A stretch of 45,156 nucleotides of DNA from positions 1-45,156 of IMG/VR virus record IMGVR_UViG_3300043313_000951, one strand, 5' to 3'. This stretch comes from a virus. The notes beneath the pieces were generated by a model. The model did no database searches. It was not told the DNA's origin and was given only the letters and a program-made list of their open reading frames with translations. Both the position numbers and the translations under genes were made by a program. This document shows, in pieces, positions 1 through 45,156 of the stretch. How positions within the stretch are numbered: the stretch's first letter is position 1; each line of letters begins with the position of its first letter.

Positions 1-69
1 ACGGTGACGAGCCGGGCTGGGGAAAAGCTGTTGACGAAGCGTTGCGTGTGAGCGGCTCGACCGTCCCGC
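1..69. repeat. Terminal direct repeat, copy 1 (contig closure overlap)
   Basis: Bases 1-69 are identical to the last 69 bases of the window (45088-45156). The reading frame entering the second copy at 45090 is the same as the frame leaving the first copy at 3, so joining the ends restores one uninterrupted gene. This is what a circular or circularly permuted genome gives after assembly. A true short terminal redundancy is possible but less likely, because it would lie inside a gene. The real genome length would then be 45087 bp. Confidence 0.9.
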
Positions 70-278
70 CTGCCGCGTACCTCGCCGGCGCCGATCTCCC
101 AGTGTACAGACCCGTTGACACTATCACCCCCGAGCTCGCGACCGCCGTCGCCATCTACGCATGGGAGACGTGCACCGTAGAGGACCAGCTTCGCTACGAG
201 GAAAAGGCTGCAAAGCTCGCTGGCGCCGGGCAGCTTCCGCGAGCTCGCTCGGTCACCCGCCCGTCCGCAAAGCGTTAG
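1..278 (+). CDS. Probable phage repressor, C-terminal part (continues from 44763)
   Basis: This is the second half of a 200-residue gene that starts at 44763 and crosses the contig junction; counted on the circle it is 603 bases including the stop. The part here gives about 92 residues: a Pro/Ala-rich stretch, then a region of alternating acidic and hydrophobic residues, ending in a basic tail (TRPSAKR). A TTG at 42 could open a 78-residue frame, but that start is an artefact of the cut. I recognise no catalytic motif, and no S24-type Ser/Lys pair is evident. The helix-turn-helix lies in the upstream half. Confidence 0.75.
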   Translation, partial: GDEPGWGKAVDEALRVSGSTVPPAAYLAGADLPVYRPVDTITPELATAVAIYAWETCTVEDQLRYEEKAAKLAGAGQLPRARSVTRPSAKR

Positions 279-417
279 CCACGGTTGACAGTTAATAAGA
301 CAAGACGCGTGTGGGATATCGGTCACCAATTGCCGACAACATAGGTCACACGAAACGTCAATGCGGTGACGATTAGGGCTTTCGCGCGCTAGCGACTTGC
401 ACAATGGTGAGCGCGTG
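279..417 (+). promoter_or_regulatory. Intergenic region with TTGACA-like element and three GTGAC/GTCAC motifs
   Basis: No gene is seen in these 139 bases. TTGACA lies at 285-290 in the string TTGACAGTTA, which recurs at 10081-10090 before another rightward gene. No good -10 box follows at 16-18 bp, so promoter function is unproven. GTCAC occurs at 322-326 and 345-349 and GTGAC at 366-370, the same five-base word that clusters in the candidate origin at 42616-42731. The region separates the repressor gene from the ImmA-like gene. Confidence 0.3.
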
Positions 418-909
418 ATGGTCACGATTCGCTCAGAGTCGGGGGAGATCGGCGCAGCGTTGATCAGGGCGTCGGTTGCGGGCACTCGAAGGCTGCAAGA
501 GATTGCAGTGGAGACGCTACACATTGCCGGCGTCGCACCCGGGGGCGATCCGCGGCCGCTCGGGCTCGGGCTCCGCTACCGAATGCGCCCGGTGATCGTG
601 CGCCCGGTTCGAGCGACGGCCCCCCGCGTGCGGGTCGAGGGAAACCGCATCGCTTACCGGTATGATGACGAGTGGGCGCTTAACGCGCTCATCGGGATCG
701 CCGACGTGCGGATCGCCGAGCTCGGGATCGTCGCCGGCCGAGCCGATCGCTTCCGCCTCGCCGGTCACCTCGCGATGCCCGACCCGAGCAGCGAGCTCGA
801 GCACGACCTTGCGACCGTGTGCCTACCAGCTTGGTTCGTCCGCGCTCAACACGAGGCGCGCGCCAGCATCGCGGCCGCGAGCACGCTGAGGCTCGTCGTC
901 GCCCGCTAA
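418..909 (+). CDS. ImmA/IrrE-like protein lacking the metal-binding HExxH (tentative)
   Basis: The product has 163 residues. I chose ATG 418, with GGTGAG just upstream; TTG 397 is an in-frame alternative. The layout resembles ImmA/IrrE anti-repressor peptidases: an N-terminal segment with LGLGLRYRMRP (about 48-58), then RFRLAGHLAMP at 111-121 where the family has its RFTLAHELGH zinc motif, then ELEHDLATVCLPAWFVR (126-142) matching the usual EANxFAxxLLMP helix. The catalytic Glu and one zinc His are absent, so proteolysis is unlikely. It sits directly after the repressor gene, as immA follows immR in ICEBs1-type elements. This is inference from pattern similarity; it could instead be an unrelated early protein. 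Confidence 0.45.
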   Translation: MVTIRSESGEIGAALIRASVAGTRRLQEIAVETLHIAGVAPGGDPRPLGLGLRYRMRPVIVRPVRATAPRVRVEGNRIAYRYDDEWALNALIGIADVRIAELGIVAGRADRFRLAGHLAMPDPSSELEHDLATVCLPAWFVRAQHEARASIAAASTLRLVVAR

Positions 910-914
910 ATTAA

Positions 915-951
915 AACTGGCAACGCTTTGCCAGTTGACTGCGCGTTGCCA
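915..951. promoter_or_regulatory. Operator: 9-bp inverted repeat plus extra half-site
   Basis: AACTGGCAA (915-923) and TTGCCAGTT (928-936) form a perfect 9-bp inverted repeat with a 4-base spacer CGCT. A further half-site, TTGCCA, lies at 946-951, exactly 18 bp from the TTGCCA at 928. The same geometry (inverted repeat plus a half-site 18 bp away) occurs at 44658-44691 in the genetic switch. TTGACT at 935-940 with a 17-base gap to a poor TAGTGG at 958-963 could be the promoter it covers. No T-run follows, so a terminator is unlikely. It precedes the early operon starting at 972. Confidence 0.65.
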
Positions 952-971
952 CTTCGGTAGTGGTGGCCCTC

Positions 972-1283
972 ATGACGATCGACGAGAAGGACGCCGGGCA
1001 GCGGCGTCCGGTCTACGAGATGCTCGACCGGCTCGCCGCCGAGATCGATAAGAAGCGCGCGGAGACTCGAGCCACGGCGGCGCCGCTCTTCGAGGAGCTC
1101 GAGGCGGCTCAGTCCGCCGGCGATCTCTCACTCGCGGGAAGGATCTTCAAGCGCATCGCGGCGCACTTCGAGGCGGCCGGATGCCACGGCGCCGCTCAAA
1201 CGTACCGCCTCGACGCGGCCGCGTGCACGGACGCGCTCCGTCGACGGACATGGATCGAGAACCGAAAGGCGAAACGACGATGA
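972..1283 (+). CDS. Unknown early protein, helical
   Basis: First gene of the rightward early operon, 103 residues from ATG 972. GTG 960 and GTG 963 are in-frame alternatives, but 972 fits the promoter spacing better. The product is highly charged and predicted helical by eye, with a repeated amphipathic pattern (DRLAAEIDKKRAETR, then LAGRIFKRIAAHFEAAG) that could form a small helical bundle or coiled coil; it ends in a very basic tail. I do not recognise a family. Its stop overlaps the next ATG (ATGA), so the two are translationally coupled. Confidence 0.65.
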   Translation: MTIDEKDAGQRRPVYEMLDRLAAEIDKKRAETRATAAPLFEELEAAQSAGDLSLAGRIFKRIAAHFEAAGCHGAAQTYRLDAAACTDALRRRTWIENRKAKRR

Positions 1284-1660
1284 AGACACACGCCGAGGTG
1301 CACGAAGCCGTAGAAGAGATCTGTCACGGGACGCGGCTCAACGAGTTCATGATCGAAACGAAGTCCTTTCGGCACGAGGACGGCTCGATCACCGTCGAGT
1401 GGGCGTGTTGCATCGGCTCGGGTCGGAAGTACCCCGAGTTCTTTTCTCGCTCGCGCGATCCAGAGATGCTCGTCGAAGCGGTGCGCAAGGGCGTCGAGCT
1501 CCGTCGCCCGATGTTTGCGATCGCGGATCGTTCGCTCGACACGCTGCGAGGTACGCCACCTAAAGATACGGCGCTGCCCGACCCGCCGCCGACGAAGCCG
1601 CTCGAGTGCCAGACGTTCACGACCGACCGCCGCCACTACGACCCGACGGGGGAGTTCTGA
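1280..1660 (+). CDS. Unknown early protein (126 aa)
   Basis: ATG 1280 overlaps the previous stop as ATGA. The product has a compact alpha/beta-looking N-terminal region with an ITVEWACCIGSGRKYPEFFSRS stretch around residues 35-56 and a Pro-rich tail with a TALPDPPPTKP-type linker. No catalytic or metal motif is clear; the adjacent cysteines (about 41-42) are the only notable residues. It lies directly before the RecE-like nuclease gene, with a one-base overlap (TGATG), which suggests a role in early DNA metabolism, but that rests only on position. Confidence 0.65.
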   Translation: MKTHAEVHEAVEEICHGTRLNEFMIETKSFRHEDGSITVEWACCIGSGRKYPEFFSRSRDPEMLVEAVRKGVELRRPMFAIADRSLDTLRGTPPKDTALPDPPPTKPLECQTFTTDRRHYDPTGEF

Positions 1661-2553
1661 TGGATCTCGGTCTCTACCCCGGGCTCTCGTTCGAGCGCTA
1701 TTCGAGCCTCGAGCGGATCAACATCTCGAACCTGAAAGAGATGGTGCGCTCGCCGTTGCACTACCGCTATCGGTGCGCTCACCAAAGGGAGTCGACCGCC
1801 CTATCCATGGGCCGCTCAGCGCACGCGGCCGTCCTCGAGCCCGAGCGGTTCGAGCGCGACTACGTGGTTTGGGACGAGGTGACCGACGCCGGCAAGATGA
1901 GCCCGCGGCGCGGCAAAAAGTTCGACGCGTTTTGCGAGTTCCACAAGGGCAAGATTGTCGTCGAACCGAAAGAGCACCGGTTCGCGTGCAACGTGCGTGA
2001 CGCCGTACGCGCGAAACCGGTCGCGCGGAAGTACCTCGACGGCGAAGGCACGCGCGAGCTCACGCTGCTTTGGGACGACGTCGAGACGAAGGCGCCGTGC
2101 AAGGGGCGGCTTGACCTCGTGACCCACGTCGAAGGCGTCGACGTCATCGTGGGGCTGAAGACCGACCGGGACCTCACGCCGCGCACGTTCTCGGCGAAGG
2201 CCGCGCGACTGCTCTATCACCTTCAATGGGGATTTTACTACGACGCCTTCTCGACGGTTACCGGGCGCGAGCCGCGGGTCGTCGAGATCTGCGTCGAGAC
2301 TGAGCCGCCTCACGACGTCACCGTCTACGTCATTCCGAGCGACGTGATCGAAGTTGGACGCGAACAGTACCGTGAGCTGCTCGCAAAGCACCGCGAGTGT
2401 GAGCGCTCGAAGCGGTGGCCGGGGCGCTCCGACAACGAGGTCGTCTTCGAGTTGCCGGCGTACCTACAGCGCGACGACGAGGACCTCACCGACCTCGACC
2501 TCGACGAGGGCTCACTTCGACGCGCGGCCGACGCGCTCAACGAGGACCTATGA
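1660..2553 (+). CDS. RecE/exonuclease VIII-like PD-(D/E)XK nuclease with altered active site
   Basis: A 297-residue protein of the phage RecE-type exonuclease family, expected to resect 5' ends for recombination. Family landmarks are in order: Ala-His in a GRSAHAAVLEP segment (H55), Glu in TRELTLLW (E133), KGRLDLV with Asp152, then the LKT of motif III with Lys167, and YHLQWGFYYDAF (186-197) as the closing helix. The expected acidic residue two before Lys167 is Gly165 (codon GGG at 2152), where relatives have Asp or Glu. That change should impair metal binding, so the protein may be inactive unless another acid substitutes. It overlaps the next gene by ATGA. Start is ATG 1660, coupled to the preceding stop. 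Confidence 0.8.
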   Translation: MDLGLYPGLSFERYSSLERINISNLKEMVRSPLHYRYRCAHQRESTALSMGRSAHAAVLEPERFERDYVVWDEVTDAGKMSPRRGKKFDAFCEFHKGKIVVEPKEHRFACNVRDAVRAKPVARKYLDGEGTRELTLLWDDVETKAPCKGRLDLVTHVEGVDVIVGLKTDRDLTPRTFSAKAARLLYHLQWGFYYDAFSTVTGREPRVVEICVETEPPHDVTVYVIPSDVIEVGREQYRELLAKHRECERSKRWPGRSDNEVVFELPAYLQRDDEDLTDLDLDEGSLRRAADALNEDL

Positions 2554-2726
2554 AAGCGCGAGGCGAGGTGATCAAGGTGGAGCTAAGCAGCTGGGGGACT
2601 TATGTCGTGGTGACGGTGCGGCCTTTGGTCGGTCGCATCAACGTCTCCTTCGACGTCCCGCTTCGACAGGCGCGGGCTTACTACATTGGTCGCGAGGTCG
2701 ACATGACCGCGGAGCTCAAACGATGA
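2550..2726 (+). CDS. Small unknown protein (58 aa), beta-rich
   Basis: ATG 2550 overlaps the previous stop and its own stop overlaps the next ATG. The 58 residues read as successive beta strands (VIKVELSSWGTYVVVTVRP, then INVSFDVP) ending in a short helix. It could be a small OB- or SH3-like fold. No family is recognised. It sits between the nuclease and the OB-fold-like gene, so a role in early recombination or replication is plausible but unproven. Confidence 0.6.
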   Translation: MKARGEVIKVELSSWGTYVVVTVRPLVGRINVSFDVPLRQARAYYIGREVDMTAELKR

Positions 2727-3265
2727 GCGCCGACGACGAGCTCAAGCCTATCGGCAAGCCGACCGACACCGACGAGGTGATGCCTAGTCCGTTCATCAAA
2801 GCCGGGGAGCTCAAGGGCAAACAGGTGACGGTGACGATCGCGAGCGTCGACTTCTACATGCTCGAAGGCAAGAAGGGGAAAGAGCGACGAGTCGTCCTCG
2901 AGTTCGAACCGAGCTCGAAGCAACGCGAGAACGGCGAGCGCGGAAAACTTTTCACGTTGAACAAGATCAACACGCTCTGCCTCAAGGCGATGTTCGGGCG
3001 CGAAACCCAAAAGTGGGTTGGCAAGCGAGTGACGATCTTTCCCGATACCGTGCGAGAAGCTGGAATGATGAAAGGCGATCCGTGCATTCGCATGTGGGGA
3101 TCGCCGCACCTCACGTCCGATCTCGACGTCCAGATCGCGCTGCGAAAGCGCTCGCCATACACGCTCACCATGCACAAGGTCGGCGCACCGGCGAAGGGAG
3201 CCGCGCCGCCGCCCGCGCAAAACCAAGCGCCCGCGTCGCGCGAGCCGGGAGACGACACGCCATGA
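2723..3265 (+). CDS. OB-fold-like protein, possible single-strand DNA-binding protein
   Basis: A 180-residue protein from ATG 2723 (ATGA overlap). The central part (about 25-130) has the strand pattern of phage OB-fold proteins: GKQVTVTIASVDFYMLEG, RRVVLEFEP, then KWVGKRVTIFPDTV and a final beta segment near CIRMWGSP. The last 25 residues are a disordered Ala/Pro-rich tail ending PGDDTP, and acidic tails are typical of SSB-like proteins. Position directly after a RecE-like gene supports a recombination or replication role. There is no RecT/Bet-like annealase gene beside it, so this protein may fill that slot. The assignment is by pattern, not by sequence search. Confidence 0.6.
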   Translation: MSADDELKPIGKPTDTDEVMPSPFIKAGELKGKQVTVTIASVDFYMLEGKKGKERRVVLEFEPSSKQRENGERGKLFTLNKINTLCLKAMFGRETQKWVGKRVTIFPDTVREAGMMKGDPCIRMWGSPHLTSDLDVQIALRKRSPYTLTMHKVGAPAKGAAPPPAQNQAPASREPGDDTP

Positions 3266-3795
3266 GCTACGCCGACGGCACCTCAGTCTCAGTCGAGAAG
3301 TCGAAGCTCGAGCTCGAAAAGCTGCTCGTCAAGCACGGCGCGAAGCAGTACGGGACGGCGCACGACGATCAGAACGGGCGCGCGATCGTCCACTTCAAGA
3401 TGAGCGAACGGCTGATCCGATTGCAGATACCGGTACCGCCGTTGTCCGACTACCCGAACCCGAAGAACGCCTATCCGCCGAAGAGCAAGATCCCCCTTCC
3501 GCGGGGCTGGCATTGGTGGACCGACGCGCGCCGCGAAACGTGGGTGCGCGAACAGTGGGAGCAAGCCAGCCGCACGCGTTGGCGGTGCATGCTGCTCATC
3601 GTCAAGGCCAAGCTCGAGCACATTGCCCTCGGGCTGTCCGACGTCGAGCACGAGTTCCTTGCTGACATCGCGATGCCGAACGGGCGCTCGATCGCCGAGC
3701 TGCTCAAGCCAGCGATCGCGCAAGCGTACCTCGACGGAAGGATGCCGCCGCTACTCGGTCCCGCCGGCGTCGTCGATGGGGAGCTCGAGCCGTGA
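3262..3795 (+). CDS. Unknown phage protein (177 aa), SVEKSKxELEKLLVKHGA family
   Basis: ATG 3262 overlaps the previous stop. The N-terminus SVEKSKLELEKLLVKHGA followed by a QYGTAHDD segment, and a later basic, tryptophan-rich stretch with RREQW-like helices, match a type of conserved phage protein I have seen in early regions, with no assigned function. The middle contains a Pro-rich loop (about 53-75) followed by GWHWWTDARRETWVREQWEQ-like helices, and the C-terminus is hydrophobic and Pro-rich. It may be a DNA-associated early protein. Confidence 0.65.
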   Translation: MSYADGTSVSVEKSKLELEKLLVKHGAKQYGTAHDDQNGRAIVHFKMSERLIRLQIPVPPLSDYPNPKNAYPPKSKIPLPRGWHWWTDARRETWVREQWEQASRTRWRCMLLIVKAKLEHIALGLSDVEHEFLADIAMPNGRSIAELLKPAIAQAYLDGRMPPLLGPAGVVDGELEP

Positions 3796-3998
3796 AACTC
3801 AGCCCGAATGCAGAGAAGGCGTTGCTCCTCCTATTCATCGGAAGCGTTGGCTGGGACGACGAGCGCAGCCCCGAGGCCGAAGGCGCGCTCGTCACGCTAG
3901 CTGGCATCAGCGAGGATGAGGCGCGCGCTGCGTTCGCGGAGTGCGAGCAATTCGGGTTCGTGCAAAAGCCCGACTCGCCGCGACGGGGGCAGGGATGA
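3792..3998 (+). CDS. Small unknown protein (68 aa)
   Basis: ATG 3792 overlaps the preceding stop (ATGA). The sequence has two helices (SPNAEKALLLLFIGSVGW and SEDEARAAFAECEQFGFV) separated by an acidic loop and a valine-rich turn. This is the shape of a partial winged-helix domain, where the second helix and FGFV would be the recognition part. It is short for a complete regulator. The tail is basic. Function unknown. Confidence 0.55.
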   Translation: MKLSPNAEKALLLLFIGSVGWDDERSPEAEGALVTLAGISEDEARAAFAECEQFGFVQKPDSPRRGQG

Positions 3999-4300
3999 AA
4001 GCCATGACCGCGCAGCTCCCGTGTGCCGGCCACTCGCCGAGCGTCGTGTGCTGGCTCTGTATGCCGCCCGACTCCGCCTCGCTCGCTGAGCTCAAGCGCC
4101 TTCGCGAGTTGTCGCAGCGCGGGCTCCTCAGCATGGCGCAAGTCGAGTGGCTGTTCGCGGTGTTCGACGAGTATCGGCGCGACGCTGAGCGCGTGCGCGA
4201 TAACTCGGCGGCCGCGGGCTTGGTGGCGTGCAAGGCGATGCTCGAGGTCGCGCGCGAGCTCGAGTCATGGGTCGCGGCCAGCAAGCGGGGCGAACTTTGA
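3995..4300 (+). CDS. Small unknown protein (101 aa) with Cys/His cluster
   Basis: ATG 3995 overlaps the previous stop, with AGGG directly upstream. The N-terminus contains Cys10, His13, Cys19 and Cys22 in a C-x2-H-x5-C-x2-C arrangement that could bind one zinc ion. The rest is two long helices (LAELKRLRELSQRGLLSMAQ; VEWLFAVFDEYRRDAERV). The pattern suggests a small DNA- or protein-binding adaptor. No family recognised. Confidence 0.6.
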   Translation: MKAMTAQLPCAGHSPSVVCWLCMPPDSASLAELKRLRELSQRGLLSMAQVEWLFAVFDEYRRDAERVRDNSAAAGLVACKAMLEVARELESWVAASKRGEL

Positions 4301-4506
4301 ACCCCGCCGCCGAGCGAGCCATGCGCCGCGTGCGGCACGACCACCGCGTGAGCGATCTCGCATTCGTAAACCTCCTCCGCGCCGTGCTCAGGCTTGAGCC
4401 GATCAACGGCTACGAGGTCGACGAGGTCAGCTATCACGCGGGCTGGCCGGCGCCGGCGGACGGGTGTCGAAGAAGAGTTGCAAAAGCCTCGGAGGGCGGA
4501 CGATGA
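4297..4506 (+). CDS. Small unknown protein (69 aa), TTG start
   Basis: The frame opens with TTG 4297 overlapping the previous stop (TTGA), matching the overlap style of this operon; ATG 4321 is an in-frame alternative giving 61 residues. The product is basic at the start, then a VSDLAFVNLLRAVLRL helix and a short acidic segment. No motif is recognised. It couples directly to the excisionase gene by ATGA. Confidence 0.5.
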   Translation: MNPAAERAMRRVRHDHRVSDLAFVNLLRAVLRLEPINGYEVDEVSYHAGWPAPADGCRRRVAKASEGGR

Positions 4507-4784
4507 AAGATGCGATCGTGGTCATGACTGGCGAGCAACTCCGAGACCTCATCTCAGCGGCCGTCGAAGAGGGCATCCAGAAAGCTGGATCTACGGGGGA
4601 AGCGACGCCCGATATTCTTAATTGCGTGCAGGTGGCCGCGCTGATCGGCGTGCATCCGGACACCGTGCCTCGCCTCACGCGAAAGAAGAACGGGCTACCG
4701 GTGTTTGGGCGCGCTGGTTCCCACTTGCGCTTTCGCCGGGCGGACGTCCTGAACTGGCTGGCCAGCCGACGCGACCACGCGTAA
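4503..4784 (+). CDS. xis: Excisionase-like MerR-type helix-turn-helix protein
   Basis: A 93-residue protein from ATG 4503. Residues about 35-90 form a helix-turn-helix 17 / MerR-like domain: ILNCVQVAALIGVHPDTVPR, LPVFGRAGSHLRFRRADVLNWLAS. The phrase LRFRRADVLNWL is the classic recognition part of phage excisionases and DNA-binding adaptors. The first 30 residues contain a helix (GEQLRDLISAAVEEGIQKA) that may dimerise. It is the last gene of the rightward operon and overlaps the end of the integrase gene by 90 bp in opposite orientation, so transcription of the two is mutually antagonistic at the 3' ends. Expected role: directing the integrase toward excision. Confidence 0.75.
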   Translation: MKDAIVVMTGEQLRDLISAAVEEGIQKAGSTGEATPDILNCVQVAALIGVHPDTVPRLTRKKNGLPVFGRAGSHLRFRRADVLNWLASRRDHA

Positions 4785-5969
4785 CGGGGGGCGCACCTTC
4801 GGGCGTGTCGGTGGGGTAGTCATGAACGTTTCGACCGCGTCGCAAAGCGGCTCCCAATCATAGTCGGTGTAGACGTCGATCACGTCGCCCGATGCGTTGT
4901 GTGTCACGCGCTCAAGCGCCGCGACGTCGCACCGAGCTCGCCGACATAGCGAGATGAAGGTATTGCGAGTAGCGTGCAGCGTGTGCGGTTCGATGCCGAC
5001 GAGCTTGCACGCGGTGATGAACATCTTGTAGGCCGATGAACGGGTGTGGTTACGAAGCTTGCGCGCGCGGCACGGTACGATGAAGTCGTCCGGCGTCGGC
5101 TTCCGGCAGAACACGAACTCGAAGCCTTCCGACCACCATGCGTCGAGTGCGGCTGCGAGCGCGGGATGCACGGGAATCACGCGCGGTTTCTCCCCGCGAA
5201 CGACCGTCGACGTCTTTAGGAATTCCCCGTCGTACTGAGTCTCGACGGTCATTGCGCCGAGCGGCTCAGGGTCGCGGTCGTAGTCCTTGAAGCGCCGGCC
5301 GCAAACTTCCCCCTCGCGCATTCCGGTGTAGAACGCGAGCGCGATCCACATGCGGGCGTCGGGTCGAATTCTCTGGTCCGTCGTGAGCAGCTCGACGTCG
5401 CCGGCGCTGTACGGCTTGCGACGCGATCGGGCTTTGTTCGTTGGCTTGTGCGTCCGCTCGAGCTCGCACGGGTTGCCGCGCATGATGCCGGCGATACGAG
5501 CGCTTTTGAAAAACCGTGCGAGCACCGCGAAGATGTTGAAGATCGACTTCTCGCCGAGCTTCACAGTCTCCCCGCTCCGACCGTTTTGAGTCGACACGTA
5601 GGGCTCGCGCAGCTCGTCGAGCAACCGCATCACGTGGGGAGCGCCACCGATATCAAGGTCGTCGAGTCGCAGCGCGACGAACCAAGGGCAACGTGCCGCG
5701 ATGTGATTGTCCCACCACGCGCGGTCGTCCTTCGCCGTTCGGTTCTTGAGAGAGGGGAGCCACAACGCTGCGTAGCTTCCCACCGTCGAGGCGCTCGTCG
5801 GCTTGCCGCGGTACGTGCCGGCTTTGATCTCGCGCCTCATTCGCGCGTCGGCTCGCTCGGCTTCGCGCTTGTCGGTGTAGTGCTCGTATCGCTGGACCCC
5901 TTCGAGGTCTCGATTGACGACCCAGTAAGAGAGGCCTGTTTTCAGCTTTCGCGGGCGTTTTACCGACAT
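4695..5969 (-). CDS. int: Tyrosine recombinase integrase
   Basis: A 424-residue phage integrase. The core-binding SAM-like domain covers about 60-170. The catalytic domain shows Arg218 in TGMREGE, a Lys in GEKPRVIPVHP (261), His332-x-x-Arg335 in HATRNTF, His357 and the likely nucleophile Tyr367 in DVYTDY, so all active-site residues are present. The N-terminus is an arm-binding-type domain (YWVVNRDLEGVQRYEHY). It also has a roughly 40-residue Pro/Lys-rich tail that overlaps the excisionase gene on the other strand. The att core lies 65 bp upstream of its start. It should integrate and, with the excisionase, excise the prophage. Confidence 0.93.
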   Translation of the reverse strand: MSVKRPRKLKTGLSYWVVNRDLEGVQRYEHYTDKREAERADARMRREIKAGTYRGKPTSASTVGSYAALWLPSLKNRTAKDDRAWWDNHIAARCPWFVALRLDDLDIGGAPHVMRLLDELREPYVSTQNGRSGETVKLGEKSIFNIFAVLARFFKSARIAGIMRGNPCELERTHKPTNKARSRRKPYSAGDVELLTTDQRIRPDARMWIALAFYTGMREGEVCGRRFKDYDRDPEPLGAMTVETQYDGEFLKTSTVVRGEKPRVIPVHPALAAALDAWWSEGFEFVFCRKPTPDDFIVPCRARKLRNHTRSSAYKMFITACKLVGIEPHTLHATRNTFISLCRRARCDVAALERVTHNASGDVIDVYTDYDWEPLCDAVETFMTTPPTRPKVRPPLRVVASAGQPVQDVRPAKAQVGTSAPKHR

Positions 5970-5987
5970 GCCCGAAGCCTAGCGCAT

Positions 5988-6176
5988 GTGTACCATCCTG
6001 TGTACTGTCGTCGAAAAACCTAATGATATCGGGTGGAGGCGCCGGGAATCGAACCCGCGCCGCGCGCGCCGCTAGCGAATGGTCTCGGGCGCTTACGCCG
6101 ATCTGACCCGAACGGAGGAGCGCCCTAAATCGCCGACGATCCAAGCGAGCCGACGGCAGAGTGTGCGCGGGTACAC
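5988..6176. promoter_or_regulatory. Possible integrase arm-type sites around the att core
   Basis: GTGTAC occurs at 5988-5993 and 6000-6005 on the plus strand (12 bp apart, both followed by a C within four bases) and inverted as GTACAC at 6171-6176, on the other side of the att core at 6034-6058. Paired short repeats flanking a core on both sides are the expected shape of arm sites. Only three six-base matches are seen, so this is weak. Confidence 0.3.
6034..6058 (-). other. attP: attP core: 3' end of an ssrA (tmRNA) or tRNA-Ala gene
   Basis: On the minus strand this reads as a T-arm and acceptor end: GGGTTCGATTCCCGG followed by CGCCTCC, then A, then CC. The T-loop TTCGATT, the acceptor strand and discriminator A73 are intact. 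U at position 70 would face a G3 in the G3-U70 pair that marks tmRNA and tRNA-Ala. No matching 5' half is found nearby, and the outermost T-stem pair is broken, so it is a fragment, not a working RNA gene. Such fragments beside an integrase are the crossover core: after integration the host gene end is rebuilt. Which of the two RNA genes is the target cannot be settled here. Confidence 0.75.
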
Positions 6177-6177
6177 G

Positions 6178-6330
6178 CTACGCCAGCCCCCACCGCGCGA
6201 ACCCGAGCGGCGCGCCGTACCGGCTGAACCAACGCGCGACGGGGCGCGGTCCGTCGACGAGCAGCTCGAGCTCGAGTCCGCCCTTGAATATGGCGATCCA
6301 ACCGGTCGGCACGTCGCGCGCGTAAAGCAT
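6178..6330 (-). CDS. Small unknown protein (50 aa)
   Basis: ATG 6330 to TAG 6178; GTG 6339 is an alternative start. The product has a balanced composition with strand-like segments (WIAIFKGGLELELLVDG) and an aromatic, basic end (ARWFSRYGAPLGFARWG), and the third codon positions are G/C-rich as in neighbouring genes. These features favour a real small gene. No family recognised. It lies between the att core and the gene at 6365. Confidence 0.4.
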   Translation of the reverse strand: MLYARDVPTGWIAIFKGGLELELLVDGPRPVARWFSRYGAPLGFARWGLA

Positions 6331-6364
6331 GCCCGCCACGTCGGGCCGCGGGCGCGCGCGGTTG

Positions 6365-6601
6365 CTAGTCGTCGACGCTCGCGATCCGCTCGTCGAACAC
6401 TGGCCGCAGAACCATCGCGGTGAGCGCCTGATCGATCGTCATGCCCAGCGTGCCCGGGGGACCGAGGATCATCCGCACGCCGGTGAAGCCTTCGCCCACG
6501 CGATAGCCGTCGGCGAGTTCGAACTCAACCGCGGTCGCTCCCTCGCTCGGGTAGAACGACAGTGCCCCGTCGGAGTCGCTGTAGAGGGTGATGGGAAACA
6601 T
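6365..6601 (-). CDS. Unknown protein (78 aa) coupled to hicA
   Basis: ATG 6601 overlaps the hicA stop as TGATG (GTG 6604 is also possible), so it belongs to the same operon. The sequence is beta-rich and acidic (SDGALSFYPSEGATAVEFELADGYRVG) with a helix near the end (TIDQALTAMVLRPV). It could be a third component of the toxin-antitoxin module or an independent accessory gene. No family recognised. Confidence 0.55.
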   Translation of the reverse strand: MFPITLYSDSDGALSFYPSEGATAVEFELADGYRVGEGFTGVRMILGPPGTLGMTIDQALTAMVLRPVFDERIASVDD

Positions 6602-6813
6602 CACAGGTCGCTCGGTTGTAGACCAGTGTACTTCGCGATCTTGGGCAAGATTCTCGGACCAAGTTCCTCGCTCTCGTGAAAGGCGAATCTGTAGTCAGGC
6701 CAGCCGGGGCGCGTAAGTGTTCGGTGTGATCCGCTTTGACGGGCGACAACCCACCCGATGCGAAGCAGGGCAGCGAGCACCTGGCGTGCGCGCGTGGACG
6801 GCCAATGACTCAC
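6601..6813 (-). CDS. hicA: HicA-type mRNA interferase toxin
   Basis: A 70-residue HicA/YcfA-like protein. It has the family's small double-stranded-RNA-binding fold and the conserved GSH motif with the catalytic His (RQSGSHRTLTRP, His about 29), preceded by LLRIGWVVAR and followed by a beta strand (PDYRFAFHESEELG) and a closing helix. HicA cleaves mRNA when not bound by HicB. Its start overlaps the hicB stop (ATGA), antitoxin first, giving coupled synthesis. In a prophage the pair would favour retention or act in superinfection defence; that is inference. Confidence 0.85.
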   Translation of the reverse strand: MSHWPSTRARQVLAALLRIGWVVARQSGSHRTLTRPGWPDYRFAFHESEELGPRILPKIAKYTGLQPSDL

Positions 6814-7019
6814 GCTGAGAGGAACGTCAGCGGCTCATGAAGGGCCGGCCTCTCGCCGAATTCGATTTGCTCGGCGATCACGCGAAGTGCCAAAACCTCT
6901 ACTTTGCAGAGGGCTTCGTCGCGCGTGCTACCGTACGCCATGACTCCCGGGAGTTCGGGAACATCGGCGATCCAGCGCCCATCTTCCTCACGATCGAACT
7001 CAACTTGGAGCGGCGGCAT
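6810..7019 (-). CDS. hicB: HicB-type antitoxin, short form
   Basis: A 69-residue HicB-fold antitoxin from ATG 7019, with AGGGAGA 10 bases upstream; an upstream ATG would extend it, but the added residues are non-conserved. Family pattern: VEFDREEDGRWIADVPELPGVMAYG with an acidic first strand, then the helix TRDEALCKVEVLALRVIAEQ. Many HicB proteins have a C-terminal DNA-binding domain that autoregulates the operon; this one ends soon after the core, so it lacks that domain. A phage operator-like site overlaps the likely promoter, which may take over that control. Confidence 0.85.
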   Translation of the reverse strand: MPPLQVEFDREEDGRWIADVPELPGVMAYGSTRDEALCKVEVLALRVIAEQIEFGERPALHEPLTFLSA

Positions 7020-7043
7020 TGCGGTGTTCTCCCTTGTTCTCAA

Positions 7044-7082
7044 ACTGTAGCCACAGCGCTGCCAAGTGGCAACACGTTGCAC
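7044..7082 (-). promoter_or_regulatory. hicBA promoter with operator-like repeat
   Basis: On the minus strand a -35 box TTGCCA (7072-7067) and a -10 box TACAGT (7049-7044) are separated by 17 bp. The -35 is half of an imperfect inverted repeat, TGGCAA-CACG-TTGCAC on the plus strand (7067-7082), whose first arm and spacing match the phage operators at 915 and 44676; the second arm has four of six matching bases. The transcript would start about 20 bases before the hicB ribosome-binding site. Confidence 0.55.
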
Positions 7083-7149
7083 ATGGCGCCCTCAGGGCTG
7101 GTATGCGACCCCGGTCTAAATGCTGATGCTGGCACTGGAAAAATCGGCC

Positions 7150-7872
7150 TCACGGATTACACAACTGACCGGCCGCGCAGCCCATCGAGCAGTTGTGCGA
7201 GGGGACCCATTGCGAGCCGGACCATGAACCGCCGAGTCGCCACTGGCCGTTGAGGCAGAGCATGGGCAGCGTTTCGGTGATGTTGTCCGGGGCTGGCCAG
7301 TAGACGCCGCCGCACTTTCGGAAGCCGACTGTCGTGCTGCACGCTTGCGGAAATTGCGCGCGGATCTGAGCGTCCGACTTGTTCGGTCCGTCGCAACCCG
7401 CGACCGGTGCCGAGCAGATCGGGACAACGCCCGCGTCGCCGCCGCTGTCAGTGCCCGCGTCGTGCCCGCTGTCGCCCGCGTCCGTCGAGGGGACCGCGCC
7501 GTCACCGCTGCGAGCGTCCGGTGTGCTTGCCTCGGGCGCGGAGGCGTCGGCGTCGGGGGTGCCTGCGTCGATCGTCGGCGAGCCAGCGGCGCCGCCCGTG
7601 CCCGCGGTTCCGCCGCCCGATCCTGCCGCGCCACCGGTACCGCCGGCGCCGCCCGTACCGGCAGTGCCACCCGTTGCACCGCCGCTCCCACCCTTGCCTG
7701 CACTGCCGCCGGTACCGGCCGAACCCGCGGCGCCGGCCATGCCGGTCGTCGTTGTAGGTGTCACGTGCACGTCGCCGCCGGCGTCGGGCGCCGGGGGGTC
7801 GACGTCAACGGGGTCGGGGCCGCTGCTCGAGCAGCCCGCGGCGAGCAAGAGGGCAAGGGCGAAGTACTTCAT
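7150..7872 (-). CDS. Secreted lipoprotein with Gly/Ala-rich spacer
   Basis: A 240-residue protein from ATG 7872. It opens with a lipoprotein signal (MKYFALALLLAAGC, lipid-carrying Cys14). Then a Pro/Asp linker, a low-complexity region of Gly, Ala, Ser and Thr (about 44-98), an Asp/Ala/Thr-rich stretch (about 99-150), and a C-terminal domain of roughly 85 residues with eight Cys and three Trp, probably disulphide-stabilised. Flexible Gly-rich spacers of this type are common in surface lipoproteins of Myxococcota. It is likely exported by the lysogen or made during infection and displayed on the cell. Function unknown; receptor masking or lysogenic conversion are guesses. Confidence 0.8.
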   Translation of the reverse strand: MKYFALALLLAAGCSSSGPDPVDVDPPAPDAGGDVHVTPTTTTGMAGAAGSAGTGGSAGKGGSGGATGGTAGTGGAGGTGGAAGSGGGTAGTGGAAGSPTIDAGTPDADASAPEASTPDARSGDGAVPSTDAGDSGHDAGTDSGGDAGVVPICSAPVAGCDGPNKSDAQIRAQFPQACSTTVGFRKCGGVYWPAPDNITETLPMLCLNGQWRLGGSWSGSQWVPSHNCSMGCAAGQLCNP

Positions 7873-7913
7873 TGCCGATTGAGGACGGCTCCTTTGCCGT
7901 TTTCCTGAGGCGC

Positions 7914-8348
7914 TCACGTGCGCCGCGGGCGTTGGATCTTGAATTCGGACATCAGATCGTAGATGTGCACGCGGCTCGACTTGAGCGCGCGCGCCACCGC
8001 GGAGACGTTCCAGCCTTCTCGCTCGAGCGCGTCGCGTAGGTACTCCTGCTGAAAGCGCTGCGTTGCCTCGGCGAGCGGCGCCCACTGGTGTTTCGTGGGG
8101 AACAGGTGCCGACGTTCGACCTGCGTCGACCCGTCCGCGTGAGCGCGCGCGACCGCGGCCGCGACGACCTTGCCCAGCTCGGCCCGGTCTTGCCAGTCCT
8201 TTTGCTCAAGCGCGAAGACCGCGGGCCACGAGAGTTCGATCGGCGGGTGCCGACTCGCCTGACACGCGGCCTTGCAGAATGTCCTAGCGAACCCGGCGAT
8301 TTCGTCGCGGGTCATCGCGTCGTCGCCGGGCTCGCTAGCGGGGGACAT
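7914..8348 (-). CDS. Fis-type helix-turn-helix protein
   Basis: A 144-residue protein from ATG 8348 (Met12 is an alternative). The last 40 residues are a Fis-type DNA-binding domain as found at the end of NtrC-family regulators: YLRDALEREGWNVSAVARAL, then KSSRVHIYDLMSEFKI. The first 100 residues are not an AAA+ or receiver domain; they are helical with an internal ERRHLF segment reminiscent of the linker before such domains. An orphan Fis-like domain could regulate late transcription or host sigma-54 type promoters, which are abundant in Myxococcota. Follows the gene at 8367 after 18 bp. Confidence 0.7.
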   Translation of the reverse strand: MSPASEPGDDAMTRDEIAGFARTFCKAACQASRHPPIELSWPAVFALEQKDWQDRAELGKVVAAAVARAHADGSTQVERRHLFPTKHQWAPLAEATQRFQQEYLRDALEREGWNVSAVARALKSSRVHIYDLMSEFKIQRPRRT

Positions 8349-8366
8349 CTTCGAACGGGCCAGCTG

Positions 8367-8627
8367 CTACTCGCTTTTGACGAGGCGGGGTTTGACGCGC
8401 AGCAACTGAGCGAGCACTTGCACGCGCACGCGCACCTCCCCGATCGCGGCGCCCGTGTTCTCGAACGCGCGCTCGATGGTGGGCGTCGAAGTGCCGCCGG
8501 CGAGAGCGCATTCAAGTAACAGCGCCATCACTTCGACGAGCTCGCGTGTTTGCTCGACGCCGGCGGGGTTTACACCTGAGGCGGCCGGCGCCCACGTGGC
8601 GACCTGCCTGCGTACCCTGGCCCTCAC
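8367..8627 (-). CDS. Unknown helical protein (86 aa), GTG start
   Basis: GTG 8627 overlaps the stop of the upstream membrane-protein gene (GTGA), matching the operon style. The N-terminus is basic, then two helices run through residues 30-80 with heptad-like hydrophobic spacing (VMALLLECALAGG; IGEVRVRVQVLAQLLRV). It may be a small coiled-coil or a cytoplasmic partner of the membrane protein encoded just before it. No family recognised. Confidence 0.55.
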   Translation of the reverse strand: MRARVRRQVATWAPAASGVNPAGVEQTRELVEVMALLLECALAGGTSTPTIERAFENTGAAIGEVRVRVQVLAQLLRVKPRLVKSE

Positions 8628-8758
8628 CAGCACACCGCGAGAAAGAAGCGGAGGAGCTTGCCTCGCCAGTCGCGTAGCTCCGCACGGATTCGCCATTCGG
8701 CAACAACCGGGGCGACTACCAAAATGAAAAATAGATCTGATAGGGTACGTTTCATCAT
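8624..8758 (-). CDS. Small membrane protein (44 aa)
   Basis: ATG 8758 (a second ATG directly follows) with GAGGAG 9 bases upstream. A basic start (MMKRTL) is followed by one membrane-spanning helix (SDLFFILVVAPVVAEW), then a basic cytoplasmic segment and a hydrophobic end. Size and topology resemble small holin-like or superinfection-exclusion proteins, but there is no enzyme gene beside it. Function unknown. Confidence 0.55.
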   Translation of the reverse strand: MMKRTLSDLFFILVVAPVVAEWRIRAELRDWRGKLLRFFLAVCW

Positions 8759-8830
8759 GACGAGCACTCCTCGTTGTGAACGGGGCTGGGAGGAGTCGAC
8801 GCGTTGACGCGCGTTTCCCTTCCAGTTCCG

Positions 8831-8860
8831 GAGGGCGCCCGGTAGCAGCCGGGCGTCCTC
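8831..8860. other. Strong hairpin in a 187-bp gene-free stretch
   Basis: GAGGGCGCCCGG (8831-8842) and CCGGGCGTCCTC (8849-8860) form a 12-bp stem with one G-U pair and a 6-base loop TAGCAG. It lies between the genes ending at 8946 and starting at 8758 on the minus strand. No T-run follows on either strand, so an intrinsic terminator would be weak; an attenuator or protein-binding RNA element is possible. I see no convincing gene in 8759-8945. Confidence 0.5.
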
Positions 8861-8945
8861 GCTAATTTGTAGGACGGATGTTTCTCTAGCTCCTTCAATC
8901 GGATTAGCGCAACCCATCGTCCCAATGAGGATTGCAGTTGCGCTG

Positions 8946-9242
8946 TTATTCGAGCGTGGGCCGAATCGCCACACCCAGCTTCATCACGCGCCACAGGGGG
9001 AGCTCGCTGATATCGCCCTTGATCTCGGCGACAACCCAATACCAAGTGCCGGCGTCGCGCTCGACCATGAGGAACTGAAAGCGACCACTGTGCGCGCGCG
9101 AGAAGCGATAGAACCCCGTCGCTTCTCGCCACGCGCTGATCCACCCGACCTCGAGCAGCTCGTCGACGTTGCCGACCTTCGCCTCGAGCCGCGTTGACTT
9201 GCCCTCGACGTAGGTCGGCAGACTTTGGATCGCGTGGATCAC
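8946..9242 (-). CDS. Unknown protein (98 aa), GTG start
   Basis: GTG 9242 overlaps the upstream stop (GTGA). The sequence is a mixed alpha/beta protein rich in aromatics (WISAWREATGFYRFSRAHSGRF, TWYWVVAEIKGD). The repeated strand pattern suggests a small beta-barrel or SH3-like fold. No family recognised. It is the last gene of a leftward cluster of five that begins at 9979. Confidence 0.6.
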   Translation of the reverse strand: MIHAIQSLPTYVEGKSTRLEAKVGNVDELLEVGWISAWREATGFYRFSRAHSGRFQFLMVERDAGTWYWVVAEIKGDISELPLWRVMKLGVAIRPTLE

Positions 9243-9436
9243 GACGTCACTTCGATGAGGGCCGTGAGATCTCGTACGAAGCCCGAGCCTCGCTCGACCA
9301 TCGACTCGAACGCCGGCCATTCGTCGACGCGAAACACGAGGGTACCACTCAGCGCGAGGCCTTCGACGTGCGGCCCCACGAACAACGAGCAGTGCACGTG
9401 TCCGCCCATGCGCTTCGCGCGCAGCTTGAGGATCAT
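9239..9436 (-). CDS. Small conserved phage protein (65 aa)
   Basis: ATG 9436 overlaps the previous stop (ATGA). The product starts MILKLRAKRMGGHVHCSLFVG and continues into a TLVFRVDEWPAFESMVERG segment. I recognise this form of short beta-hairpin plus helix from many phage and prophage genes of unknown function. It has no enzymatic motif. Part of the 9979-8946 cluster. Confidence 0.65.
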   Translation of the reverse strand: MILKLRAKRMGGHVHCSLFVGPHVEGLALSGTLVFRVDEWPAFESMVERGSGFVRDLTALIEVTS

Positions 9437-9666
9437 GCCGCCGCGGCGTCGATCCGCGACGCGAGTTTGCGCGCGAGGTCCCAGCCGATCCGGTCGACGA
9501 GCTTTTGCGCCTCGAGCGCGAGGCTGATCGACTTGCTCAGCGGCGACCCCCGAAGCGTTATCTTCTGCCGCGGCGACGGCGCACGCCCTGAGCTCCGCGC
9601 CGCGCGCTTTGCTGCCCACGTTGCTTTCATCTTCTCGTGTCGTTCTGCCGTCCACTTCGCTCCCAT
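9433..9666 (-). CDS. Basic small protein (77 aa)
   Basis: ATG 9666 with GGGAGG 5 bases upstream. The N-terminal half is strongly basic (WTAERHEKMKATWAAKRAAR), the kind seen in nucleic-acid-binding NUMOD- or HMG-like segments; the C-terminal half is an amphipathic helix (SISLALEAQKLVDRIGWDLA). It may bind DNA or RNA. No family confirmed. Confidence 0.6.
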   Translation of the reverse strand: MGAKWTAERHEKMKATWAAKRAARSSGRAPSPRQKITLRGSPLSKSISLALEAQKLVDRIGWDLARKLASRIDAAAA

Positions 9667-9680
9667 GGTCGACCTCCCTT

Positions 9681-9800
9681 TCAGTACCGATTGCGCATCA
9701 CCAGCCACCATGCGATCGCCCACACGATGGCGGCGATCGCGAACCATACGCCCACCGACTCGACAGCCTCGGGCCACGTCGGAGGCGGGGGCGATGTCAT
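9681..9800 (-). CDS. Small membrane protein (39 aa)
   Basis: ATG 9800 overlaps the stop of the gene at 9797 (ATGA). The product has one transmembrane helix (VWFAIAAIVWAIAWWLVM) after a Pro-rich N-terminus, with a short basic tail (RNRY). The length and single helix are typical of small phage accessory proteins. Its position inside a tightly coupled operon supports it being real. Confidence 0.6.
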   Translation of the reverse strand: MTSPPPPTWPEAVESVGVWFAIAAIVWAIAWWLVMRNRY

Positions 9801-9979
9801 CGCGTAAGCGCGCCCATGATGCGCCACGCGCACTCGACCTCCAACTTATCCCCAGTCCCCTTCTCGTCGCGCGTCCCCATCGCGAGTAGCGCAGTTAGCA
9901 CACGGTCGCGCGATTGCTCAAGCGGCAAAGCTGCGCCGTTCAATGAACAGATTGCGCACGTGTAAGCTACGGCTGTCAC
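9797..9979 (-). CDS. Small protein (60 aa) with CxxC, GTG start
   Basis: First gene of the leftward cluster, from GTG 9979. Cysteines at 8 and 11 (YTCAICSLNG) could form a half zinc knuckle; the rest is an acidic helix. No ATG is available upstream, and the GTG is a common start elsewhere in this genome. Function unknown. Confidence 0.5.
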   Translation of the reverse strand: MTAVAYTCAICSLNGAALPLEQSRDRVLTALLAMGTRDEKGTGDKLEVECAWRIMGALTR

Positions 9980-10024
9980 TTTGTCGGAGCGCGCCGCGGC
10001 GTATTGCGGCTAACGCTTCTCGAG

Positions 10025-10046
10025 CTTGTAAGCCGAGGCTTGCAGG
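10025..10046. promoter_or_regulatory. Dyad in the divergent region 9980-10100
   Basis: CTTGTAAGCC and GGCTTGCAGG form a 10-base imperfect inverted repeat around GA, a plausible binding site for a dimeric regulator. It lies between the leftward genes from 9979 and the rightward genes from 10101, together with a run of seven T at about 10060 and the string TTGACAGTTA at 10081-10090. No convincing -10 box can be placed, so promoter positions are open. Confidence 0.35.
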
Positions 10047-10100
10047 TGCGATTACGTACTTTTTTTCTTTGCCGCTTGCGTTGACAGTTAGACGCGCGGC

Positions 10101-10364
10101 ATGGCAACAATCGCGCGCATGGCTGATGGTCCGGGGAAGTACGACGCGGAGGCCGAGCAGGTTCTCGCGCGCGTCGACGCTGATGGTGTCGTTCTGCTCG
10201 TCATGGGTGGAACGAAGGGCAACGGCTTCGCGGTCAAGGGGACGTGGGAAGCGATGGCTACCATGCCCGAGATCCTGCGAAACGCGGCACGATGGATCGA
10301 GCGGGATCTGACGCGCGGCCCGGACGCGCCGGGCAGGCACATGAGACCGAAGGCGAGGGGGTAA
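10101..10364 (+). CDS. Unknown protein (87 aa), first gene of a rightward island
   Basis: ATG 10101; Met7 at 10119 is an alternative start. Residues about 20-60 form strands and a helix (VLARVDADGVVLLVMGGTKGNGFAVKG, then AMATMPEILRNAARWIERDL). The end is basic. The pattern resembles small phage accessory proteins with a single alpha/beta domain. The next start overlaps its stop (TAATG). Confidence 0.6.
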   Translation: MATIARMADGPGKYDAEAEQVLARVDADGVVLLVMGGTKGNGFAVKGTWEAMATMPEILRNAARWIERDLTRGPDAPGRHMRPKARG

Positions 10365-10489
10365 TGCTCGAAGCACGCGAGAAGAAGAACGACGAGCGCG
10401 AGTGGGACGGCTGGCGCGGTGACGAACTCGGGTGCTTCGCCGTCGCCGTCGCGCTCGTCTTCGTGTTGGCAATGGCGGTGCTTCGGTGA
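10364..10489 (+). CDS. Small membrane protein (41 aa)
   Basis: ATG 10364 overlaps the previous stop; its stop overlaps the GTG of the next gene. A charged first half (EAREKKNDEREWDGW) is followed by one membrane helix (CFAVAVALVFVLAMAVL) at the C-terminus, so it is probably a tail-anchored inner-membrane protein. No family recognised. Confidence 0.6.
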   Translation: MLEAREKKNDEREWDGWRGDELGCFAVAVALVFVLAMAVLR

Positions 10490-10890
10490 GCGACGATGAG
10501 GACGTGACGTTGCACCCAACGCACAACTGCTTCGACGACGTGATCGACTACATCAACATGCTCGCGAAGGGCGGCATGCACCCCGAGGAGATCGACCGCC
10601 GTTACACGATCGTCCACGGGATCATGCTCCTTCCCGACGGCAAGCCGGTTTCGCACGCGTGGCTCGAGCAAGGTGGGGTCGTGACCTTCGCCGGGCTTTA
10701 CAAGGGGGAGCGCGTCTACGTCTCCGCGGACCGCGCCGAGTACGTTCGCTATGCCATGGTCTACGACGAGACGCGCTACACGGTGCGGGAGACGTGCGAA
10801 TTGCAGCGCCGCACCGGTTGGATGGGACCTTGGAAACCTGAGTACCGTGCGCTTTGCGGTGACGTGCAGCGCGGGGAGACTCCGCTATGA
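10486..10890 (+). CDS. Conserved phage protein (134 aa), HNCFDD / HAW type
   Basis: GTG 10486 overlaps the preceding stop (GTGA). The sequence has HNCFDDVIDYI near residue 11, a YTIVHGIMLLPDGKPVSHAWLE segment (about 40-62) and a YTVRETCELQRRTGWMGPWKPEY segment near the end. I have seen this arrangement of Cys, His and HAW motifs in phage and prophage proteins with no assigned role. The spaced Cys and two His could form a papain-like or transglutaminase-like site, but this is not established. Confidence 0.65.
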   Translation: MSDDEDVTLHPTHNCFDDVIDYINMLAKGGMHPEEIDRRYTIVHGIMLLPDGKPVSHAWLEQGGVVTFAGLYKGERVYVSADRAEYVRYAMVYDETRYTVRETCELQRRTGWMGPWKPEYRALCGDVQRGETPL

Positions 10891-11147
10891 GCATGATCAC
10901 GTTTCGACCGGACGCAGCGCGGGCGATGGTCGACGTCGCCGCTCAATACGGAAACGCGCTGGGGTACCTCGCGTCCGAGATGGGGGTCGCGCTCCTCACG
11001 GCGGGGTTGACGATCTTGAGCAGCGGAATGGATGACGAACAGGTCGAAGCGCTCATCAAACAGGCGTTCGATATGACCGCGCCACTTCGTCGACAGACCG
11101 AAGAGCGGTGGCGTCGGACGGGGTTCGACCGAGGGACGCCGTCGTGA
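10887..11147 (+). CDS. Unknown protein (86 aa)
   Basis: ATG 10887 overlaps the previous stop. A helical protein with a hydrophobic central segment (NALGYLASEMGVALLTAGLTIL, about 23-44) that may be a buried helix and not a membrane span, an acidic helix (DEQVEALIKQAFDMTAP) and a basic end. Coupled by GTGA to the next gene. Confidence 0.6.
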   Translation: MSMITFRPDAARAMVDVAAQYGNALGYLASEMGVALLTAGLTILSSGMDDEQVEALIKQAFDMTAPLRRQTEERWRRTGFDRGTPS

Positions 11148-11749
11148 ACCGTCGCGAGCGACGACGCGCAATGTCGATGAAGGAGTTCATTGCGTCCGGC
11201 GAAGCTGACCAAAAGGGCACGCCGGAATTCGAGGCGGAAGTCGAGCGCGATAGCAGGTTCACGCTCGAGCTCGAGCAGCTCGTGCGCAAAGCCATATTGC
11301 CCTGGCTCGCGAAGCATCCCGACGTCGACTGGACTTGCACCATGCCGGCGCTCGTCAGAGTCGCGGCCATCCAGGTCATGGCGGGATCTCCGGGCACGAC
11401 GCCAGAAGACTTCGGCGTCATGGCGGGCGAGGTCGCGAAGACGGTCGAGAAGGTCGTTGACCACGTCGTCGAAAAGGTCCGGGAAGCGACCGCGCCGGCG
11501 GCCCCCAACGAGCCGCTCGTCAATAAGCAGGTGCGGCTTGTGCTCGAGCAGCAAACCGTCGACCTCGCGAAGAAGCTCAAGCTCATGGTACCGGCCGGCG
11601 TCGGATACATGCTCTTTCTCGCCGACTACGGAGCGAAGGGGAACGTAGCGTACGTTTCGACCTGCAACCGCGAGGACGCGATCGGGCTCGTCACCACGTG
11701 GCTTGCGCGGCAAACCACGCGGACGGCACCGCCCGACACTTCATCATGA
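11144..11749 (+). CDS. Unknown phage protein (201 aa) with GVGYxLFLADYG domain
   Basis: GTG 11144 overlaps the previous stop; ATG 11171 is an alternative start. The N-terminal 130 residues are helical. The C-terminal part (about 150-190) reads LMVPAGVGYMLFLADYGAKG followed by NVAYVSTCNREDAIGLV, a small alpha/beta domain that occurs as a stand-alone protein in many phage genomes. Function unknown. Its last bases overlap the end of the leftward lysis gene (11744) by 6 bp, so transcription converges here. Confidence 0.65.
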   Translation: MNRRERRRAMSMKEFIASGEADQKGTPEFEAEVERDSRFTLELEQLVRKAILPWLAKHPDVDWTCTMPALVRVAAIQVMAGSPGTTPEDFGVMAGEVAKTVEKVVDHVVEKVREATAPAAPNEPLVNKQVRLVLEQQTVDLAKKLKLMVPAGVGYMLFLADYGAKGNVAYVSTCNREDAIGLVTTWLARQTTRTAPPDTSS

Positions 11750-12430
11750 TCGCTTGGTTGCGGCGGATGCTTCGTCGTCTGTTTGCGCGCGGCCAGGATC
11801 CGGGGGGGCTTCCGTAGTCCCCGTGACGAATTCTCCGCCGAGCTCACGGAGCGACAGCGCGACGAGCCCTTGCGCTCGAGCAGCGGCCTCGGCGTCGATC
11901 ACCGGCGGCTCGAGCTCGGCGGGCAAGGTGCGGTCGAACTCCTTGACGAACGCGTTGAGGGCCTTCGCATACACCTCGACGGGGTCGGTGTAGTAGCCAC
12001 CGTCTTTCAACGTCTGAGCGAACGCCGTCGGGGCGCCACGCTCGACAGCCTTCCAAGCGGCGCCGTACCGCTTCGAGCCGCGAAGGAAAGCCAGGTGGTC
12101 GATCGCCCCCTCGGCGAGCGTCCGGAACGCGCGGAACCTCGTCGCCGGGTGAGGCGGATCGAAGTAGACATTCTTGCCGCCGATCACCTCGCGGCATCGG
12201 AACATGGTGAAGTCTCGTCCGTCCCCCTCGGAGCACTTGATGTTGCCGATATTGAAGCAGTGCAGCCCCTTCGCCCACCTACCCGTTTCGTGCGCGCTCT
12301 GAGCGACGATAAGCAGGATTGAGGTGCGGGCGGGCGTCGAGCCGAACAGCTCGCGCCACGCGTGCAGCAAGGCGCTCGCGAGCTCGGCGGCGGTGATCTG
12401 ATTGGTGACGTTGGGCAGGTGTTCAGCCAT
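11744..12430 (-). CDS. Glucosaminidase-like endolysin
   Basis: A 228-residue protein from ATG 12430, with GGTGGAG upstream; GTG 12445 would add five residues. The N-terminal 160 residues match the glucosaminidase/lysozyme-like fold of GH73-type enzymes: ILLIVAQSAHETGRW with catalytic Glu48, HCFNIGNIK (58-66) and the later repeat of aromatic strands around FDPPHPATRFRAF, and AWKAVERGAPTAFAQTLKDGGYYTD. The last 60 residues are Ala/Glu/Asp-rich and disordered. No signal peptide is seen, so release would rely on a holin or on a partner. It should cleave peptidoglycan glycan strands at lysis. Confidence 0.75.
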   Translation of the reverse strand: MAEHLPNVTNQITAAELASALLHAWRELFGSTPARTSILLIVAQSAHETGRWAKGLHCFNIGNIKCSEGDGRDFTMFRCREVIGGKNVYFDPPHPATRFRAFRTLAEGAIDHLAFLRGSKRYGAAWKAVERGAPTAFAQTLKDGGYYTDPVEVYAKALNAFVKEFDRTLPAELEPPVIDAEAAARAQGLVALSLRELGGEFVTGTTEAPPDPGRAQTDDEASAATKRS

Positions 12431-12461
12431 GGCTATTCGCTCCACCGGTTAGAACGTATGG

Positions 12462-12728
12462 TCACTTCGGAGCGCAGTTCACACCGCACGCGTCGGCGGC
12501 CGCGAACGTCGCCGCGCGGTTGATACAGCCAAGGGCCATGAGCCCGTTGCGTCGAGCGTTGCGACAGACGTCAACCCACGTCCCCGACTCGGGGCGCGAA
12601 GGCTCGCAGCCCACGGCACCGAGGTGCTCGTAAGCGCGGCCGCAGTCGTCGCCGGGGTCGGGTGGAGACGGCGGGATCGGATGGCAGGCCGCGACGAGGA
12701 CGGCCAGGGCGATAAGTAGTGTCTTCAT
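12462..12728 (-). CDS. Small lipoprotein of the lysis cassette (88 aa)
   Basis: ATG 12728 gives a clean lipoprotein signal, MKTLLIALAVLVAAC with Cys15 in a V-A-A-C lipobox; GTG 12737 is an upstream alternative. The mature part starts with a Pro-rich segment (CHPIPPSPPDPGDD), as in Rz1-type outer spanins, then contains six further Cys that may form disulphides. It sits between the glucosaminidase and peptidase genes. An o-spanin role is possible, but the Cys-rich body is unlike Rz1, so treat this as a hypothesis. Confidence 0.6.
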   Translation of the reverse strand: MKTLLIALAVLVAACHPIPPSPPDPGDDCGRAYEHLGAVGCEPSRPESGTWVDVCRNARRNGLMALGCINRAATFAAADACGVNCAPK

Positions 12729-12737
12729 AGAATGCAC

Positions 12738-13604
12738 CTACAGGGGCACGACGTTTTGAGCGCGCCGAACGAAGGGGACGCCGGCGACGGCGAAGCACTG
12801 AATGATCGAGCGCTCGAGCAGCGCCCACGAAATGCGCCACGTGCCCCGCGGGAGCCCGAGGATGTTGCCGGGGGGCATACCCCAGTCGATCCCGAGCTCG
12901 ACGTTGTCCCACCAATTATCGATCACCGCGTAGTCTTCGCGGCTCGCGTCGAGGACGGCGAGCATGTGTCCGCCGCCGGCGGGGTCGTCGGTGTAGATCG
13001 CCGCGACGATCGCGCCGTTGTTCGCCATGACTCCCGAGTCGACGAACATTGAGAACTTCACCGGGTGCCGGCGCACCATGCACGCGCGGATCGATTCCTT
13101 GAAACCGAAGGCGCCGCGGGTGACCTGATAAAACTCGAGGTGCCGCGCATCGTACGCTTTCACCAGCGCATCGGGCGACGGACGCCGGTTCAGCGTCGCA
13201 GGGTTCCAAGCCGGCGACGTCGGATCGGGATAGTCCGTGTCGAGCACGATGCCGACTTCGCGAGCGGCGCGGAGCACGAGCCCCGGTTGCGAGCCCTCGT
13301 CGACGAGCTCGGGGGCGATGTCCGGGTTCAGCCCCGCGAACTCTTGCGCGCGTCCGATGGTGTACGCGAACGACCCCGAGATCATGAACTCCGACGAGAA
13401 GCCGTTGAGCTCCTGCCATAGCTGGACGCACCGCTTCGTCGCAGCGCCGACGCACATGCCGGCGCCGTCTTGCCAGATCAGCCCCTTGCGAAACGGAAGG
13501 TGATCGGGTTTCGGAAGCGACGGCGCGATTGCCATGAGCTTGCGGTGCGACGGGTAGCCGTAGTTCTCGGCGTCTCGTTTGTAGCCCAGCGCAAACTTAG
13601 GCAT
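12738..13604 (-). CDS. Papain-like (C1) cysteine peptidase
   Basis: A 288-residue protein with the full catalytic set of the papain family in order: Gln45 and Cys51 in IWQDGAGMCVGAAT, His213 in GGHMLAVLDA and Asn230 in VIDNWWDN. A middle segment, DEGSQPGLVLRAAREVGIVLDTDYP (102-126), resembles the pre-catalytic stretch of C1 peptidases. No signal peptide or propeptide is apparent. It overlaps the transglycosylase gene by 8 bases. In the lysis cassette it may cut peptidoglycan cross-bridges or proteins, or process a virion protein. Papain-like enzymes are uncommon in phage lysis cassettes. Confidence 0.75.
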   Translation of the reverse strand: MPKFALGYKRDAENYGYPSHRKLMAIAPSLPKPDHLPFRKGLIWQDGAGMCVGAATKRCVQLWQELNGFSSEFMISGSFAYTIGRAQEFAGLNPDIAPELVDEGSQPGLVLRAAREVGIVLDTDYPDPTSPAWNPATLNRRPSPDALVKAYDARHLEFYQVTRGAFGFKESIRACMVRRHPVKFSMFVDSGVMANNGAIVAAIYTDDPAGGGHMLAVLDASREDYAVIDNWWDNVELGIDWGMPPGNILGLPRGTWRISWALLERSIIQCFAVAGVPFVRRAQNVVPL

Positions 13605-14073
13605 CGGGGTGCACCCCCATCAGCAGATCGAAGAGCTCGAGCCGGCGCTTGACACGAGGATCCTCGCGCCGGACCGACGTCCCTACGTAGACGCGAAGCG
13701 CTTCCGACATGTCCCCCCCGACGCGCGCAGCAAGCCCCGAAAGCGTGCGCGCCACGAGCTCGGCGCCGAGGCGGTTCGAGCCACAGATCTCCTCCGCCGT
13801 GTGTCCATTGAAGTGATACCAGTGCAGCTGAAACAGCCCGACAGCTTGAGCATGCCCGTTCGCATCGCGATCGCACTCGTCGTCCTTGCACTCGCAGCGC
13901 TCGATCGCGGGGCGGAAGTCCGACTCTGTGACCGCCGTCGCTACCATCGCATTCGCGACAACGACGTTCGGCGCCGCCGCGGCAATGTCGGCCGCATACC
14001 GGGCCCGGTTCTCCCGCGAAACCCACGGCGCTGCGAGCGCGATCGCGGCGACTACGGCGGCGACGGGGATCAC
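13597..14073 (-). CDS. Lytic transglycosylase-like enzyme, membrane-anchored
   Basis: A 158-residue protein. An N-terminal hydrophobic segment (MIPVAAVVAAIALAAPW) acts as signal anchor or signal-arrest-release sequence. The SLT-like domain shows TAVTES with catalytic Glu50, followed by a Cys/Asp-rich loop (60-71, ECKDDECDRD) that could bind metal or form a disulphide, then the AVGLFQLHW strand typical of the family. It overlaps its upstream neighbour by ATGA. Likely cleaves peptidoglycan during lysis or DNA entry. Confidence 0.75.
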   Translation of the reverse strand: MIPVAAVVAAIALAAPWVSRENRARYAADIAAAAPNVVVANAMVATAVTESDFRPAIERCECKDDECDRDANGHAQAVGLFQLHWYHFNGHTAEEICGSNRLGAELVARTLSGLAARVGGDMSEALRVYVGTSVRREDPRVKRRLELFDLLMGVHPDA

Positions 14074-14747
14074 TCGGCCCCCCCGTCGGTCGCGCCGGCG
14101 TCGGCGCGTCGCTGCTCGACCTCGATGCGCGCCGCCCGGTATTGCACCGTGACGAACTTGACGAGCTCGCTGGGGACTCGCTCAGTCGACCCGTCGGGCA
14201 TCTTCACCAGCACGAGCGGGCAAAGGTTGCTTGCCAGGTCGATCACCGGGCAAACCACGCGGCCGGTTCCTGCACAGGCGGTAACGACCACCGCGGCCAT
14301 CCAAGCAACGACCACGGCGGCGAGCGGATAGTGCGAGGGGGGCGACGGGTAGACCGTCCCACGCGTCGGCGGCGGGCGGATCGAGTCATCTTCCCAGTCG
14401 CTCGGCGGCGCCGGCGGGTCCTTCTTCACACCCAAGTCGCGCCCCTTGCGCAAGCGGTTGACCACGATCTCATGGCCAGCGATCGCCACGCTTCCCGCGA
14501 CGACGCCCCCCGCGATCGCGTCGTACCAGGTGCCGCCGGCCGCAAGCCGATCGAGCGCGGCGCCTACGACGGCTAGCCCCATTGCCCATAGCCCGCGGTT
14601 CTCGGGCCGGATGTAGACCGGTATCCGTGCGACGAGCGGGTCATCCTTCGCGACGCGGATGAACGCGCCAACGACGACGGCGAGCATGGGTATCCACGCG
14701 TTCGCTCGAGCGAGCTGCACGAGGGTGTCGATGGTGACGGGGTCCAT
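14070..14747 (-). CDS. Membrane protein of the lysis cassette, possible holin
   Basis: A 225-residue protein from ATG 14747. It has a hydrophobic N-terminal region (ANAWIPMLAVVVGAFIRV) and a Gly-rich, weakly hydrophobic part near 77-100 that may pair with it as hairpin helices (LWAMGLAVVGAALDRLAAGG and AIAGGVVAGSVAIAGHEIVV), then a disordered Pro-rich linker and a second membrane helix near 146-162 (YPLAAVVVAWMAAVVVTAC). A Glu/Arg-rich tail follows. Topology and position (just before the transglycosylase) suit a holin, though the protein is large for one. Confidence 0.6.
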   Translation of the reverse strand: MDPVTIDTLVQLARANAWIPMLAVVVGAFIRVAKDDPLVARIPVYIRPENRGLWAMGLAVVGAALDRLAAGGTWYDAIAGGVVAGSVAIAGHEIVVNRLRKGRDLGVKKDPPAPPSDWEDDSIRPPPTRGTVYPSPPSHYPLAAVVVAWMAAVVVTACAGTGRVVCPVIDLASNLCPLVLVKMPDGSTERVPSELVKFVTVQYRAARIEVEQRRADAGATDGGAE

Positions 14748-14761
14748 TTCGTTCCTTTCGG

Positions 14762-15205
14762 TTACATCCGCGTCTTGACGCCGGACGCCTCTTCGTTCGC
14801 GGCCGCGATCGCGTCGGCCATGTCGTCGCGCATCTGTCGCACTCGGCCCTCGACGAGCTCGAGCGCAAGCCCGAACTCGCGTTGCGTCCGTTCGAACTCG
14901 AGGGCCCGCTTCGTCGCATCGATCTTGAAGTGCTCGAGCGCTTTCTCGAAAGCGATCCGTGCCTGCGAAACCTCGGCGGTCTCGTTCGTGAGCGCTTGAA
15001 TGACGCCGGCCTGGTGATGCACGAGCCGCCCGCATTCGTCGACCGACGCAGTGAGCGTGTCGAGGCGTGGCGCGATCTTCCGAAGGTCGCCCTTTATGCT
15101 CTCCTGCGTCTTGACGATCGCGTCGAGCGACACCTTAAGCTCGGCCACCACGCGCACTAGCTCGTCGTAGCCATCCGTCGAGTGCCCCGATCCGTTCGCG
15201 GTCAT
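14762..15205 (-). CDS. Coiled-coil protein (147 aa)
   Basis: ATG 15205 overlaps the previous stop. Nearly the whole sequence is a long helical coiled coil with heptad spacing (VRVVAELKVSLDAIVKTQESI; LDTLTASVDECGRLVHHQAG; RAFEFERTQREFG-like later). No membrane segment is present. Such proteins in lysis or tail-fibre neighbourhoods often form trimeric stalks or bind a membrane protein. It may pair with the next upstream gene product. Confidence 0.55.
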   Translation of the reverse strand: MTANGSGHSTDGYDELVRVVAELKVSLDAIVKTQESIKGDLRKIAPRLDTLTASVDECGRLVHHQAGVIQALTNETAEVSQARIAFEKALEHFKIDATKRALEFERTQREFGLALELVEGRVRQMRDDMADAIAAANEEASGVKTRM

Positions 15206-15624
15206 CGCGGCCCCCTTATGCTGGTGAGGTACTGATCGATCCGCTGGTTCGCCGTCTCGGCCCGGTGCGTTGCGGCGGCGGTGTCCCGCTCGAGCGCGAC
15301 GACCTTCTTCGTCGTCTCACCGCGCCAGTCGGGGATCCCCGCCGTGTTCGTCTTGATGATCTCGAGGTCCGCCCGGACGTCGGCGAGCGTCTTCTTCGTC
15401 GCCTCGGTGACCGCCGCTTCGACAGCGACGTTGAGCTCAGCGCGCGTGATGAGCCCTTTGAACCATACGTGAATGGCCGTGTTCGCCCCCGAGATCGCGA
15501 GGAGCGTGGCGACGAACTTCGGGTACTCCTTCAACCACGCCCACGCCCGTCGCCACCATGGCATCATGGCGCGCATCGACCGCCGCTCTTCGCGGTCCGG
15601 CGACGGGTGGAACGAGAGATCCAT
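15202..15624 (-). CDS. Coiled-coil membrane protein (140 aa), spanin- or holin-like
   Basis: ATG 15624; Met17 and Met20-21 are alternatives. A hydrophilic, basic start is followed by one membrane helix (YPKFVATLLAISGANTAIHVWF, about 35-56) and then about 80 residues of amphipathic helix with heptads. One N-terminal membrane helix followed by a coiled coil is the arrangement of the i-spanin Rz. It overlaps the next gene by ATGA. Role inferred from topology only. Confidence 0.5.
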   Translation of the reverse strand: MDLSFHPSPDREERRSMRAMMPWWRRAWAWLKEYPKFVATLLAISGANTAIHVWFKGLITRAELNVAVEAAVTEATKKTLADVRADLEIIKTNTAGIPDWRGETTKKVVALERDTAAATHRAETANQRIDQYLTSIRGPR

Positions 15625-15627
15625 CGG

Positions 15628-15957
15628 TCACGGCTCGGGCGGCGGGGGATGTAGGATCTGATCGATCTTGCTATTGATCGCGTTGTTCGCCGTGGACTTC
15701 GCCTGCCCCGTTGTTTGCGCGGCATCTTGCTTCGTTGCCGAGTCCGTTTCTGCGTCGAGCAGGTCATTGAGAAGATCGGTTAGCTTCTCTTCGTCGGTCA
15801 CCCCGTTGGCAATCGCCGCATTCCAATGCTGGCGGGCACCGGTGGCATGCGCGCTAGCGAGGTTGGAAGCTCTTTGCGCGGCGTCGTCGGCTGTCGACGC
15901 GGTCTGGTAGGTTGCGACCTTTGTGAGCACGTCATCGATTTCTTCTTGCGTGGGCAT
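15628..15957 (-). CDS. Unknown helical protein (109 aa)
   Basis: ATG 15957. An Ala/Asp/Thr-rich helical protein with repeated SA/TA-type spacing (ASTADDAAQRASNLASAHATG; DAETDSATKQDAAQTTGQAK), ending in a Pro-rich tail PPPPEP. The repeats resemble short trimeric coiled-coil segments of tail-fibre accessory proteins. It lies right after the fibre genes, so a chaperone or spike part is plausible. Confidence 0.55.
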   Translation of the reverse strand: MPTQEEIDDVLTKVATYQTASTADDAAQRASNLASAHATGARQHWNAAIANGVTDEEKLTDLLNDLLDAETDSATKQDAAQTTGQAKSTANNAINSKIDQILHPPPPEP

Positions 15958-15977
15958 GTTGCTTTCTCCTTGGGTTG

Positions 15978-16718
15978 TCAGCCAGGCATTGGCCATAGTG
16001 CACGCTGGCGATTGAAGATTCGCCGAAGTGGGCTCAATGGTCCCGTCATCGGGACGCTGTACATCATCCACTCGCAGCCGAGTCCGCGGAATCCGAGCGT
16101 TAGACCGGCGACGCATCCGAGCCCGATCGGCCCGTTGACGGTACCCGTGCCGGGATTGCCGACAGTGGGGATATCCGTGGCGTTTTGATCGACGGCGTTC
16201 ACATACGCGAGATGTCCTGCGTTCGTGCCGTCGAATGTCCGCGCCACTTGCTTCTTGACGCTGTCTCTGATCCACGTCGCCGACACTGCCTTCTGCGACG
16301 AAGTGGCGCCACGGTTCGCTCGGATCGACGCGCCGGCGTTGCTGAATATGTAGTTGTCGTCGGCGTTGTGGGTCATGCAGTATTGCGAATTGCTGATGCC
16401 CTGCACGACCGCGATCATCGTTTGAACGCCAACCGTGACGTTAGCAGTCGTGTATCCCTTGAGACCATCCGCGCCAAAGTCGACGCATGGCCGGTTGTTC
16501 CACCCCGTCGCCTGGTAGGTGCCGCGATTGGCGTCGGTCGCTTGCGTCGCGTCCCGACCCCCGCCGAAAAGGTCAGTGAAGGTGATCGGCTTCGAAGCGT
16601 TGAAACTCGAGATGTAGAGGACGTTCCACCATCCCACGAGCCCGTAGGCTCGGAACTTCCGTGGATGCCCGCGATCGATCGCGTTGATGCCGCACCCTCT
16701 TCGACGTCCGACGCGCAT
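15978..16718 (-). CDS. LamG-like jelly-roll protein, probable receptor-binding tip
   Basis: A 246-residue protein from ATG 16718. After a basic N-terminus the body has the layout of a concanavalin/LamG-like domain: LVGWWNVLYISSFN, NNRPCVDFGADG, SQYCMTHN, AVSATWIRDSVKKQVARTFDG with the aromatic strands and the ending GPLSPLRRIFNRQRALW typical of such phage fibre domains. It follows the tail-fibre genes, so it is likely a distal fibre component binding a surface glycan. Assignment by pattern only. Confidence 0.6.
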   Translation of the reverse strand: MRVGRRRGCGINAIDRGHPRKFRAYGLVGWWNVLYISSFNASKPITFTDLFGGGRDATQATDANRGTYQATGWNNRPCVDFGADGLKGYTTANVTVGVQTMIAVVQGISNSQYCMTHNADDNYIFSNAGASIRANRGATSSQKAVSATWIRDSVKKQVARTFDGTNAGHLAYVNAVDQNATDIPTVGNPGTGTVNGPIGLGCVAGLTLGFRGLGCEWMMYSVPMTGPLSPLRRIFNRQRALWPMPG

Positions 16719-16723
16719 TGCCG

Positions 16724-17443
16724 TTACTCCGCGATGTATGCGTAAAGGGTGCCGGCCACGGCGCCGCCGAGGATGTTGAGCACCGTCGTTCCAGAGGGCA
16801 CTCGCTCTGGCGACTCACCACCATCGAACATCGGGATCCCTTGCGTTGCGGGGTTGCTCGCAGCGGTCGAAGCGGCCGCGATCGTGATGTTCGCGGTTGC
16901 CCAGTTGTAGTAGCAACCCGCCGTTGCCTTGAGAATGATGAGCTTCCCGGAGTCGATCGCCGTCTTCAGTCCGGCGTACGCGCTCAAGGTGAGGTCGAAG
17001 TTTGCCGCTGTCGTCACCGCGAACGCGAACCCAAAGATCTTCGAAGCGCTCCCCGTTGCGGACCCCGGGCCGGGCCCGAGCGGTGCGAGGCGCGCGGTGT
17101 TGGTGATGATCGAGTCGAGCTTCCCGAGCTCCGTCGTCTGATTCGCCGCGGTCGCCTGGCTCGTGAGCTTCGTGTCCATCGAGGAAAGCGACGTATTGCC
17201 CGTGTCTTGCTTCGTCGCCGTCGCTTGGCTCGTGAGTTTTGTATCGATTGACGATAGCGAAGTGTTGCCGGTGTCCTGCCGCGCCGCCGTTGCCTGCCCG
17301 GCGTCGCTGTCGTCGCTCGCACCGACGGCGTCGGCGATCGCCTGAAGCAGCTCGAGCGCCGGATCGTCGGTCGCGTGGACGATCGATTGGCTCTTGTCCT
17401 TCGTCGTCTGTCCCGGTCCGCTAGGTATCGCAGTCGCAGTCAT
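16724..17443 (-). CDS. Tail-fibre protein with 23-residue repeats
   Basis: A 239-residue protein from ATG 17443. Residues 51-96 hold two copies of a 23-residue unit (ATAxxQDTGNTSLSSxDTKLTSQ) and a partial third (ATAANQ), giving a triple-stranded coiled-coil stalk. The C-terminal half (about 120-239) is a beta-rich head with a GTTVLNILGG segment. Such stalk repeats often vary in copy number and set fibre length. It lies between other fibre genes and follows the baseplate. Confidence 0.65.
   Translation of the reverse strand: MTATAIPSGPGQTTKDKSQSIVHATDDPALELLQAIADAVGASDDSDAGQATAARQDTGNTSLSSIDTKLTSQATATKQDTGNTSLSSMDTKLTSQATAANQTTELGKLDSIITNTARLAPLGPGPGSATGSASKIFGFAFAVTTAANFDLTLSAYAGLKTAIDSGKLIILKATAGCYYNWATANITIAAASTAASNPATQGIPMFDGGESPERVPSGTTVLNILGGAVAGTLYAYIAE
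17156..17293 (-). repeat. Tandem 69-bp coding repeats in a tail-fibre gene
   Basis: Two tandem units encode the 23-residue stalk repeat of the fibre gene 16724-17443 (codons 51-73 and 74-96). On the plus strand the shared text includes GTGTCTTGCTTCGTCGCCGT-type and GTGTCCTGCCGCGCC-type variants, so the units have diverged at third positions. This is a candidate site for slippage-driven length change. Confidence 0.6.
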
Positions 17444-17459
17444 TTTGCTTACTCCCCTT

Positions 17460-18704
17460 TCACTCACTGAGAACAGGTTCGACGAGGTACCACTCGTTCG
17501 ACGCCGTTGAAGTTGGGTTGTTGTCACCAGCGAGCCAGAGACCGAGGTCCAGCCAGCCGATGCGCCGGCCGCCGAAGAATGGCCGTGCCGGCACGAGCCC
17601 CGCGGAGAGACTGTTGTTCGCCACCTTCGTGTATTTCTGTCCGGCGCCCGTCGTGTCGTAGACCGCGGACTTGTATCGAATGCCGGTCTGAGCTGCATAC
17701 GGCGACGCGAAGGTGCTCGTATAAGCGCCCGCCCCTGCGGTCGTGACGTTGGCGGTTTTGAGCACCGCGCCGGCGGCACTGTAGAGCACCGTCTTGACGA
17801 CCTGGTTTGCGGTGCCCGCCCAGTAGAAGCGAATGCCCGTGATCTCAACCGCCGAACCCGACCGAACAAAGAACGCCGTGCCCGAAGTCTGATCGCCGTT
17901 CGTGTCCGCTGGCGCGTCGGTGTTGTTATCGCGAAGCGTGTCGACCGGACTGAAGACGATCGCCGCTTCCTCCGAACCTCCTCCGCCACCGTCGACGATC
18001 GTGTGGGCTACCCAGTCGGTTCCGTCGCTTCCGATGACAACGATCGAGTCGCCGGCTGGGACGACGTAGTTTCCCGCGACGTCGTTGATCTTCTCGGACC
18101 CGTGCCGCTTCACCGTCACCGTCGACGAGCCGATGATGTAGAGGATGATCGTGCGGGCAGCGGACGCCGGCGGAAGCGTGACGTTGCGCTCCGCTGACGC
18201 GATCACGAACGCGCTACCGTCCTTCGTCGTCGTGTCAAGCGTGACGTTCGTCGTGTTGATCGTGCGGTGGGTGAGCCGCAGTCCGCCGACGAGCTCGTTG
18301 ATCCCGGTCGTGTTGCCGACGACGGCGCCCGAGCTCGCGGCCTGGTAGACGCGCTTCGCGTTATGCCAGATCTCGAGCGCCCCGCCGGCGAGCTCCTCGT
18401 CGGAGATCTTGATCTCCGCCTCGCCCTCCGATGCCTCCTCGTCCCACGCGAGCGACAGCGCGCGCATGACGACGACGTTGGAGTCCTCGTCGCCGGTGAT
18501 CGTGGTGACAAGGTTCTCGTCGCTGTCGCCTGTGACGTCGCCGTCGAAGCCGATGAAACGGAGGGTGACGAGGTTTCGATCGCCGTCGTTGGCAACCTCG
18601 AATTGCTCGCCGAACGCGAGGATATTCGCTTGCGGCATCTCGGTGCCGTCCCACTCGATGGTGAGCTCGACTCCGTTGAACAGTGCGTCTAGCCAGTGCG
18701 CCAT
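17460..18704 (-). CDS. Tail-fibre protein (414 aa)
   Basis: ATG 18704. The N-terminal part (about 1-115) is acidic and beta-rich (GEQFEVANDGDRNLVTLRFIGF with repeated NLVT/NVV elements), a plausible baseplate-attachment domain. Residues 130-235 contain the SGAVVGNTTGINELVGGLRL and TVTKRHGSEKINDVAGNYVVPAGDSIVVIGSDG patterns common in phage fibres. The C-terminal 170 residues form a separate beta-sandwich with a DTLRDNNTDAPADTNGDQTSG loop, possibly the receptor-binding domain. Adjacent to the other fibre genes. Confidence 0.65.
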   Translation of the reverse strand: MAHWLDALFNGVELTIEWDGTEMPQANILAFGEQFEVANDGDRNLVTLRFIGFDGDVTGDSDENLVTTITGDEDSNVVVMRALSLAWDEEASEGEAEIKISDEELAGGALEIWHNAKRVYQAASSGAVVGNTTGINELVGGLRLTHRTINTTNVTLDTTTKDGSAFVIASAERNVTLPPASAARTIILYIIGSSTVTVKRHGSEKINDVAGNYVVPAGDSIVVIGSDGTDWVAHTIVDGGGGGSEEAAIVFSPVDTLRDNNTDAPADTNGDQTSGTAFFVRSGSAVEITGIRFYWAGTANQVVKTVLYSAAGAVLKTANVTTAGAGAYTSTFASPYAAQTGIRYKSAVYDTTGAGQKYTKVANNSLSAGLVPARPFFGGRRIGWLDLGLWLAGDNNPTSTASNEWYLVEPVLSE

Positions 18705-18716
18705 TGAGCTTCCCCT

Positions 18717-19712
18717 CTAACCGGCCTGGCCGCCGATGATGAACCAGCCATTGGCCGAGCCGTTGTGCTCGAGCTCGAGCCATTTCCAAAAACCGAAGGC
18801 GGGCGCAACGCTGCCGCTCTTGAGCTGCGCGATGGCTGTCCCGTTGTCTTGCTTCAAGAAGAGATAGAAAGCGTTGTCGTCGGAATAGAACCGCATGCGG
18901 TTCCCCGCCTCGGCGCCGGCTGATCGCACGGTAAAGTCGCGGTCAGCAGAGAGCACGGCTGGCGGTACTTTGATCGTGTCGGCGCCCGTCGGAGCAATCG
19001 CGGAACCGGAGACCTTGCCGACGCTGTGGACGCCGTCCGTTACCGCAATCGCGGGGCGCCACGTAACGCTACCAAGCAGGTCAAGGCGGCCGCCTGTGGA
19101 AACGGTCGTCGTGCCGCCTAGCGCAACCGTCTTGCCCGCCGCGAAGCTGGCGTTGTGGTTTGCCGCGAGCGTGCCCGCCACTGCGATCGTGTCGCCCGTA
19201 CCACCTCCCAAGACAAGGCCGGCGGCGAGCTCGATCGGCCCGCCGGTCTCGGGAATGATCACCCGCCCACCGTAGATGTCGAGCGTCGAGGAGCCGCCGC
19301 CGGTGATGATGATGTCGCCGTTCGCGTCGATGGTCAGATCGTCGCCGACGGTGACCGTCATGTCCGTCGTGGCGGTCACGGCGACCGTCGTTGTCGAGCC
19401 GATCGCAACGTTGTTGCCGCCGAGGAAAGCCTCCGCCCCGGCGGCTGCGATTGAAACGCCGTTGCTCGCGACGAACGTGATGTCGGTCACGGTGGCGTCG
19501 ATCGATCCGTCGGGGAACGTCGTGTCGCCGTGCAGGACCGCGTCGGTGAGCTCGAAGCCGATGCCGTCCTCGACGAGTTGCTTGAGGTACGCCGTGCGGT
19601 CGGCGAGCTGCTCGAGCGGCACGTCGACGCTCGCGACGTCGAACTCGTCGTCGTCCGTGGGGACGGTGATGGTCACCGCGTACGAAGGATTGCCAGCGTA
19701 TTCGGTCGACAC
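18717..19712 (-). CDS. Tail-fibre protein (331 aa), GTG start
   Basis: GTG 19712 lies two bases before the upstream stop. The first 60 residues look like an adaptor with a coiled segment (VPLEQLADRTAYLKQLVEDG). The middle is a long stretch of short parallel-beta-like repeats with Thr/Gly/Asn (VAIGSTTTVAVTATTDMTVTVGDDLTID; repeated GGGxxT turns), as in triple-beta-helix fibres. The C-terminal 90 residues form a head with a FYLFLKQDNGTAIAQLKSG motif. Probably the first fibre segment after the baseplate. Confidence 0.65.
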   Translation of the reverse strand: MSTEYAGNPSYAVTITVPTDDDEFDVASVDVPLEQLADRTAYLKQLVEDGIGFELTDAVLHGDTTFPDGSIDATVTDITFVASNGVSIAAAGAEAFLGGNNVAIGSTTTVAVTATTDMTVTVGDDLTIDANGDIIITGGGSSTLDIYGGRVIIPETGGPIELAAGLVLGGGTGDTIAVAGTLAANHNASFAAGKTVALGGTTTVSTGGRLDLLGSVTWRPAIAVTDGVHSVGKVSGSAIAPTGADTIKVPPAVLSADRDFTVRSAGAEAGNRMRFYSDDNAFYLFLKQDNGTAIAQLKSGSVAPAFGFWKWLELEHNGSANGWFIIGGQAG

Positions 19713-19713
19713 G

Positions 19714-20496
19714 TTAGACCCCCTTCCAATAGAGCGCGCGTCGATCCCTGTTTGCAGACAGCGACGAGGTGTCCCAGTATTCGCCCCACGTCCCAGCGGG
19801 GAGGGGCGGCGCTGCGTCCGTCGGCGCGAAGGCGTCCGCGTCGAACGAGATGATCACGTTCTGGCACTTCGAAAGCGCCGGCTTAAATTCGTCGATGATC
19901 CCGCGGATCGATCGCGCCTCGGAAACGGTGGCCGAGCTTCCCCACGTGAGGCCGGGGCGACTTCCCCACGTCCCCGAGCTCGCGCCGTACCGCGGCATGC
20001 GCGTCCAGGGGGAGCCGTCGAGCGAGTAGATCACCACCCAGAAGCGCGACCACAGACTCGACTGCCCGTCCCAGTTCCACAAGTCGCCGGCGACGCGATC
20101 GATCGTGAGCTCGCCGTCGAGCTCGCGCGTGTAGACAATCCCGACCTGCGTCCAGATCCTAAGGCGCACGGCCCTCGGGGTGAGGTATCCGGCGATCTGA
20201 TCGAGCATGGCCCGCCCCACGCCGGCGTCCTCCCACGCTTGGATCCAGAGGAGCTGTCGCGCGCGATAGCTTTCGGAGGGCTCTTGCGGACCTCGCACGA
20301 TGCCCCGATCGCGACCGATGAAAGGAAGCGCGTCCTCGGGCGCGAGCGTGGGGAAACCGGATTTCGCGGCCTGATCCGCCATGCCCGCGACGATGTCGAG
20401 CGGCAGACCGTAGAGCGCATAGACGAGCCGCGCTGCCGTCGACGTCCGAAGACGGCCGGGCGAGAGGTTCCAGGCTGATTCGCGGAAGGTCGCCAT
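19714..20496 (-). CDS. Baseplate/tail protein, gpI-like
   Basis: A 260-residue protein immediately after the gpJ-like gene, with a one-codon overlap (CATCA), in the place held by P2 gpI or Mu gp48. It has the AWNLSPGRLRTSTAARLVYALYGLPLDIVAGM start and a helix-strand body with YLTPRAVRLRIWTQVG and LWSRFWVVIYS segments. This type joins tail fibres to the baseplate wedge. Assignment from order and length. Confidence 0.65.
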   Translation of the reverse strand: MATFRESAWNLSPGRLRTSTAARLVYALYGLPLDIVAGMADQAAKSGFPTLAPEDALPFIGRDRGIVRGPQEPSESYRARQLLWIQAWEDAGVGRAMLDQIAGYLTPRAVRLRIWTQVGIVYTRELDGELTIDRVAGDLWNWDGQSSLWSRFWVVIYSLDGSPWTRMPRYGASSGTWGSRPGLTWGSSATVSEARSIRGIIDEFKPALSKCQNVIISFDADAFAPTDAAPPLPAGTWGEYWDTSSLSANRDRRALYWKGV

Positions 20497-21656
20497 CAGG
20501 TCACCAGCGTCACGGTCGTGTCATCGAGGTCGCCGCCCCAAATCGGGACTTCATTGCCAGCGATCGCGATGTCGGTTTCAGAAACGAGCTGCGCTTTGAG
20601 CGCCCCGGGTACGGCGGCGGTGATGATCTCGATCAGCTTTCGCCAGTAGATCCGCCCCGGCGTCGGGTCGATGACGACGCCACCGATGTCGACGTTGATG
20701 ACGTACGCTTCGAGCGCGTCGGAGACGAGCTGTTGCGCTTGCTCTTCGGTGACACCGAGCGACGACGGGATCCAGATCGTGCACGGCGCGGTGATCGACT
20801 TGTTGACGGCGCTGAGCGCGGTCGCGTTGAAGCCGTAGTGTGTGACCTTCTCGTCGAAGGCGGCTTGCACAACGTCGACGTCGGGGCTGGAGATCGCGCC
20901 GCTCGCGCTCGCGACGTAGACGGCGCCGGTGCCATCGCCGACAGCGGGCGGAACTCGCACCCGGGTAACACCGACAGGTGACAGGTTCGCGCGGCGAGCG
21001 GTCTTCGCATAGTAGGAGTAGGCTCGTTTGACTCCGCCGATCGAGCGAGCCGCAACGGAGTCGCGGCAGAGCTGTCGAAGGCTCGGATCGGTCTGCTCGT
21101 CGAGGCCGACGAGGGCGATGGTGTTCGTGCAGGTGACGCCGAGGAGCGTCGTGACGAGCTTCGTGATCTTGCCCGTGAGGGCATTGCTCGCTGAGCCCGC
21201 CTCGTCGGCAATGACGTCGACTGTCAGGGTGCCGCCCGGCGCGAGCGTTCCGCCGGTTTCGTTCCGATAGGTTTTATTTGTGTCGACGTGAGCAAAGACG
21301 ATGTCTTGCGGATCGAACTCAAAGAACTTCGTCCCCGTGTTCGTAAGCGTGATGGCGAGGGGAGCGCTCGCATACGTCGCTTCGATGCGGTCGACGTTGT
21401 AGCCCTCCTTCGCGAGCAGCGTGAGCCACGCCCCCTGAGCGAAGTCGAGGAAGCGGCTCGCCGCAATGATCCGGACGGCTTCACCGTTCGTCGTGTGCAG
21501 CGGGGCGAAGAGCGCTACGAGGATGCGCGTGAACCCGCCCTCGGCCCAATTCTCCGTCTTGAGGCCGACGGCCTTCGCGATATCTTCAATGCGCTGCTTC
21601 CAGCTGGCGAGCGGCACCGACTGCAAAAGCTGAAACAGCGGGATCTGGATCGCCAT
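20496..21656 (-). CDS. Baseplate wedge protein, gpJ / gp47-like
   Basis: A 386-residue baseplate J-like protein. The N-terminal region starts with a short helix and a LLQSVPLASWKQ segment; the centre has the family's AGSASNALTGKITKLVTTLLGVT loop, and GLDEQTDPSLRQLCRDSVAARSIGG around residues 185-210, followed by NxxGV TRVRVPP strands. It assembles into the baseplate wedge ring together with the gp25-like protein encoded just upstream. Starts at ATG 21656 with an overlap to the previous stop. Confidence 0.8.
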   Translation of the reverse strand: MAIQIPLFQLLQSVPLASWKQRIEDIAKAVGLKTENWAEGGFTRILVALFAPLHTTNGEAVRIIAASRFLDFAQGAWLTLLAKEGYNVDRIEATYASAPLAITLTNTGTKFFEFDPQDIVFAHVDTNKTYRNETGGTLAPGGTLTVDVIADEAGSASNALTGKITKLVTTLLGVTCTNTIALVGLDEQTDPSLRQLCRDSVAARSIGGVKRAYSYYAKTARRANLSPVGVTRVRVPPAVGDGTGAVYVASASGAISSPDVDVVQAAFDEKVTHYGFNATALSAVNKSITAPCTIWIPSSLGVTEEQAQQLVSDALEAYVINVDIGGVVIDPTPGRIYWRKLIEIITAAVPGALKAQLVSETDIAIAGNEVPIWGGDLDDTTVTLVT

Positions 21657-22078
21657 CAGACGGCCCCCGGCAAGAGTTTGACGGCGAGGTTGAAGCCAGA
21701 GTCACCGGCTCGACCGACGAGCTCGAAGGGGCCCTCAGCGGTTTCGCACTTGATCGCGATGTCGTAGTCGACGGCGCCGTTCTTCGCGACGCTGCGGCTG
21801 ATCGTCGACTCGACGCTGAGGATCCGTTCGTCTTTCTTGAGCTCGGAGCGGATCTTGTCGGGAAGCGCCGCCTCATCCTCCTCGGAGTCGAGCGCACCGA
21901 TCACGCCTTCGAGATCGAAGCCGTAGCCCTCGGGCGAGTCCTCGACGACGATGCCCTGATCGGGCGTGGTGCGGAGTCGCCAGTAGGCATCTTGCGCGAC
22001 GAGGTCGACGCCGGTGACGGTGCGCGTCTCATCGACGTCCTCCACCGAGTAGAGGTCAAGGCCGAGGTTAGTCGTCAT
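21656..22078 (-). CDS. Baseplate wedge protein, gp25/gp46-like
   Basis: A 140-residue protein. The SKDERILSVES-like centre (KKDERILSVESTISRS) and the ending strand GFNLAVKLLPGAV match small lysozyme-like wedge proteins of contractile tails (T4 gp25, Mu gp46). It starts MTTNLGLDLYSVEDVDETRTV. Together with the gpJ-like protein it should form the inner baseplate. Coupled to its neighbours by one- to four-base overlaps. Confidence 0.7.
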   Translation of the reverse strand: MTTNLGLDLYSVEDVDETRTVTGVDLVAQDAYWRLRTTPDQGIVVEDSPEGYGFDLEGVIGALDSEEDEAALPDKIRSELKKDERILSVESTISRSVAKNGAVDYDIAIKCETAEGPFELVGRAGDSGFNLAVKLLPGAV

Positions 22079-22293
22079 GTGACGACCCCCGTTCCCGTGA
22101 CCGGCCCCCCGCCGGGTGGCGCGACGAGTAGCGCGGGCAGCACGATCGCGGCCGCGGTGATATGCGAGACGACGGCCGAGGCGATCGCGTTGCAGGTTGC
22201 AGTGAGGGCCGCGTTATCGACAGCGCCGCTCGAAGGCTCGGCGAGCAGTGCAGCCTTGATCGCAGCTCCGAGCGTGGTGGCGTTGAGGGCCAT
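22075..22293 (-). CDS. Small Ala-rich protein of the baseplate cluster (72 aa)
   Basis: ATG 22293 overlaps the upstream stop. It is highly hydrophobic (AIASAVVSHITAAAIVLPALLV) and ends in a Gly/Pro/Thr-rich tail (PPGGGPVTGTGVVT). Small proteins of this kind often lie between the spike and wedge genes in contractile phages of high-G+C hosts. It may be a tip or membrane-interacting component. Function unknown. Confidence 0.6.
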   Translation of the reverse strand: MALNATTLGAAIKAALLAEPSSGAVDNAALTATCNAIASAVVSHITAAAIVLPALLVAPPGGGPVTGTGVVT

Positions 22294-23399
22294 TACGCGA
22301 TCCTCGTGATGGCTGAGCCGCCGGTGATGGTGCCCGCAAACGGGCCAGCAACGACGGGGTCAGTCTGTCGCGCGGCCCCGAGCAGCGCGGCGGCGCCGAG
22401 CAGGATCTCGTCGGCGTCAATCGAGAGCGACGGCGCTGCGAAACCGCCGCCGTCCGCTTCCTCAAACCCGGTGACGATCGGGCGCCCCGGGGATGCGTCG
22501 ACGAACTGCACGAGGACCGTCGCACCCTCGGCGTGCTCACCCTTCGCACCCGGGATGCCGGGGCGAACGGGCACGCGTTGAAGCGGCGGCATGCCCGTCG
22601 ACACGCGCACCGGCTCGAGGTTCAGCCGCTCGAGCTCCTGAGAAACGATCCGATACTCGTAAACGCCGCGGAACCGGCGCGAGGGGTCGAGCTGATCGAG
22701 CAGCCCGCGAAGGAGCGTGAGGCGGCGCGACGTCGTGGTGATGCCGGCTCCCCAGATCGTCGTCACGAGGCCGGCCCCCGGCGCGAGCTCGTGCTGCACG
22801 TCGACGGCCTCGATCCCCTCGACGACGACGCCGGGCACGATCGCGGCGATCGACTCGGCGCTGAGCGTCACGATCCGGCGGGCGCGGTCGACGCCGAGGA
22901 CGGTCACGGGGGTCGTGAGCACCGTCGCCGGCCGCTTGCCGATCACGGTCATTCCGTCCGACTCGCGGACGTACCAGGCGGAGGGAGCGAGCTGCTCGAG
23001 CGTCCGGGCGGCGGGCCCTTCTTCCCGCGCCCACGATGGCCCGATACGCGTCTCGGGCGGGGGGAGTGTCGTCGGGTCGATCGTCTCGCCGCAAGCGCTA
23101 GCGGCGTCGATGAGCACGGTCGAAGCCTTGACGCCGGCGTCGTTCGCGTAGCTCTTCGCGGGGATCTTCTTTCCCCACCCGCCGGCGCCGGCGGCGACGC
23201 GGAAGCTCGAGCGCCCGACGGGGCCGGCGCCGCCGGACATGACGGTCCCGACGAGCGTGAGGTCAGCCACCGCGGGCGACACGCGTCCGGTGAGCGCCGC
23301 CTCGACGTCGAGGGATGCTTCGAGCCAGGGGATACCCCACGCGGGAAGGTTCACCCGCGTGCGTAGGACGTTGTGCCCGCTGAGCGTCGCGGTGCTCAT
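22293..23399 (-). CDS. Baseplate hub / spike protein (368 aa)
   Basis: ATG 23399 overlaps the previous stop (ATGA). The N-terminal 180 residues (LRTRVNLPAWGIPWLEASLD, SFRVAAGAGGWGKKIPAKSYANDAG, LAPSAWYVRESDGMTVIG) read as a hub domain of the gpD/gp27 type; the C-terminal 170 residues (GVYEYRIVSQELERLNLEPVRV, then PLQRVPVRPGIPGAKGEHAEGATVLVQFVDA) resemble a gpV/gp45-like OB-fold spike. The end is Ala/Gly-rich. It may therefore be a fused hub and spike. No separate spike gene is seen nearby, consistent with fusion. Confidence 0.6.
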   Translation of the reverse strand: MSTATLSGHNVLRTRVNLPAWGIPWLEASLDVEAALTGRVSPAVADLTLVGTVMSGGAGPVGRSSFRVAAGAGGWGKKIPAKSYANDAGVKASTVLIDAASACGETIDPTTLPPPETRIGPSWAREEGPAARTLEQLAPSAWYVRESDGMTVIGKRPATVLTTPVTVLGVDRARRIVTLSAESIAAIVPGVVVEGIEAVDVQHELAPGAGLVTTIWGAGITTTSRRLTLLRGLLDQLDPSRRFRGVYEYRIVSQELERLNLEPVRVSTGMPPLQRVPVRPGIPGAKGEHAEGATVLVQFVDASPGRPIVTGFEEADGGGFAAPSLSIDADEILLGAAALLGAARQTDPVVAGPFAGTITGGSAITRIA

Positions 23400-23935
23400 G
23401 GCCGCTGAGCCTCCTTGAGCAGCTCGTCGATCTGCTTCTTCAGATCGGCATTCGGGTCGGGCTTCGCGGTCGTCGCCTTCGTCGAGCTCGGGGTGCCGCC
23501 CTTTTTCTTCGCGGGTCGGAACTCGAGGAACTTGACGACGACGGTCGCGCCGCCCTTGCCGTCGTGCACCATGCCGCCGATCCCCGCCTTCGAGACGCTC
23601 TTGATGTCGTTCGCGGCGAGATCGGGGTGATAGATCGCCAGTGCTTTTGGAGTGCCACTCGAGGGGAGCGACGAGCGGATGAGAGCGGCGAAAGTCTCCC
23701 ACTCGGCAAACTCGTCGAGGGGGATCGTCGGATCTTTGAGGAGCGCGAACGAGGCTTGGAACTCCGTCACCTTCTCGCCCTTGTGCGTCGTGCTTCCGCC
23801 GCCTGAGCCGTCGGGTTCCTTGACGTCCCACTTCTCGTTTCGGTCGTGACCGGAAAGCGTGACGATGCCGGGCGACTTGCGGCCAGCAAGCTCGATGACG
23901 TCGTAGAGCCCGGGGTGATCGACGGGGTTAGGCAT
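23396..23935 (-). CDS. Baseplate/tail protein (179 aa), gp43/XkdP-like position
   Basis: ATG 23935 overlaps the tape-measure stop by one base. Beta-rich N-terminal domain (GLYDVIELAGRKSPGIVTLSG), a GGGST linker, and a Lys/Pro-rich tail with a helix at the end (LKKQIDELLKEAQ). In Mu-like order the gene after the tape measure encodes the tail hub connector / DNA circularisation factor. The length is short for that family, so call it by position. Confidence 0.55.
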   Translation of the reverse strand: MPNPVDHPGLYDVIELAGRKSPGIVTLSGHDRNEKWDVKEPDGSGGGSTTHKGEKVTEFQASFALLKDPTIPLDEFAEWETFAALIRSSLPSSGTPKALAIYHPDLAANDIKSVSKAGIGGMVHDGKGGATVVVKFLEFRPAKKKGGTPSSTKATTAKPDPNADLKKQIDELLKEAQRP

Positions 23936-25881
23936 TACGCCGGCACCTCCCCGCCGCCGATCGAGACGCCCTCACCCTCGAGCCACTTCGTGATCTGATC
24001 GATGAAATCGTGGGCTTGCTCTTCGCCGTTCTCGCCCTGCACGATGACCTGGCCGATCGACAGCGAGAGCCCGCCGCCGGCGCGAGACCCGCCCGCACCG
24101 GCGGAGGCAGGGGGGGCGACCATGGCCGCGAGCGACCCTTGCGCCGCATCCGCGCCGTCCTCGACACCTTCGGAGAACCCGGCCGCGGTGTTGCTTCCGA
24201 TGTCGGCGAACACGGCGGAGGGGGACGCGATGCCGAGCAGCTTCTTCGCGCCGTCGATCGCGCCGTTGACGACGCCCGCCATCGCGTCATAGACGGCCGC
24301 CCCCGCACCCGTGATCCCCTTGACGAGGCCTTCGACCATCTGACGGCCGATGTCGACGAACCCGACGACGACCTGGCCGAGCCCCTTGACGAGAGCCACG
24401 CCGACAGCGATCGCGACTTCGATGATCTTGTAGAGCGCGAACCCGAGGGCTCCGATAGCCGCAATGAGCGCGAGGAAGTTGACGACAACGAGCGCCACGG
24501 CGACCGCCAACGTTCCGCCAATGATCGCGGCCCCAATGAGCAACGCCGTGCCGAGCGCCTTGATCGCGCCGGAGTAAGGTTTCAGCGCGATGTATGCCTT
24601 GAGCGCGAGGATCTCGGCGTAGAGGAACATGCGCTCGATCGCCGGAATGACGCCTGTCGCGCCGTCGACGAGCGGCTGAAACAGCGCCTCAAAGAGGAAC
24701 TTGAGCGCCCTGCCGCTTTCGGTAGAGGCGTCGAAGAGAGCGCCGAGTGTTTGGATCCCCTCGAGCAGCGGATCGATCTTGAGCCCGCCGAACGTAGCCG
24801 CGATGTTCTCGCTGAACCGCTTCGACTGGAAATCGAGCGACAGCATCTGAGCCTGAAAGTCGGGCCCGAACTTCAGTTTCGCCGCTTTGACTGCCGCGGT
24901 TTCGAGCGCGGTCGATAGCGCTTTGCCGCGAAGCCCCGCGTCGGCGAGGCCCTTGGCCATACCCATCAGTTCTTCGCGCGTGCTCGGAACGATCGTGCCC
25001 AGCCGGTCGATGGTCGCCGCGAGCTCGGCTCCGCCTTCGGAGCTCCGAGCAATGCCATCCATCAAGAGACCTTGCGTGCGGTTCGCGTCGGCGAGGCTCA
25101 CGCCCCACTTCGTGATCCCGACGGCGGCAATGAATGCGGCCGAGGCGATGGCCACGATGGCGACGGCGATCGCGAGGTACGGGCCCGCCGTCCCCATGGC
25201 GACGCGGAGCTTCGAGAAACCCGTAGCGACGCCGAGGATCTTCTGGCCGGCAATGCCCGCGGGACCGCCGAGCTTGCCGAATGCCTCGGCCATCTCGTTG
25301 ACCTTCCCGGTACCGGACGCCGCGAGCTGCGCCTTCGCTGCCTTGTCCGCGGCCGCCTTCACATTGCCGAGTCCCTTATTGAGATCGGCGTGCTTGGCCG
25401 TCGCTGTCGCGGCCTTCGAATTGAGCACGTCTAGCGCAGCGGCCTCGGACTTGAGCGCGGCCGCGGCCGCGTTCGATCTGCCAACGGCTTCGTCTTGTCG
25501 CTGAGCGAAGGCCCAGATCTGCTTCTCGGCGCGCGCGATGCTCTTCGCGTCACCGACGTCGAGCGCCGCTTGCAGCTTGCCCGTGAGCTCCGTAGCTCGA
25601 GCGCCGAGCTGCTCGACCATCTTGGCCGCCTTGTCGGCCGCCGCTTCCGTCGCCGCGTACGACTTCTCGCCGGCGGCTACCGCATCGTTCGCATGCTTCG
25701 CCGCTTCCGCCGCGTCCTCGAGCGCGGAGGTCGTTGCCTTCGTCGCCGACTCGAAGTCCTTCGCGGTCGCGCCGGCGGCGAGCATTCGATCACCGAGCGT
25801 GGCGACGGTCGCGACGGCGCTGTCGCCGCCGCTGAACTTCGCTGCGAGCTCGATGAGAAATTGCGTACGGTCGTCGGCCAT
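23935..25881 (-). CDS. Tail tape-measure protein (648 aa)
   Basis: Long helical protein with a coiled-coil N-terminal 270 residues (LGDRMLAAGATAKDFESATKA; LNSKAATATAKHADLNKGLG), membrane-like segments (YLAIAVAIVAIASAAFIAAVG near 240; LLIGAAIIGGTLAVAVALVVV near 440) and a C-terminal region with GSNTAAGFSEGVEDG, as in phage tape measures. Its length sets tail length: at about 1.5 angstrom per residue the tail would be near 95 nm. It follows the chaperone genes, as expected. Confidence 0.85.
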   Translation of the reverse strand: MADDRTQFLIELAAKFSGGDSAVATVATLGDRMLAAGATAKDFESATKATTSALEDAAEAAKHANDAVAAGEKSYAATEAAADKAAKMVEQLGARATELTGKLQAALDVGDAKSIARAEKQIWAFAQRQDEAVGRSNAAAAALKSEAAALDVLNSKAATATAKHADLNKGLGNVKAAADKAAKAQLAASGTGKVNEMAEAFGKLGGPAGIAGQKILGVATGFSKLRVAMGTAGPYLAIAVAIVAIASAAFIAAVGITKWGVSLADANRTQGLLMDGIARSSEGGAELAATIDRLGTIVPSTREELMGMAKGLADAGLRGKALSTALETAAVKAAKLKFGPDFQAQMLSLDFQSKRFSENIAATFGGLKIDPLLEGIQTLGALFDASTESGRALKFLFEALFQPLVDGATGVIPAIERMFLYAEILALKAYIALKPYSGAIKALGTALLIGAAIIGGTLAVAVALVVVNFLALIAAIGALGFALYKIIEVAIAVGVALVKGLGQVVVGFVDIGRQMVEGLVKGITGAGAAVYDAMAGVVNGAIDGAKKLLGIASPSAVFADIGSNTAAGFSEGVEDGADAAQGSLAAMVAPPASAGAGGSRAGGGLSLSIGQVIVQGENGEEQAHDFIDQITKWLEGEGVSIGGGEVPA

Positions 25882-25885
25882 GATC

Positions 25886-26472
25886 TCACTTCTTCGGCAT
25901 CAGAGCGACGCGGAGCCGACAGACGGCTTCCGCAAAAACAATGAGCCCAGCCTTCGCGTCGTCCGACCTCATCTCCTCGGGCACTAGTTCCAAAAAGCAA
26001 TCAGCGAGCGCGTAATGATTCCCTTGCGCCTGTTCGACGCGCTCGCTCAGTCTTTTCCCTTCGCCTCCCCGAGCCGAACCGCCTCGGCGATCGCGTTGTC
26101 GTGAATCGATGGCCACTCGGTTTTCATTCGCGCGTAGGTTTCTTTATCCGCGGGATAGACGATGCAGCACTCCGCGAGCTCGTCGGCCGCATCGCCCATT
26201 GCGAGCGTGTCGACGGTTCCGTTCTGCTTCCGTGCCTTGCGCGCCTTGTGCCGGTACCGCTTGAAGTAGTCCTCCGCTGGCGTCTTGACGACAACGACTG
26301 TCGGCAATCCCTGCACGAAGGACGACGTTTCGAGCACGCTCACGCGGTCGTCGCCGAACTCGACCTCGAGCTTGTCGACCTCGACGATGTCCTTTTCGTA
26401 CTGCTCTCGACGCGCCTTCGCGATCCCCTCTTTTCGCGCCGCGCGCCGTACTTCGATCTCTTCGATGCTCAT
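25886..26472 (-). CDS. Tail-assembly chaperone, frameshifted long form (195 aa)
   Basis: The long product is made by a -1 slip at GGGAAAA (26059-26053, minus strand). In the zero frame it reads G-GGA-AAA with codons GGA and AAA, giving 140 residues; after slipping, reading continues AGA-CTG into a second frame of 55 residues ending at 25886. The extension (RLSERVEQAQ, then CFLELVPEEMRSDDAKAGL) is helical and acidic like the T part of gpG-GT. The second frame also opens with an ATG at 26116, but no independent start signal is obvious. Location between tube and tape-measure genes is where this family always sits. Confidence 0.8.
26047..26472 (-). CDS. Tail-assembly chaperone, short form (141 aa)
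   Basis: ATG 26472 to TGA 26047. The sequence has the strand-rich first half (VDKLEVEFGDDRVSVLETSS; LPTVVVVKTPAEDYFKRYRHKARK) and an acidic helical end (AIAEAVRLGEAKGKD) seen in gpG-like chaperones. It is thought to bind the tape measure and recruit tube subunits. The short and long forms share residues 1-140. It is preceded by the tube gene with a 26-bp gap. Confidence 0.75.
   Translation of the reverse strand: MSIEEIEVRRAARKEGIAKARREQYEKDIVEVDKLEVEFGDDRVSVLETSSFVQGLPTVVVVKTPAEDYFKRYRHKARKARKQNGTVDTLAMGDAADELAECCIVYPADKETYARMKTEWPSIHDNAIAEAVRLGEAKGKD
26053..26059 (-). promoter_or_regulatory. Programmed -1 frameshift heptamer GGGAAAA
   Basis: The plus strand reads TTTTCCC here, so the mRNA has GGGAAAA placed in the X-XXY-YYZ register of the zero frame, three bases before the final sense codon GAC and its TGA. 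This is the commonest class of slippery site in phage tail chaperones. A short GCGC/GCGC pairing lies just downstream, but no strong stem is obvious; a stop three bases downstream helps set the short-form level. Confidence 0.8.
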
Positions 26473-26498
26473 ACGAAACCTTTCCCGCGGGTGACTGC

Positions 26499-26969
26499 TC
26501 AGAGCAGCACGACCCCGTCGTCTTCTTCGAAGTGCGTGATGCTGAGAGGGATCTCGATCTTCTGAGCGTCGGGCCCCTCCGCTGCGTCGAGCGTGCGACC
26601 GACGACGCGAGCGCCGACGATCTTGAACTTGTGGATCTCCGAGTCGCCCGGCGGCGAAAAGGTGACCATGACGTCGAATGCGACGAGAGAGATCTTCTTG
26701 TTCACCGAGGCGAGCGCCGTGCGGTGAGCTCGCCAGCCGCCGAGGTAGAACGTGATCGACGCATCGCTCTCGAGCTCGCCGACGGTGCGCGCGAGAATGC
26801 GCCCGCCGCTCGTGCCTTTCTTGACGCCGACGGTGACCTTGTCGCTCAGCTTGAAACCGGCGTAGTCGTTCGTCTTGATCGTCTGACCGCCGTAGAGGGC
26901 GATCGTCGTCTTGACGTCCGCGTAGCTCGGCTCGAAGCCTTGAATGGTCGGATACTCTTGCTCAGCCAT
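26499..26969 (-). CDS. Tail tube protein (156 aa)
   Basis: A 156-residue beta-rich protein between the sheath and the chaperones, in the tube position. Landmarks: the beginning TIQGFEPSYADVKTTIALYG, the middle ARTVGELESDASITFYLGGWRAHR, the segment VMVTFSPPGDSEIHKFKIVG and the end IPLSITHFEEDDGVVLL. This strand order is shared by Mu/P2-type tubes. Start ATG 26969, stop 26499. Confidence 0.8.
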   Translation of the reverse strand: MAEQEYPTIQGFEPSYADVKTTIALYGGQTIKTNDYAGFKLSDKVTVGVKKGTSGGRILARTVGELESDASITFYLGGWRAHRTALASVNKKISLVAFDVMVTFSPPGDSEIHKFKIVGARVVGRTLDAAEGPDAQKIEIPLSITHFEEDDGVVLL

Positions 26970-26988
26970 GGTCGCTCACCTCGGCCGG

Positions 26989-28947
26989 TCAACCGGCGGT
27001 CTGAACACGCACGCGCGTGCTGATCTTCTCGATCGTTCCCTTGAGCCGTAGATCCACGGTCCCGGTCAGCTCGGCGTCCGGAATGTTGAGGATGTCGTCG
27101 CGGCTCGCACTCCAGCTGACATCGCTGGCGCGTTTCCCCTCGCGCTTATTCTGCAAGAGGGCGATCTTGAGCGCGGAATTGATCCGGCCCTCGATCTCGC
27201 TGAGGCTGTCCTCCGTCGCCGTCCCGTCGTCGTTGAGCTCGAGGTCGACGCCGATCACGAGCTCGGTCTCGGCCTGAGCGACGTTGCATGCGATGTTCGC
27301 CACGTGCATGTTTTGCGTGCGCGAAAGTAGCGAGCCGTCGTCGGCGCGCGTGAGCGAGAGAGCGATGTAGGTGCCCCCGCCGTTCGAATAGGTGCGGAAG
27401 CACGTGAACCGTCCGAGGAGCAAGCCGCCGTCGGTGCGCTCGTCGTGCTCGGTCTTTACGCCGCGCTTCTCGAGGTACCAGCCAGGGAGCGCGCCGAGGT
27501 CCTTGCGGAACGTCGCAACCTGCACGTCATGCTGATACTCGACGATCGACGCAGCCCACGCCGGGGAGCGTCGCAAAAACCAATGCGTGATCGGAGACTC
27601 CTTGTAAGCGCGCCCGCCGGCCATGTCGATGCGCGGGGCGCTGTCGATGTCCTCGAACTCGTCCTCGATGTCGGCAACCCAATCGGCGTCGCTCTCGCCG
27701 GCGGTGATCGTCGCGTTGTACGATCCGATCACCTCGGCGGTGAGGTCCTGTGTGTCGAGCGTGAGAACGGTCGCGGTCACGGCCGTGATGAGCTTGTCCG
27801 CGAAGTTGTTCGTCGAGGTCCCGGCGACGGTGATGAGGTCCCCGACCGCGAAGCCGTCGGCGAGCCACGAACCGCCCGAGCGAGTGATCGTGTCGGCGGT
27901 CGCGCCGACTTCGGCGAAGGTGAGCGCGTGCGAACCGGTGATCACGACGCCCGATGCCGGCCCCTCAGCGACGAGATCTTGGGTGTCGAGCGTGAGCACT
28001 GTCGCGGTCACGGCGGTGATCTTCGCGTTGGTGAAGTTGTTCGACAGCGATCCGGAGACGTCGACAGCCATCCCCACGGCGAACCCGTCCGACACGAACG
28101 AACCGGCGGACCGCGTAATCGTGTCTCCGGTACCGCCGACCTCGGCGAAGGTGATCGTCGGGGTGCCGGTCATGCGCACACGGACGCGGGACATCGTCGC
28201 TTGAAACGTGCGATCGCGCACCGACACGCGAGCGAGTGAGCACCGGTCGTCCGCCGTGGCGTAGCTGTTGATCTGGGTGAGCACTGAGCTCGCGAGCGCG
28301 AAGGTGGAGATGTTGCCGATCACGAGCCAGTTGCGGGACTGCTTTTGCTGATCCTTGAGCGCGGTCTTCGCGGCGGCGATCCCGTCCGAGTCCCACATCG
28401 GACCGGTCGTGCTGAATCGAAGCACGGTATCGCCGGTCGTGAGCGAACCGGCACCGAGGCCGAGCTCTAGCCCGAGATAAGGGATGACGTAGCTCGTCGC
28501 CGTTCCGACTCGGATCGTCTTCGGATCGGAGAAACCACCGTCGAGCACGAGTCCCAAAAGGATCTGATCGGTGCCGACGACGCCACCGCGGATCACGGTG
28601 ACGATGCCGTCGACCTCTTCGAGCGCGCCGGCGGCGCCGACGGAAACGCTCACCACCGAGGTGTTCGTGTTGCCCGAGGCGTCCACCCGGCCGACGGTGC
28701 CGGGCGTGGCAATCGGGATGCCGCAGAAGATGACCGGCTTCTTCGTCTCGTCGAAGTGCAGCCCGCAATAGTCCACGGCCGGCGCGTAGTCGTGTTGCTC
28801 GAGCAGCGCGCTCGTCGACGAGAAAACGCGCGGCACTGCGTCGGCGTTCTGCGAGACGCACGCGATCACGGTGAGGACGTCAGTACCGGCGCCGCTCGCC
28901 CCGGCTTGCTGATCGAGTTGGACTGTCGCTCTCGGAAGTTCCGGCAT
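26989..28947 (-). CDS. Tail sheath protein with duplicated insertion (652 aa)
   Basis: Long contractile sheath protein of the Mu L type. The first 260 residues and the last 220 form the sheath core (N-terminal PELPRATVQLDQQAGASGAGT; C-terminal RKDLGALPGWYLEKRGVKTEHD and FTCFRTYSNGGGTYIALSLTRADDG). Residues 263-338 and 340-415 are two tandem copies of one domain, each starting TITFAEVGxTxDTITRSxGS and ending LTLDTQDL. The insertion adds about 150 residues to the usual length. It probably decorates the outside of the tail. Confidence 0.85.
   Translation of the reverse strand: MPELPRATVQLDQQAGASGAGTDVLTVIACVSQNADAVPRVFSSTSALLEQHDYAPAVDYCGLHFDETKKPVIFCGIPIATPGTVGRVDASGNTNTSVVSVSVGAAGALEEVDGIVTVIRGGVVGTDQILLGLVLDGGFSDPKTIRVGTATSYVIPYLGLELGLGAGSLTTGDTVLRFSTTGPMWDSDGIAAAKTALKDQQKQSRNWLVIGNISTFALASSVLTQINSYATADDRCSLARVSVRDRTFQATMSRVRVRMTGTPTITFAEVGGTGDTITRSAGSFVSDGFAVGMAVDVSGSLSNNFTNAKITAVTATVLTLDTQDLVAEGPASGVVITGSHALTFAEVGATADTITRSGGSWLADGFAVGDLITVAGTSTNNFADKLITAVTATVLTLDTQDLTAEVIGSYNATITAGESDADWVADIEDEFEDIDSAPRIDMAGGRAYKESPITHWFLRRSPAWAASIVEYQHDVQVATFRKDLGALPGWYLEKRGVKTEHDERTDGGLLLGRFTCFRTYSNGGGTYIALSLTRADDGSLLSRTQNMHVANIACNVAQAETELVIGVDLELNDDGTATEDSLSEIEGRINSALKIALLQNKREGKRASDVSWSASRDDILNIPDAELTGTVDLRLKGTIEKISTRVRVQTAG
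27703..28161 (-). repeat. Tandem duplicated domain in the sheath gene
   Basis: Two adjacent 228-base units (28161-27934 and 27930-27703) encode the related domains of the sheath protein. The best-conserved part encodes ITAVTATVLTLDTQDL, identical in both copies, while other positions differ, so the duplication is not recent. Similar domains occur in other phage virion proteins, which suggests exchange of a surface module. Confidence 0.75.
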
Positions 28948-28957
28948 GGTCGTCTCC

Positions 28958-29542
28958 TCAACACGCTGTCTCGGCGTCCACGGGCGGAGTGCCCGCGGCG
29001 CCGGGTTCGTCGCTTGCTTTCGTCGTGCTCGTGACGGCCACGCCGCCGGGGCCGATCTTCACCGTCGGCCGCGCTTCGCCCGCCCAAGTGCGGCGCTCGA
29101 TCCCGCGGTCGATCGAGAGCTTGATCTCGTAAACCGCGCCGCCGAACACCGCGGAGCCGGCTGCGTCTTGGGGGGTCACGAAGCGGCCGGCGCCGTATTG
29201 AATGAAGTTCTTTCGGGCGCGCACGAGGTAGTCAAGCTCGGCGAGCACGTGACCGCGCACTTGATTGGCAAGCCGCGAGTGATCGCGCCAGCCAGCGTTC
29301 GAAACGTTCGAGCGCGCGTAGATCAGGATCTGCACGCCCTGCCAACACACGAGCGGCATGCGCGGGTTTGGGTGCGTGCCCTTCGGAGTCTCGAAGGTGT
29401 CTCCGTCGTCGTCGTACTGAACAACGATGCGATCGGTCGTCGAATAAAGGTCCTCGCTCGACTCGGGCCCGAACACGACCGGGAAGGGAACGCCTTGCGC
29501 GGCGAGCGCAACCGCGAGCTGATCGGTGATCGCGGCGAGCAT
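28958..29542 (-). CDS. Tail terminator-like protein (194 aa)
   Basis: ATG 29542 overlaps the upstream stop (TAATG). It begins AAITDQLAVALAAQGVPFPVVFG and has a core of strands and helices (RIVVQYDDDGDTFETPKG, MPLVCWQGVQILIYARS, AELDYLVRARKNFIQYG). The C-terminus is disordered and Pro/Ala-rich. In Mu-like order this is the gp37-type tail terminator before the sheath. Assignment by position and pattern. Confidence 0.65.
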   Translation of the reverse strand: MLAAITDQLAVALAAQGVPFPVVFGPESSEDLYSTTDRIVVQYDDDGDTFETPKGTHPNPRMPLVCWQGVQILIYARSNVSNAGWRDHSRLANQVRGHVLAELDYLVRARKNFIQYGAGRFVTPQDAAGSAVFGGAVYEIKLSIDRGIERRTWAGEARPTVKIGPGGVAVTSTTKASDEPGAAGTPPVDAETAC

Positions 29543-29946
29543 TACCCGACCCCCTTGAGCTTGGCGTGGATTACCGCGTTCGTCGTCTCGCGGAGCGCCG
29601 CGACGTATTTGATGGGGAGCTTTCCGCGCGGGAAGATCGGGCGCTTGCCGAGTTGGAACTTTGCGTAGCGCGGGCCGAGCTGCGCGCGGAGACGCGTGCC
29701 CGTCGCGACGTAAGCGACGCCGCCGGCGAGCGCACCGGAGTCGCGAAGCGTGACGCGCTCCCCGTCTTCGCCCGGGGCCCATGCGTCGCCGTAAGCATTC
29801 TCGCTCGCGTTGAACGTCTCGCGCCCGAGCGCGGTGATCTTGCCCGCGGCCGCGGTCGCGACCTTCGCGCCAACCGTCCGGGGGAGCTCGCGGATTGATC
29901 GCTCGAGCGCACGCAGTTTGCCGATGTCTCCGCGGAGGCCGCTCAT
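29542..29946 (-). CDS. Phage virion morphogenesis protein (134 aa)
   Basis: ATG 29946. Helical first half (IGKLRALERSIRELPRTVGAKVATAAAGKI), then TFNASENAYGDAWAPGEDGERVTLRDSGAL, the signature segment of gpG/HK97-gp10-like virion morphogenesis proteins, then strands ARLGPRYAKFQLGKRPIFPRG. Needed for tail or neck completion. A longer upstream frame exists but is non-conserved; I prefer ATG 29946, which overlaps the next gene by ATGA. Confidence 0.75.
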   Translation of the reverse strand: MSGLRGDIGKLRALERSIRELPRTVGAKVATAAAGKITALGRETFNASENAYGDAWAPGEDGERVTLRDSGALAGGVAYVATGTRLRAQLGPRYAKFQLGKRPIFPRGKLPIKYVAALRETTNAVIHAKLKGVG

Positions 29947-30572
29947 GGGAGCGTCCCTCCCCGCGATCCCGAGGGCACGCTTTCGGAATAGGAGAGGTTC
30001 GTGCTTCGGGTCGCAGTCGCGTCGCGAAGCGGAAGCCCCGCGCCGATGCGCTTGAATTGAGCGAGCGCACCGACCTCCATCTCGTTCATGCTCTCGCTCG
30101 ACTGCCCACGAATGAGCAGAAGCTTCTTCGCGGCCAGCTCGGCGACGAGCGCGCGGATCTCGACCGGCACCGGCACGGTTAGAGGGACAGCGTGCGCGGG
30201 CAAGCAACGATCGGCGAAGCGGGAATAGCGCTCGATCGTCTCGTCGACGGGAAGCGGCGTGGCGACGTAGACAGAGGTGCCGTTCGTCGTGAGGTCGATC
30301 GCCGCGCCGCTCGAAGTCGCTGCGACCTTGAACAGCGAATCGCTCACGCGGATCGCGTAGTACGTTGTGCCGGAGATGATCGGCGAAGGGAGTGAGCCAC
30401 TGCCCTCGACGCGAAAGACGAGCTCGACGTCGGTCTCGAAGCCGTGACCGTCGAGCTCGAAGGTGTCGCTCGACGAGAGCACCGACGCGCATCGTCGCCC
30501 CGGGTTCGCGAGCAGCCCGCGAGGGAGCCCGTACCGGTACAGATCAGCGCGCGTGGCGTAGAGGTTCGGCAT
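29943..30572 (-). CDS. Head-tail connector, gp36-like (DUF1320) with inserted domain
   Basis: A 209-residue protein. The beginning (NLYATRADLYRYGLPRGLLANP) and the helical second half (PVDETIERYSRFADRCLPAHAVPLTVPVPVEIRALVAELAAKKLLLIRG) match the small Mu gp36-type connector, but residues about 30-105 are an inserted beta-rich domain (STFEL-like strands, then IISGTTYYAIRVSDSLFKVAATSSGAAI). The usual family is shorter, near 140 residues. The insertion has the style of the extra domains found in the sheath and decoration genes. Confidence 0.7.
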   Translation of the reverse strand: MPNLYATRADLYRYGLPRGLLANPGRRCASVLSSSDTFELDGHGFETDVELVFRVEGSGSLPSPIISGTTYYAIRVSDSLFKVAATSSGAAIDLTTNGTSVYVATPLPVDETIERYSRFADRCLPAHAVPLTVPVPVEIRALVAELAAKKLLLIRGQSSESMNEMEVGALAQFKRIGAGLPLRDATATRSTNLSYSESVPSGSRGGTLP

Positions 30573-30589
30573 GACCCTTCACGCCCCAA

Positions 30590-30623
30590 AGCCCCGGCCC
30601 CAATGCGAACGGGGTGCGGGGCT
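30590..30623 (-). terminator. Hairpin after the major capsid gene
   Basis: The arms AGCCCCG (30590-30596) and CGGGGCT (30617-30623) pair, with a second stem CCCC (30598-30601) and GGGG (30611-30614) and a nine-base loop. On the minus strand it lies just downstream of the capsid gene stop at 30648 and before the connector start at 30572. Only TTT follows, so it is probably an attenuating terminator that lowers transcription past the highly expressed capsid gene. Confidence 0.55.
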
Positions 30624-30647
30624 GGGAACTGTTACGCGCTATGCGTA

Positions 30648-31592
30648 TTAGGGCGCGGTGCCGGCCCAACGCTGAATGCACTGCGGAAGTGCGAGCGCGC
30701 CATTGCCGCGAAGGATGTACGCAATGCCGACCTTGAGCGTCGACTTGTAAAGAGCGTCCGTCTTGTCTTGCCGGATCTCTTCGGGCGAGCCCTCGTCTTG
30801 CGTGACCCAAGGTTTCATCCCCGGCTTGTTCAGCGCGAGCGGGTACCACTGATCGTCGTCGGTGAACTCGTCGCAAGGGATCGGGATCACCGTGCCCTTG
30901 TAGATGTTGTTGACCGAGCCGAACGCCGAGCCGACCGCTTCGATGATGAGATCCTTCTCGAGAATGCCGCGCCAGAGTTCGGTCTTCGCCGTCGCGTGCA
31001 AAACGTGCGTCATGCGGAGTCCGAGCGATCTGCCGTTCGGCGCCTTGATAAGGCTGAAGTTCGTCATCGCTTCCGCGAGGTTGTTGACGGTGGGATCCGT
31101 GCCGGCGCCGGTGACGTCGTTGTCGAACGTGCCCGCGGCCGAGTCGAAGATGTTGACCGGGTGATCCGCCGCGAAAAAGTTCTTCGTGTCCCAGCACGCG
31201 GGGTTGTCTTCGAGCTGGCCAGCAATGATCTCGTTGAGCAGCGACTTCGCCGCCGTCGCCATCGCCGCGGGCTCCGCGCCCCAGCCGATGAAATCGGGCG
31301 CCTCGACGATGCTGGCGAGCTCGGCGACGCCGTCTTGCCAGGTCTTCGGAACCATCGAGATGCTCTTCTCGAAGAGCGAGCGGTACTTCAGATCGCCGAG
31401 GAACTCCTTGTAGCCGGCCGCCGTGACCGGGATCGGCCACGTGGTTTTGAGCGCGCGAGACGCCTTGTAGAGGCCGAACTCTTTTGCCCACTCCCGAGCC
31501 GGCTCTTGAACGAGCGCCGCGGCGAAGTCCTGAGCGAACTCTTCGAGCGCACGTTGCGCGTCCTGAGATACGAGATTGAATTCGGAACCCAT
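30648..31592 (-). CDS. Major capsid protein, Mu gpT-like
   Basis: A 314-residue protein of the Mu-like major head protein family. Start GSEFNLVSQDAQRALEEFAQDFAAALVQEP, then typical segments YRSLFEKSISMVPKTWQDGVAELASIVEAPDFIGWGA, NFFAADHPVNIFDSAAGTFDN with the conserved ADHP-type turn, and GTVIPIPCDEFTDDDQWYPLAL near the end. This should build the HK97-fold head shell. Start ATG 31592, with TTCTCC... upstream on the plus strand corresponding to a GGAGAAAT-type ribosome site. Confidence 0.9.
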   Translation of the reverse strand: MGSEFNLVSQDAQRALEEFAQDFAAALVQEPAREWAKEFGLYKASRALKTTWPIPVTAAGYKEFLGDLKYRSLFEKSISMVPKTWQDGVAELASIVEAPDFIGWGAEPAAMATAAKSLLNEIIAGQLEDNPACWDTKNFFAADHPVNIFDSAAGTFDNDVTGAGTDPTVNNLAEAMTNFSLIKAPNGRSLGLRMTHVLHATAKTELWRGILEKDLIIEAVGSAFGSVNNIYKGTVIPIPCDEFTDDDQWYPLALNKPGMKPWVTQDEGSPEEIRQDKTDALYKSTLKVGIAYILRGNGALALPQCIQRWAGTAP

Positions 31593-31625
31593 GAGCGATT
31601 TCTCCTTGTTCTCTCGTCAGTCGAA

Positions 31626-32687
31626 TCAGGACGTCTGAATCTTGCGGGTGTACCGAAGACGCACGGAATGGATCATGAGGTCGTCGGTGCCGAGCGTTCC
31701 GGCGGTCGGTGTGACAGTGAACGTCATCGAATGAGCGCCGGCGGGAATGTCCGCGGCTGCGAGCGTGAGCGTGAGCTTCTTCGTGGTCTTCGCGACGGCA
31801 TTGCCGACGAGGGCATCGGTGACGCCGCCGGCGTTCGCGTCCGCGTCGTGCAGATCGCCGTTCGCGAGAATGAACGCCGTGCAGGTCAGCGTGGTCGCGT
31901 CGCCGACGGTCGCGCCGCTCTTCGAGCAAAGGAACTCGAGTTGCGCGGCCGCGGTGTCGTCGAGGTCGGGCGGTAGCGACAGCTGGCAGAGCGCGGTGCC
32001 CGGCGTCGCGTCGTTGTTCCACCGAAGGTTCAGCGCCTCGGAGTCGGCCAGGTTGAAGCCGAACGTGGGCGTACCGGCGCTCACGAACTTCGCGAGTGGA
32101 TCGCCGTCGGCATCGAGGAACGACGTGATCGGAATGTGCACGTAGGCGTTCGCCGTCGCGGCGTCCGCTTGCAACGCGTCGACGTCGATCTGCGCGGTGT
32201 CGAGCTGGCTCGCCTCACTCGCGGCGATCACGAGCATCGCGGCGACGTGCGGCCCCATCCACGCGTAGACGAGACCGTTGCGATACTCGGAGATGAGCCC
32301 GGCGATCGCGCGCGTGTCGGTGCCGTTTGTGAGCGCGAGCGTCTGATCGTCGACGACGAAGCAGACCTTTCCCGCGTCGTCCGCCGCGATGTCATCACCG
32401 CCGCCGCTCGCCGAGAGGTACCCGAAAACGCCGAACTCGACCTCGACCTGGACGGCATCGGCCGCGCCACCGAGCACGGAGCCGGTGCGGTTGTCGTAGG
32501 TCGCCGAGGCTTTGCCGACGACCTTGACGCAACCGGCCGCGATGAGACCGCCGGGCATCGCGCGACCGGAGGAGTCGAGGCCGACGATCGCGCCCTTGAA
32601 GATGCGGACGTTCGCCTTGATGGGGTAGGTGCCGCGCGCCGGTAGCAGCCCGGCGAATTCCGTCATGCGTTCGATCGACAGGCTCAT
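31626..32687 (-). CDS. Head decoration / stabilising protein with added C-terminal domain
   Basis: A 353-residue protein. The first 140 residues (ERMTEFAGLLPARGTYPIKANVRIFKGAIVGLDSSGRAMPGG, then AGCVKVVGKASATYDNRTG, FGVFGYLSASGGGDDIAADDAGKVCFVVDDQTLAL) match the small capsid-decoration type of DUF2190. The remaining 200 residues form a beta-sandwich with a DADGDPLAKFVSAGTPTFGFNLADSEALNLRWNND segment that may face outward. The fusion is longer than the usual decoration protein, near 120-150 residues. Confidence 0.65.
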   Translation of the reverse strand: MSLSIERMTEFAGLLPARGTYPIKANVRIFKGAIVGLDSSGRAMPGGLIAAGCVKVVGKASATYDNRTGSVLGGAADAVQVEVEFGVFGYLSASGGGDDIAADDAGKVCFVVDDQTLALTNGTDTRAIAGLISEYRNGLVYAWMGPHVAAMLVIAASEASQLDTAQIDVDALQADAATANAYVHIPITSFLDADGDPLAKFVSAGTPTFGFNLADSEALNLRWNNDATPGTALCQLSLPPDLDDTAAAQLEFLCSKSGATVGDATTLTCTAFILANGDLHDADANAGGVTDALVGNAVAKTTKKLTLTLAAADIPAGAHSMTFTVTPTAGTLGTDDLMIHSVRLRYTRKIQTS

Positions 32688-32690
32688 TGG

Positions 32691-33899
32691 TCAGGCTCCC
32701 TGCACGTTCGTGGTATTGCTGCGCGCTCGGATGCCGGCGCGGGTTGCGGCGTACTTCGCGGGGTCGATCTTGCGTTCGGTACAAATCGCGAGCTCGCGAT
32801 CGCTGAGCCCATGCGCGCCGGCGCCGCCCTTGGCCGGCGGGCGGATCGGGTCGTTCTCGCTGCGCGCGCCCTTCGGGGGGGTGAGAGCAGCCACGCGAGC
32901 GCGGAGCTCGGCGATCGGTTCCTTGGCCAGGCGCTCACACGGCGTCTTGCCGTCGGGAATGCCTTCCTTGTCTTTCGCCCACGCCGTCGCCGGCGTCTCG
33001 GCTCGGAGCTTGACGAGCTCGCCGACGAGGCGACGCTTCTCGGAGCTCTCGAACGTTGTCCGCTCGGTGTCGAGCCGCGTGGTCTCGGCTTCGAGCTTGA
33101 GGTGCGACTCACGCCACGCCGTGATCTCGGTCATCGCCTCGCCAAGATCTTTGCGCCCGGTGAGACGCACGAGCGCGCGCGAAGCGGTGCCGAGCCGAGC
33201 CGCGGCCGCCATGGGCGCGGGCTGCTCTTCGATCGGCGGCTCCTTCGCCGCTTCTTCGGGTTTCGGCTCTTCGCTCACGCCGTTCGCGGCGTCGGTGACT
33301 TTCTTGACCATGGCGCCGATCGTCGCGATGACGTCTTCGACGGTGGCATCCGCGCCGAGGCCGAGGGCTTCCGCGATCGCGATGAGTTGCTCTTGAGTCA
33401 TGGGGTCGTCTCCGCCGTTGAGGGAAGCCGCGACGAGCGGCTCGAGCTTGTCGGTTGCTGGCAATGCGGTGATCGCAACGTTGAGGATCCGCTTGATCCG
33501 CCGCGTGTTCTTTTCGAATTCGAAGACGGGCGAGATGTAGCGTTGACGCTTCTCGCGAAGGCGCGCTTCGCCGTCCGGCGTCCAGGTGACGTTAGTCGCC
33601 CAAAGCTCGCCGTTGCGAAGCTCGAGGCGACACCAGCCGCGCGCGTCGGGGTCGAAGTTCGGGCCCTCGTCGTCGAGCGACAGGTGCTCGAGGTCGATCA
33701 TGATGTCGGCGCCGTGACTCTCGAAGCGAGCCATCACCTCGCGCGCAGCTTGCTCGTCGAAGAGCCCGCCGCCGTTCAACGTCGTGTTCATGCCCGCGGT
33801 GAAGATCCGGAACTCCGTCGGCGGCGCCTCGCTCGAGGCGAGGACGCTGAGCACCATCAAACCAGCATGGTGAGCTCCTTTGCGTGCACGAATTCTCAT
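32691..33899 (-). CDS. Head maturation protease and scaffold, Mu I-like
   Basis: A 402-residue protein by ATG 33899; ATG 33857 gives 388 residues. The N-terminal domain (about 25-150) is the Mu-I-type peptidase: FRIFTAGMNTTLNGGGLFDEQ, DIMIDLEHLSLDDEGPNFDPDARGWCRLEL, TPDGEARLREKRQRYISPVFEF and RILNVAITALPATDKLEPLV. The second half is a charged, helical scaffold (EPKPEEAAKEPPIEEQPAP linker, then KLEAETTRLDTERTTFESSEKRRLVGELVKL) ending ARSNTTNVQGA. It shapes the procapsid and is cleaved away. A Shine-Dalgarno AAAGGAG precedes a three-codon leader MLV whose stop overlaps ATG 33857, so start choice is open. Confidence 0.85.
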   Translation of the reverse strand: MRIRARKGAHHAGLMVLSVLASSEAPPTEFRIFTAGMNTTLNGGGLFDEQAAREVMARFESHGADIMIDLEHLSLDDEGPNFDPDARGWCRLELRNGELWATNVTWTPDGEARLREKRQRYISPVFEFEKNTRRIKRILNVAITALPATDKLEPLVAASLNGGDDPMTQEQLIAIAEALGLGADATVEDVIATIGAMVKKVTDAANGVSEEPKPEEAAKEPPIEEQPAPMAAAARLGTASRALVRLTGRKDLGEAMTEITAWRESHLKLEAETTRLDTERTTFESSEKRRLVGELVKLRAETPATAWAKDKEGIPDGKTPCERLAKEPIAELRARVAALTPPKGARSENDPIRPPAKGGAGAHGLSDRELAICTERKIDPAKYAATRAGIRARSNTTNVQGA

Positions 33900-33998
33900 T
33901 CGCTGTTATCAACACAAATGGATCAACCGATATCGACAATGCAAACAGTTTCGAGCTTTCCAGTGGTAACCGTTAACGCAAAACGTCGGAGGTAAGCC
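33900..33998. promoter_or_regulatory. Divergent intergenic region between protease and portal genes
   Basis: The 99 bases are more A+T-rich than their surroundings and separate the leftward protease gene from the rightward portal gene, so promoters for both should lie here. GTGGTAACCGTTAAC-type text (33963-33977) is a partial dyad. CGGAGG lies 6 bases before the portal ATG and is a strong ribosome-binding site. I cannot place -35/-10 boxes with confidence. Confidence 0.4.
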
Positions 33999-35570
33999 AT
34001 GGGCGCGCCGTCAAAACGAGCCAAGAAAATAAGGGTCGCCAGCGACTTCGACCTCATCCGCCTCGCGGCTGAAATGCGGCCCCCGAAGGTTTCCACTGGT
34101 TTGTATGCTTGGGAGCTCGATTCCATCCGCCGAGCTCGCGACGAACAGATGCTCGGGCGCTTCGAGCTCCCCGCCCGTCTCGCCGAGGCGACCTGGACCG
34201 ACTACGCGATCTTCTCGGCGTTCTTGAACCGGCTCGCCCCTCAGCGCGGACTTCCGATCGCGCTCAAGCCGCCGAACGATAGCGCTCGAGCGGCGCGCGT
34301 TCTCTCGGAGGCTGAGGCGCTCTTCGGAAAGAACGGCGTCGGTATCAGCCCCGACACGCTCAGCGATATCGACGGTGCACTAGCGAACCATGGCGTGGCG
34401 TTCGCGATCAACGTGGTGACCCCACGCGACGACGGATCGCGCATCGACTTCGAGGTGAAGACCTGGCCGATCGAGTTCGTGCGATGGGACCCTTCGCGCC
34501 GCGCCTTCCGAGCTCGGCTCGAGGGCGGCTGCGAGGAGACGATCTGCCACGGCGACGGCCGATGGATCGTTTTCCAGATGCACGAGCACGAGCCTTGGAA
34601 GCACGGCTCGATCCTTCCGGCCGGAATGCTTTGGGCCGATCACGCGATCGGGGTTCGCGACCGCTCGCACGCCGGCACGATCCGAGGGAACGGGAAGTAC
34701 GTCGGAACGCTGCCCGAGGGGATCGCCCTGCAGGACGAGGAAGGCAAGCTCACCCCCGAGGCCGCGGCGTTCGTGCAGCTCATGCGCGATCTCGCGAGCG
34801 TCGAGTCGCCCGTCGGCCTGAAACCGTTCGGCGCGGTGCTCGATCTCATCGTCGACAATTCGCAGGGCTGGCAGATCTTCAAGGAGATCATCGACGGCGG
34901 CGACAAGGCGGCGGACAAGATCTACATCGGCCGCGACTCGACGGCGGCGAGCGCCGGCGGCGACGGTGTCGAGTTCATGTTCGGCGTCCGTGACGACATC
35001 GTCGAGGGGACTTGCAACGCGATCTCGCGCGGGCTGCTCGAGGGGACGATCGAGCCGTGGGCGGCGCTCAACTATGGTGACTCGCAGCTTGCCCCGACGA
35101 GGGTGTATCTCCTGCCCGACGCCGATCAAGACGCGCGCCTCAAGTCGCTCGCCGAGCGAACGAAGGCGTTCTACGACGCGATCGATCAAGCGAAGAAGAA
35201 CGGCTTCGAGGTCGATCAGGCATACGTCGACGCGCTCGCGAAGGAGTTCGACATCAAGGCCCCGAAGCTTCCAACGCAAGCGGCGAAGGGCCCGAGCGTG
35301 ACGCTCGCGCCGACCGACGTCGCGAAGGTCACGAAGGTGAACGAGGCGCGAGCCAGCGCCGGCCTCGAGGCTCTCACGAAACCCGACGGCTCGCCTGACC
35401 CCGACGGTGAGCTCATGGTGTCTACCTTCGCCGCAAAGCAGGACGCCGTATTTAAAGCTTTGATCCCCCCGGCCACCGCGGGAGCGCCCCCGCCAAACCC
35501 GTCGGCGCCCCCGGGCGCCCCCCCGCCTGCATCGCCCGTAGCGCCGCCGAAACTTGCGGCAGTGCCTTGA
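33999..35570 (+). CDS. Portal protein, Mu gp29-like (DUF935), inverted
   Basis: A 523-residue portal protein of the Mu gp29 type. Its N-terminal segment (LAAEMRPPKVSTGLYAWELDSIRRARDEQMLG), a central region with FARVKTWPIEFVRWDPSRRAF-like strands, SFKxIxDGGDKAADKIYIG and the ending PTDVAKVTKVNEARASAGLEAL with a Pro-rich tail are as expected for a ring-forming portal. It is the only structural gene on the plus strand, reversed relative to terminase and protease. Its last 119 bases overlap the 3' end of the terminase large-subunit gene on the other strand. Confidence 0.85.
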   Translation: MGAPSKRAKKIRVASDFDLIRLAAEMRPPKVSTGLYAWELDSIRRARDEQMLGRFELPARLAEATWTDYAIFSAFLNRLAPQRGLPIALKPPNDSARAARVLSEAEALFGKNGVGISPDTLSDIDGALANHGVAFAINVVTPRDDGSRIDFEVKTWPIEFVRWDPSRRAFRARLEGGCEETICHGDGRWIVFQMHEHEPWKHGSILPAGMLWADHAIGVRDRSHAGTIRGNGKYVGTLPEGIALQDEEGKLTPEAAAFVQLMRDLASVESPVGLKPFGAVLDLIVDNSQGWQIFKEIIDGGDKAADKIYIGRDSTAASAGGDGVEFMFGVRDDIVEGTCNAISRGLLEGTIEPWAALNYGDSQLAPTRVYLLPDADQDARLKSLAERTKAFYDAIDQAKKNGFEVDQAYVDALAKEFDIKAPKLPTQAAKGPSVTLAPTDVAKVTKVNEARASAGLEALTKPDGSPDPDGELMVSTFAAKQDAVFKALIPPATAGAPPPNPSAPPGAPPPASPVAPPKLAAVP

Positions 35571-37038
35571 AGCCTGAGCGGTAGTCCTTCTTCTCTTCTT
35601 CGCCGAGGCGCGCGAGATGCCAGACGAGCATGACGAGCGCGTCGAGCCGGTTCGGGCTCTTGCCCCCGAGCGAGGGATCCCATTCGGTGATCTCTTGCTC
35701 GAGCTTTGGTAAGTGCCCGACGAAGTGAATGAAACCTCTTTCAGCGAGCGTGGCGACCGGCTCAGCCCGGATCTTCTTTCCGCGCGTGGCAAGCACTTCG
35801 ACGATCTTGAGCGCGAGAGACGCAAGCTCGCCTTGCTTGCGACGCATCGCGGCGCGCACGTTCGACGCGACGAGATCGCCGCCGCGGTTGCGTTCGACGA
35901 TGACGACGTCCGTCTCGTTCTGCTTGCATGTCTTGACGACGTCGTCGCCCCACTTGTCTGGCTTCGCGCGCTCGTCGTCCGTCGCATCGACCCAAATGTA
36001 GATGTGCTGATCGACGCCTCGCCCGCCGGCGATGACACCCGTCGGATCGTTGTCGGGCCCGGTCGCGATACCGGGGTCGACCGAGACCGCCGTTTCCTCG
36101 AGCTCGGGCGCGGTGAGGACACGGTGGGCATCGATCACTGATGCGCGGAACAACGCGCCGGGGTTGTCGGTCAGGATCTTGCCCTCGAGCTCCTGGTCTC
36201 CGAGGCGCGTCCCTCCGTACTTTCCCTGCATTCGCGCGACGTATTTCGCCTTGAGGTTCGCCGCGTTCTCGGACTGGGACATCAGGATCGTTACAGTCTC
36301 TTCGTCGGCAATGATCTCGCGAAGGATCTGCAAGGGAAGCGGGGTGCCGGTAAAGAAGATCTCGAGCTCGATGGGACCGTCCAAGCGAGTCGCCAGCTCG
36401 ATGTTGTGCCAGATCGTCTCGAGGTGCTTCCAGTGCGCGGGCTCGTCACACCACACGGTGTCAAGGTTCGGCCCGCGAAACTCCGGCTTCTCCGCGCTGT
36501 TGATGTACGCGAGCGCGCCGCCGCACGCCTCCGCGCTCGAGCAACCCGAGCACGTCGCGCGATGAAAGTAGAGGAGGCCCTTGTGCGGCTTGTAGACCGG
36601 TTTTAACCGCGGCGGGAAAACGGACAGGATGCCGTCGGCTCCGCCCTCCCCCATGATCTGGTAGCGCTCAATGTCGTCGAACGTCGGGCCGACAATGGCG
36701 ATCCCTTGCGCGCCCGCCTCGATACGCCGGCGGAGTCGTTGGGCACCGGAAAGCGTTTTGCCCGACCCGCGCCCGCCGAGCCAAAAAAGGATGCGGTGCG
36801 GGATGTCCGACAGGTCGGGATCCTGTTTCGGGCGCGCCCAAGTTCCCCAGTCGTACCGAAGCTGAGCGAGTTCGACCATCGAGAACTGGCCGATGATCTC
36901 GTCGCGACTTTCCTTCGGAAGACGGGCAAAGCGTTCGGCAAGCCCCGGCCCCTTGAGTGCCTCGGACAACGCTTGCGCGCGTGTGACGGCGTCCGCGTAG
37001 TGCTTCTCGAATTCGGCTTCGCGCGCGGCCGAGGTCAA
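35452..37038 (-). CDS. Terminase large subunit
   Basis: A 528-residue packaging motor. ATPase domain: Walker A GGRGSGKT (88-95), Walker B region VWCDEP (195-200) with catalytic Glu, then FFTGTPLPLQ coupling motif. Nuclease domain: SVDPGIATGP with Asp321, and VVIVERNRGGD further on, as in RNase H-type terminase nucleases. A Cys-rich insertion (ATCSGCSSAEACGG, about 161-174) sits in the ATPase domain and is unusual. It is coupled to the small-subunit gene by ATGA. The C-terminal 40 residues are antisense to the portal tail. Confidence 0.9.
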   Translation of the reverse strand: MTSAAREAEFEKHYADAVTRAQALSEALKGPGLAERFARLPKESRDEIIGQFSMVELAQLRYDWGTWARPKQDPDLSDIPHRILFWLGGRGSGKTLSGAQRLRRRIEAGAQGIAIVGPTFDDIERYQIMGEGGADGILSVFPPRLKPVYKPHKGLLYFHRATCSGCSSAEACGGALAYINSAEKPEFRGPNLDTVWCDEPAHWKHLETIWHNIELATRLDGPIELEIFFTGTPLPLQILREIIADEETVTILMSQSENAANLKAKYVARMQGKYGGTRLGDQELEGKILTDNPGALFRASVIDAHRVLTAPELEETAVSVDPGIATGPDNDPTGVIAGGRGVDQHIYIWVDATDDERAKPDKWGDDVVKTCKQNETDVVIVERNRGGDLVASNVRAAMRRKQGELASLALKIVEVLATRGKKIRAEPVATLAERGFIHFVGHLPKLEQEITEWDPSLGGKSPNRLDALVMLVWHLARLGEEEKKDYRSGFKALPQVSAALRAMQAGGRPGAPTGLAGALPRWPGGSKL

Positions 37039-37619
37039 CGGCGGCCCCTTCCGTACGGGTCACCGCCGCACGACAGACAAATGAAACCCGCCTCGGCTTT
37101 CTCGATGAGCCTTCCGAACTTGCGCCGCAGCTGCGCCGCCGCTTCGACGTTCGAAGGATCGTTCGCCGGGTCGACGGGCGCGCTCGGCGTCAGCTCAGCG
37201 ATCCGCGTCGCGAGGCGCTCGGCGATCGTCATCGCCTTGTCGTAGTCGCCCATATTCGACGTCCCCGCCTTGACCGCGTCGCGGTGGTACCGGACGAATG
37301 CGTACGCCTCGGCGAGCTGCTCGTGCAGGTCGCCAAGCATGGTCGCGAGGTCCCTCGACGGGTCGGGGATCTGCATTTCCGCTAGCCGCTTCTGCTGATC
37401 GAGCAGCTTCGCGGCCGCCGCGTCGGGGGGGGAGCGCTTCCTTTTCTTGCGATCGCCCTGACCTCCGTTCGCCTCGAGCCCGGCGTCCTCCAACCATCCG
37501 AGGATCGTGGGGTGACTTACTCCCAAAGCCTCCGCGATCTCCCGCGAGCTCTTGCCCTCGGAGTGCAGCTCGAGCATCCGTTTGATCTTCTGCGGCGTCT
37601 TGCGAGACGGTTGCGGCAT
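37035..37619 (-). CDS. Terminase small subunit
   Basis: A 194-residue protein. N-terminal helix-turn-helix (GKSSREIAEALGVSHPTILGWLEDAG, 17-42) for DNA recognition, a basic linker (KKRKRSPP), a long helical centre (AAKLLDQQKRLAEMQ; LGDLHEQLAEAYAFVRYHRDAV) and a C-terminal segment with a CxxC (FICLSCGGDPYG). Directly upstream of the large subunit with an ATGA overlap. It should bind packaging sites and start DNA cutting. Confidence 0.8.
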   Translation of the reverse strand: MPQPSRKTPQKIKRMLELHSEGKSSREIAEALGVSHPTILGWLEDAGLEANGGQGDRKKRKRSPPDAAAAKLLDQQKRLAEMQIPDPSRDLATMLGDLHEQLAEAYAFVRYHRDAVKAGTSNMGDYDKAMTIAERLATRIAELTPSAPVDPANDPSNVEAAAQLRRKFGRLIEKAEAGFICLSCGGDPYGRGRR

Positions 37620-37720
37620 GCGGTGGCCTACGTCGTGCGGTTCGTTTCAATTGGGGCGGTAAGCTTCGCTAACCCACCGATATTTGTTGCCGAGGCGGCT
37701 ACCTCTAACGGTCGTTTTGC

Positions 37721-37897
37721 CTACACCGGGGGGGCTATGTTTTTTTGGTGTCGTCGAGGCGACCGACGACCGAGGAGCAGCTCCTTGCCGAGCTCCCACC
37801 ACGCGCCGGGATGCCACCACCGAATGCGTAAGATGACCTCGTATCCACCTGCACTGCGCTTCTCGGCAACGACCTTGAGCCACCCCGGTAGCCTCAT
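37721..37897 (-). CDS. Small basic protein (58 aa)
   Basis: ATG 37897 overlaps the upstream stop (ATGA). Short amphipathic strands (RLPGWLKVVAEKRSAGGYEVILRIRWWHPGAWW) end in a very basic tail. It could bind DNA or RNA. Region 37620-37720 between it and the terminase start has no gene; it contains a short G/C dyad (GGCGGTTAGC-type) and may hold the terminase promoter. Confidence 0.5.
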   Translation of the reverse strand: MRLPGWLKVVAEKRSAGGYEVILRIRWWHPGAWWELGKELLLGRRSPRRHQKNIAPPV

Positions 37898-38052
37898 GAC
37901 TCGGCCTCGCTGCCATCGTCGTCGTCGAGGTGAAAGGTGAGCCGCTGCCCCTTGCCGTGGCAGTAGATGCACAAGCCATCCGCCTCGGCGTCGTCCTTGC
38001 CCCTGCCGTCGCACTCCGGGCAGTCGATCCACTCGCCCTCTGTGCAGGTCAT
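37894..38052 (-). CDS. DnaJ-type zinc-finger protein (52 aa)
   Basis: ATG 38052 to TGA 37894. Two CxxC pairs in the DnaJ-like spacing (CPECDGRG at 11-18 and CIYCHGKG at 28-35) should bind one zinc ion, with an acidic tail (DDDDGSEAES). Such stand-alone CxxCxGxG fingers are frequent in phage genomes. It may act as a small chaperone or binding adaptor. Confidence 0.65.
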   Translation of the reverse strand: MTCTEGEWIDCPECDGRGKDDAEADGLCIYCHGKGQRLTFHLDDDDGSEAES

Positions 38053-38489
38053 GACTCGGCCGGAGTGGAAGGAGCTAAGCTGTCGCCATGGTCGCTCTGA
38101 TCCCCGTGCTCATCGCCATCGCCGGCGCCCTGGTCTACGCCCTTGCGAGCAACGCCAAGGTCGCCGAGCTCGGGCGCCTGCTGTTCGCGTGCGCCGTTCT
38201 CGCGCTCATGCTCGGCGCCGCCGGCCACACCGTTCGCCTGTTCTGACTTCGCACCCACCGCGGCCTTGAGCTCTGCCGCCTTCTCAGCGCCCTTCGTACG
38301 CGGCGACGGCGGAAACCTGAGCGTCGCAACCGACTCGCTCACGATGCCCGCTGCGACCGCGAGGGCGAGGACAATGGGCAGGTCGAAGTCTTTCTTGCGA
38401 ACGAGATCGGAGTCGCCTCCCTCGACCGGCCATTCGACGTGCAGCCGGATCTTGCCCTCGTGCTTCTTGACGCTCATCTGAATGTTCAT
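38049..38489 (-). CDS. Unknown protein (146 aa); its end lies opposite a small gene
   Basis: ATG 38489 overlaps its upstream neighbour by ATGA. The first 60 residues (MSVKKHEGKIRLHVEWPVEGGDSDLVRKKDFDLPIVLALAVAAGIV) look like a genuine beta-plus-helix protein. The remaining 75 residues are Ala/Glu/Gly-rich without structure and correspond to the antisense of the small membrane gene at 38088-38246, so they may be a by-product of that overlap. No family recognised. Confidence 0.5.
   Translation of the reverse strand: MNIQMSVKKHEGKIRLHVEWPVEGGDSDLVRKKDFDLPIVLALAVAAGIVSESVATLRFPPSPRTKGAEKAAELKAAVGAKSEQANGVAGGAEHERENGAREQQAPELGDLGVARKGVDQGAGDGDEHGDQSDHGDSLAPSTPAES
38088..38246 (+). CDS. Small two-helix membrane protein (52 aa), nested antisense
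   Basis: ATG 38088 to TGA 38246, on the strand opposite to its surroundings and wholly inside the coding span of 38049-38489. AAGGAG lies about 13 bases upstream. It has two membrane helices (LIPVLIAIAGALVYALA; LLFACAVLALMLGAAG) around SNAKVAELGR, a form I recognise from small phage membrane proteins beside the replication or terminase genes. The pattern and codon use look real. It could be a holin-like or envelope-associated protein. Confidence 0.65.
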   Translation: MVALIPVLIAIAGALVYALASNAKVAELGRLLFACAVLALMLGAAGHTVRLF

Positions 38490-39031
38490 GCTCGCTCTCC
38501 TCGGATGTGGGTGACTGTCCCCGGTTCGATTCTGCTTGACAGCTCTTTGGCACGCGGCGTGGAGTAGTGACCTGCTAGCCACATGTCAGCGCCGACCATG
38601 GCTACGCCCCCCGCATCGCGAGCGTGCACCGAAGTCCTCGCCGGCATTTGACGCACGCGCCGGTACAGCTCGGCCTTGACCTTCGCGTCTACGTTGTCAC
38701 CGCGCCTCGAGTGGCCGACGAACGCGATCCGCCATTCGTTGACGCCCACGCTGAGCACGTTGAAACCCTTGGCGCGCGCGTAGCCGTAGATCTCGCCGCC
38801 GGCCCACGCGGTTCGCATGACCATGACGTTCGCCATGGGGTCATGCAGCGCGCGAGGCTGCTCGACGACGACGAGCATTTCGGGGCCAGGGGAGAAGGTG
38901 AGCTCGAGCAGCTGGCCTACGTCTTCGGACGTTCCGGCCTCGATCCAGATCGGGGCCGACTTGACGGTGAAGTCGAGGACGCAGTAGCCCGAGTGCGTCG
39001 GACCAGGGTCGATTCCGAGCACGCGCCTCAT
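38486..39031 (-). CDS. RuvC-like Holliday-junction resolvase
   Basis: A 181-residue RuvC-fold nuclease with the acid quartet: Asp8 in VLGIDPGPTHSGY, Glu57 in VVVEQPRAL, Asp115 in NVDAKVK and Asp139 in HARDAGGVA. It should resolve branched replication or recombination intermediates before packaging. Coupled to its neighbours by ATGA overlaps. RuvC-like phage resolvases normally dimerise and act on junctions; this one is full length. Confidence 0.85.
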   Translation of the reverse strand: MRRVLGIDPGPTHSGYCVLDFTVKSAPIWIEAGTSEDVGQLLELTFSPGPEMLVVVEQPRALHDPMANVMVMRTAWAGGEIYGYARAKGFNVLSVGVNEWRIAFVGHSRRGDNVDAKVKAELYRRVRQMPARTSVHARDAGGVAMVGADMWLAGHYSTPRAKELSSRIEPGTVTHIRGERA

Positions 39032-39297
39032 GCTCGCACCGCCTTGCCGTCGGCTCGCACGGCTACGAGAGCGTTCGCTCGAATGTCCTCGGCCGCTTCG
39101 AGGGTTATGTAGCCAGCGGACACGTATTGACGTGCAAGCGCCGGCGGTAGGCGAAGCAGCTTCGCATACTCGCGCCGGTTGAGCTTTCCGTCGACCATGA
39201 GCCGCTGGACTTGCCGACGGAACTCCCCGAACGGCGCGACGCTACACCGCCGATCCTTCCGACGTTGCCGCGCCATCCGACGACGACGCGGGTTCAC
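39028..39297 (-). CDS. Small unknown protein (89 aa), basic N-terminus
   Basis: ATG 39297 overlaps the previous stop. A strongly basic beginning (RRRRMARQRRKDRRCSV) leads into helices (EFRRQVQRLMVDGKLNRREYAKLLRLPPALARQYVS) that could bind DNA in a helix-turn-helix manner. It lies between the RuvC and zinc-ribbon-type genes. No family confirmed. Confidence 0.55.
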   Translation of the reverse strand: MNPRRRRMARQRRKDRRCSVAPFGEFRRQVQRLMVDGKLNRREYAKLLRLPPALARQYVSAGYITLEAAEDIRANALVAVRADGKAVRA

Positions 39298-39578
39298 CGC
39301 TCACCTCGGCGCCGAGCTTGCGCCCGAGCTTGCACGCGCTCGAGCCACTCCTGCGAGGTCGCGACACCGAGCGCGCGCTTAGCGTCATCGGCCGCTCGAG
39401 CGGGAAGAAGATCGTTGCAGCCCGTCTCGTAGGCTTCCAGAGCTCGCACGGCGCACGCGACAAACGGGTTTGCGATGTCGAGCGGGTCGATACCTACGCC
39501 GCGAATCTCCCGCACCTTCGACTCGGGCAACGGGTAGCAGCGCAAACACTCCGCGCATGTGACGGTCACATCGCTCAC
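39294..39578 (-). CDS. Small protein with CxxC (94 aa)
   Basis: ATG 39578 overlaps the previous stop. The start VTCAECLRCYPLPESKVREIRG has a C-x2-C plus C spacing that could bind zinc. The rest has helices (NPFVACAVRALEAYETGC) and a basic tail. Probably a small nucleic-acid-associated protein of the replication operon. Confidence 0.6.
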   Translation of the reverse strand: MSDVTVTCAECLRCYPLPESKVREIRGVGIDPLDIANPFVACAVRALEAYETGCNDLLPARAADDAKRALGVATSQEWLERVQARAQARRRGER

Positions 39579-39889
39579 GGCGCGTCCTCGTCGTCGAGTT
39601 CGCGCGGCGCCTCGAGCATGCAGAAGTCTCGCGTCGACGGTTCGATAGTGAAGATGTCCCGCCCGCGGTACGACTTGACGAACTGCACGCCGGGCCGGTC
39701 GCAGAACGGGATCAGGATCTCGCAGCGCGTGACGTGAAAGACCTGCACCTCACGCACGTAGCCGTAATGGACCTCGCGGTGCACCTCGACGCGTGCCCAG
39801 CCACCGCGGCGAGGGTCGGCACTGTCGAACGGATGATCCTCGAGGAGCTCGTCGCCGTCGGTCACGACGCTCGCGGCTGTCTCGCTCAT
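39575..39889 (-). CDS. Unknown protein (104 aa), beta-rich
   Basis: ATG 39889 overlaps the stop of the next upstream gene (ATGA). Strand-rich (GGWARVEVHREVHYGYVREVQVFHVTRCEILIP), with a Cys-containing end (STRDFCMLEA) and an acidic tail. Could be an OB- or SH3-like domain. No family recognised. Confidence 0.55.
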   Translation of the reverse strand: MSETAASVVTDGDELLEDHPFDSADPRRGGWARVEVHREVHYGYVREVQVFHVTRCEILIPFCDRPGVQFVKSYRGRDIFTIEPSTRDFCMLEAPRELDDEDAP

Positions 39890-40152
39890 GGCGTGGCCCT
39901 CCCTGCGTTGCGTGGCTTGCGGTGCACGTTCGCGTCCGGGCACGTAGCGAAGTGCGCCTTGTGCCGCTTCTTATCGGGCCGGTAGGAGCGTCGCTCGTCG
40001 TCGTGGAGCGTGACGGCGAGAAAGCCCCGCGGCCCGTCGAGGAGCACGATGTTGCCATCGTCGGACGGCGCGACGTCGACGGGCATGGTTGCACCCGTCG
40101 ACGTCTTCGCCCACGTGATCTCAGCGCCGCATGAGCGACACTTGACGATCAT
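39886..40152 (-). CDS. Zinc-ribbon-like phage protein (88 aa)
   Basis: ATG 40152. The start CRSCGAEITWAKTSTGATMPVDV (a CxxC with a beta hairpin) is a form I know from small phage proteins, with the second metal pair possibly HFATC near residue 70. An acidic middle and basic end follow. It is in the replication operon. Likely binds nucleic acid or a replication factor. Confidence 0.65.
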   Translation of the reverse strand: MIVKCRSCGAEITWAKTSTGATMPVDVAPSDDGNIVLLDGPRGFLAVTLHDDERRSYRPDKKRHKAHFATCPDANVHRKPRNAGRATP

Positions 40153-40673
40153 CGCTTCGACCCCTTGCCCTTGCTGCGCTTCGCCTTCGGGGTGCCGGGG
40201 TCGGTCTCTTCGTCGCGCAGCGCGGCGTAGTTGTCATCCACGATCCCGTCGTCGCCCTTCGGTTTGCCCTTGCCCCTGCCCTTCTTCTCACCGTCGAAGG
40301 GAAGATCGCCTTGCAAGCGTTTCCGGGCTGCTTCCTTCTCGGGCTCCGTCATCGGGCGCGGTCCGCCGACGGGGCGATCGGTGTCCTTGCGCATGACCTG
40401 CACCATGAGGCGCTTGTCGTCGTGCACCTCGATCACTTCGAACGAGTCTTCGGTGACGCCGTCTTGCAATTGCTTCGAAAGCACGTTCGACCTCTCCTCG
40501 AGCTTGTTCAGTGCCACGCGATAGGCGCGATTGACGTTCTTCTTTTCTTCCTTCTTCTCAATGATCTGTCGGTCGACGGATGCGAGCTCGGCGCCGATCT
40601 TGATTCGATCGGCCTCGGTCATCTCGCGCTCTTCGGTTTCGTAGAGTGACGCTGCGTTCGTCGTCTTGCTCAT
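40149..40673 (-). CDS. Unknown helical protein (174 aa) with basic tail
   Basis: ATG 40673 with AAAGGAG upstream; an earlier ATG would add six residues. Heptad-rich helix (IKIGAELASVDRQIIEKKEEKKNVNRAYRVALNKLEERSNVL, about 25-66), then strands (SFEVIEVHDDKRLMVQVMRK) and a disordered, Lys/Gly-rich basic tail (GEKKGRGKGKPKG). It lies just before the helicase gene, so a loader or clamp-like partner is conceivable. No family recognised. Confidence 0.6.
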   Translation of the reverse strand: MSKTTNAASLYETEEREMTEADRIKIGAELASVDRQIIEKKEEKKNVNRAYRVALNKLEERSNVLSKQLQDGVTEDSFEVIEVHDDKRLMVQVMRKDTDRPVGGPRPMTEPEKEAARKRLQGDLPFDGEKKGRGKGKPKGDDGIVDDNYAALRDEETDPGTPKAKRSKGKGSKR

Positions 40674-40687
40674 GGGGTTGGCTCCTT

Positions 40688-42079
40688 TCAATCGTCGTCG
40701 TTGTCGTCGTCGTCTTCGTCCGGCTTGGTTGCACTCAGATCGTAAAAAGTGATCGACCGCGCATCGAAGGCGACACGCACCTTGCCCGGCGGTCCGTTGC
40801 GTTGCTTGGCGACAATGAGCTCAGCGACGCCCTTGTCGCGATCGGGGGTTTTGCCCTTGAGGTAATACTCGGGCCGGTAGAGAAAGATCACATCGTCGGC
40901 GTCTTGCTCGATGCCGCCCGACTCGCGAAGGTCCGACAGCATGGGGCGCTTGTTCGGGCGCTTCTCGACTTCGCGGTTCAACTGCGAGAGATCTACAACG
41001 GCGCAATCGAGCTCTTTCGACAGCGCCTTGAGCCCAGCGGTGATCTCCGAAAGCTGCTCGTCGCGGCTTACGTTGCGACCACGCGGCGCGCGCATGAGCT
41101 GGAGATAATCGACGACGACAGCGCCGAGCCGGCGACCCGTCTTCGCTTCGACGAGCCGCGCCTTCGAGCGCATTTGGGCGAGCGTCGCCGACGGCGTCTC
41201 ATCGATCCAGATCGGCAGGTCTTTGATCTCGCCCTGAGCGCGCAAGAGCAGCGCCCGCTCCTGATCTTTCAGCCAACCGTTGAGCGCGCAATACGTGCTT
41301 ACCCCCGCGCGCGAGCTCGCCATGCGGATAGCCAATTGCCAACGCGGCATCTCGAGCGAGAAGATCAGAACGGTTTCGCCGCACCCCGCGACACTGAGCG
41401 CGATGCCCGTGACGATCGCCGTCTTGCCCATGCCCGGCCGGCCGGCGAACGCGGTGACGCGGCCGCGGCCGAGGCCCGCTATCTTCTCGTCGAGCCTCGT
41501 GAGCCCCGTCGGTAGCTCGACCTGGCCGTCGCGCGACTCGGCGGCGAGCATGCGATGGTAAGCCTCGGTCGAGACGACGGACATCGGCGCGACCTCGACG
41601 CGCTCATCGCGTTGCGCAAGCTCGAACACCTGCCGCTCTGAAGCGTCGAGGTAGTCTTGCGCGCCGTCGGCCGTCACGATGTAGCCCTCGGCGGCGATCT
41701 TCTGCGCGGTCGCGATCATGTCGCGCGCTCGAGCGAGGCTGACGATCCGGTCGGCGAGCTCTTCGACGTTGCCGAGCGCGGCCTGGAAGCAAAGGTCGTT
41801 GAGGTAGGCGACGCCGCCGACCTGAGCCAAGCGCCCCTCGTCGCGCAGCCAATTGCCAACAGACAGATAGTCGACGGTGCGCCCGCTCTTCGAGAGCTCG
41901 GCGACAGCTTCGAAGATCCGTCGATGCCCTTCCGCGTAGAAGTGTCGCGGCTCGAGCCGGCTCGCGACGAGGGCGAGGTTTGCCGGCACTTCGATCACCG
42001 CGGCGATCAGGTGCGACTCGCTCGCGAGATCGTGGGGCGGCACTCGTGAGGCTCGTTCCACCGCCGCGAGCGCTGTCAT
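40688..42079 (-). CDS. Replicative DNA helicase, DnaB family
   Basis: A 463-residue helicase. N-terminal domain (about 15-150: PPHDLASESHLIAAVIEVPANLALV, RRIFEAVAELSKSGRTVDYLSVGNWLRD) and RecA-type motor with Walker A GRPGMGKT (213-220), then DnaB motifs: EMPRWQLAIRMASSRAGV, VVVDYLQLMRAP (motif near 320-331), LNREVEKRPNKRPMLSDLRESGGIEQDADDVIFLYRPEYY (370-410) with the arginine finger region. It unwinds DNA at the fork. Start overlaps the initiator stop (ATGA), so the two are made together. Confidence 0.92.
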   Translation of the reverse strand: MTALAAVERASRVPPHDLASESHLIAAVIEVPANLALVASRLEPRHFYAEGHRRIFEAVAELSKSGRTVDYLSVGNWLRDEGRLAQVGGVAYLNDLCFQAALGNVEELADRIVSLARARDMIATAQKIAAEGYIVTADGAQDYLDASERQVFELAQRDERVEVAPMSVVSTEAYHRMLAAESRDGQVELPTGLTRLDEKIAGLGRGRVTAFAGRPGMGKTAIVTGIALSVAGCGETVLIFSLEMPRWQLAIRMASSRAGVSTYCALNGWLKDQERALLLRAQGEIKDLPIWIDETPSATLAQMRSKARLVEAKTGRRLGAVVVDYLQLMRAPRGRNVSRDEQLSEITAGLKALSKELDCAVVDLSQLNREVEKRPNKRPMLSDLRESGGIEQDADDVIFLYRPEYYLKGKTPDRDKGVAELIVAKQRNGPPGKVRVAFDARSITFYDLSATKPDEDDDDNDDD

Positions 42080-43068
42080 GATTTAGCCCCGATCGACTTG
42101 AGGTTTCGCTCGAGCTCGGCGGAGATGCGTGCACGGTCGGCGCGCGCGGCCTTGCTCTTCGCTTGCGCTTCGTCGAGCAGCCGGTGCCGTTGCGTGATCT
42201 GCTCGGGCGTCAGCGCGCCGTTGGTTGGCTCATGCTCGTCGTCGTCGTTGTCATCGGTGGCGAGCTGCTCGGCGGGCGGGGCGTTGCCGTACTGATTCCA
42301 ATCGGTCTCGAACGTGCGCGTCGGATGGCGATTGCGAACGAGCCACGGCTTATCGTTCGCGAAGTACTGCTCGAGCTTGAGACGCAAGACAGCCTCAGCG
42401 CGATCGCCGTGCTCGAGCGCGAGAGCGCCGACGCGTTGCAGGGTGCGATCGTCCCCCTTCGGTCCGGAGTCGACGGTGCGCTGAAACGGCTCGCCGTACC
42501 TCGCTGCCCAAAGCTCACGCCAGACACGCCACGCGAGGTCATAGCCAGACTCGGGCTGGACGGGCTGTCCGGTGTCCAGCTCAGCACGGCTAGGCACAGC
42601 ACGGCACAGCACAGAGTGACTGCTTGTGACCGGATGTGACTTCTGGTCACGCGACTCCGGAATATCGGACGGTGCTGTCACGCTTTGGGACGCCGCTGTC
42701 ACGCCGAGTGACTTTGCCCGTGCGAGGTCACGAGCCCGCTCGCGTTCCGTCCGCTTGCGAGCCTTGTCGCTCTGGTTGGCTTCCTGAGCCTCGACGAAGT
42801 TCGGGATCACGAGCAGTCGGAGGTCCTCGCGGTAGACGACCATCCCGTCCTCGAGCAGCTTCCCGAGGGGCGCCTCGACCTCCTCCCAAGGGGCGCGGAC
42901 GGCGACGGCGACGGCGCGAAGGCCGAGCTTGCCGAGCTCGAGAATGCCGGCCCGGTCGACCTCGCGAAGTAGCAGCCCCATCAGCCCGCGAGCCTGCCAA
43001 GGGAGCACGCACCACTCCGGAGTGTTGCGCGTGTAGAAGCGCACGTAGCGCTCGTCCTGCCATCTCAT
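42076..43068 (-). CDS. Replication initiator with DnaD-like layout
   Basis: A 330-residue protein. N-terminal winged-helix domain (about 10-95: MLPWQARGLMGLLLREVDRAGILELGKLGLRAVAVAVRAPWEEVEAPLGKLLEDGMVVY) binds DNA; a basic and disordered linker (100-175, DKARKRTERERARD then Ser/Pro/Thr-rich) follows; the C-terminal part (175-250) has the LAWRVWRELWAARYGEPFQRT and HGDRAEAVLRLKLEQYFANDKPW segments of helicase-recruiting regions. It sits before DnaB. The linker is where the repeat cluster of the candidate origin lies. Confidence 0.75.
   Translation of the reverse strand: MRWQDERYVRFYTRNTPEWCVLPWQARGLMGLLLREVDRAGILELGKLGLRAVAVAVRAPWEEVEAPLGKLLEDGMVVYREDLRLLVIPNFVEAQEANQSDKARKRTERERARDLARAKSLGVTAASQSVTAPSDIPESRDQKSHPVTSSHSVLCRAVPSRAELDTGQPVQPESGYDLAWRVWRELWAARYGEPFQRTVDSGPKGDDRTLQRVGALALEHGDRAEAVLRLKLEQYFANDKPWLVRNRHPTRTFETDWNQYGNAPPAEQLATDDNDDDEHEPTNGALTPEQITQRHRLLDEAQAKSKAARADRARISAELERNLKSIGAKS
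42593..42731. other. ori: Candidate replication origin: phased GTGAC iterons inside the initiator gene
   Basis: GTGAC occurs at 42616, 42626, 42636 and 42708, and its complement GTCAC at 42646, 42677, 42698 and 42727. Start-to-start gaps are 10, 10, 10, 31, 21, 10 and 19 bases, close to whole turns of the helix, so the copies face the same side. Two direct 10-base repeats GGCACAGCAC (42593-42612) lie just before the first, continuing the 10-bp phase, and a nearly palindromic CCGGAATATCGG lies at 42657-42668. The region codes for the low-complexity linker of the initiator, as the lambda origin does in gene O. Function not shown here. Confidence 0.65.
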
Positions 43069-43868
43069 CGGATACCCTCCGCGGCGAAGAGCGCGCCTTG
43101 CCCAGCTCGAGCAGCTCGCAGCGACGAGCCGCTCACCTCGGCCATGAGCCGCTCGACGCCGAGCGCGTGGTACTTCGGTTCGCGTTCAATGCCGATCGCC
43201 CGTCGACCGAGCCTCAGCGCAGCGACGAGCGTCGTCGCCGAGCCCGCGTAGGGGTCGAGGATGATGTCGTCGGGATCGGTGAACAGCTCGACGAGCTCGA
43301 GCATGAGGTCGAGCGGCTTAGGTGTCTGGTGATCCTCGTCGGGGTGCCGCGTCTGAGAATTGCAGTTGTAGGTAAAGACGCCGCGTCGTCCGCCGCCGTT
43401 CCACGTCGAGCGCCCGCGCGCGTGCATGGCTTCAATGCACTCGTAACCGGTGCCCGGACGATCGCCCGTGAACTGTGGTGCGCCGTCCGGCTTCACCCAG
43501 ATCAGCGGTCGGCGGTGCTCGAGCCCGTACCACTTGCACGGCTTTCGCCATCGCCGAACACCCTCGAGCTGACAGAAGATCAGCGTCCAACGCTTCGTGA
43601 GGCGGCCGAAGTGTTTCGCCGTCATCCATCGCGTCGCGGGATCCATTGCCTCGAAGTCGATCGGGAAGGCGACGAAGCCGGCGCCCTTCGTTCGGTCACC
43701 GCCGCCACGTTGCGAACGACGCGACAGCCTGTGTGCCTCGGCTTCGTACGGCGGGTCAGTGACGACGTGATCGATCGAACGGTCGGGCAACGCGCGCATG
43801 ACGTCGAGGCAATCGCCGAGCTCAAGCGTCCAGCGCGCGCGCCCTTCGAGCACGTCGGCGATCGTCAT
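43065..43868 (-). CDS. DNA methyltransferase, DPPY type (beta class)
   Basis: A 267-residue protein from ATG 43868; a longer start at 43889 is possible. Catalytic motif DPPY (38-41) comes before the SAM-binding motif DPYAGSATT (205-213), the order of beta-class N6-adenine or N4-cytosine enzymes, here with Tyr and Ala replacing the more common Phe and Gly. Between them is a target-recognition part with a CNSQTRHPDEDHQTPKPL segment. It should methylate phage DNA against host restriction. No restriction partner is seen. Confidence 0.8.
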   Translation of the reverse strand: MTIADVLEGRARWTLELGDCLDVMRALPDRSIDHVVTDPPYEAEAHRLSRRSQRGGGDRTKGAGFVAFPIDFEAMDPATRWMTAKHFGRLTKRWTLIFCQLEGVRRWRKPCKWYGLEHRRPLIWVKPDGAPQFTGDRPGTGYECIEAMHARGRSTWNGGGRRGVFTYNCNSQTRHPDEDHQTPKPLDLMLELVELFTDPDDIILDPYAGSATTLVAALRLGRRAIGIEREPKYHALGVERLMAEVSGSSLRAARAGQGALFAAEGIR

Positions 43869-44164
43869 GTGCCACCTTGCGAGTCGCAAAGAGGGAGACC
43901 AGGCGGCTCCGACTCCCCGCGCGTCCGCGGTTCACAGTCGGCGGGCCCGCCACCTGGCCCCCCTCGTTGCGGCTCCCACTTGCAATCAGGGCAACGCCAG
44001 CTCAACGCGCCGGCGACGAGCCGCCACGTCCAGCCTTCGCGCTCGAGCGCGGGTAGCTTCGACCCGAGCCCGCACCGGCCGCACGTGCATTGCGCGACAC
44101 GGTGCGAGCCGAGAACGTTCGCCCACATCTTCGAGTAGGCGATCCGGTCCGTCGCCTCGCTCAT
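43865..44164 (-). CDS. Zinc-finger-like small protein (99 aa)
   Basis: ATG 44164 to TGA 43865, with ATGA overlaps at both ends. Two cysteine pairs, CTCGRC (26-31) and CPDC (58-61), could bind one zinc. The C-terminal 40 residues are Gly/Pro/Glu-rich and disordered. Early leftward gene between the Cro-like regulator and the methyltransferase. Function unknown. Confidence 0.55.
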   Translation of the reverse strand: MSEATDRIAYSKMWANVLGSHRVAQCTCGRCGLGSKLPALEREGWTWRLVAGALSWRCPDCKWEPQRGGPGGGPADCEPRTRGESEPPGLPLCDSQGGT

Positions 44165-44268
44165 CGCCGGCGCTCCCCCCGAAGCTCACACCGAAGCGCG
44201 GCGCGGTGGTCGAGCTCGTCGAAGATGGCGATGATGATCGAAAGCAGAAAGACGACGCAGCCGATCAT
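44161..44268 (-). CDS. Small membrane protein (35 aa)
   Basis: ATG 44268 overlaps the regulator stop and TGA overlaps the next ATG. One membrane helix (MIGCVVFLLSIIIAIF) is followed by an acidic-basic tail (DELDHRAALRCELRGERRR). It matches the operon overlap pattern exactly, which supports a real gene despite its size. Could block superinfection or adjust the membrane; unknown. Confidence 0.6.
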   Translation of the reverse strand: MIGCVVFLLSIIIAIFDELDHRAALRCELRGERRR

Positions 44269-44636
44269 GCACCCACCGCCGCGCGCGGTTCGGAGGAACG
44301 CAGTCGCGACGGGGTGTAATGATGCACGGCGATCCGAAGCGCTTCCGTGAACGGTTGCGCGACGTCGCCCTTTTCGCACCACGTGGCGACGCTTTTCGGA
44401 GCCCAATAGGACAGCTCGATCGCGCCATCGGGCCCGAGCTCGGCGGTGATCTTCTGGATCACCAGCGCTTGAGCGATCGTCGGCGGCGCCTTCTGCCCGT
44501 ACTTCCAGCGGGTCAACTGGCTCGGCGTGAACTTGTTTCGGAGCGCCGTTCCGACCTTGCTCTCGATCTCGAGGCAACGGTGGAGCATTCGGCTAGCGCG
44601 GGTCGGGCGGCCGGGAACTCGAATAATTCGTTTCAT
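44265..44636 (-). CDS. Cro/C1-type helix-turn-helix regulator
   Basis: A 123-residue protein, first gene of the leftward (lytic) operon. The N-terminal 40 residues are basic and helical; then KFTPSQLTRWKYGQKAPPTIAQALVIQKI (about 43-71) has the form of the recognition helix of Cro/XRE-type repressors. A second helical region ends SYWAPKSVATW. The start ATG 44636 lies 8 bases from the -10 box, so the mRNA would be nearly leaderless. It should compete with the rightward repressor for the operators. Confidence 0.7.
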   Translation of the reverse strand: MKRIIRVPGRPTRASRMLHRCLEIESKVGTALRNKFTPSQLTRWKYGQKAPPTIAQALVIQKITAELGPDGAIELSYWAPKSVATWCEKGDVAQPFTEALRIAVHHYTPSRLRSSEPRAAVGA

Positions 44637-44644
44637 GAGATCGG

Positions 44645-44691
44645 GCTATACCAAAGCTGGCAAAGCGTAGGCAACTGGCAAAACGTTGCCA
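44645..44691 (-). promoter_or_regulatory. Leftward promoter and operator of the switch
   Basis: On the minus strand a -35 TTGCCT (44674-44669) and a -10 TATAGC (44650-44645) are 18 bp apart and drive the Cro-like gene. The operator overlies them: inverted repeat TGGCAA (44676-44681), AACG, TTGCCA (44686-44691), with another TGGCAA at 44658-44663 exactly 18 bp from the first arm. Binding at this site would block the leftward promoter. Confidence 0.7.
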
Positions 44692-44722
44692 TCACTGAAA
44701 CCCCGGCCGGCGAAGCTGATCC

Positions 44723-44750
44723 TTGCCACGCTTTGCCGTTTGGCTACATT
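44723..44750 (+). promoter_or_regulatory. Rightward promoter of the repressor gene with operator half-sites
   Basis: TTGCCA (44723-44728) and TACATT (44745-44750) are 16 bp apart and fit -35 and -10 boxes. The -35 is a half-site of the operator; a second half-site, TTGCCG, follows at 44733-44738, giving a pair 10 bp apart. The start ATG 44763 is only 13 bases after the -10 box, so the mRNA is nearly leaderless, a feature known for lambda cI from PRM. Confidence 0.65.
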
Positions 44751-44762
44751 GAGTCGGCGCGC

Positions 44763-45156
44763 ATGCCCTACCTACCCGAGCTTTCCGATCGACTTTGGTT
44801 CGCGATCCACTGCCTGGAACGCGACGAAACCGGCGCCCCCCCGTCGTTCAAGTCGATCGAAGATAGGTACGGGTTGCCGAACGCCTTCCTTTCAAAGCTC
44901 GTGCGGGGCTCGAGAAAACAGGGCTACGCCGACACTTTCAGCGCGCTCGTCGAAGCGCTGAATGGGCTCCGACCGAAGGGGGCACGCGTCAAGGTGACGC
45001 AACAATGGCTCGCGGACGGCGGCGACGACGGTACCCCCGAGCCTACGGGCGTCGTGCCGCCCCGCCCCGATCAGCGCTGGCGCCGGCACGGTGACGAGCC
45101 GGGCTGGGGAAAAGCTGTTGACGAAGCGTTGCGTGTGAGCGGCTCGACCGTCCCGC
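44763..45156 (+). CDS. Probable phage repressor, N-terminal part (continues at 1-278)
   Basis: The gene begins at ATG 44763 and continues through the contig end; the full product is 200 residues. The first 80 residues look like a compact XRE-type DNA-binding domain: LPELSDRLWFAIHCLERDE, then FKSIEDRYGLPNAFLSKLVRG with the turn and recognition helix, and FSALVEALNGL. A Pro/Asp-rich linker (GGDDGTPEPTGVVPPRPD) leads to the C-terminal part. It is divergent from the Cro-like gene and under its own operator-linked promoter, so it is the best candidate for the lysogenic repressor. Confidence 0.8.
   Translation, partial: MPYLPELSDRLWFAIHCLERDETGAPPSFKSIEDRYGLPNAFLSKLVRGSRKQGYADTFSALVEALNGLRPKGARVKVTQQWLADGGDDGTPEPTGVVPPRPDQRWRRHGDEPGWGKAVDEALRVSGSTVP
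45088..45156. repeat. Terminal direct repeat, copy 2 (contig closure overlap)
   Basis: Exact copy of bases 1-69, in the same reading frame of the repressor gene. See copy 1 for interpretation. Confidence 0.9.

Follow-up and report, generated by a model that had tools for sequence, protein, structure and literature searches.

Helically phased GTSAC boxes inside a phage initiator gene as the proposed initiator-binding part of its replication origin

Eight GTSAC boxes, where S stands for G or C, form an array at positions 42616–42731, on the minus strand, of the virus record IMGVR_UViG_3300043313_000951, whose 45,156 nucleotides were analysed in full and are referred to here as the window. We consider it very likely that this array is the initiator-binding part of the phage's replication origin, located inside the phage's own initiator gene. 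No experiment has been performed, and binding, melting and origin activity are inferred. What is established from the sequence is the array itself, its phase and polarity, its conservation at the DNA level, an accompanying tract with 5-bp periodicity, the gene order, and the exchange of gene modules. The origin reading is the best supported one because the boxes are conserved as DNA, are found in the majority of the members of the family, recur in unrelated initiator families, and sit at the iteron position of lambda-type origins. A candidate origin inside the initiator gene had already been proposed in a sequence-only reading of the window, and that proposal is supported as the best reading, without experimental proof.

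On the plus strand, GTGAC occurs at 42616, 42626, 42636 and 42708 and GTCAC at 42646, 42677, 42698 and 42727, with successive gaps of 10, 10, 10, 31, 21, 10 and 19 within a span of 116 bp. The eight starts are strongly phased, with a resultant length R = 0.96 at a best period of 10.2 bp, which was matched by none of 20,000 random placements. Across the window as a whole the motif is merely slightly enriched and gives no window-wide signal, as the 123 copies found compare with 102 ± 9 in shuffled sequences. The next densest stretch, at 322, holds 4 copies in 112 bp, and in 300 windows simulated with the dinucleotide composition of this one no 116-bp span held more than 5 copies, compared to the 8 observed. 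The array occupies codons 113–151, in the linker, of the 330-aa initiator ORF. The sequence-only reading had listed these eight starts and seven gaps, which held exactly, and its description of the spacing as near multiples of 10–10.5 bp and its placement of the cluster in the linker codons (about 113–159) held as well. The genome-wide count of GTGAC and the clustering check that it proposed were carried out, and the array is unique in the window.

The initiator ORF (42076–43068, minus strand) was identified by a PHROG profile match to phrog_1408, a family of replication initiation proteins (E 3.1e-5, residues 3–153). The match covers the N-terminal half of the protein and leaves its C-domain outside, the family entry describes no origin, and the modest E value of the match counts against the origin reading. 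A Pfam scan of the window initiator yielded nothing useful and no match to PF04492, tblastn against cultured phages yielded no match, scans of genome collections yielded no relative, and a sequence search of solved structures found no convincing relative. The N-terminal domain (residues 1–97; codons at 42778–43068, minus strand) is predicted to adopt a winged-helix-like fold (mean pLDDT 86), and fold searches returned weak winged-helix-type matches and nothing stronger. A basic helix is predicted at residues 101–117 (DKARKRTERERARDLAR; codons at 42718–42768, minus strand) and is our proposed box-reading element; the outermost box, at 42727–42731, overlaps its codons. Directly downstream of the initiator gene, and overlapping its end by 4 bases, is a gene for a DnaB-type replicative helicase (40688–42079, minus strand; PF03796, 1.7e-81).

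A close relative, L002, has the N-domain and the linker in common with the window, whereas the C-domain and the helicase have diverged. Within the linker, 38 of 40 box bases are identical compared with 45 of 82 spacer bases (p = 2.8e-6 by Fisher's exact test). Each of the two genes contains eight boxes, 7 of the 8 box columns are retained in L002, and in one common column the orientation is flipped (GTGAC vs GTCAC). Lambdoid O genes are known to be mosaic, and the pattern seen here, with the C-part and the helicase swapped while the N-part and the boxes stay constant, is similar to theirs.

To assemble the family, ten N-domains were aligned, leaving out the array region proper, and a search with this alignment led to 64 loci and 55 non-redundant genes. 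At least three GTSAC are present in the linker in 50 of these 55 initiators. The 55 genes contain 407 boxes compared with 182.6 ± 8.0 in a synonymous-codon null (maximum 202 over 300 redraws). The distribution of box gaps has its peak at exactly 10 bp (217), followed by 21, 20 and 11 bp; the box starts are spread across the three codon positions (176, 130 and 100); and the codons TCA for Ser, TGT for Cys, CGT for Arg and GGT for Gly are enriched in the linkers, as the boxes demand. The excess over the synonymous null, the use of all three frames, and the enrichment of the box-required codons together indicate selection at the DNA level, and the recurring VTxxHxxSRxVT linker is thus interpreted as the protein shadow of the boxes. 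The linker of L168, a member of F1, has no GTSAC and contains repeated GACAC/GTGTC instead, with the helix RQKEKR. In the initiators of four loci (L161, L180, L182 and L102) an extra domain separates the basic helix from the array, and at least one member of the set matches T5orf172/MUG113.

A tract with a strict 5-bp period (42576–42615, minus strand) keeps register with the boxes along the coding strand; we propose it as the opening or loading region, with melting being inferred. Starting from the last box, the coding strand reads GTCAC/TCTGT/GCTGT/GCCGT/GCTGT/GCCTA/GCCGT/GCTGA/GCTGG. Two tandem GGCACAGCAC units noticed in the sequence-only reading are real (42593–42612) and in phase, and they are part of this longer tract. 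In the initiator family the lag-5 identity of the tract is 0.495 compared to 0.370 ± 0.010 in the synonymous null, and the lag-3 identity is below the null. The tract follows the last box directly, as in GTCAC TCCTA GCCTA GCCGT GCCTA; of 49 arrays, 44 end with a box that reads GTCAC on the coding strand. Other pentamers are found in the same place and register in other families, GAGAA in F3 and CAGTA in F4; the F2 initiators do not follow the 5-bp rule.

Base composition gives no support for an origin, either as GC skew or as A+T content. No A+T-rich stretch was found near the array, where the local minimum is 56% GC, and 50-bp windows across the 5-bp tract have 62–70% GC. No DnaA box (TTWTNCACA, with at most one mismatch) was detected between 34.6 and 45.1 kb. 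The sequence-only reading had predicted a change of GC skew near 42650, and this prediction failed, as there is none and the cumulative skew peaks near 34–35 kb. The skew in this window seems tied to gene direction and is uninformative.

A scan of IMG/VR for four GTSAC at a 10-bp pitch returned at least 120 stretches, and 93 of 120 matches were inside ORFs of at least 130 aa. Together, 59 scan proteins (the non-redundant set plus those of the window and L002) match many initiator, O-like, DnaD-like, replisome-organizer and primosomal PHROGs. Control motifs gave 26 stretches for GASTC-N5, 118 for TGSCA-N5 (10 bp), and at least 120 for GTSAC-N7 (12 bp). The raw count of phased GTSAC was dropped as an argument after these controls, as the TGSCA and 12-bp GTSAC counts are in the same range. 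The location of the arrays, unlike the raw counts, separates GTSAC from the controls. A match to an initiator PHROG was found for 1 of 31 TGSCA control ORFs (among the families shown), the 12-bp GTSAC matches are mostly tetrapeptide repeats in a single frame, and the stretches of both controls are mostly in tetrapeptide-repeat genes or outside longer ORFs. The GTSAC code marks the initiator genes of several unrelated phage families. Separately, 10-bp GTSAC arrays were seen outside initiators, near genes for the terminase large subunit or portal (L029, L048, L054, L058, L092, L099 and L112), and could possibly be packaging-site boxes. In E. coli phages and prophages, initiators of the F2 type (L291:2655-2966, from phage Tritos, also L045 and L053) carry two GTSAC arrays, one in the N-domain codons (about residues 43–65) and one in the linker.

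An origin inside the initiator gene is an already known kind of arrangement. The lambdoid origin consists of iterons and an A+T tract in the middle of the O gene (PMC7466680). The proposed origin in the window is like those of lambda, phi80 and Stx phages in its position between the codons for the N- and C-domains of the initiator and in the succession of repeated boxes and opening tract in the coding direction (PMC7466680), and the initiator genes are alike in the exchange of N-part and C-part modules. The proposed origin is lambda-like in layout, yet a distinct variant. The iterons of lambda are 18-bp dyads about 20 bp apart, whereas the window has 5-bp boxes of mixed orientation at a 10-bp pitch, and the remark in the sequence-only reading that such a short phased unit is unlike long iterons held in this comparison. 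The opening tract is A+T-rich in lambda and the one proposed in the window is G+C-rich and 5-bp-periodic, the gene after the initiator is P in lambda and a DnaB helicase in the window, and lambda O belongs to Phage_rep_O while the N-domain of the window initiator does not.

A closer connection to lambda is provided by the 12-bp GTSAC matches, which include 26 loci of one family (L325, L336 and 24 others). Two of these loci were scanned and match Phage_rep_O (PF04492, E about 1e-35). In the Phage_rep_O loci, GTCAC-N7-GTGAC dyads are situated at the iteron position of lambda and abut lambda's A+T-rich tract, which reads GGGACACACAAAAGACACTATTACAAAAGAAAAAAG in these loci and GGGGGACACAAAAGACACTATTACAAAAGAAAAAAG in lambda; GTSAC therefore fills the iteron slot of a functionally known origin type. 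These lambda-O-type prophages have the half-site GTCAC/GTGAC and the slot in the initiator gene in common with the window. They differ in having GTCAC-N7-GTGAC ahead of lambda's own A+T tract and a Phage_rep_O initiator, neither of which is present in the window.

Bacterial oriC also combines duplex-binding boxes with a short repeat that leads into the opening site (PMC10797057). The layout of DnaA boxes and DnaA-trio is similar to that proposed here, except that the DnaA-trio unit is 3 bp and that of the window is 5 bp, without DnaA boxes and inside a coding region. The Rac gene ydaU of E. coli K-12 (L213:6120-6977) was tried as a possible known origin and rejected, as it contains no GTSAC; its linker has repeated TGTTCAA-like words, a candidate for the box of the DUF1376 group. 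Other boxes fill the same slot in two further phages. It contains GTCCGC/GCGGAC at 11–12 bp followed by AAGAG repeats in Salmonella phage SPN1S (L216:1363-2178), whereas in Escherichia phage TL-2011b (L215:1519-2343) it contains GTWAC spaced about 12 bp apart, with AGAGGAAGAGG after it.

The second initiator family, F3, with 54 non-redundant genes, provides information about how the box may be read. By box class, 31 of these genes have GTCAC, 19 have NAACGCC in 10-bp arrays, and 4 are mixed. The NAACGCC arrays are in the same place as the GTCAC arrays, ahead of the same GAGAA tract, and in a tree of residues 1–100 the box class changes at least 7 times. Residues K112 and Q115 of the basic helix switch with the box in all 6 of 6 independent pairs (p = 0.031 by the sign test), compared with 0–1 of the six pairs for N-domain columns 32, 72, 30 and 40. 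The columns from 118 onward are confounded because the boxes begin there. AlphaFold models predict the basic helix in both families (residues 101–117 and 108–121), the motif R.[RKQ]..R.[RK] is found ahead of 31 of 54 arrays compared to 2.6 in shuffled sequence, and Met at the K112 position accompanies GTWAC boxes in two families (L167 and L251). From the co-variation and the predicted structure we infer that the basic helix just before the array probably reads the box, a notion for which there are no binding data. Since the helix and the array are adjacent, their joint switching may also mean only that they were transferred together on a single piece of DNA, with no functional connection between them. 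Common ancestry of the F1 and F3 N-domains was not shown (hhalign probability 46%). The initial reading of the window did not recognise the 5-bp tract as a further element in register with the boxes, and it missed both the basic helix whose residues change along with the box and the wide spread of the GTSAC code.

We propose that initiator protomers would bind the GTSAC boxes one per helical turn, all from the same side of the double helix, and would build up a regular nucleoprotein array. The basic helix (residues 101–117), held by the winged-helix-like N-domain, would read the box. The array would run toward the 5-bp tract, usually ending in a coding-strand GTCAC; by analogy with lambda, the strands would open in the in-register tract and the C-domain of the initiator would pass the DNA on to the helicase, the product of the following gene. 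The initiator C-domains of the relatives are DnaT-like or DnaD-like. A bolder reading, which we hold to be less likely than not, is that this is an origin grammar common to many unrelated phage initiators. A short basic helix, roughly similar to the basic region of bZIP proteins, would read one pentamer per turn (GTSAC, or NAACGCC, GTWAC or GACAC with altered helix residues), and the protein array would continue in register into a 5-bp tract. With each protomer spanning one or two of its steps, this tract would act as a ruler, defined by its sequence, for opening and loading; it would be comparable with the DnaA-trio without being the same element.

The pattern could in principle be a by-product of a protein-level repeat, that is, of a preference of the linker for VT, SH and CH residues. 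The linkers are indeed of low complexity and these residue pairs are recurrent. However, successive copies of a 10-bp repeat fall in different reading frames, the boxes occupy all three (176/130/100), their number is more than 20 sd above the synonymous null, and the lag-3 identity of the tract is under the null, which leaves this explanation all but excluded. The boxes could also be operator sites for early transcription control by the initiator or another regulator, with no origin involved. Phased arrays can serve any oligomeric DNA-binding protein, and other contigs contain some GTSAC arrays that lie between genes, in the vicinity of those for terminase or portal. We consider this explanation very unlikely, as the array is in mid-gene between initiator domains, both in the window family and in F3, and is followed by a tract placed like the melting region of lambda, and the same boxes occupy the iteron slot in lambda-O-type genes.

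A different possibility retains the proposed origin and assigns box reading to the winged-helix N-domain, with the basic helix hitchhiking with the array. The helix and the array are about 20 codons apart and exchangeable as one segment, and the N-terminal part of lambda O is known to bind the iterons. Against this, none of the tested N-domain columns follows the box class across the switches while the helix residues do so in 6 of 6 cases, unrelated N-domains have both the helix motif (31/54 vs 2.6 shuffled) and the box in common, and in two families with GTWAC boxes (L167, L251) the helix has Met at the K112 position. This alternative remains possible.

In the literature that we searched, largely without subscription journals and hence without a claim of priority, we found no 10-bp pentamer code, no spread of such a code over initiator families, no in-register 5-bp tract and no joint switching of helix and box. 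For most temperate and metagenomic phages the origin is not known. If the origin reading is true, origins could be called from sequence alone in many phage families, by the phased pentamers of the initiator linker and a 5-bp tract in the same register, and the odd VTxxHxxSRxVT linkers of phage initiators would be explained as a DNA constraint. The joint switching of helix and box supplies residues and base pairs with which to test directly how the specificity of an initiator changes.
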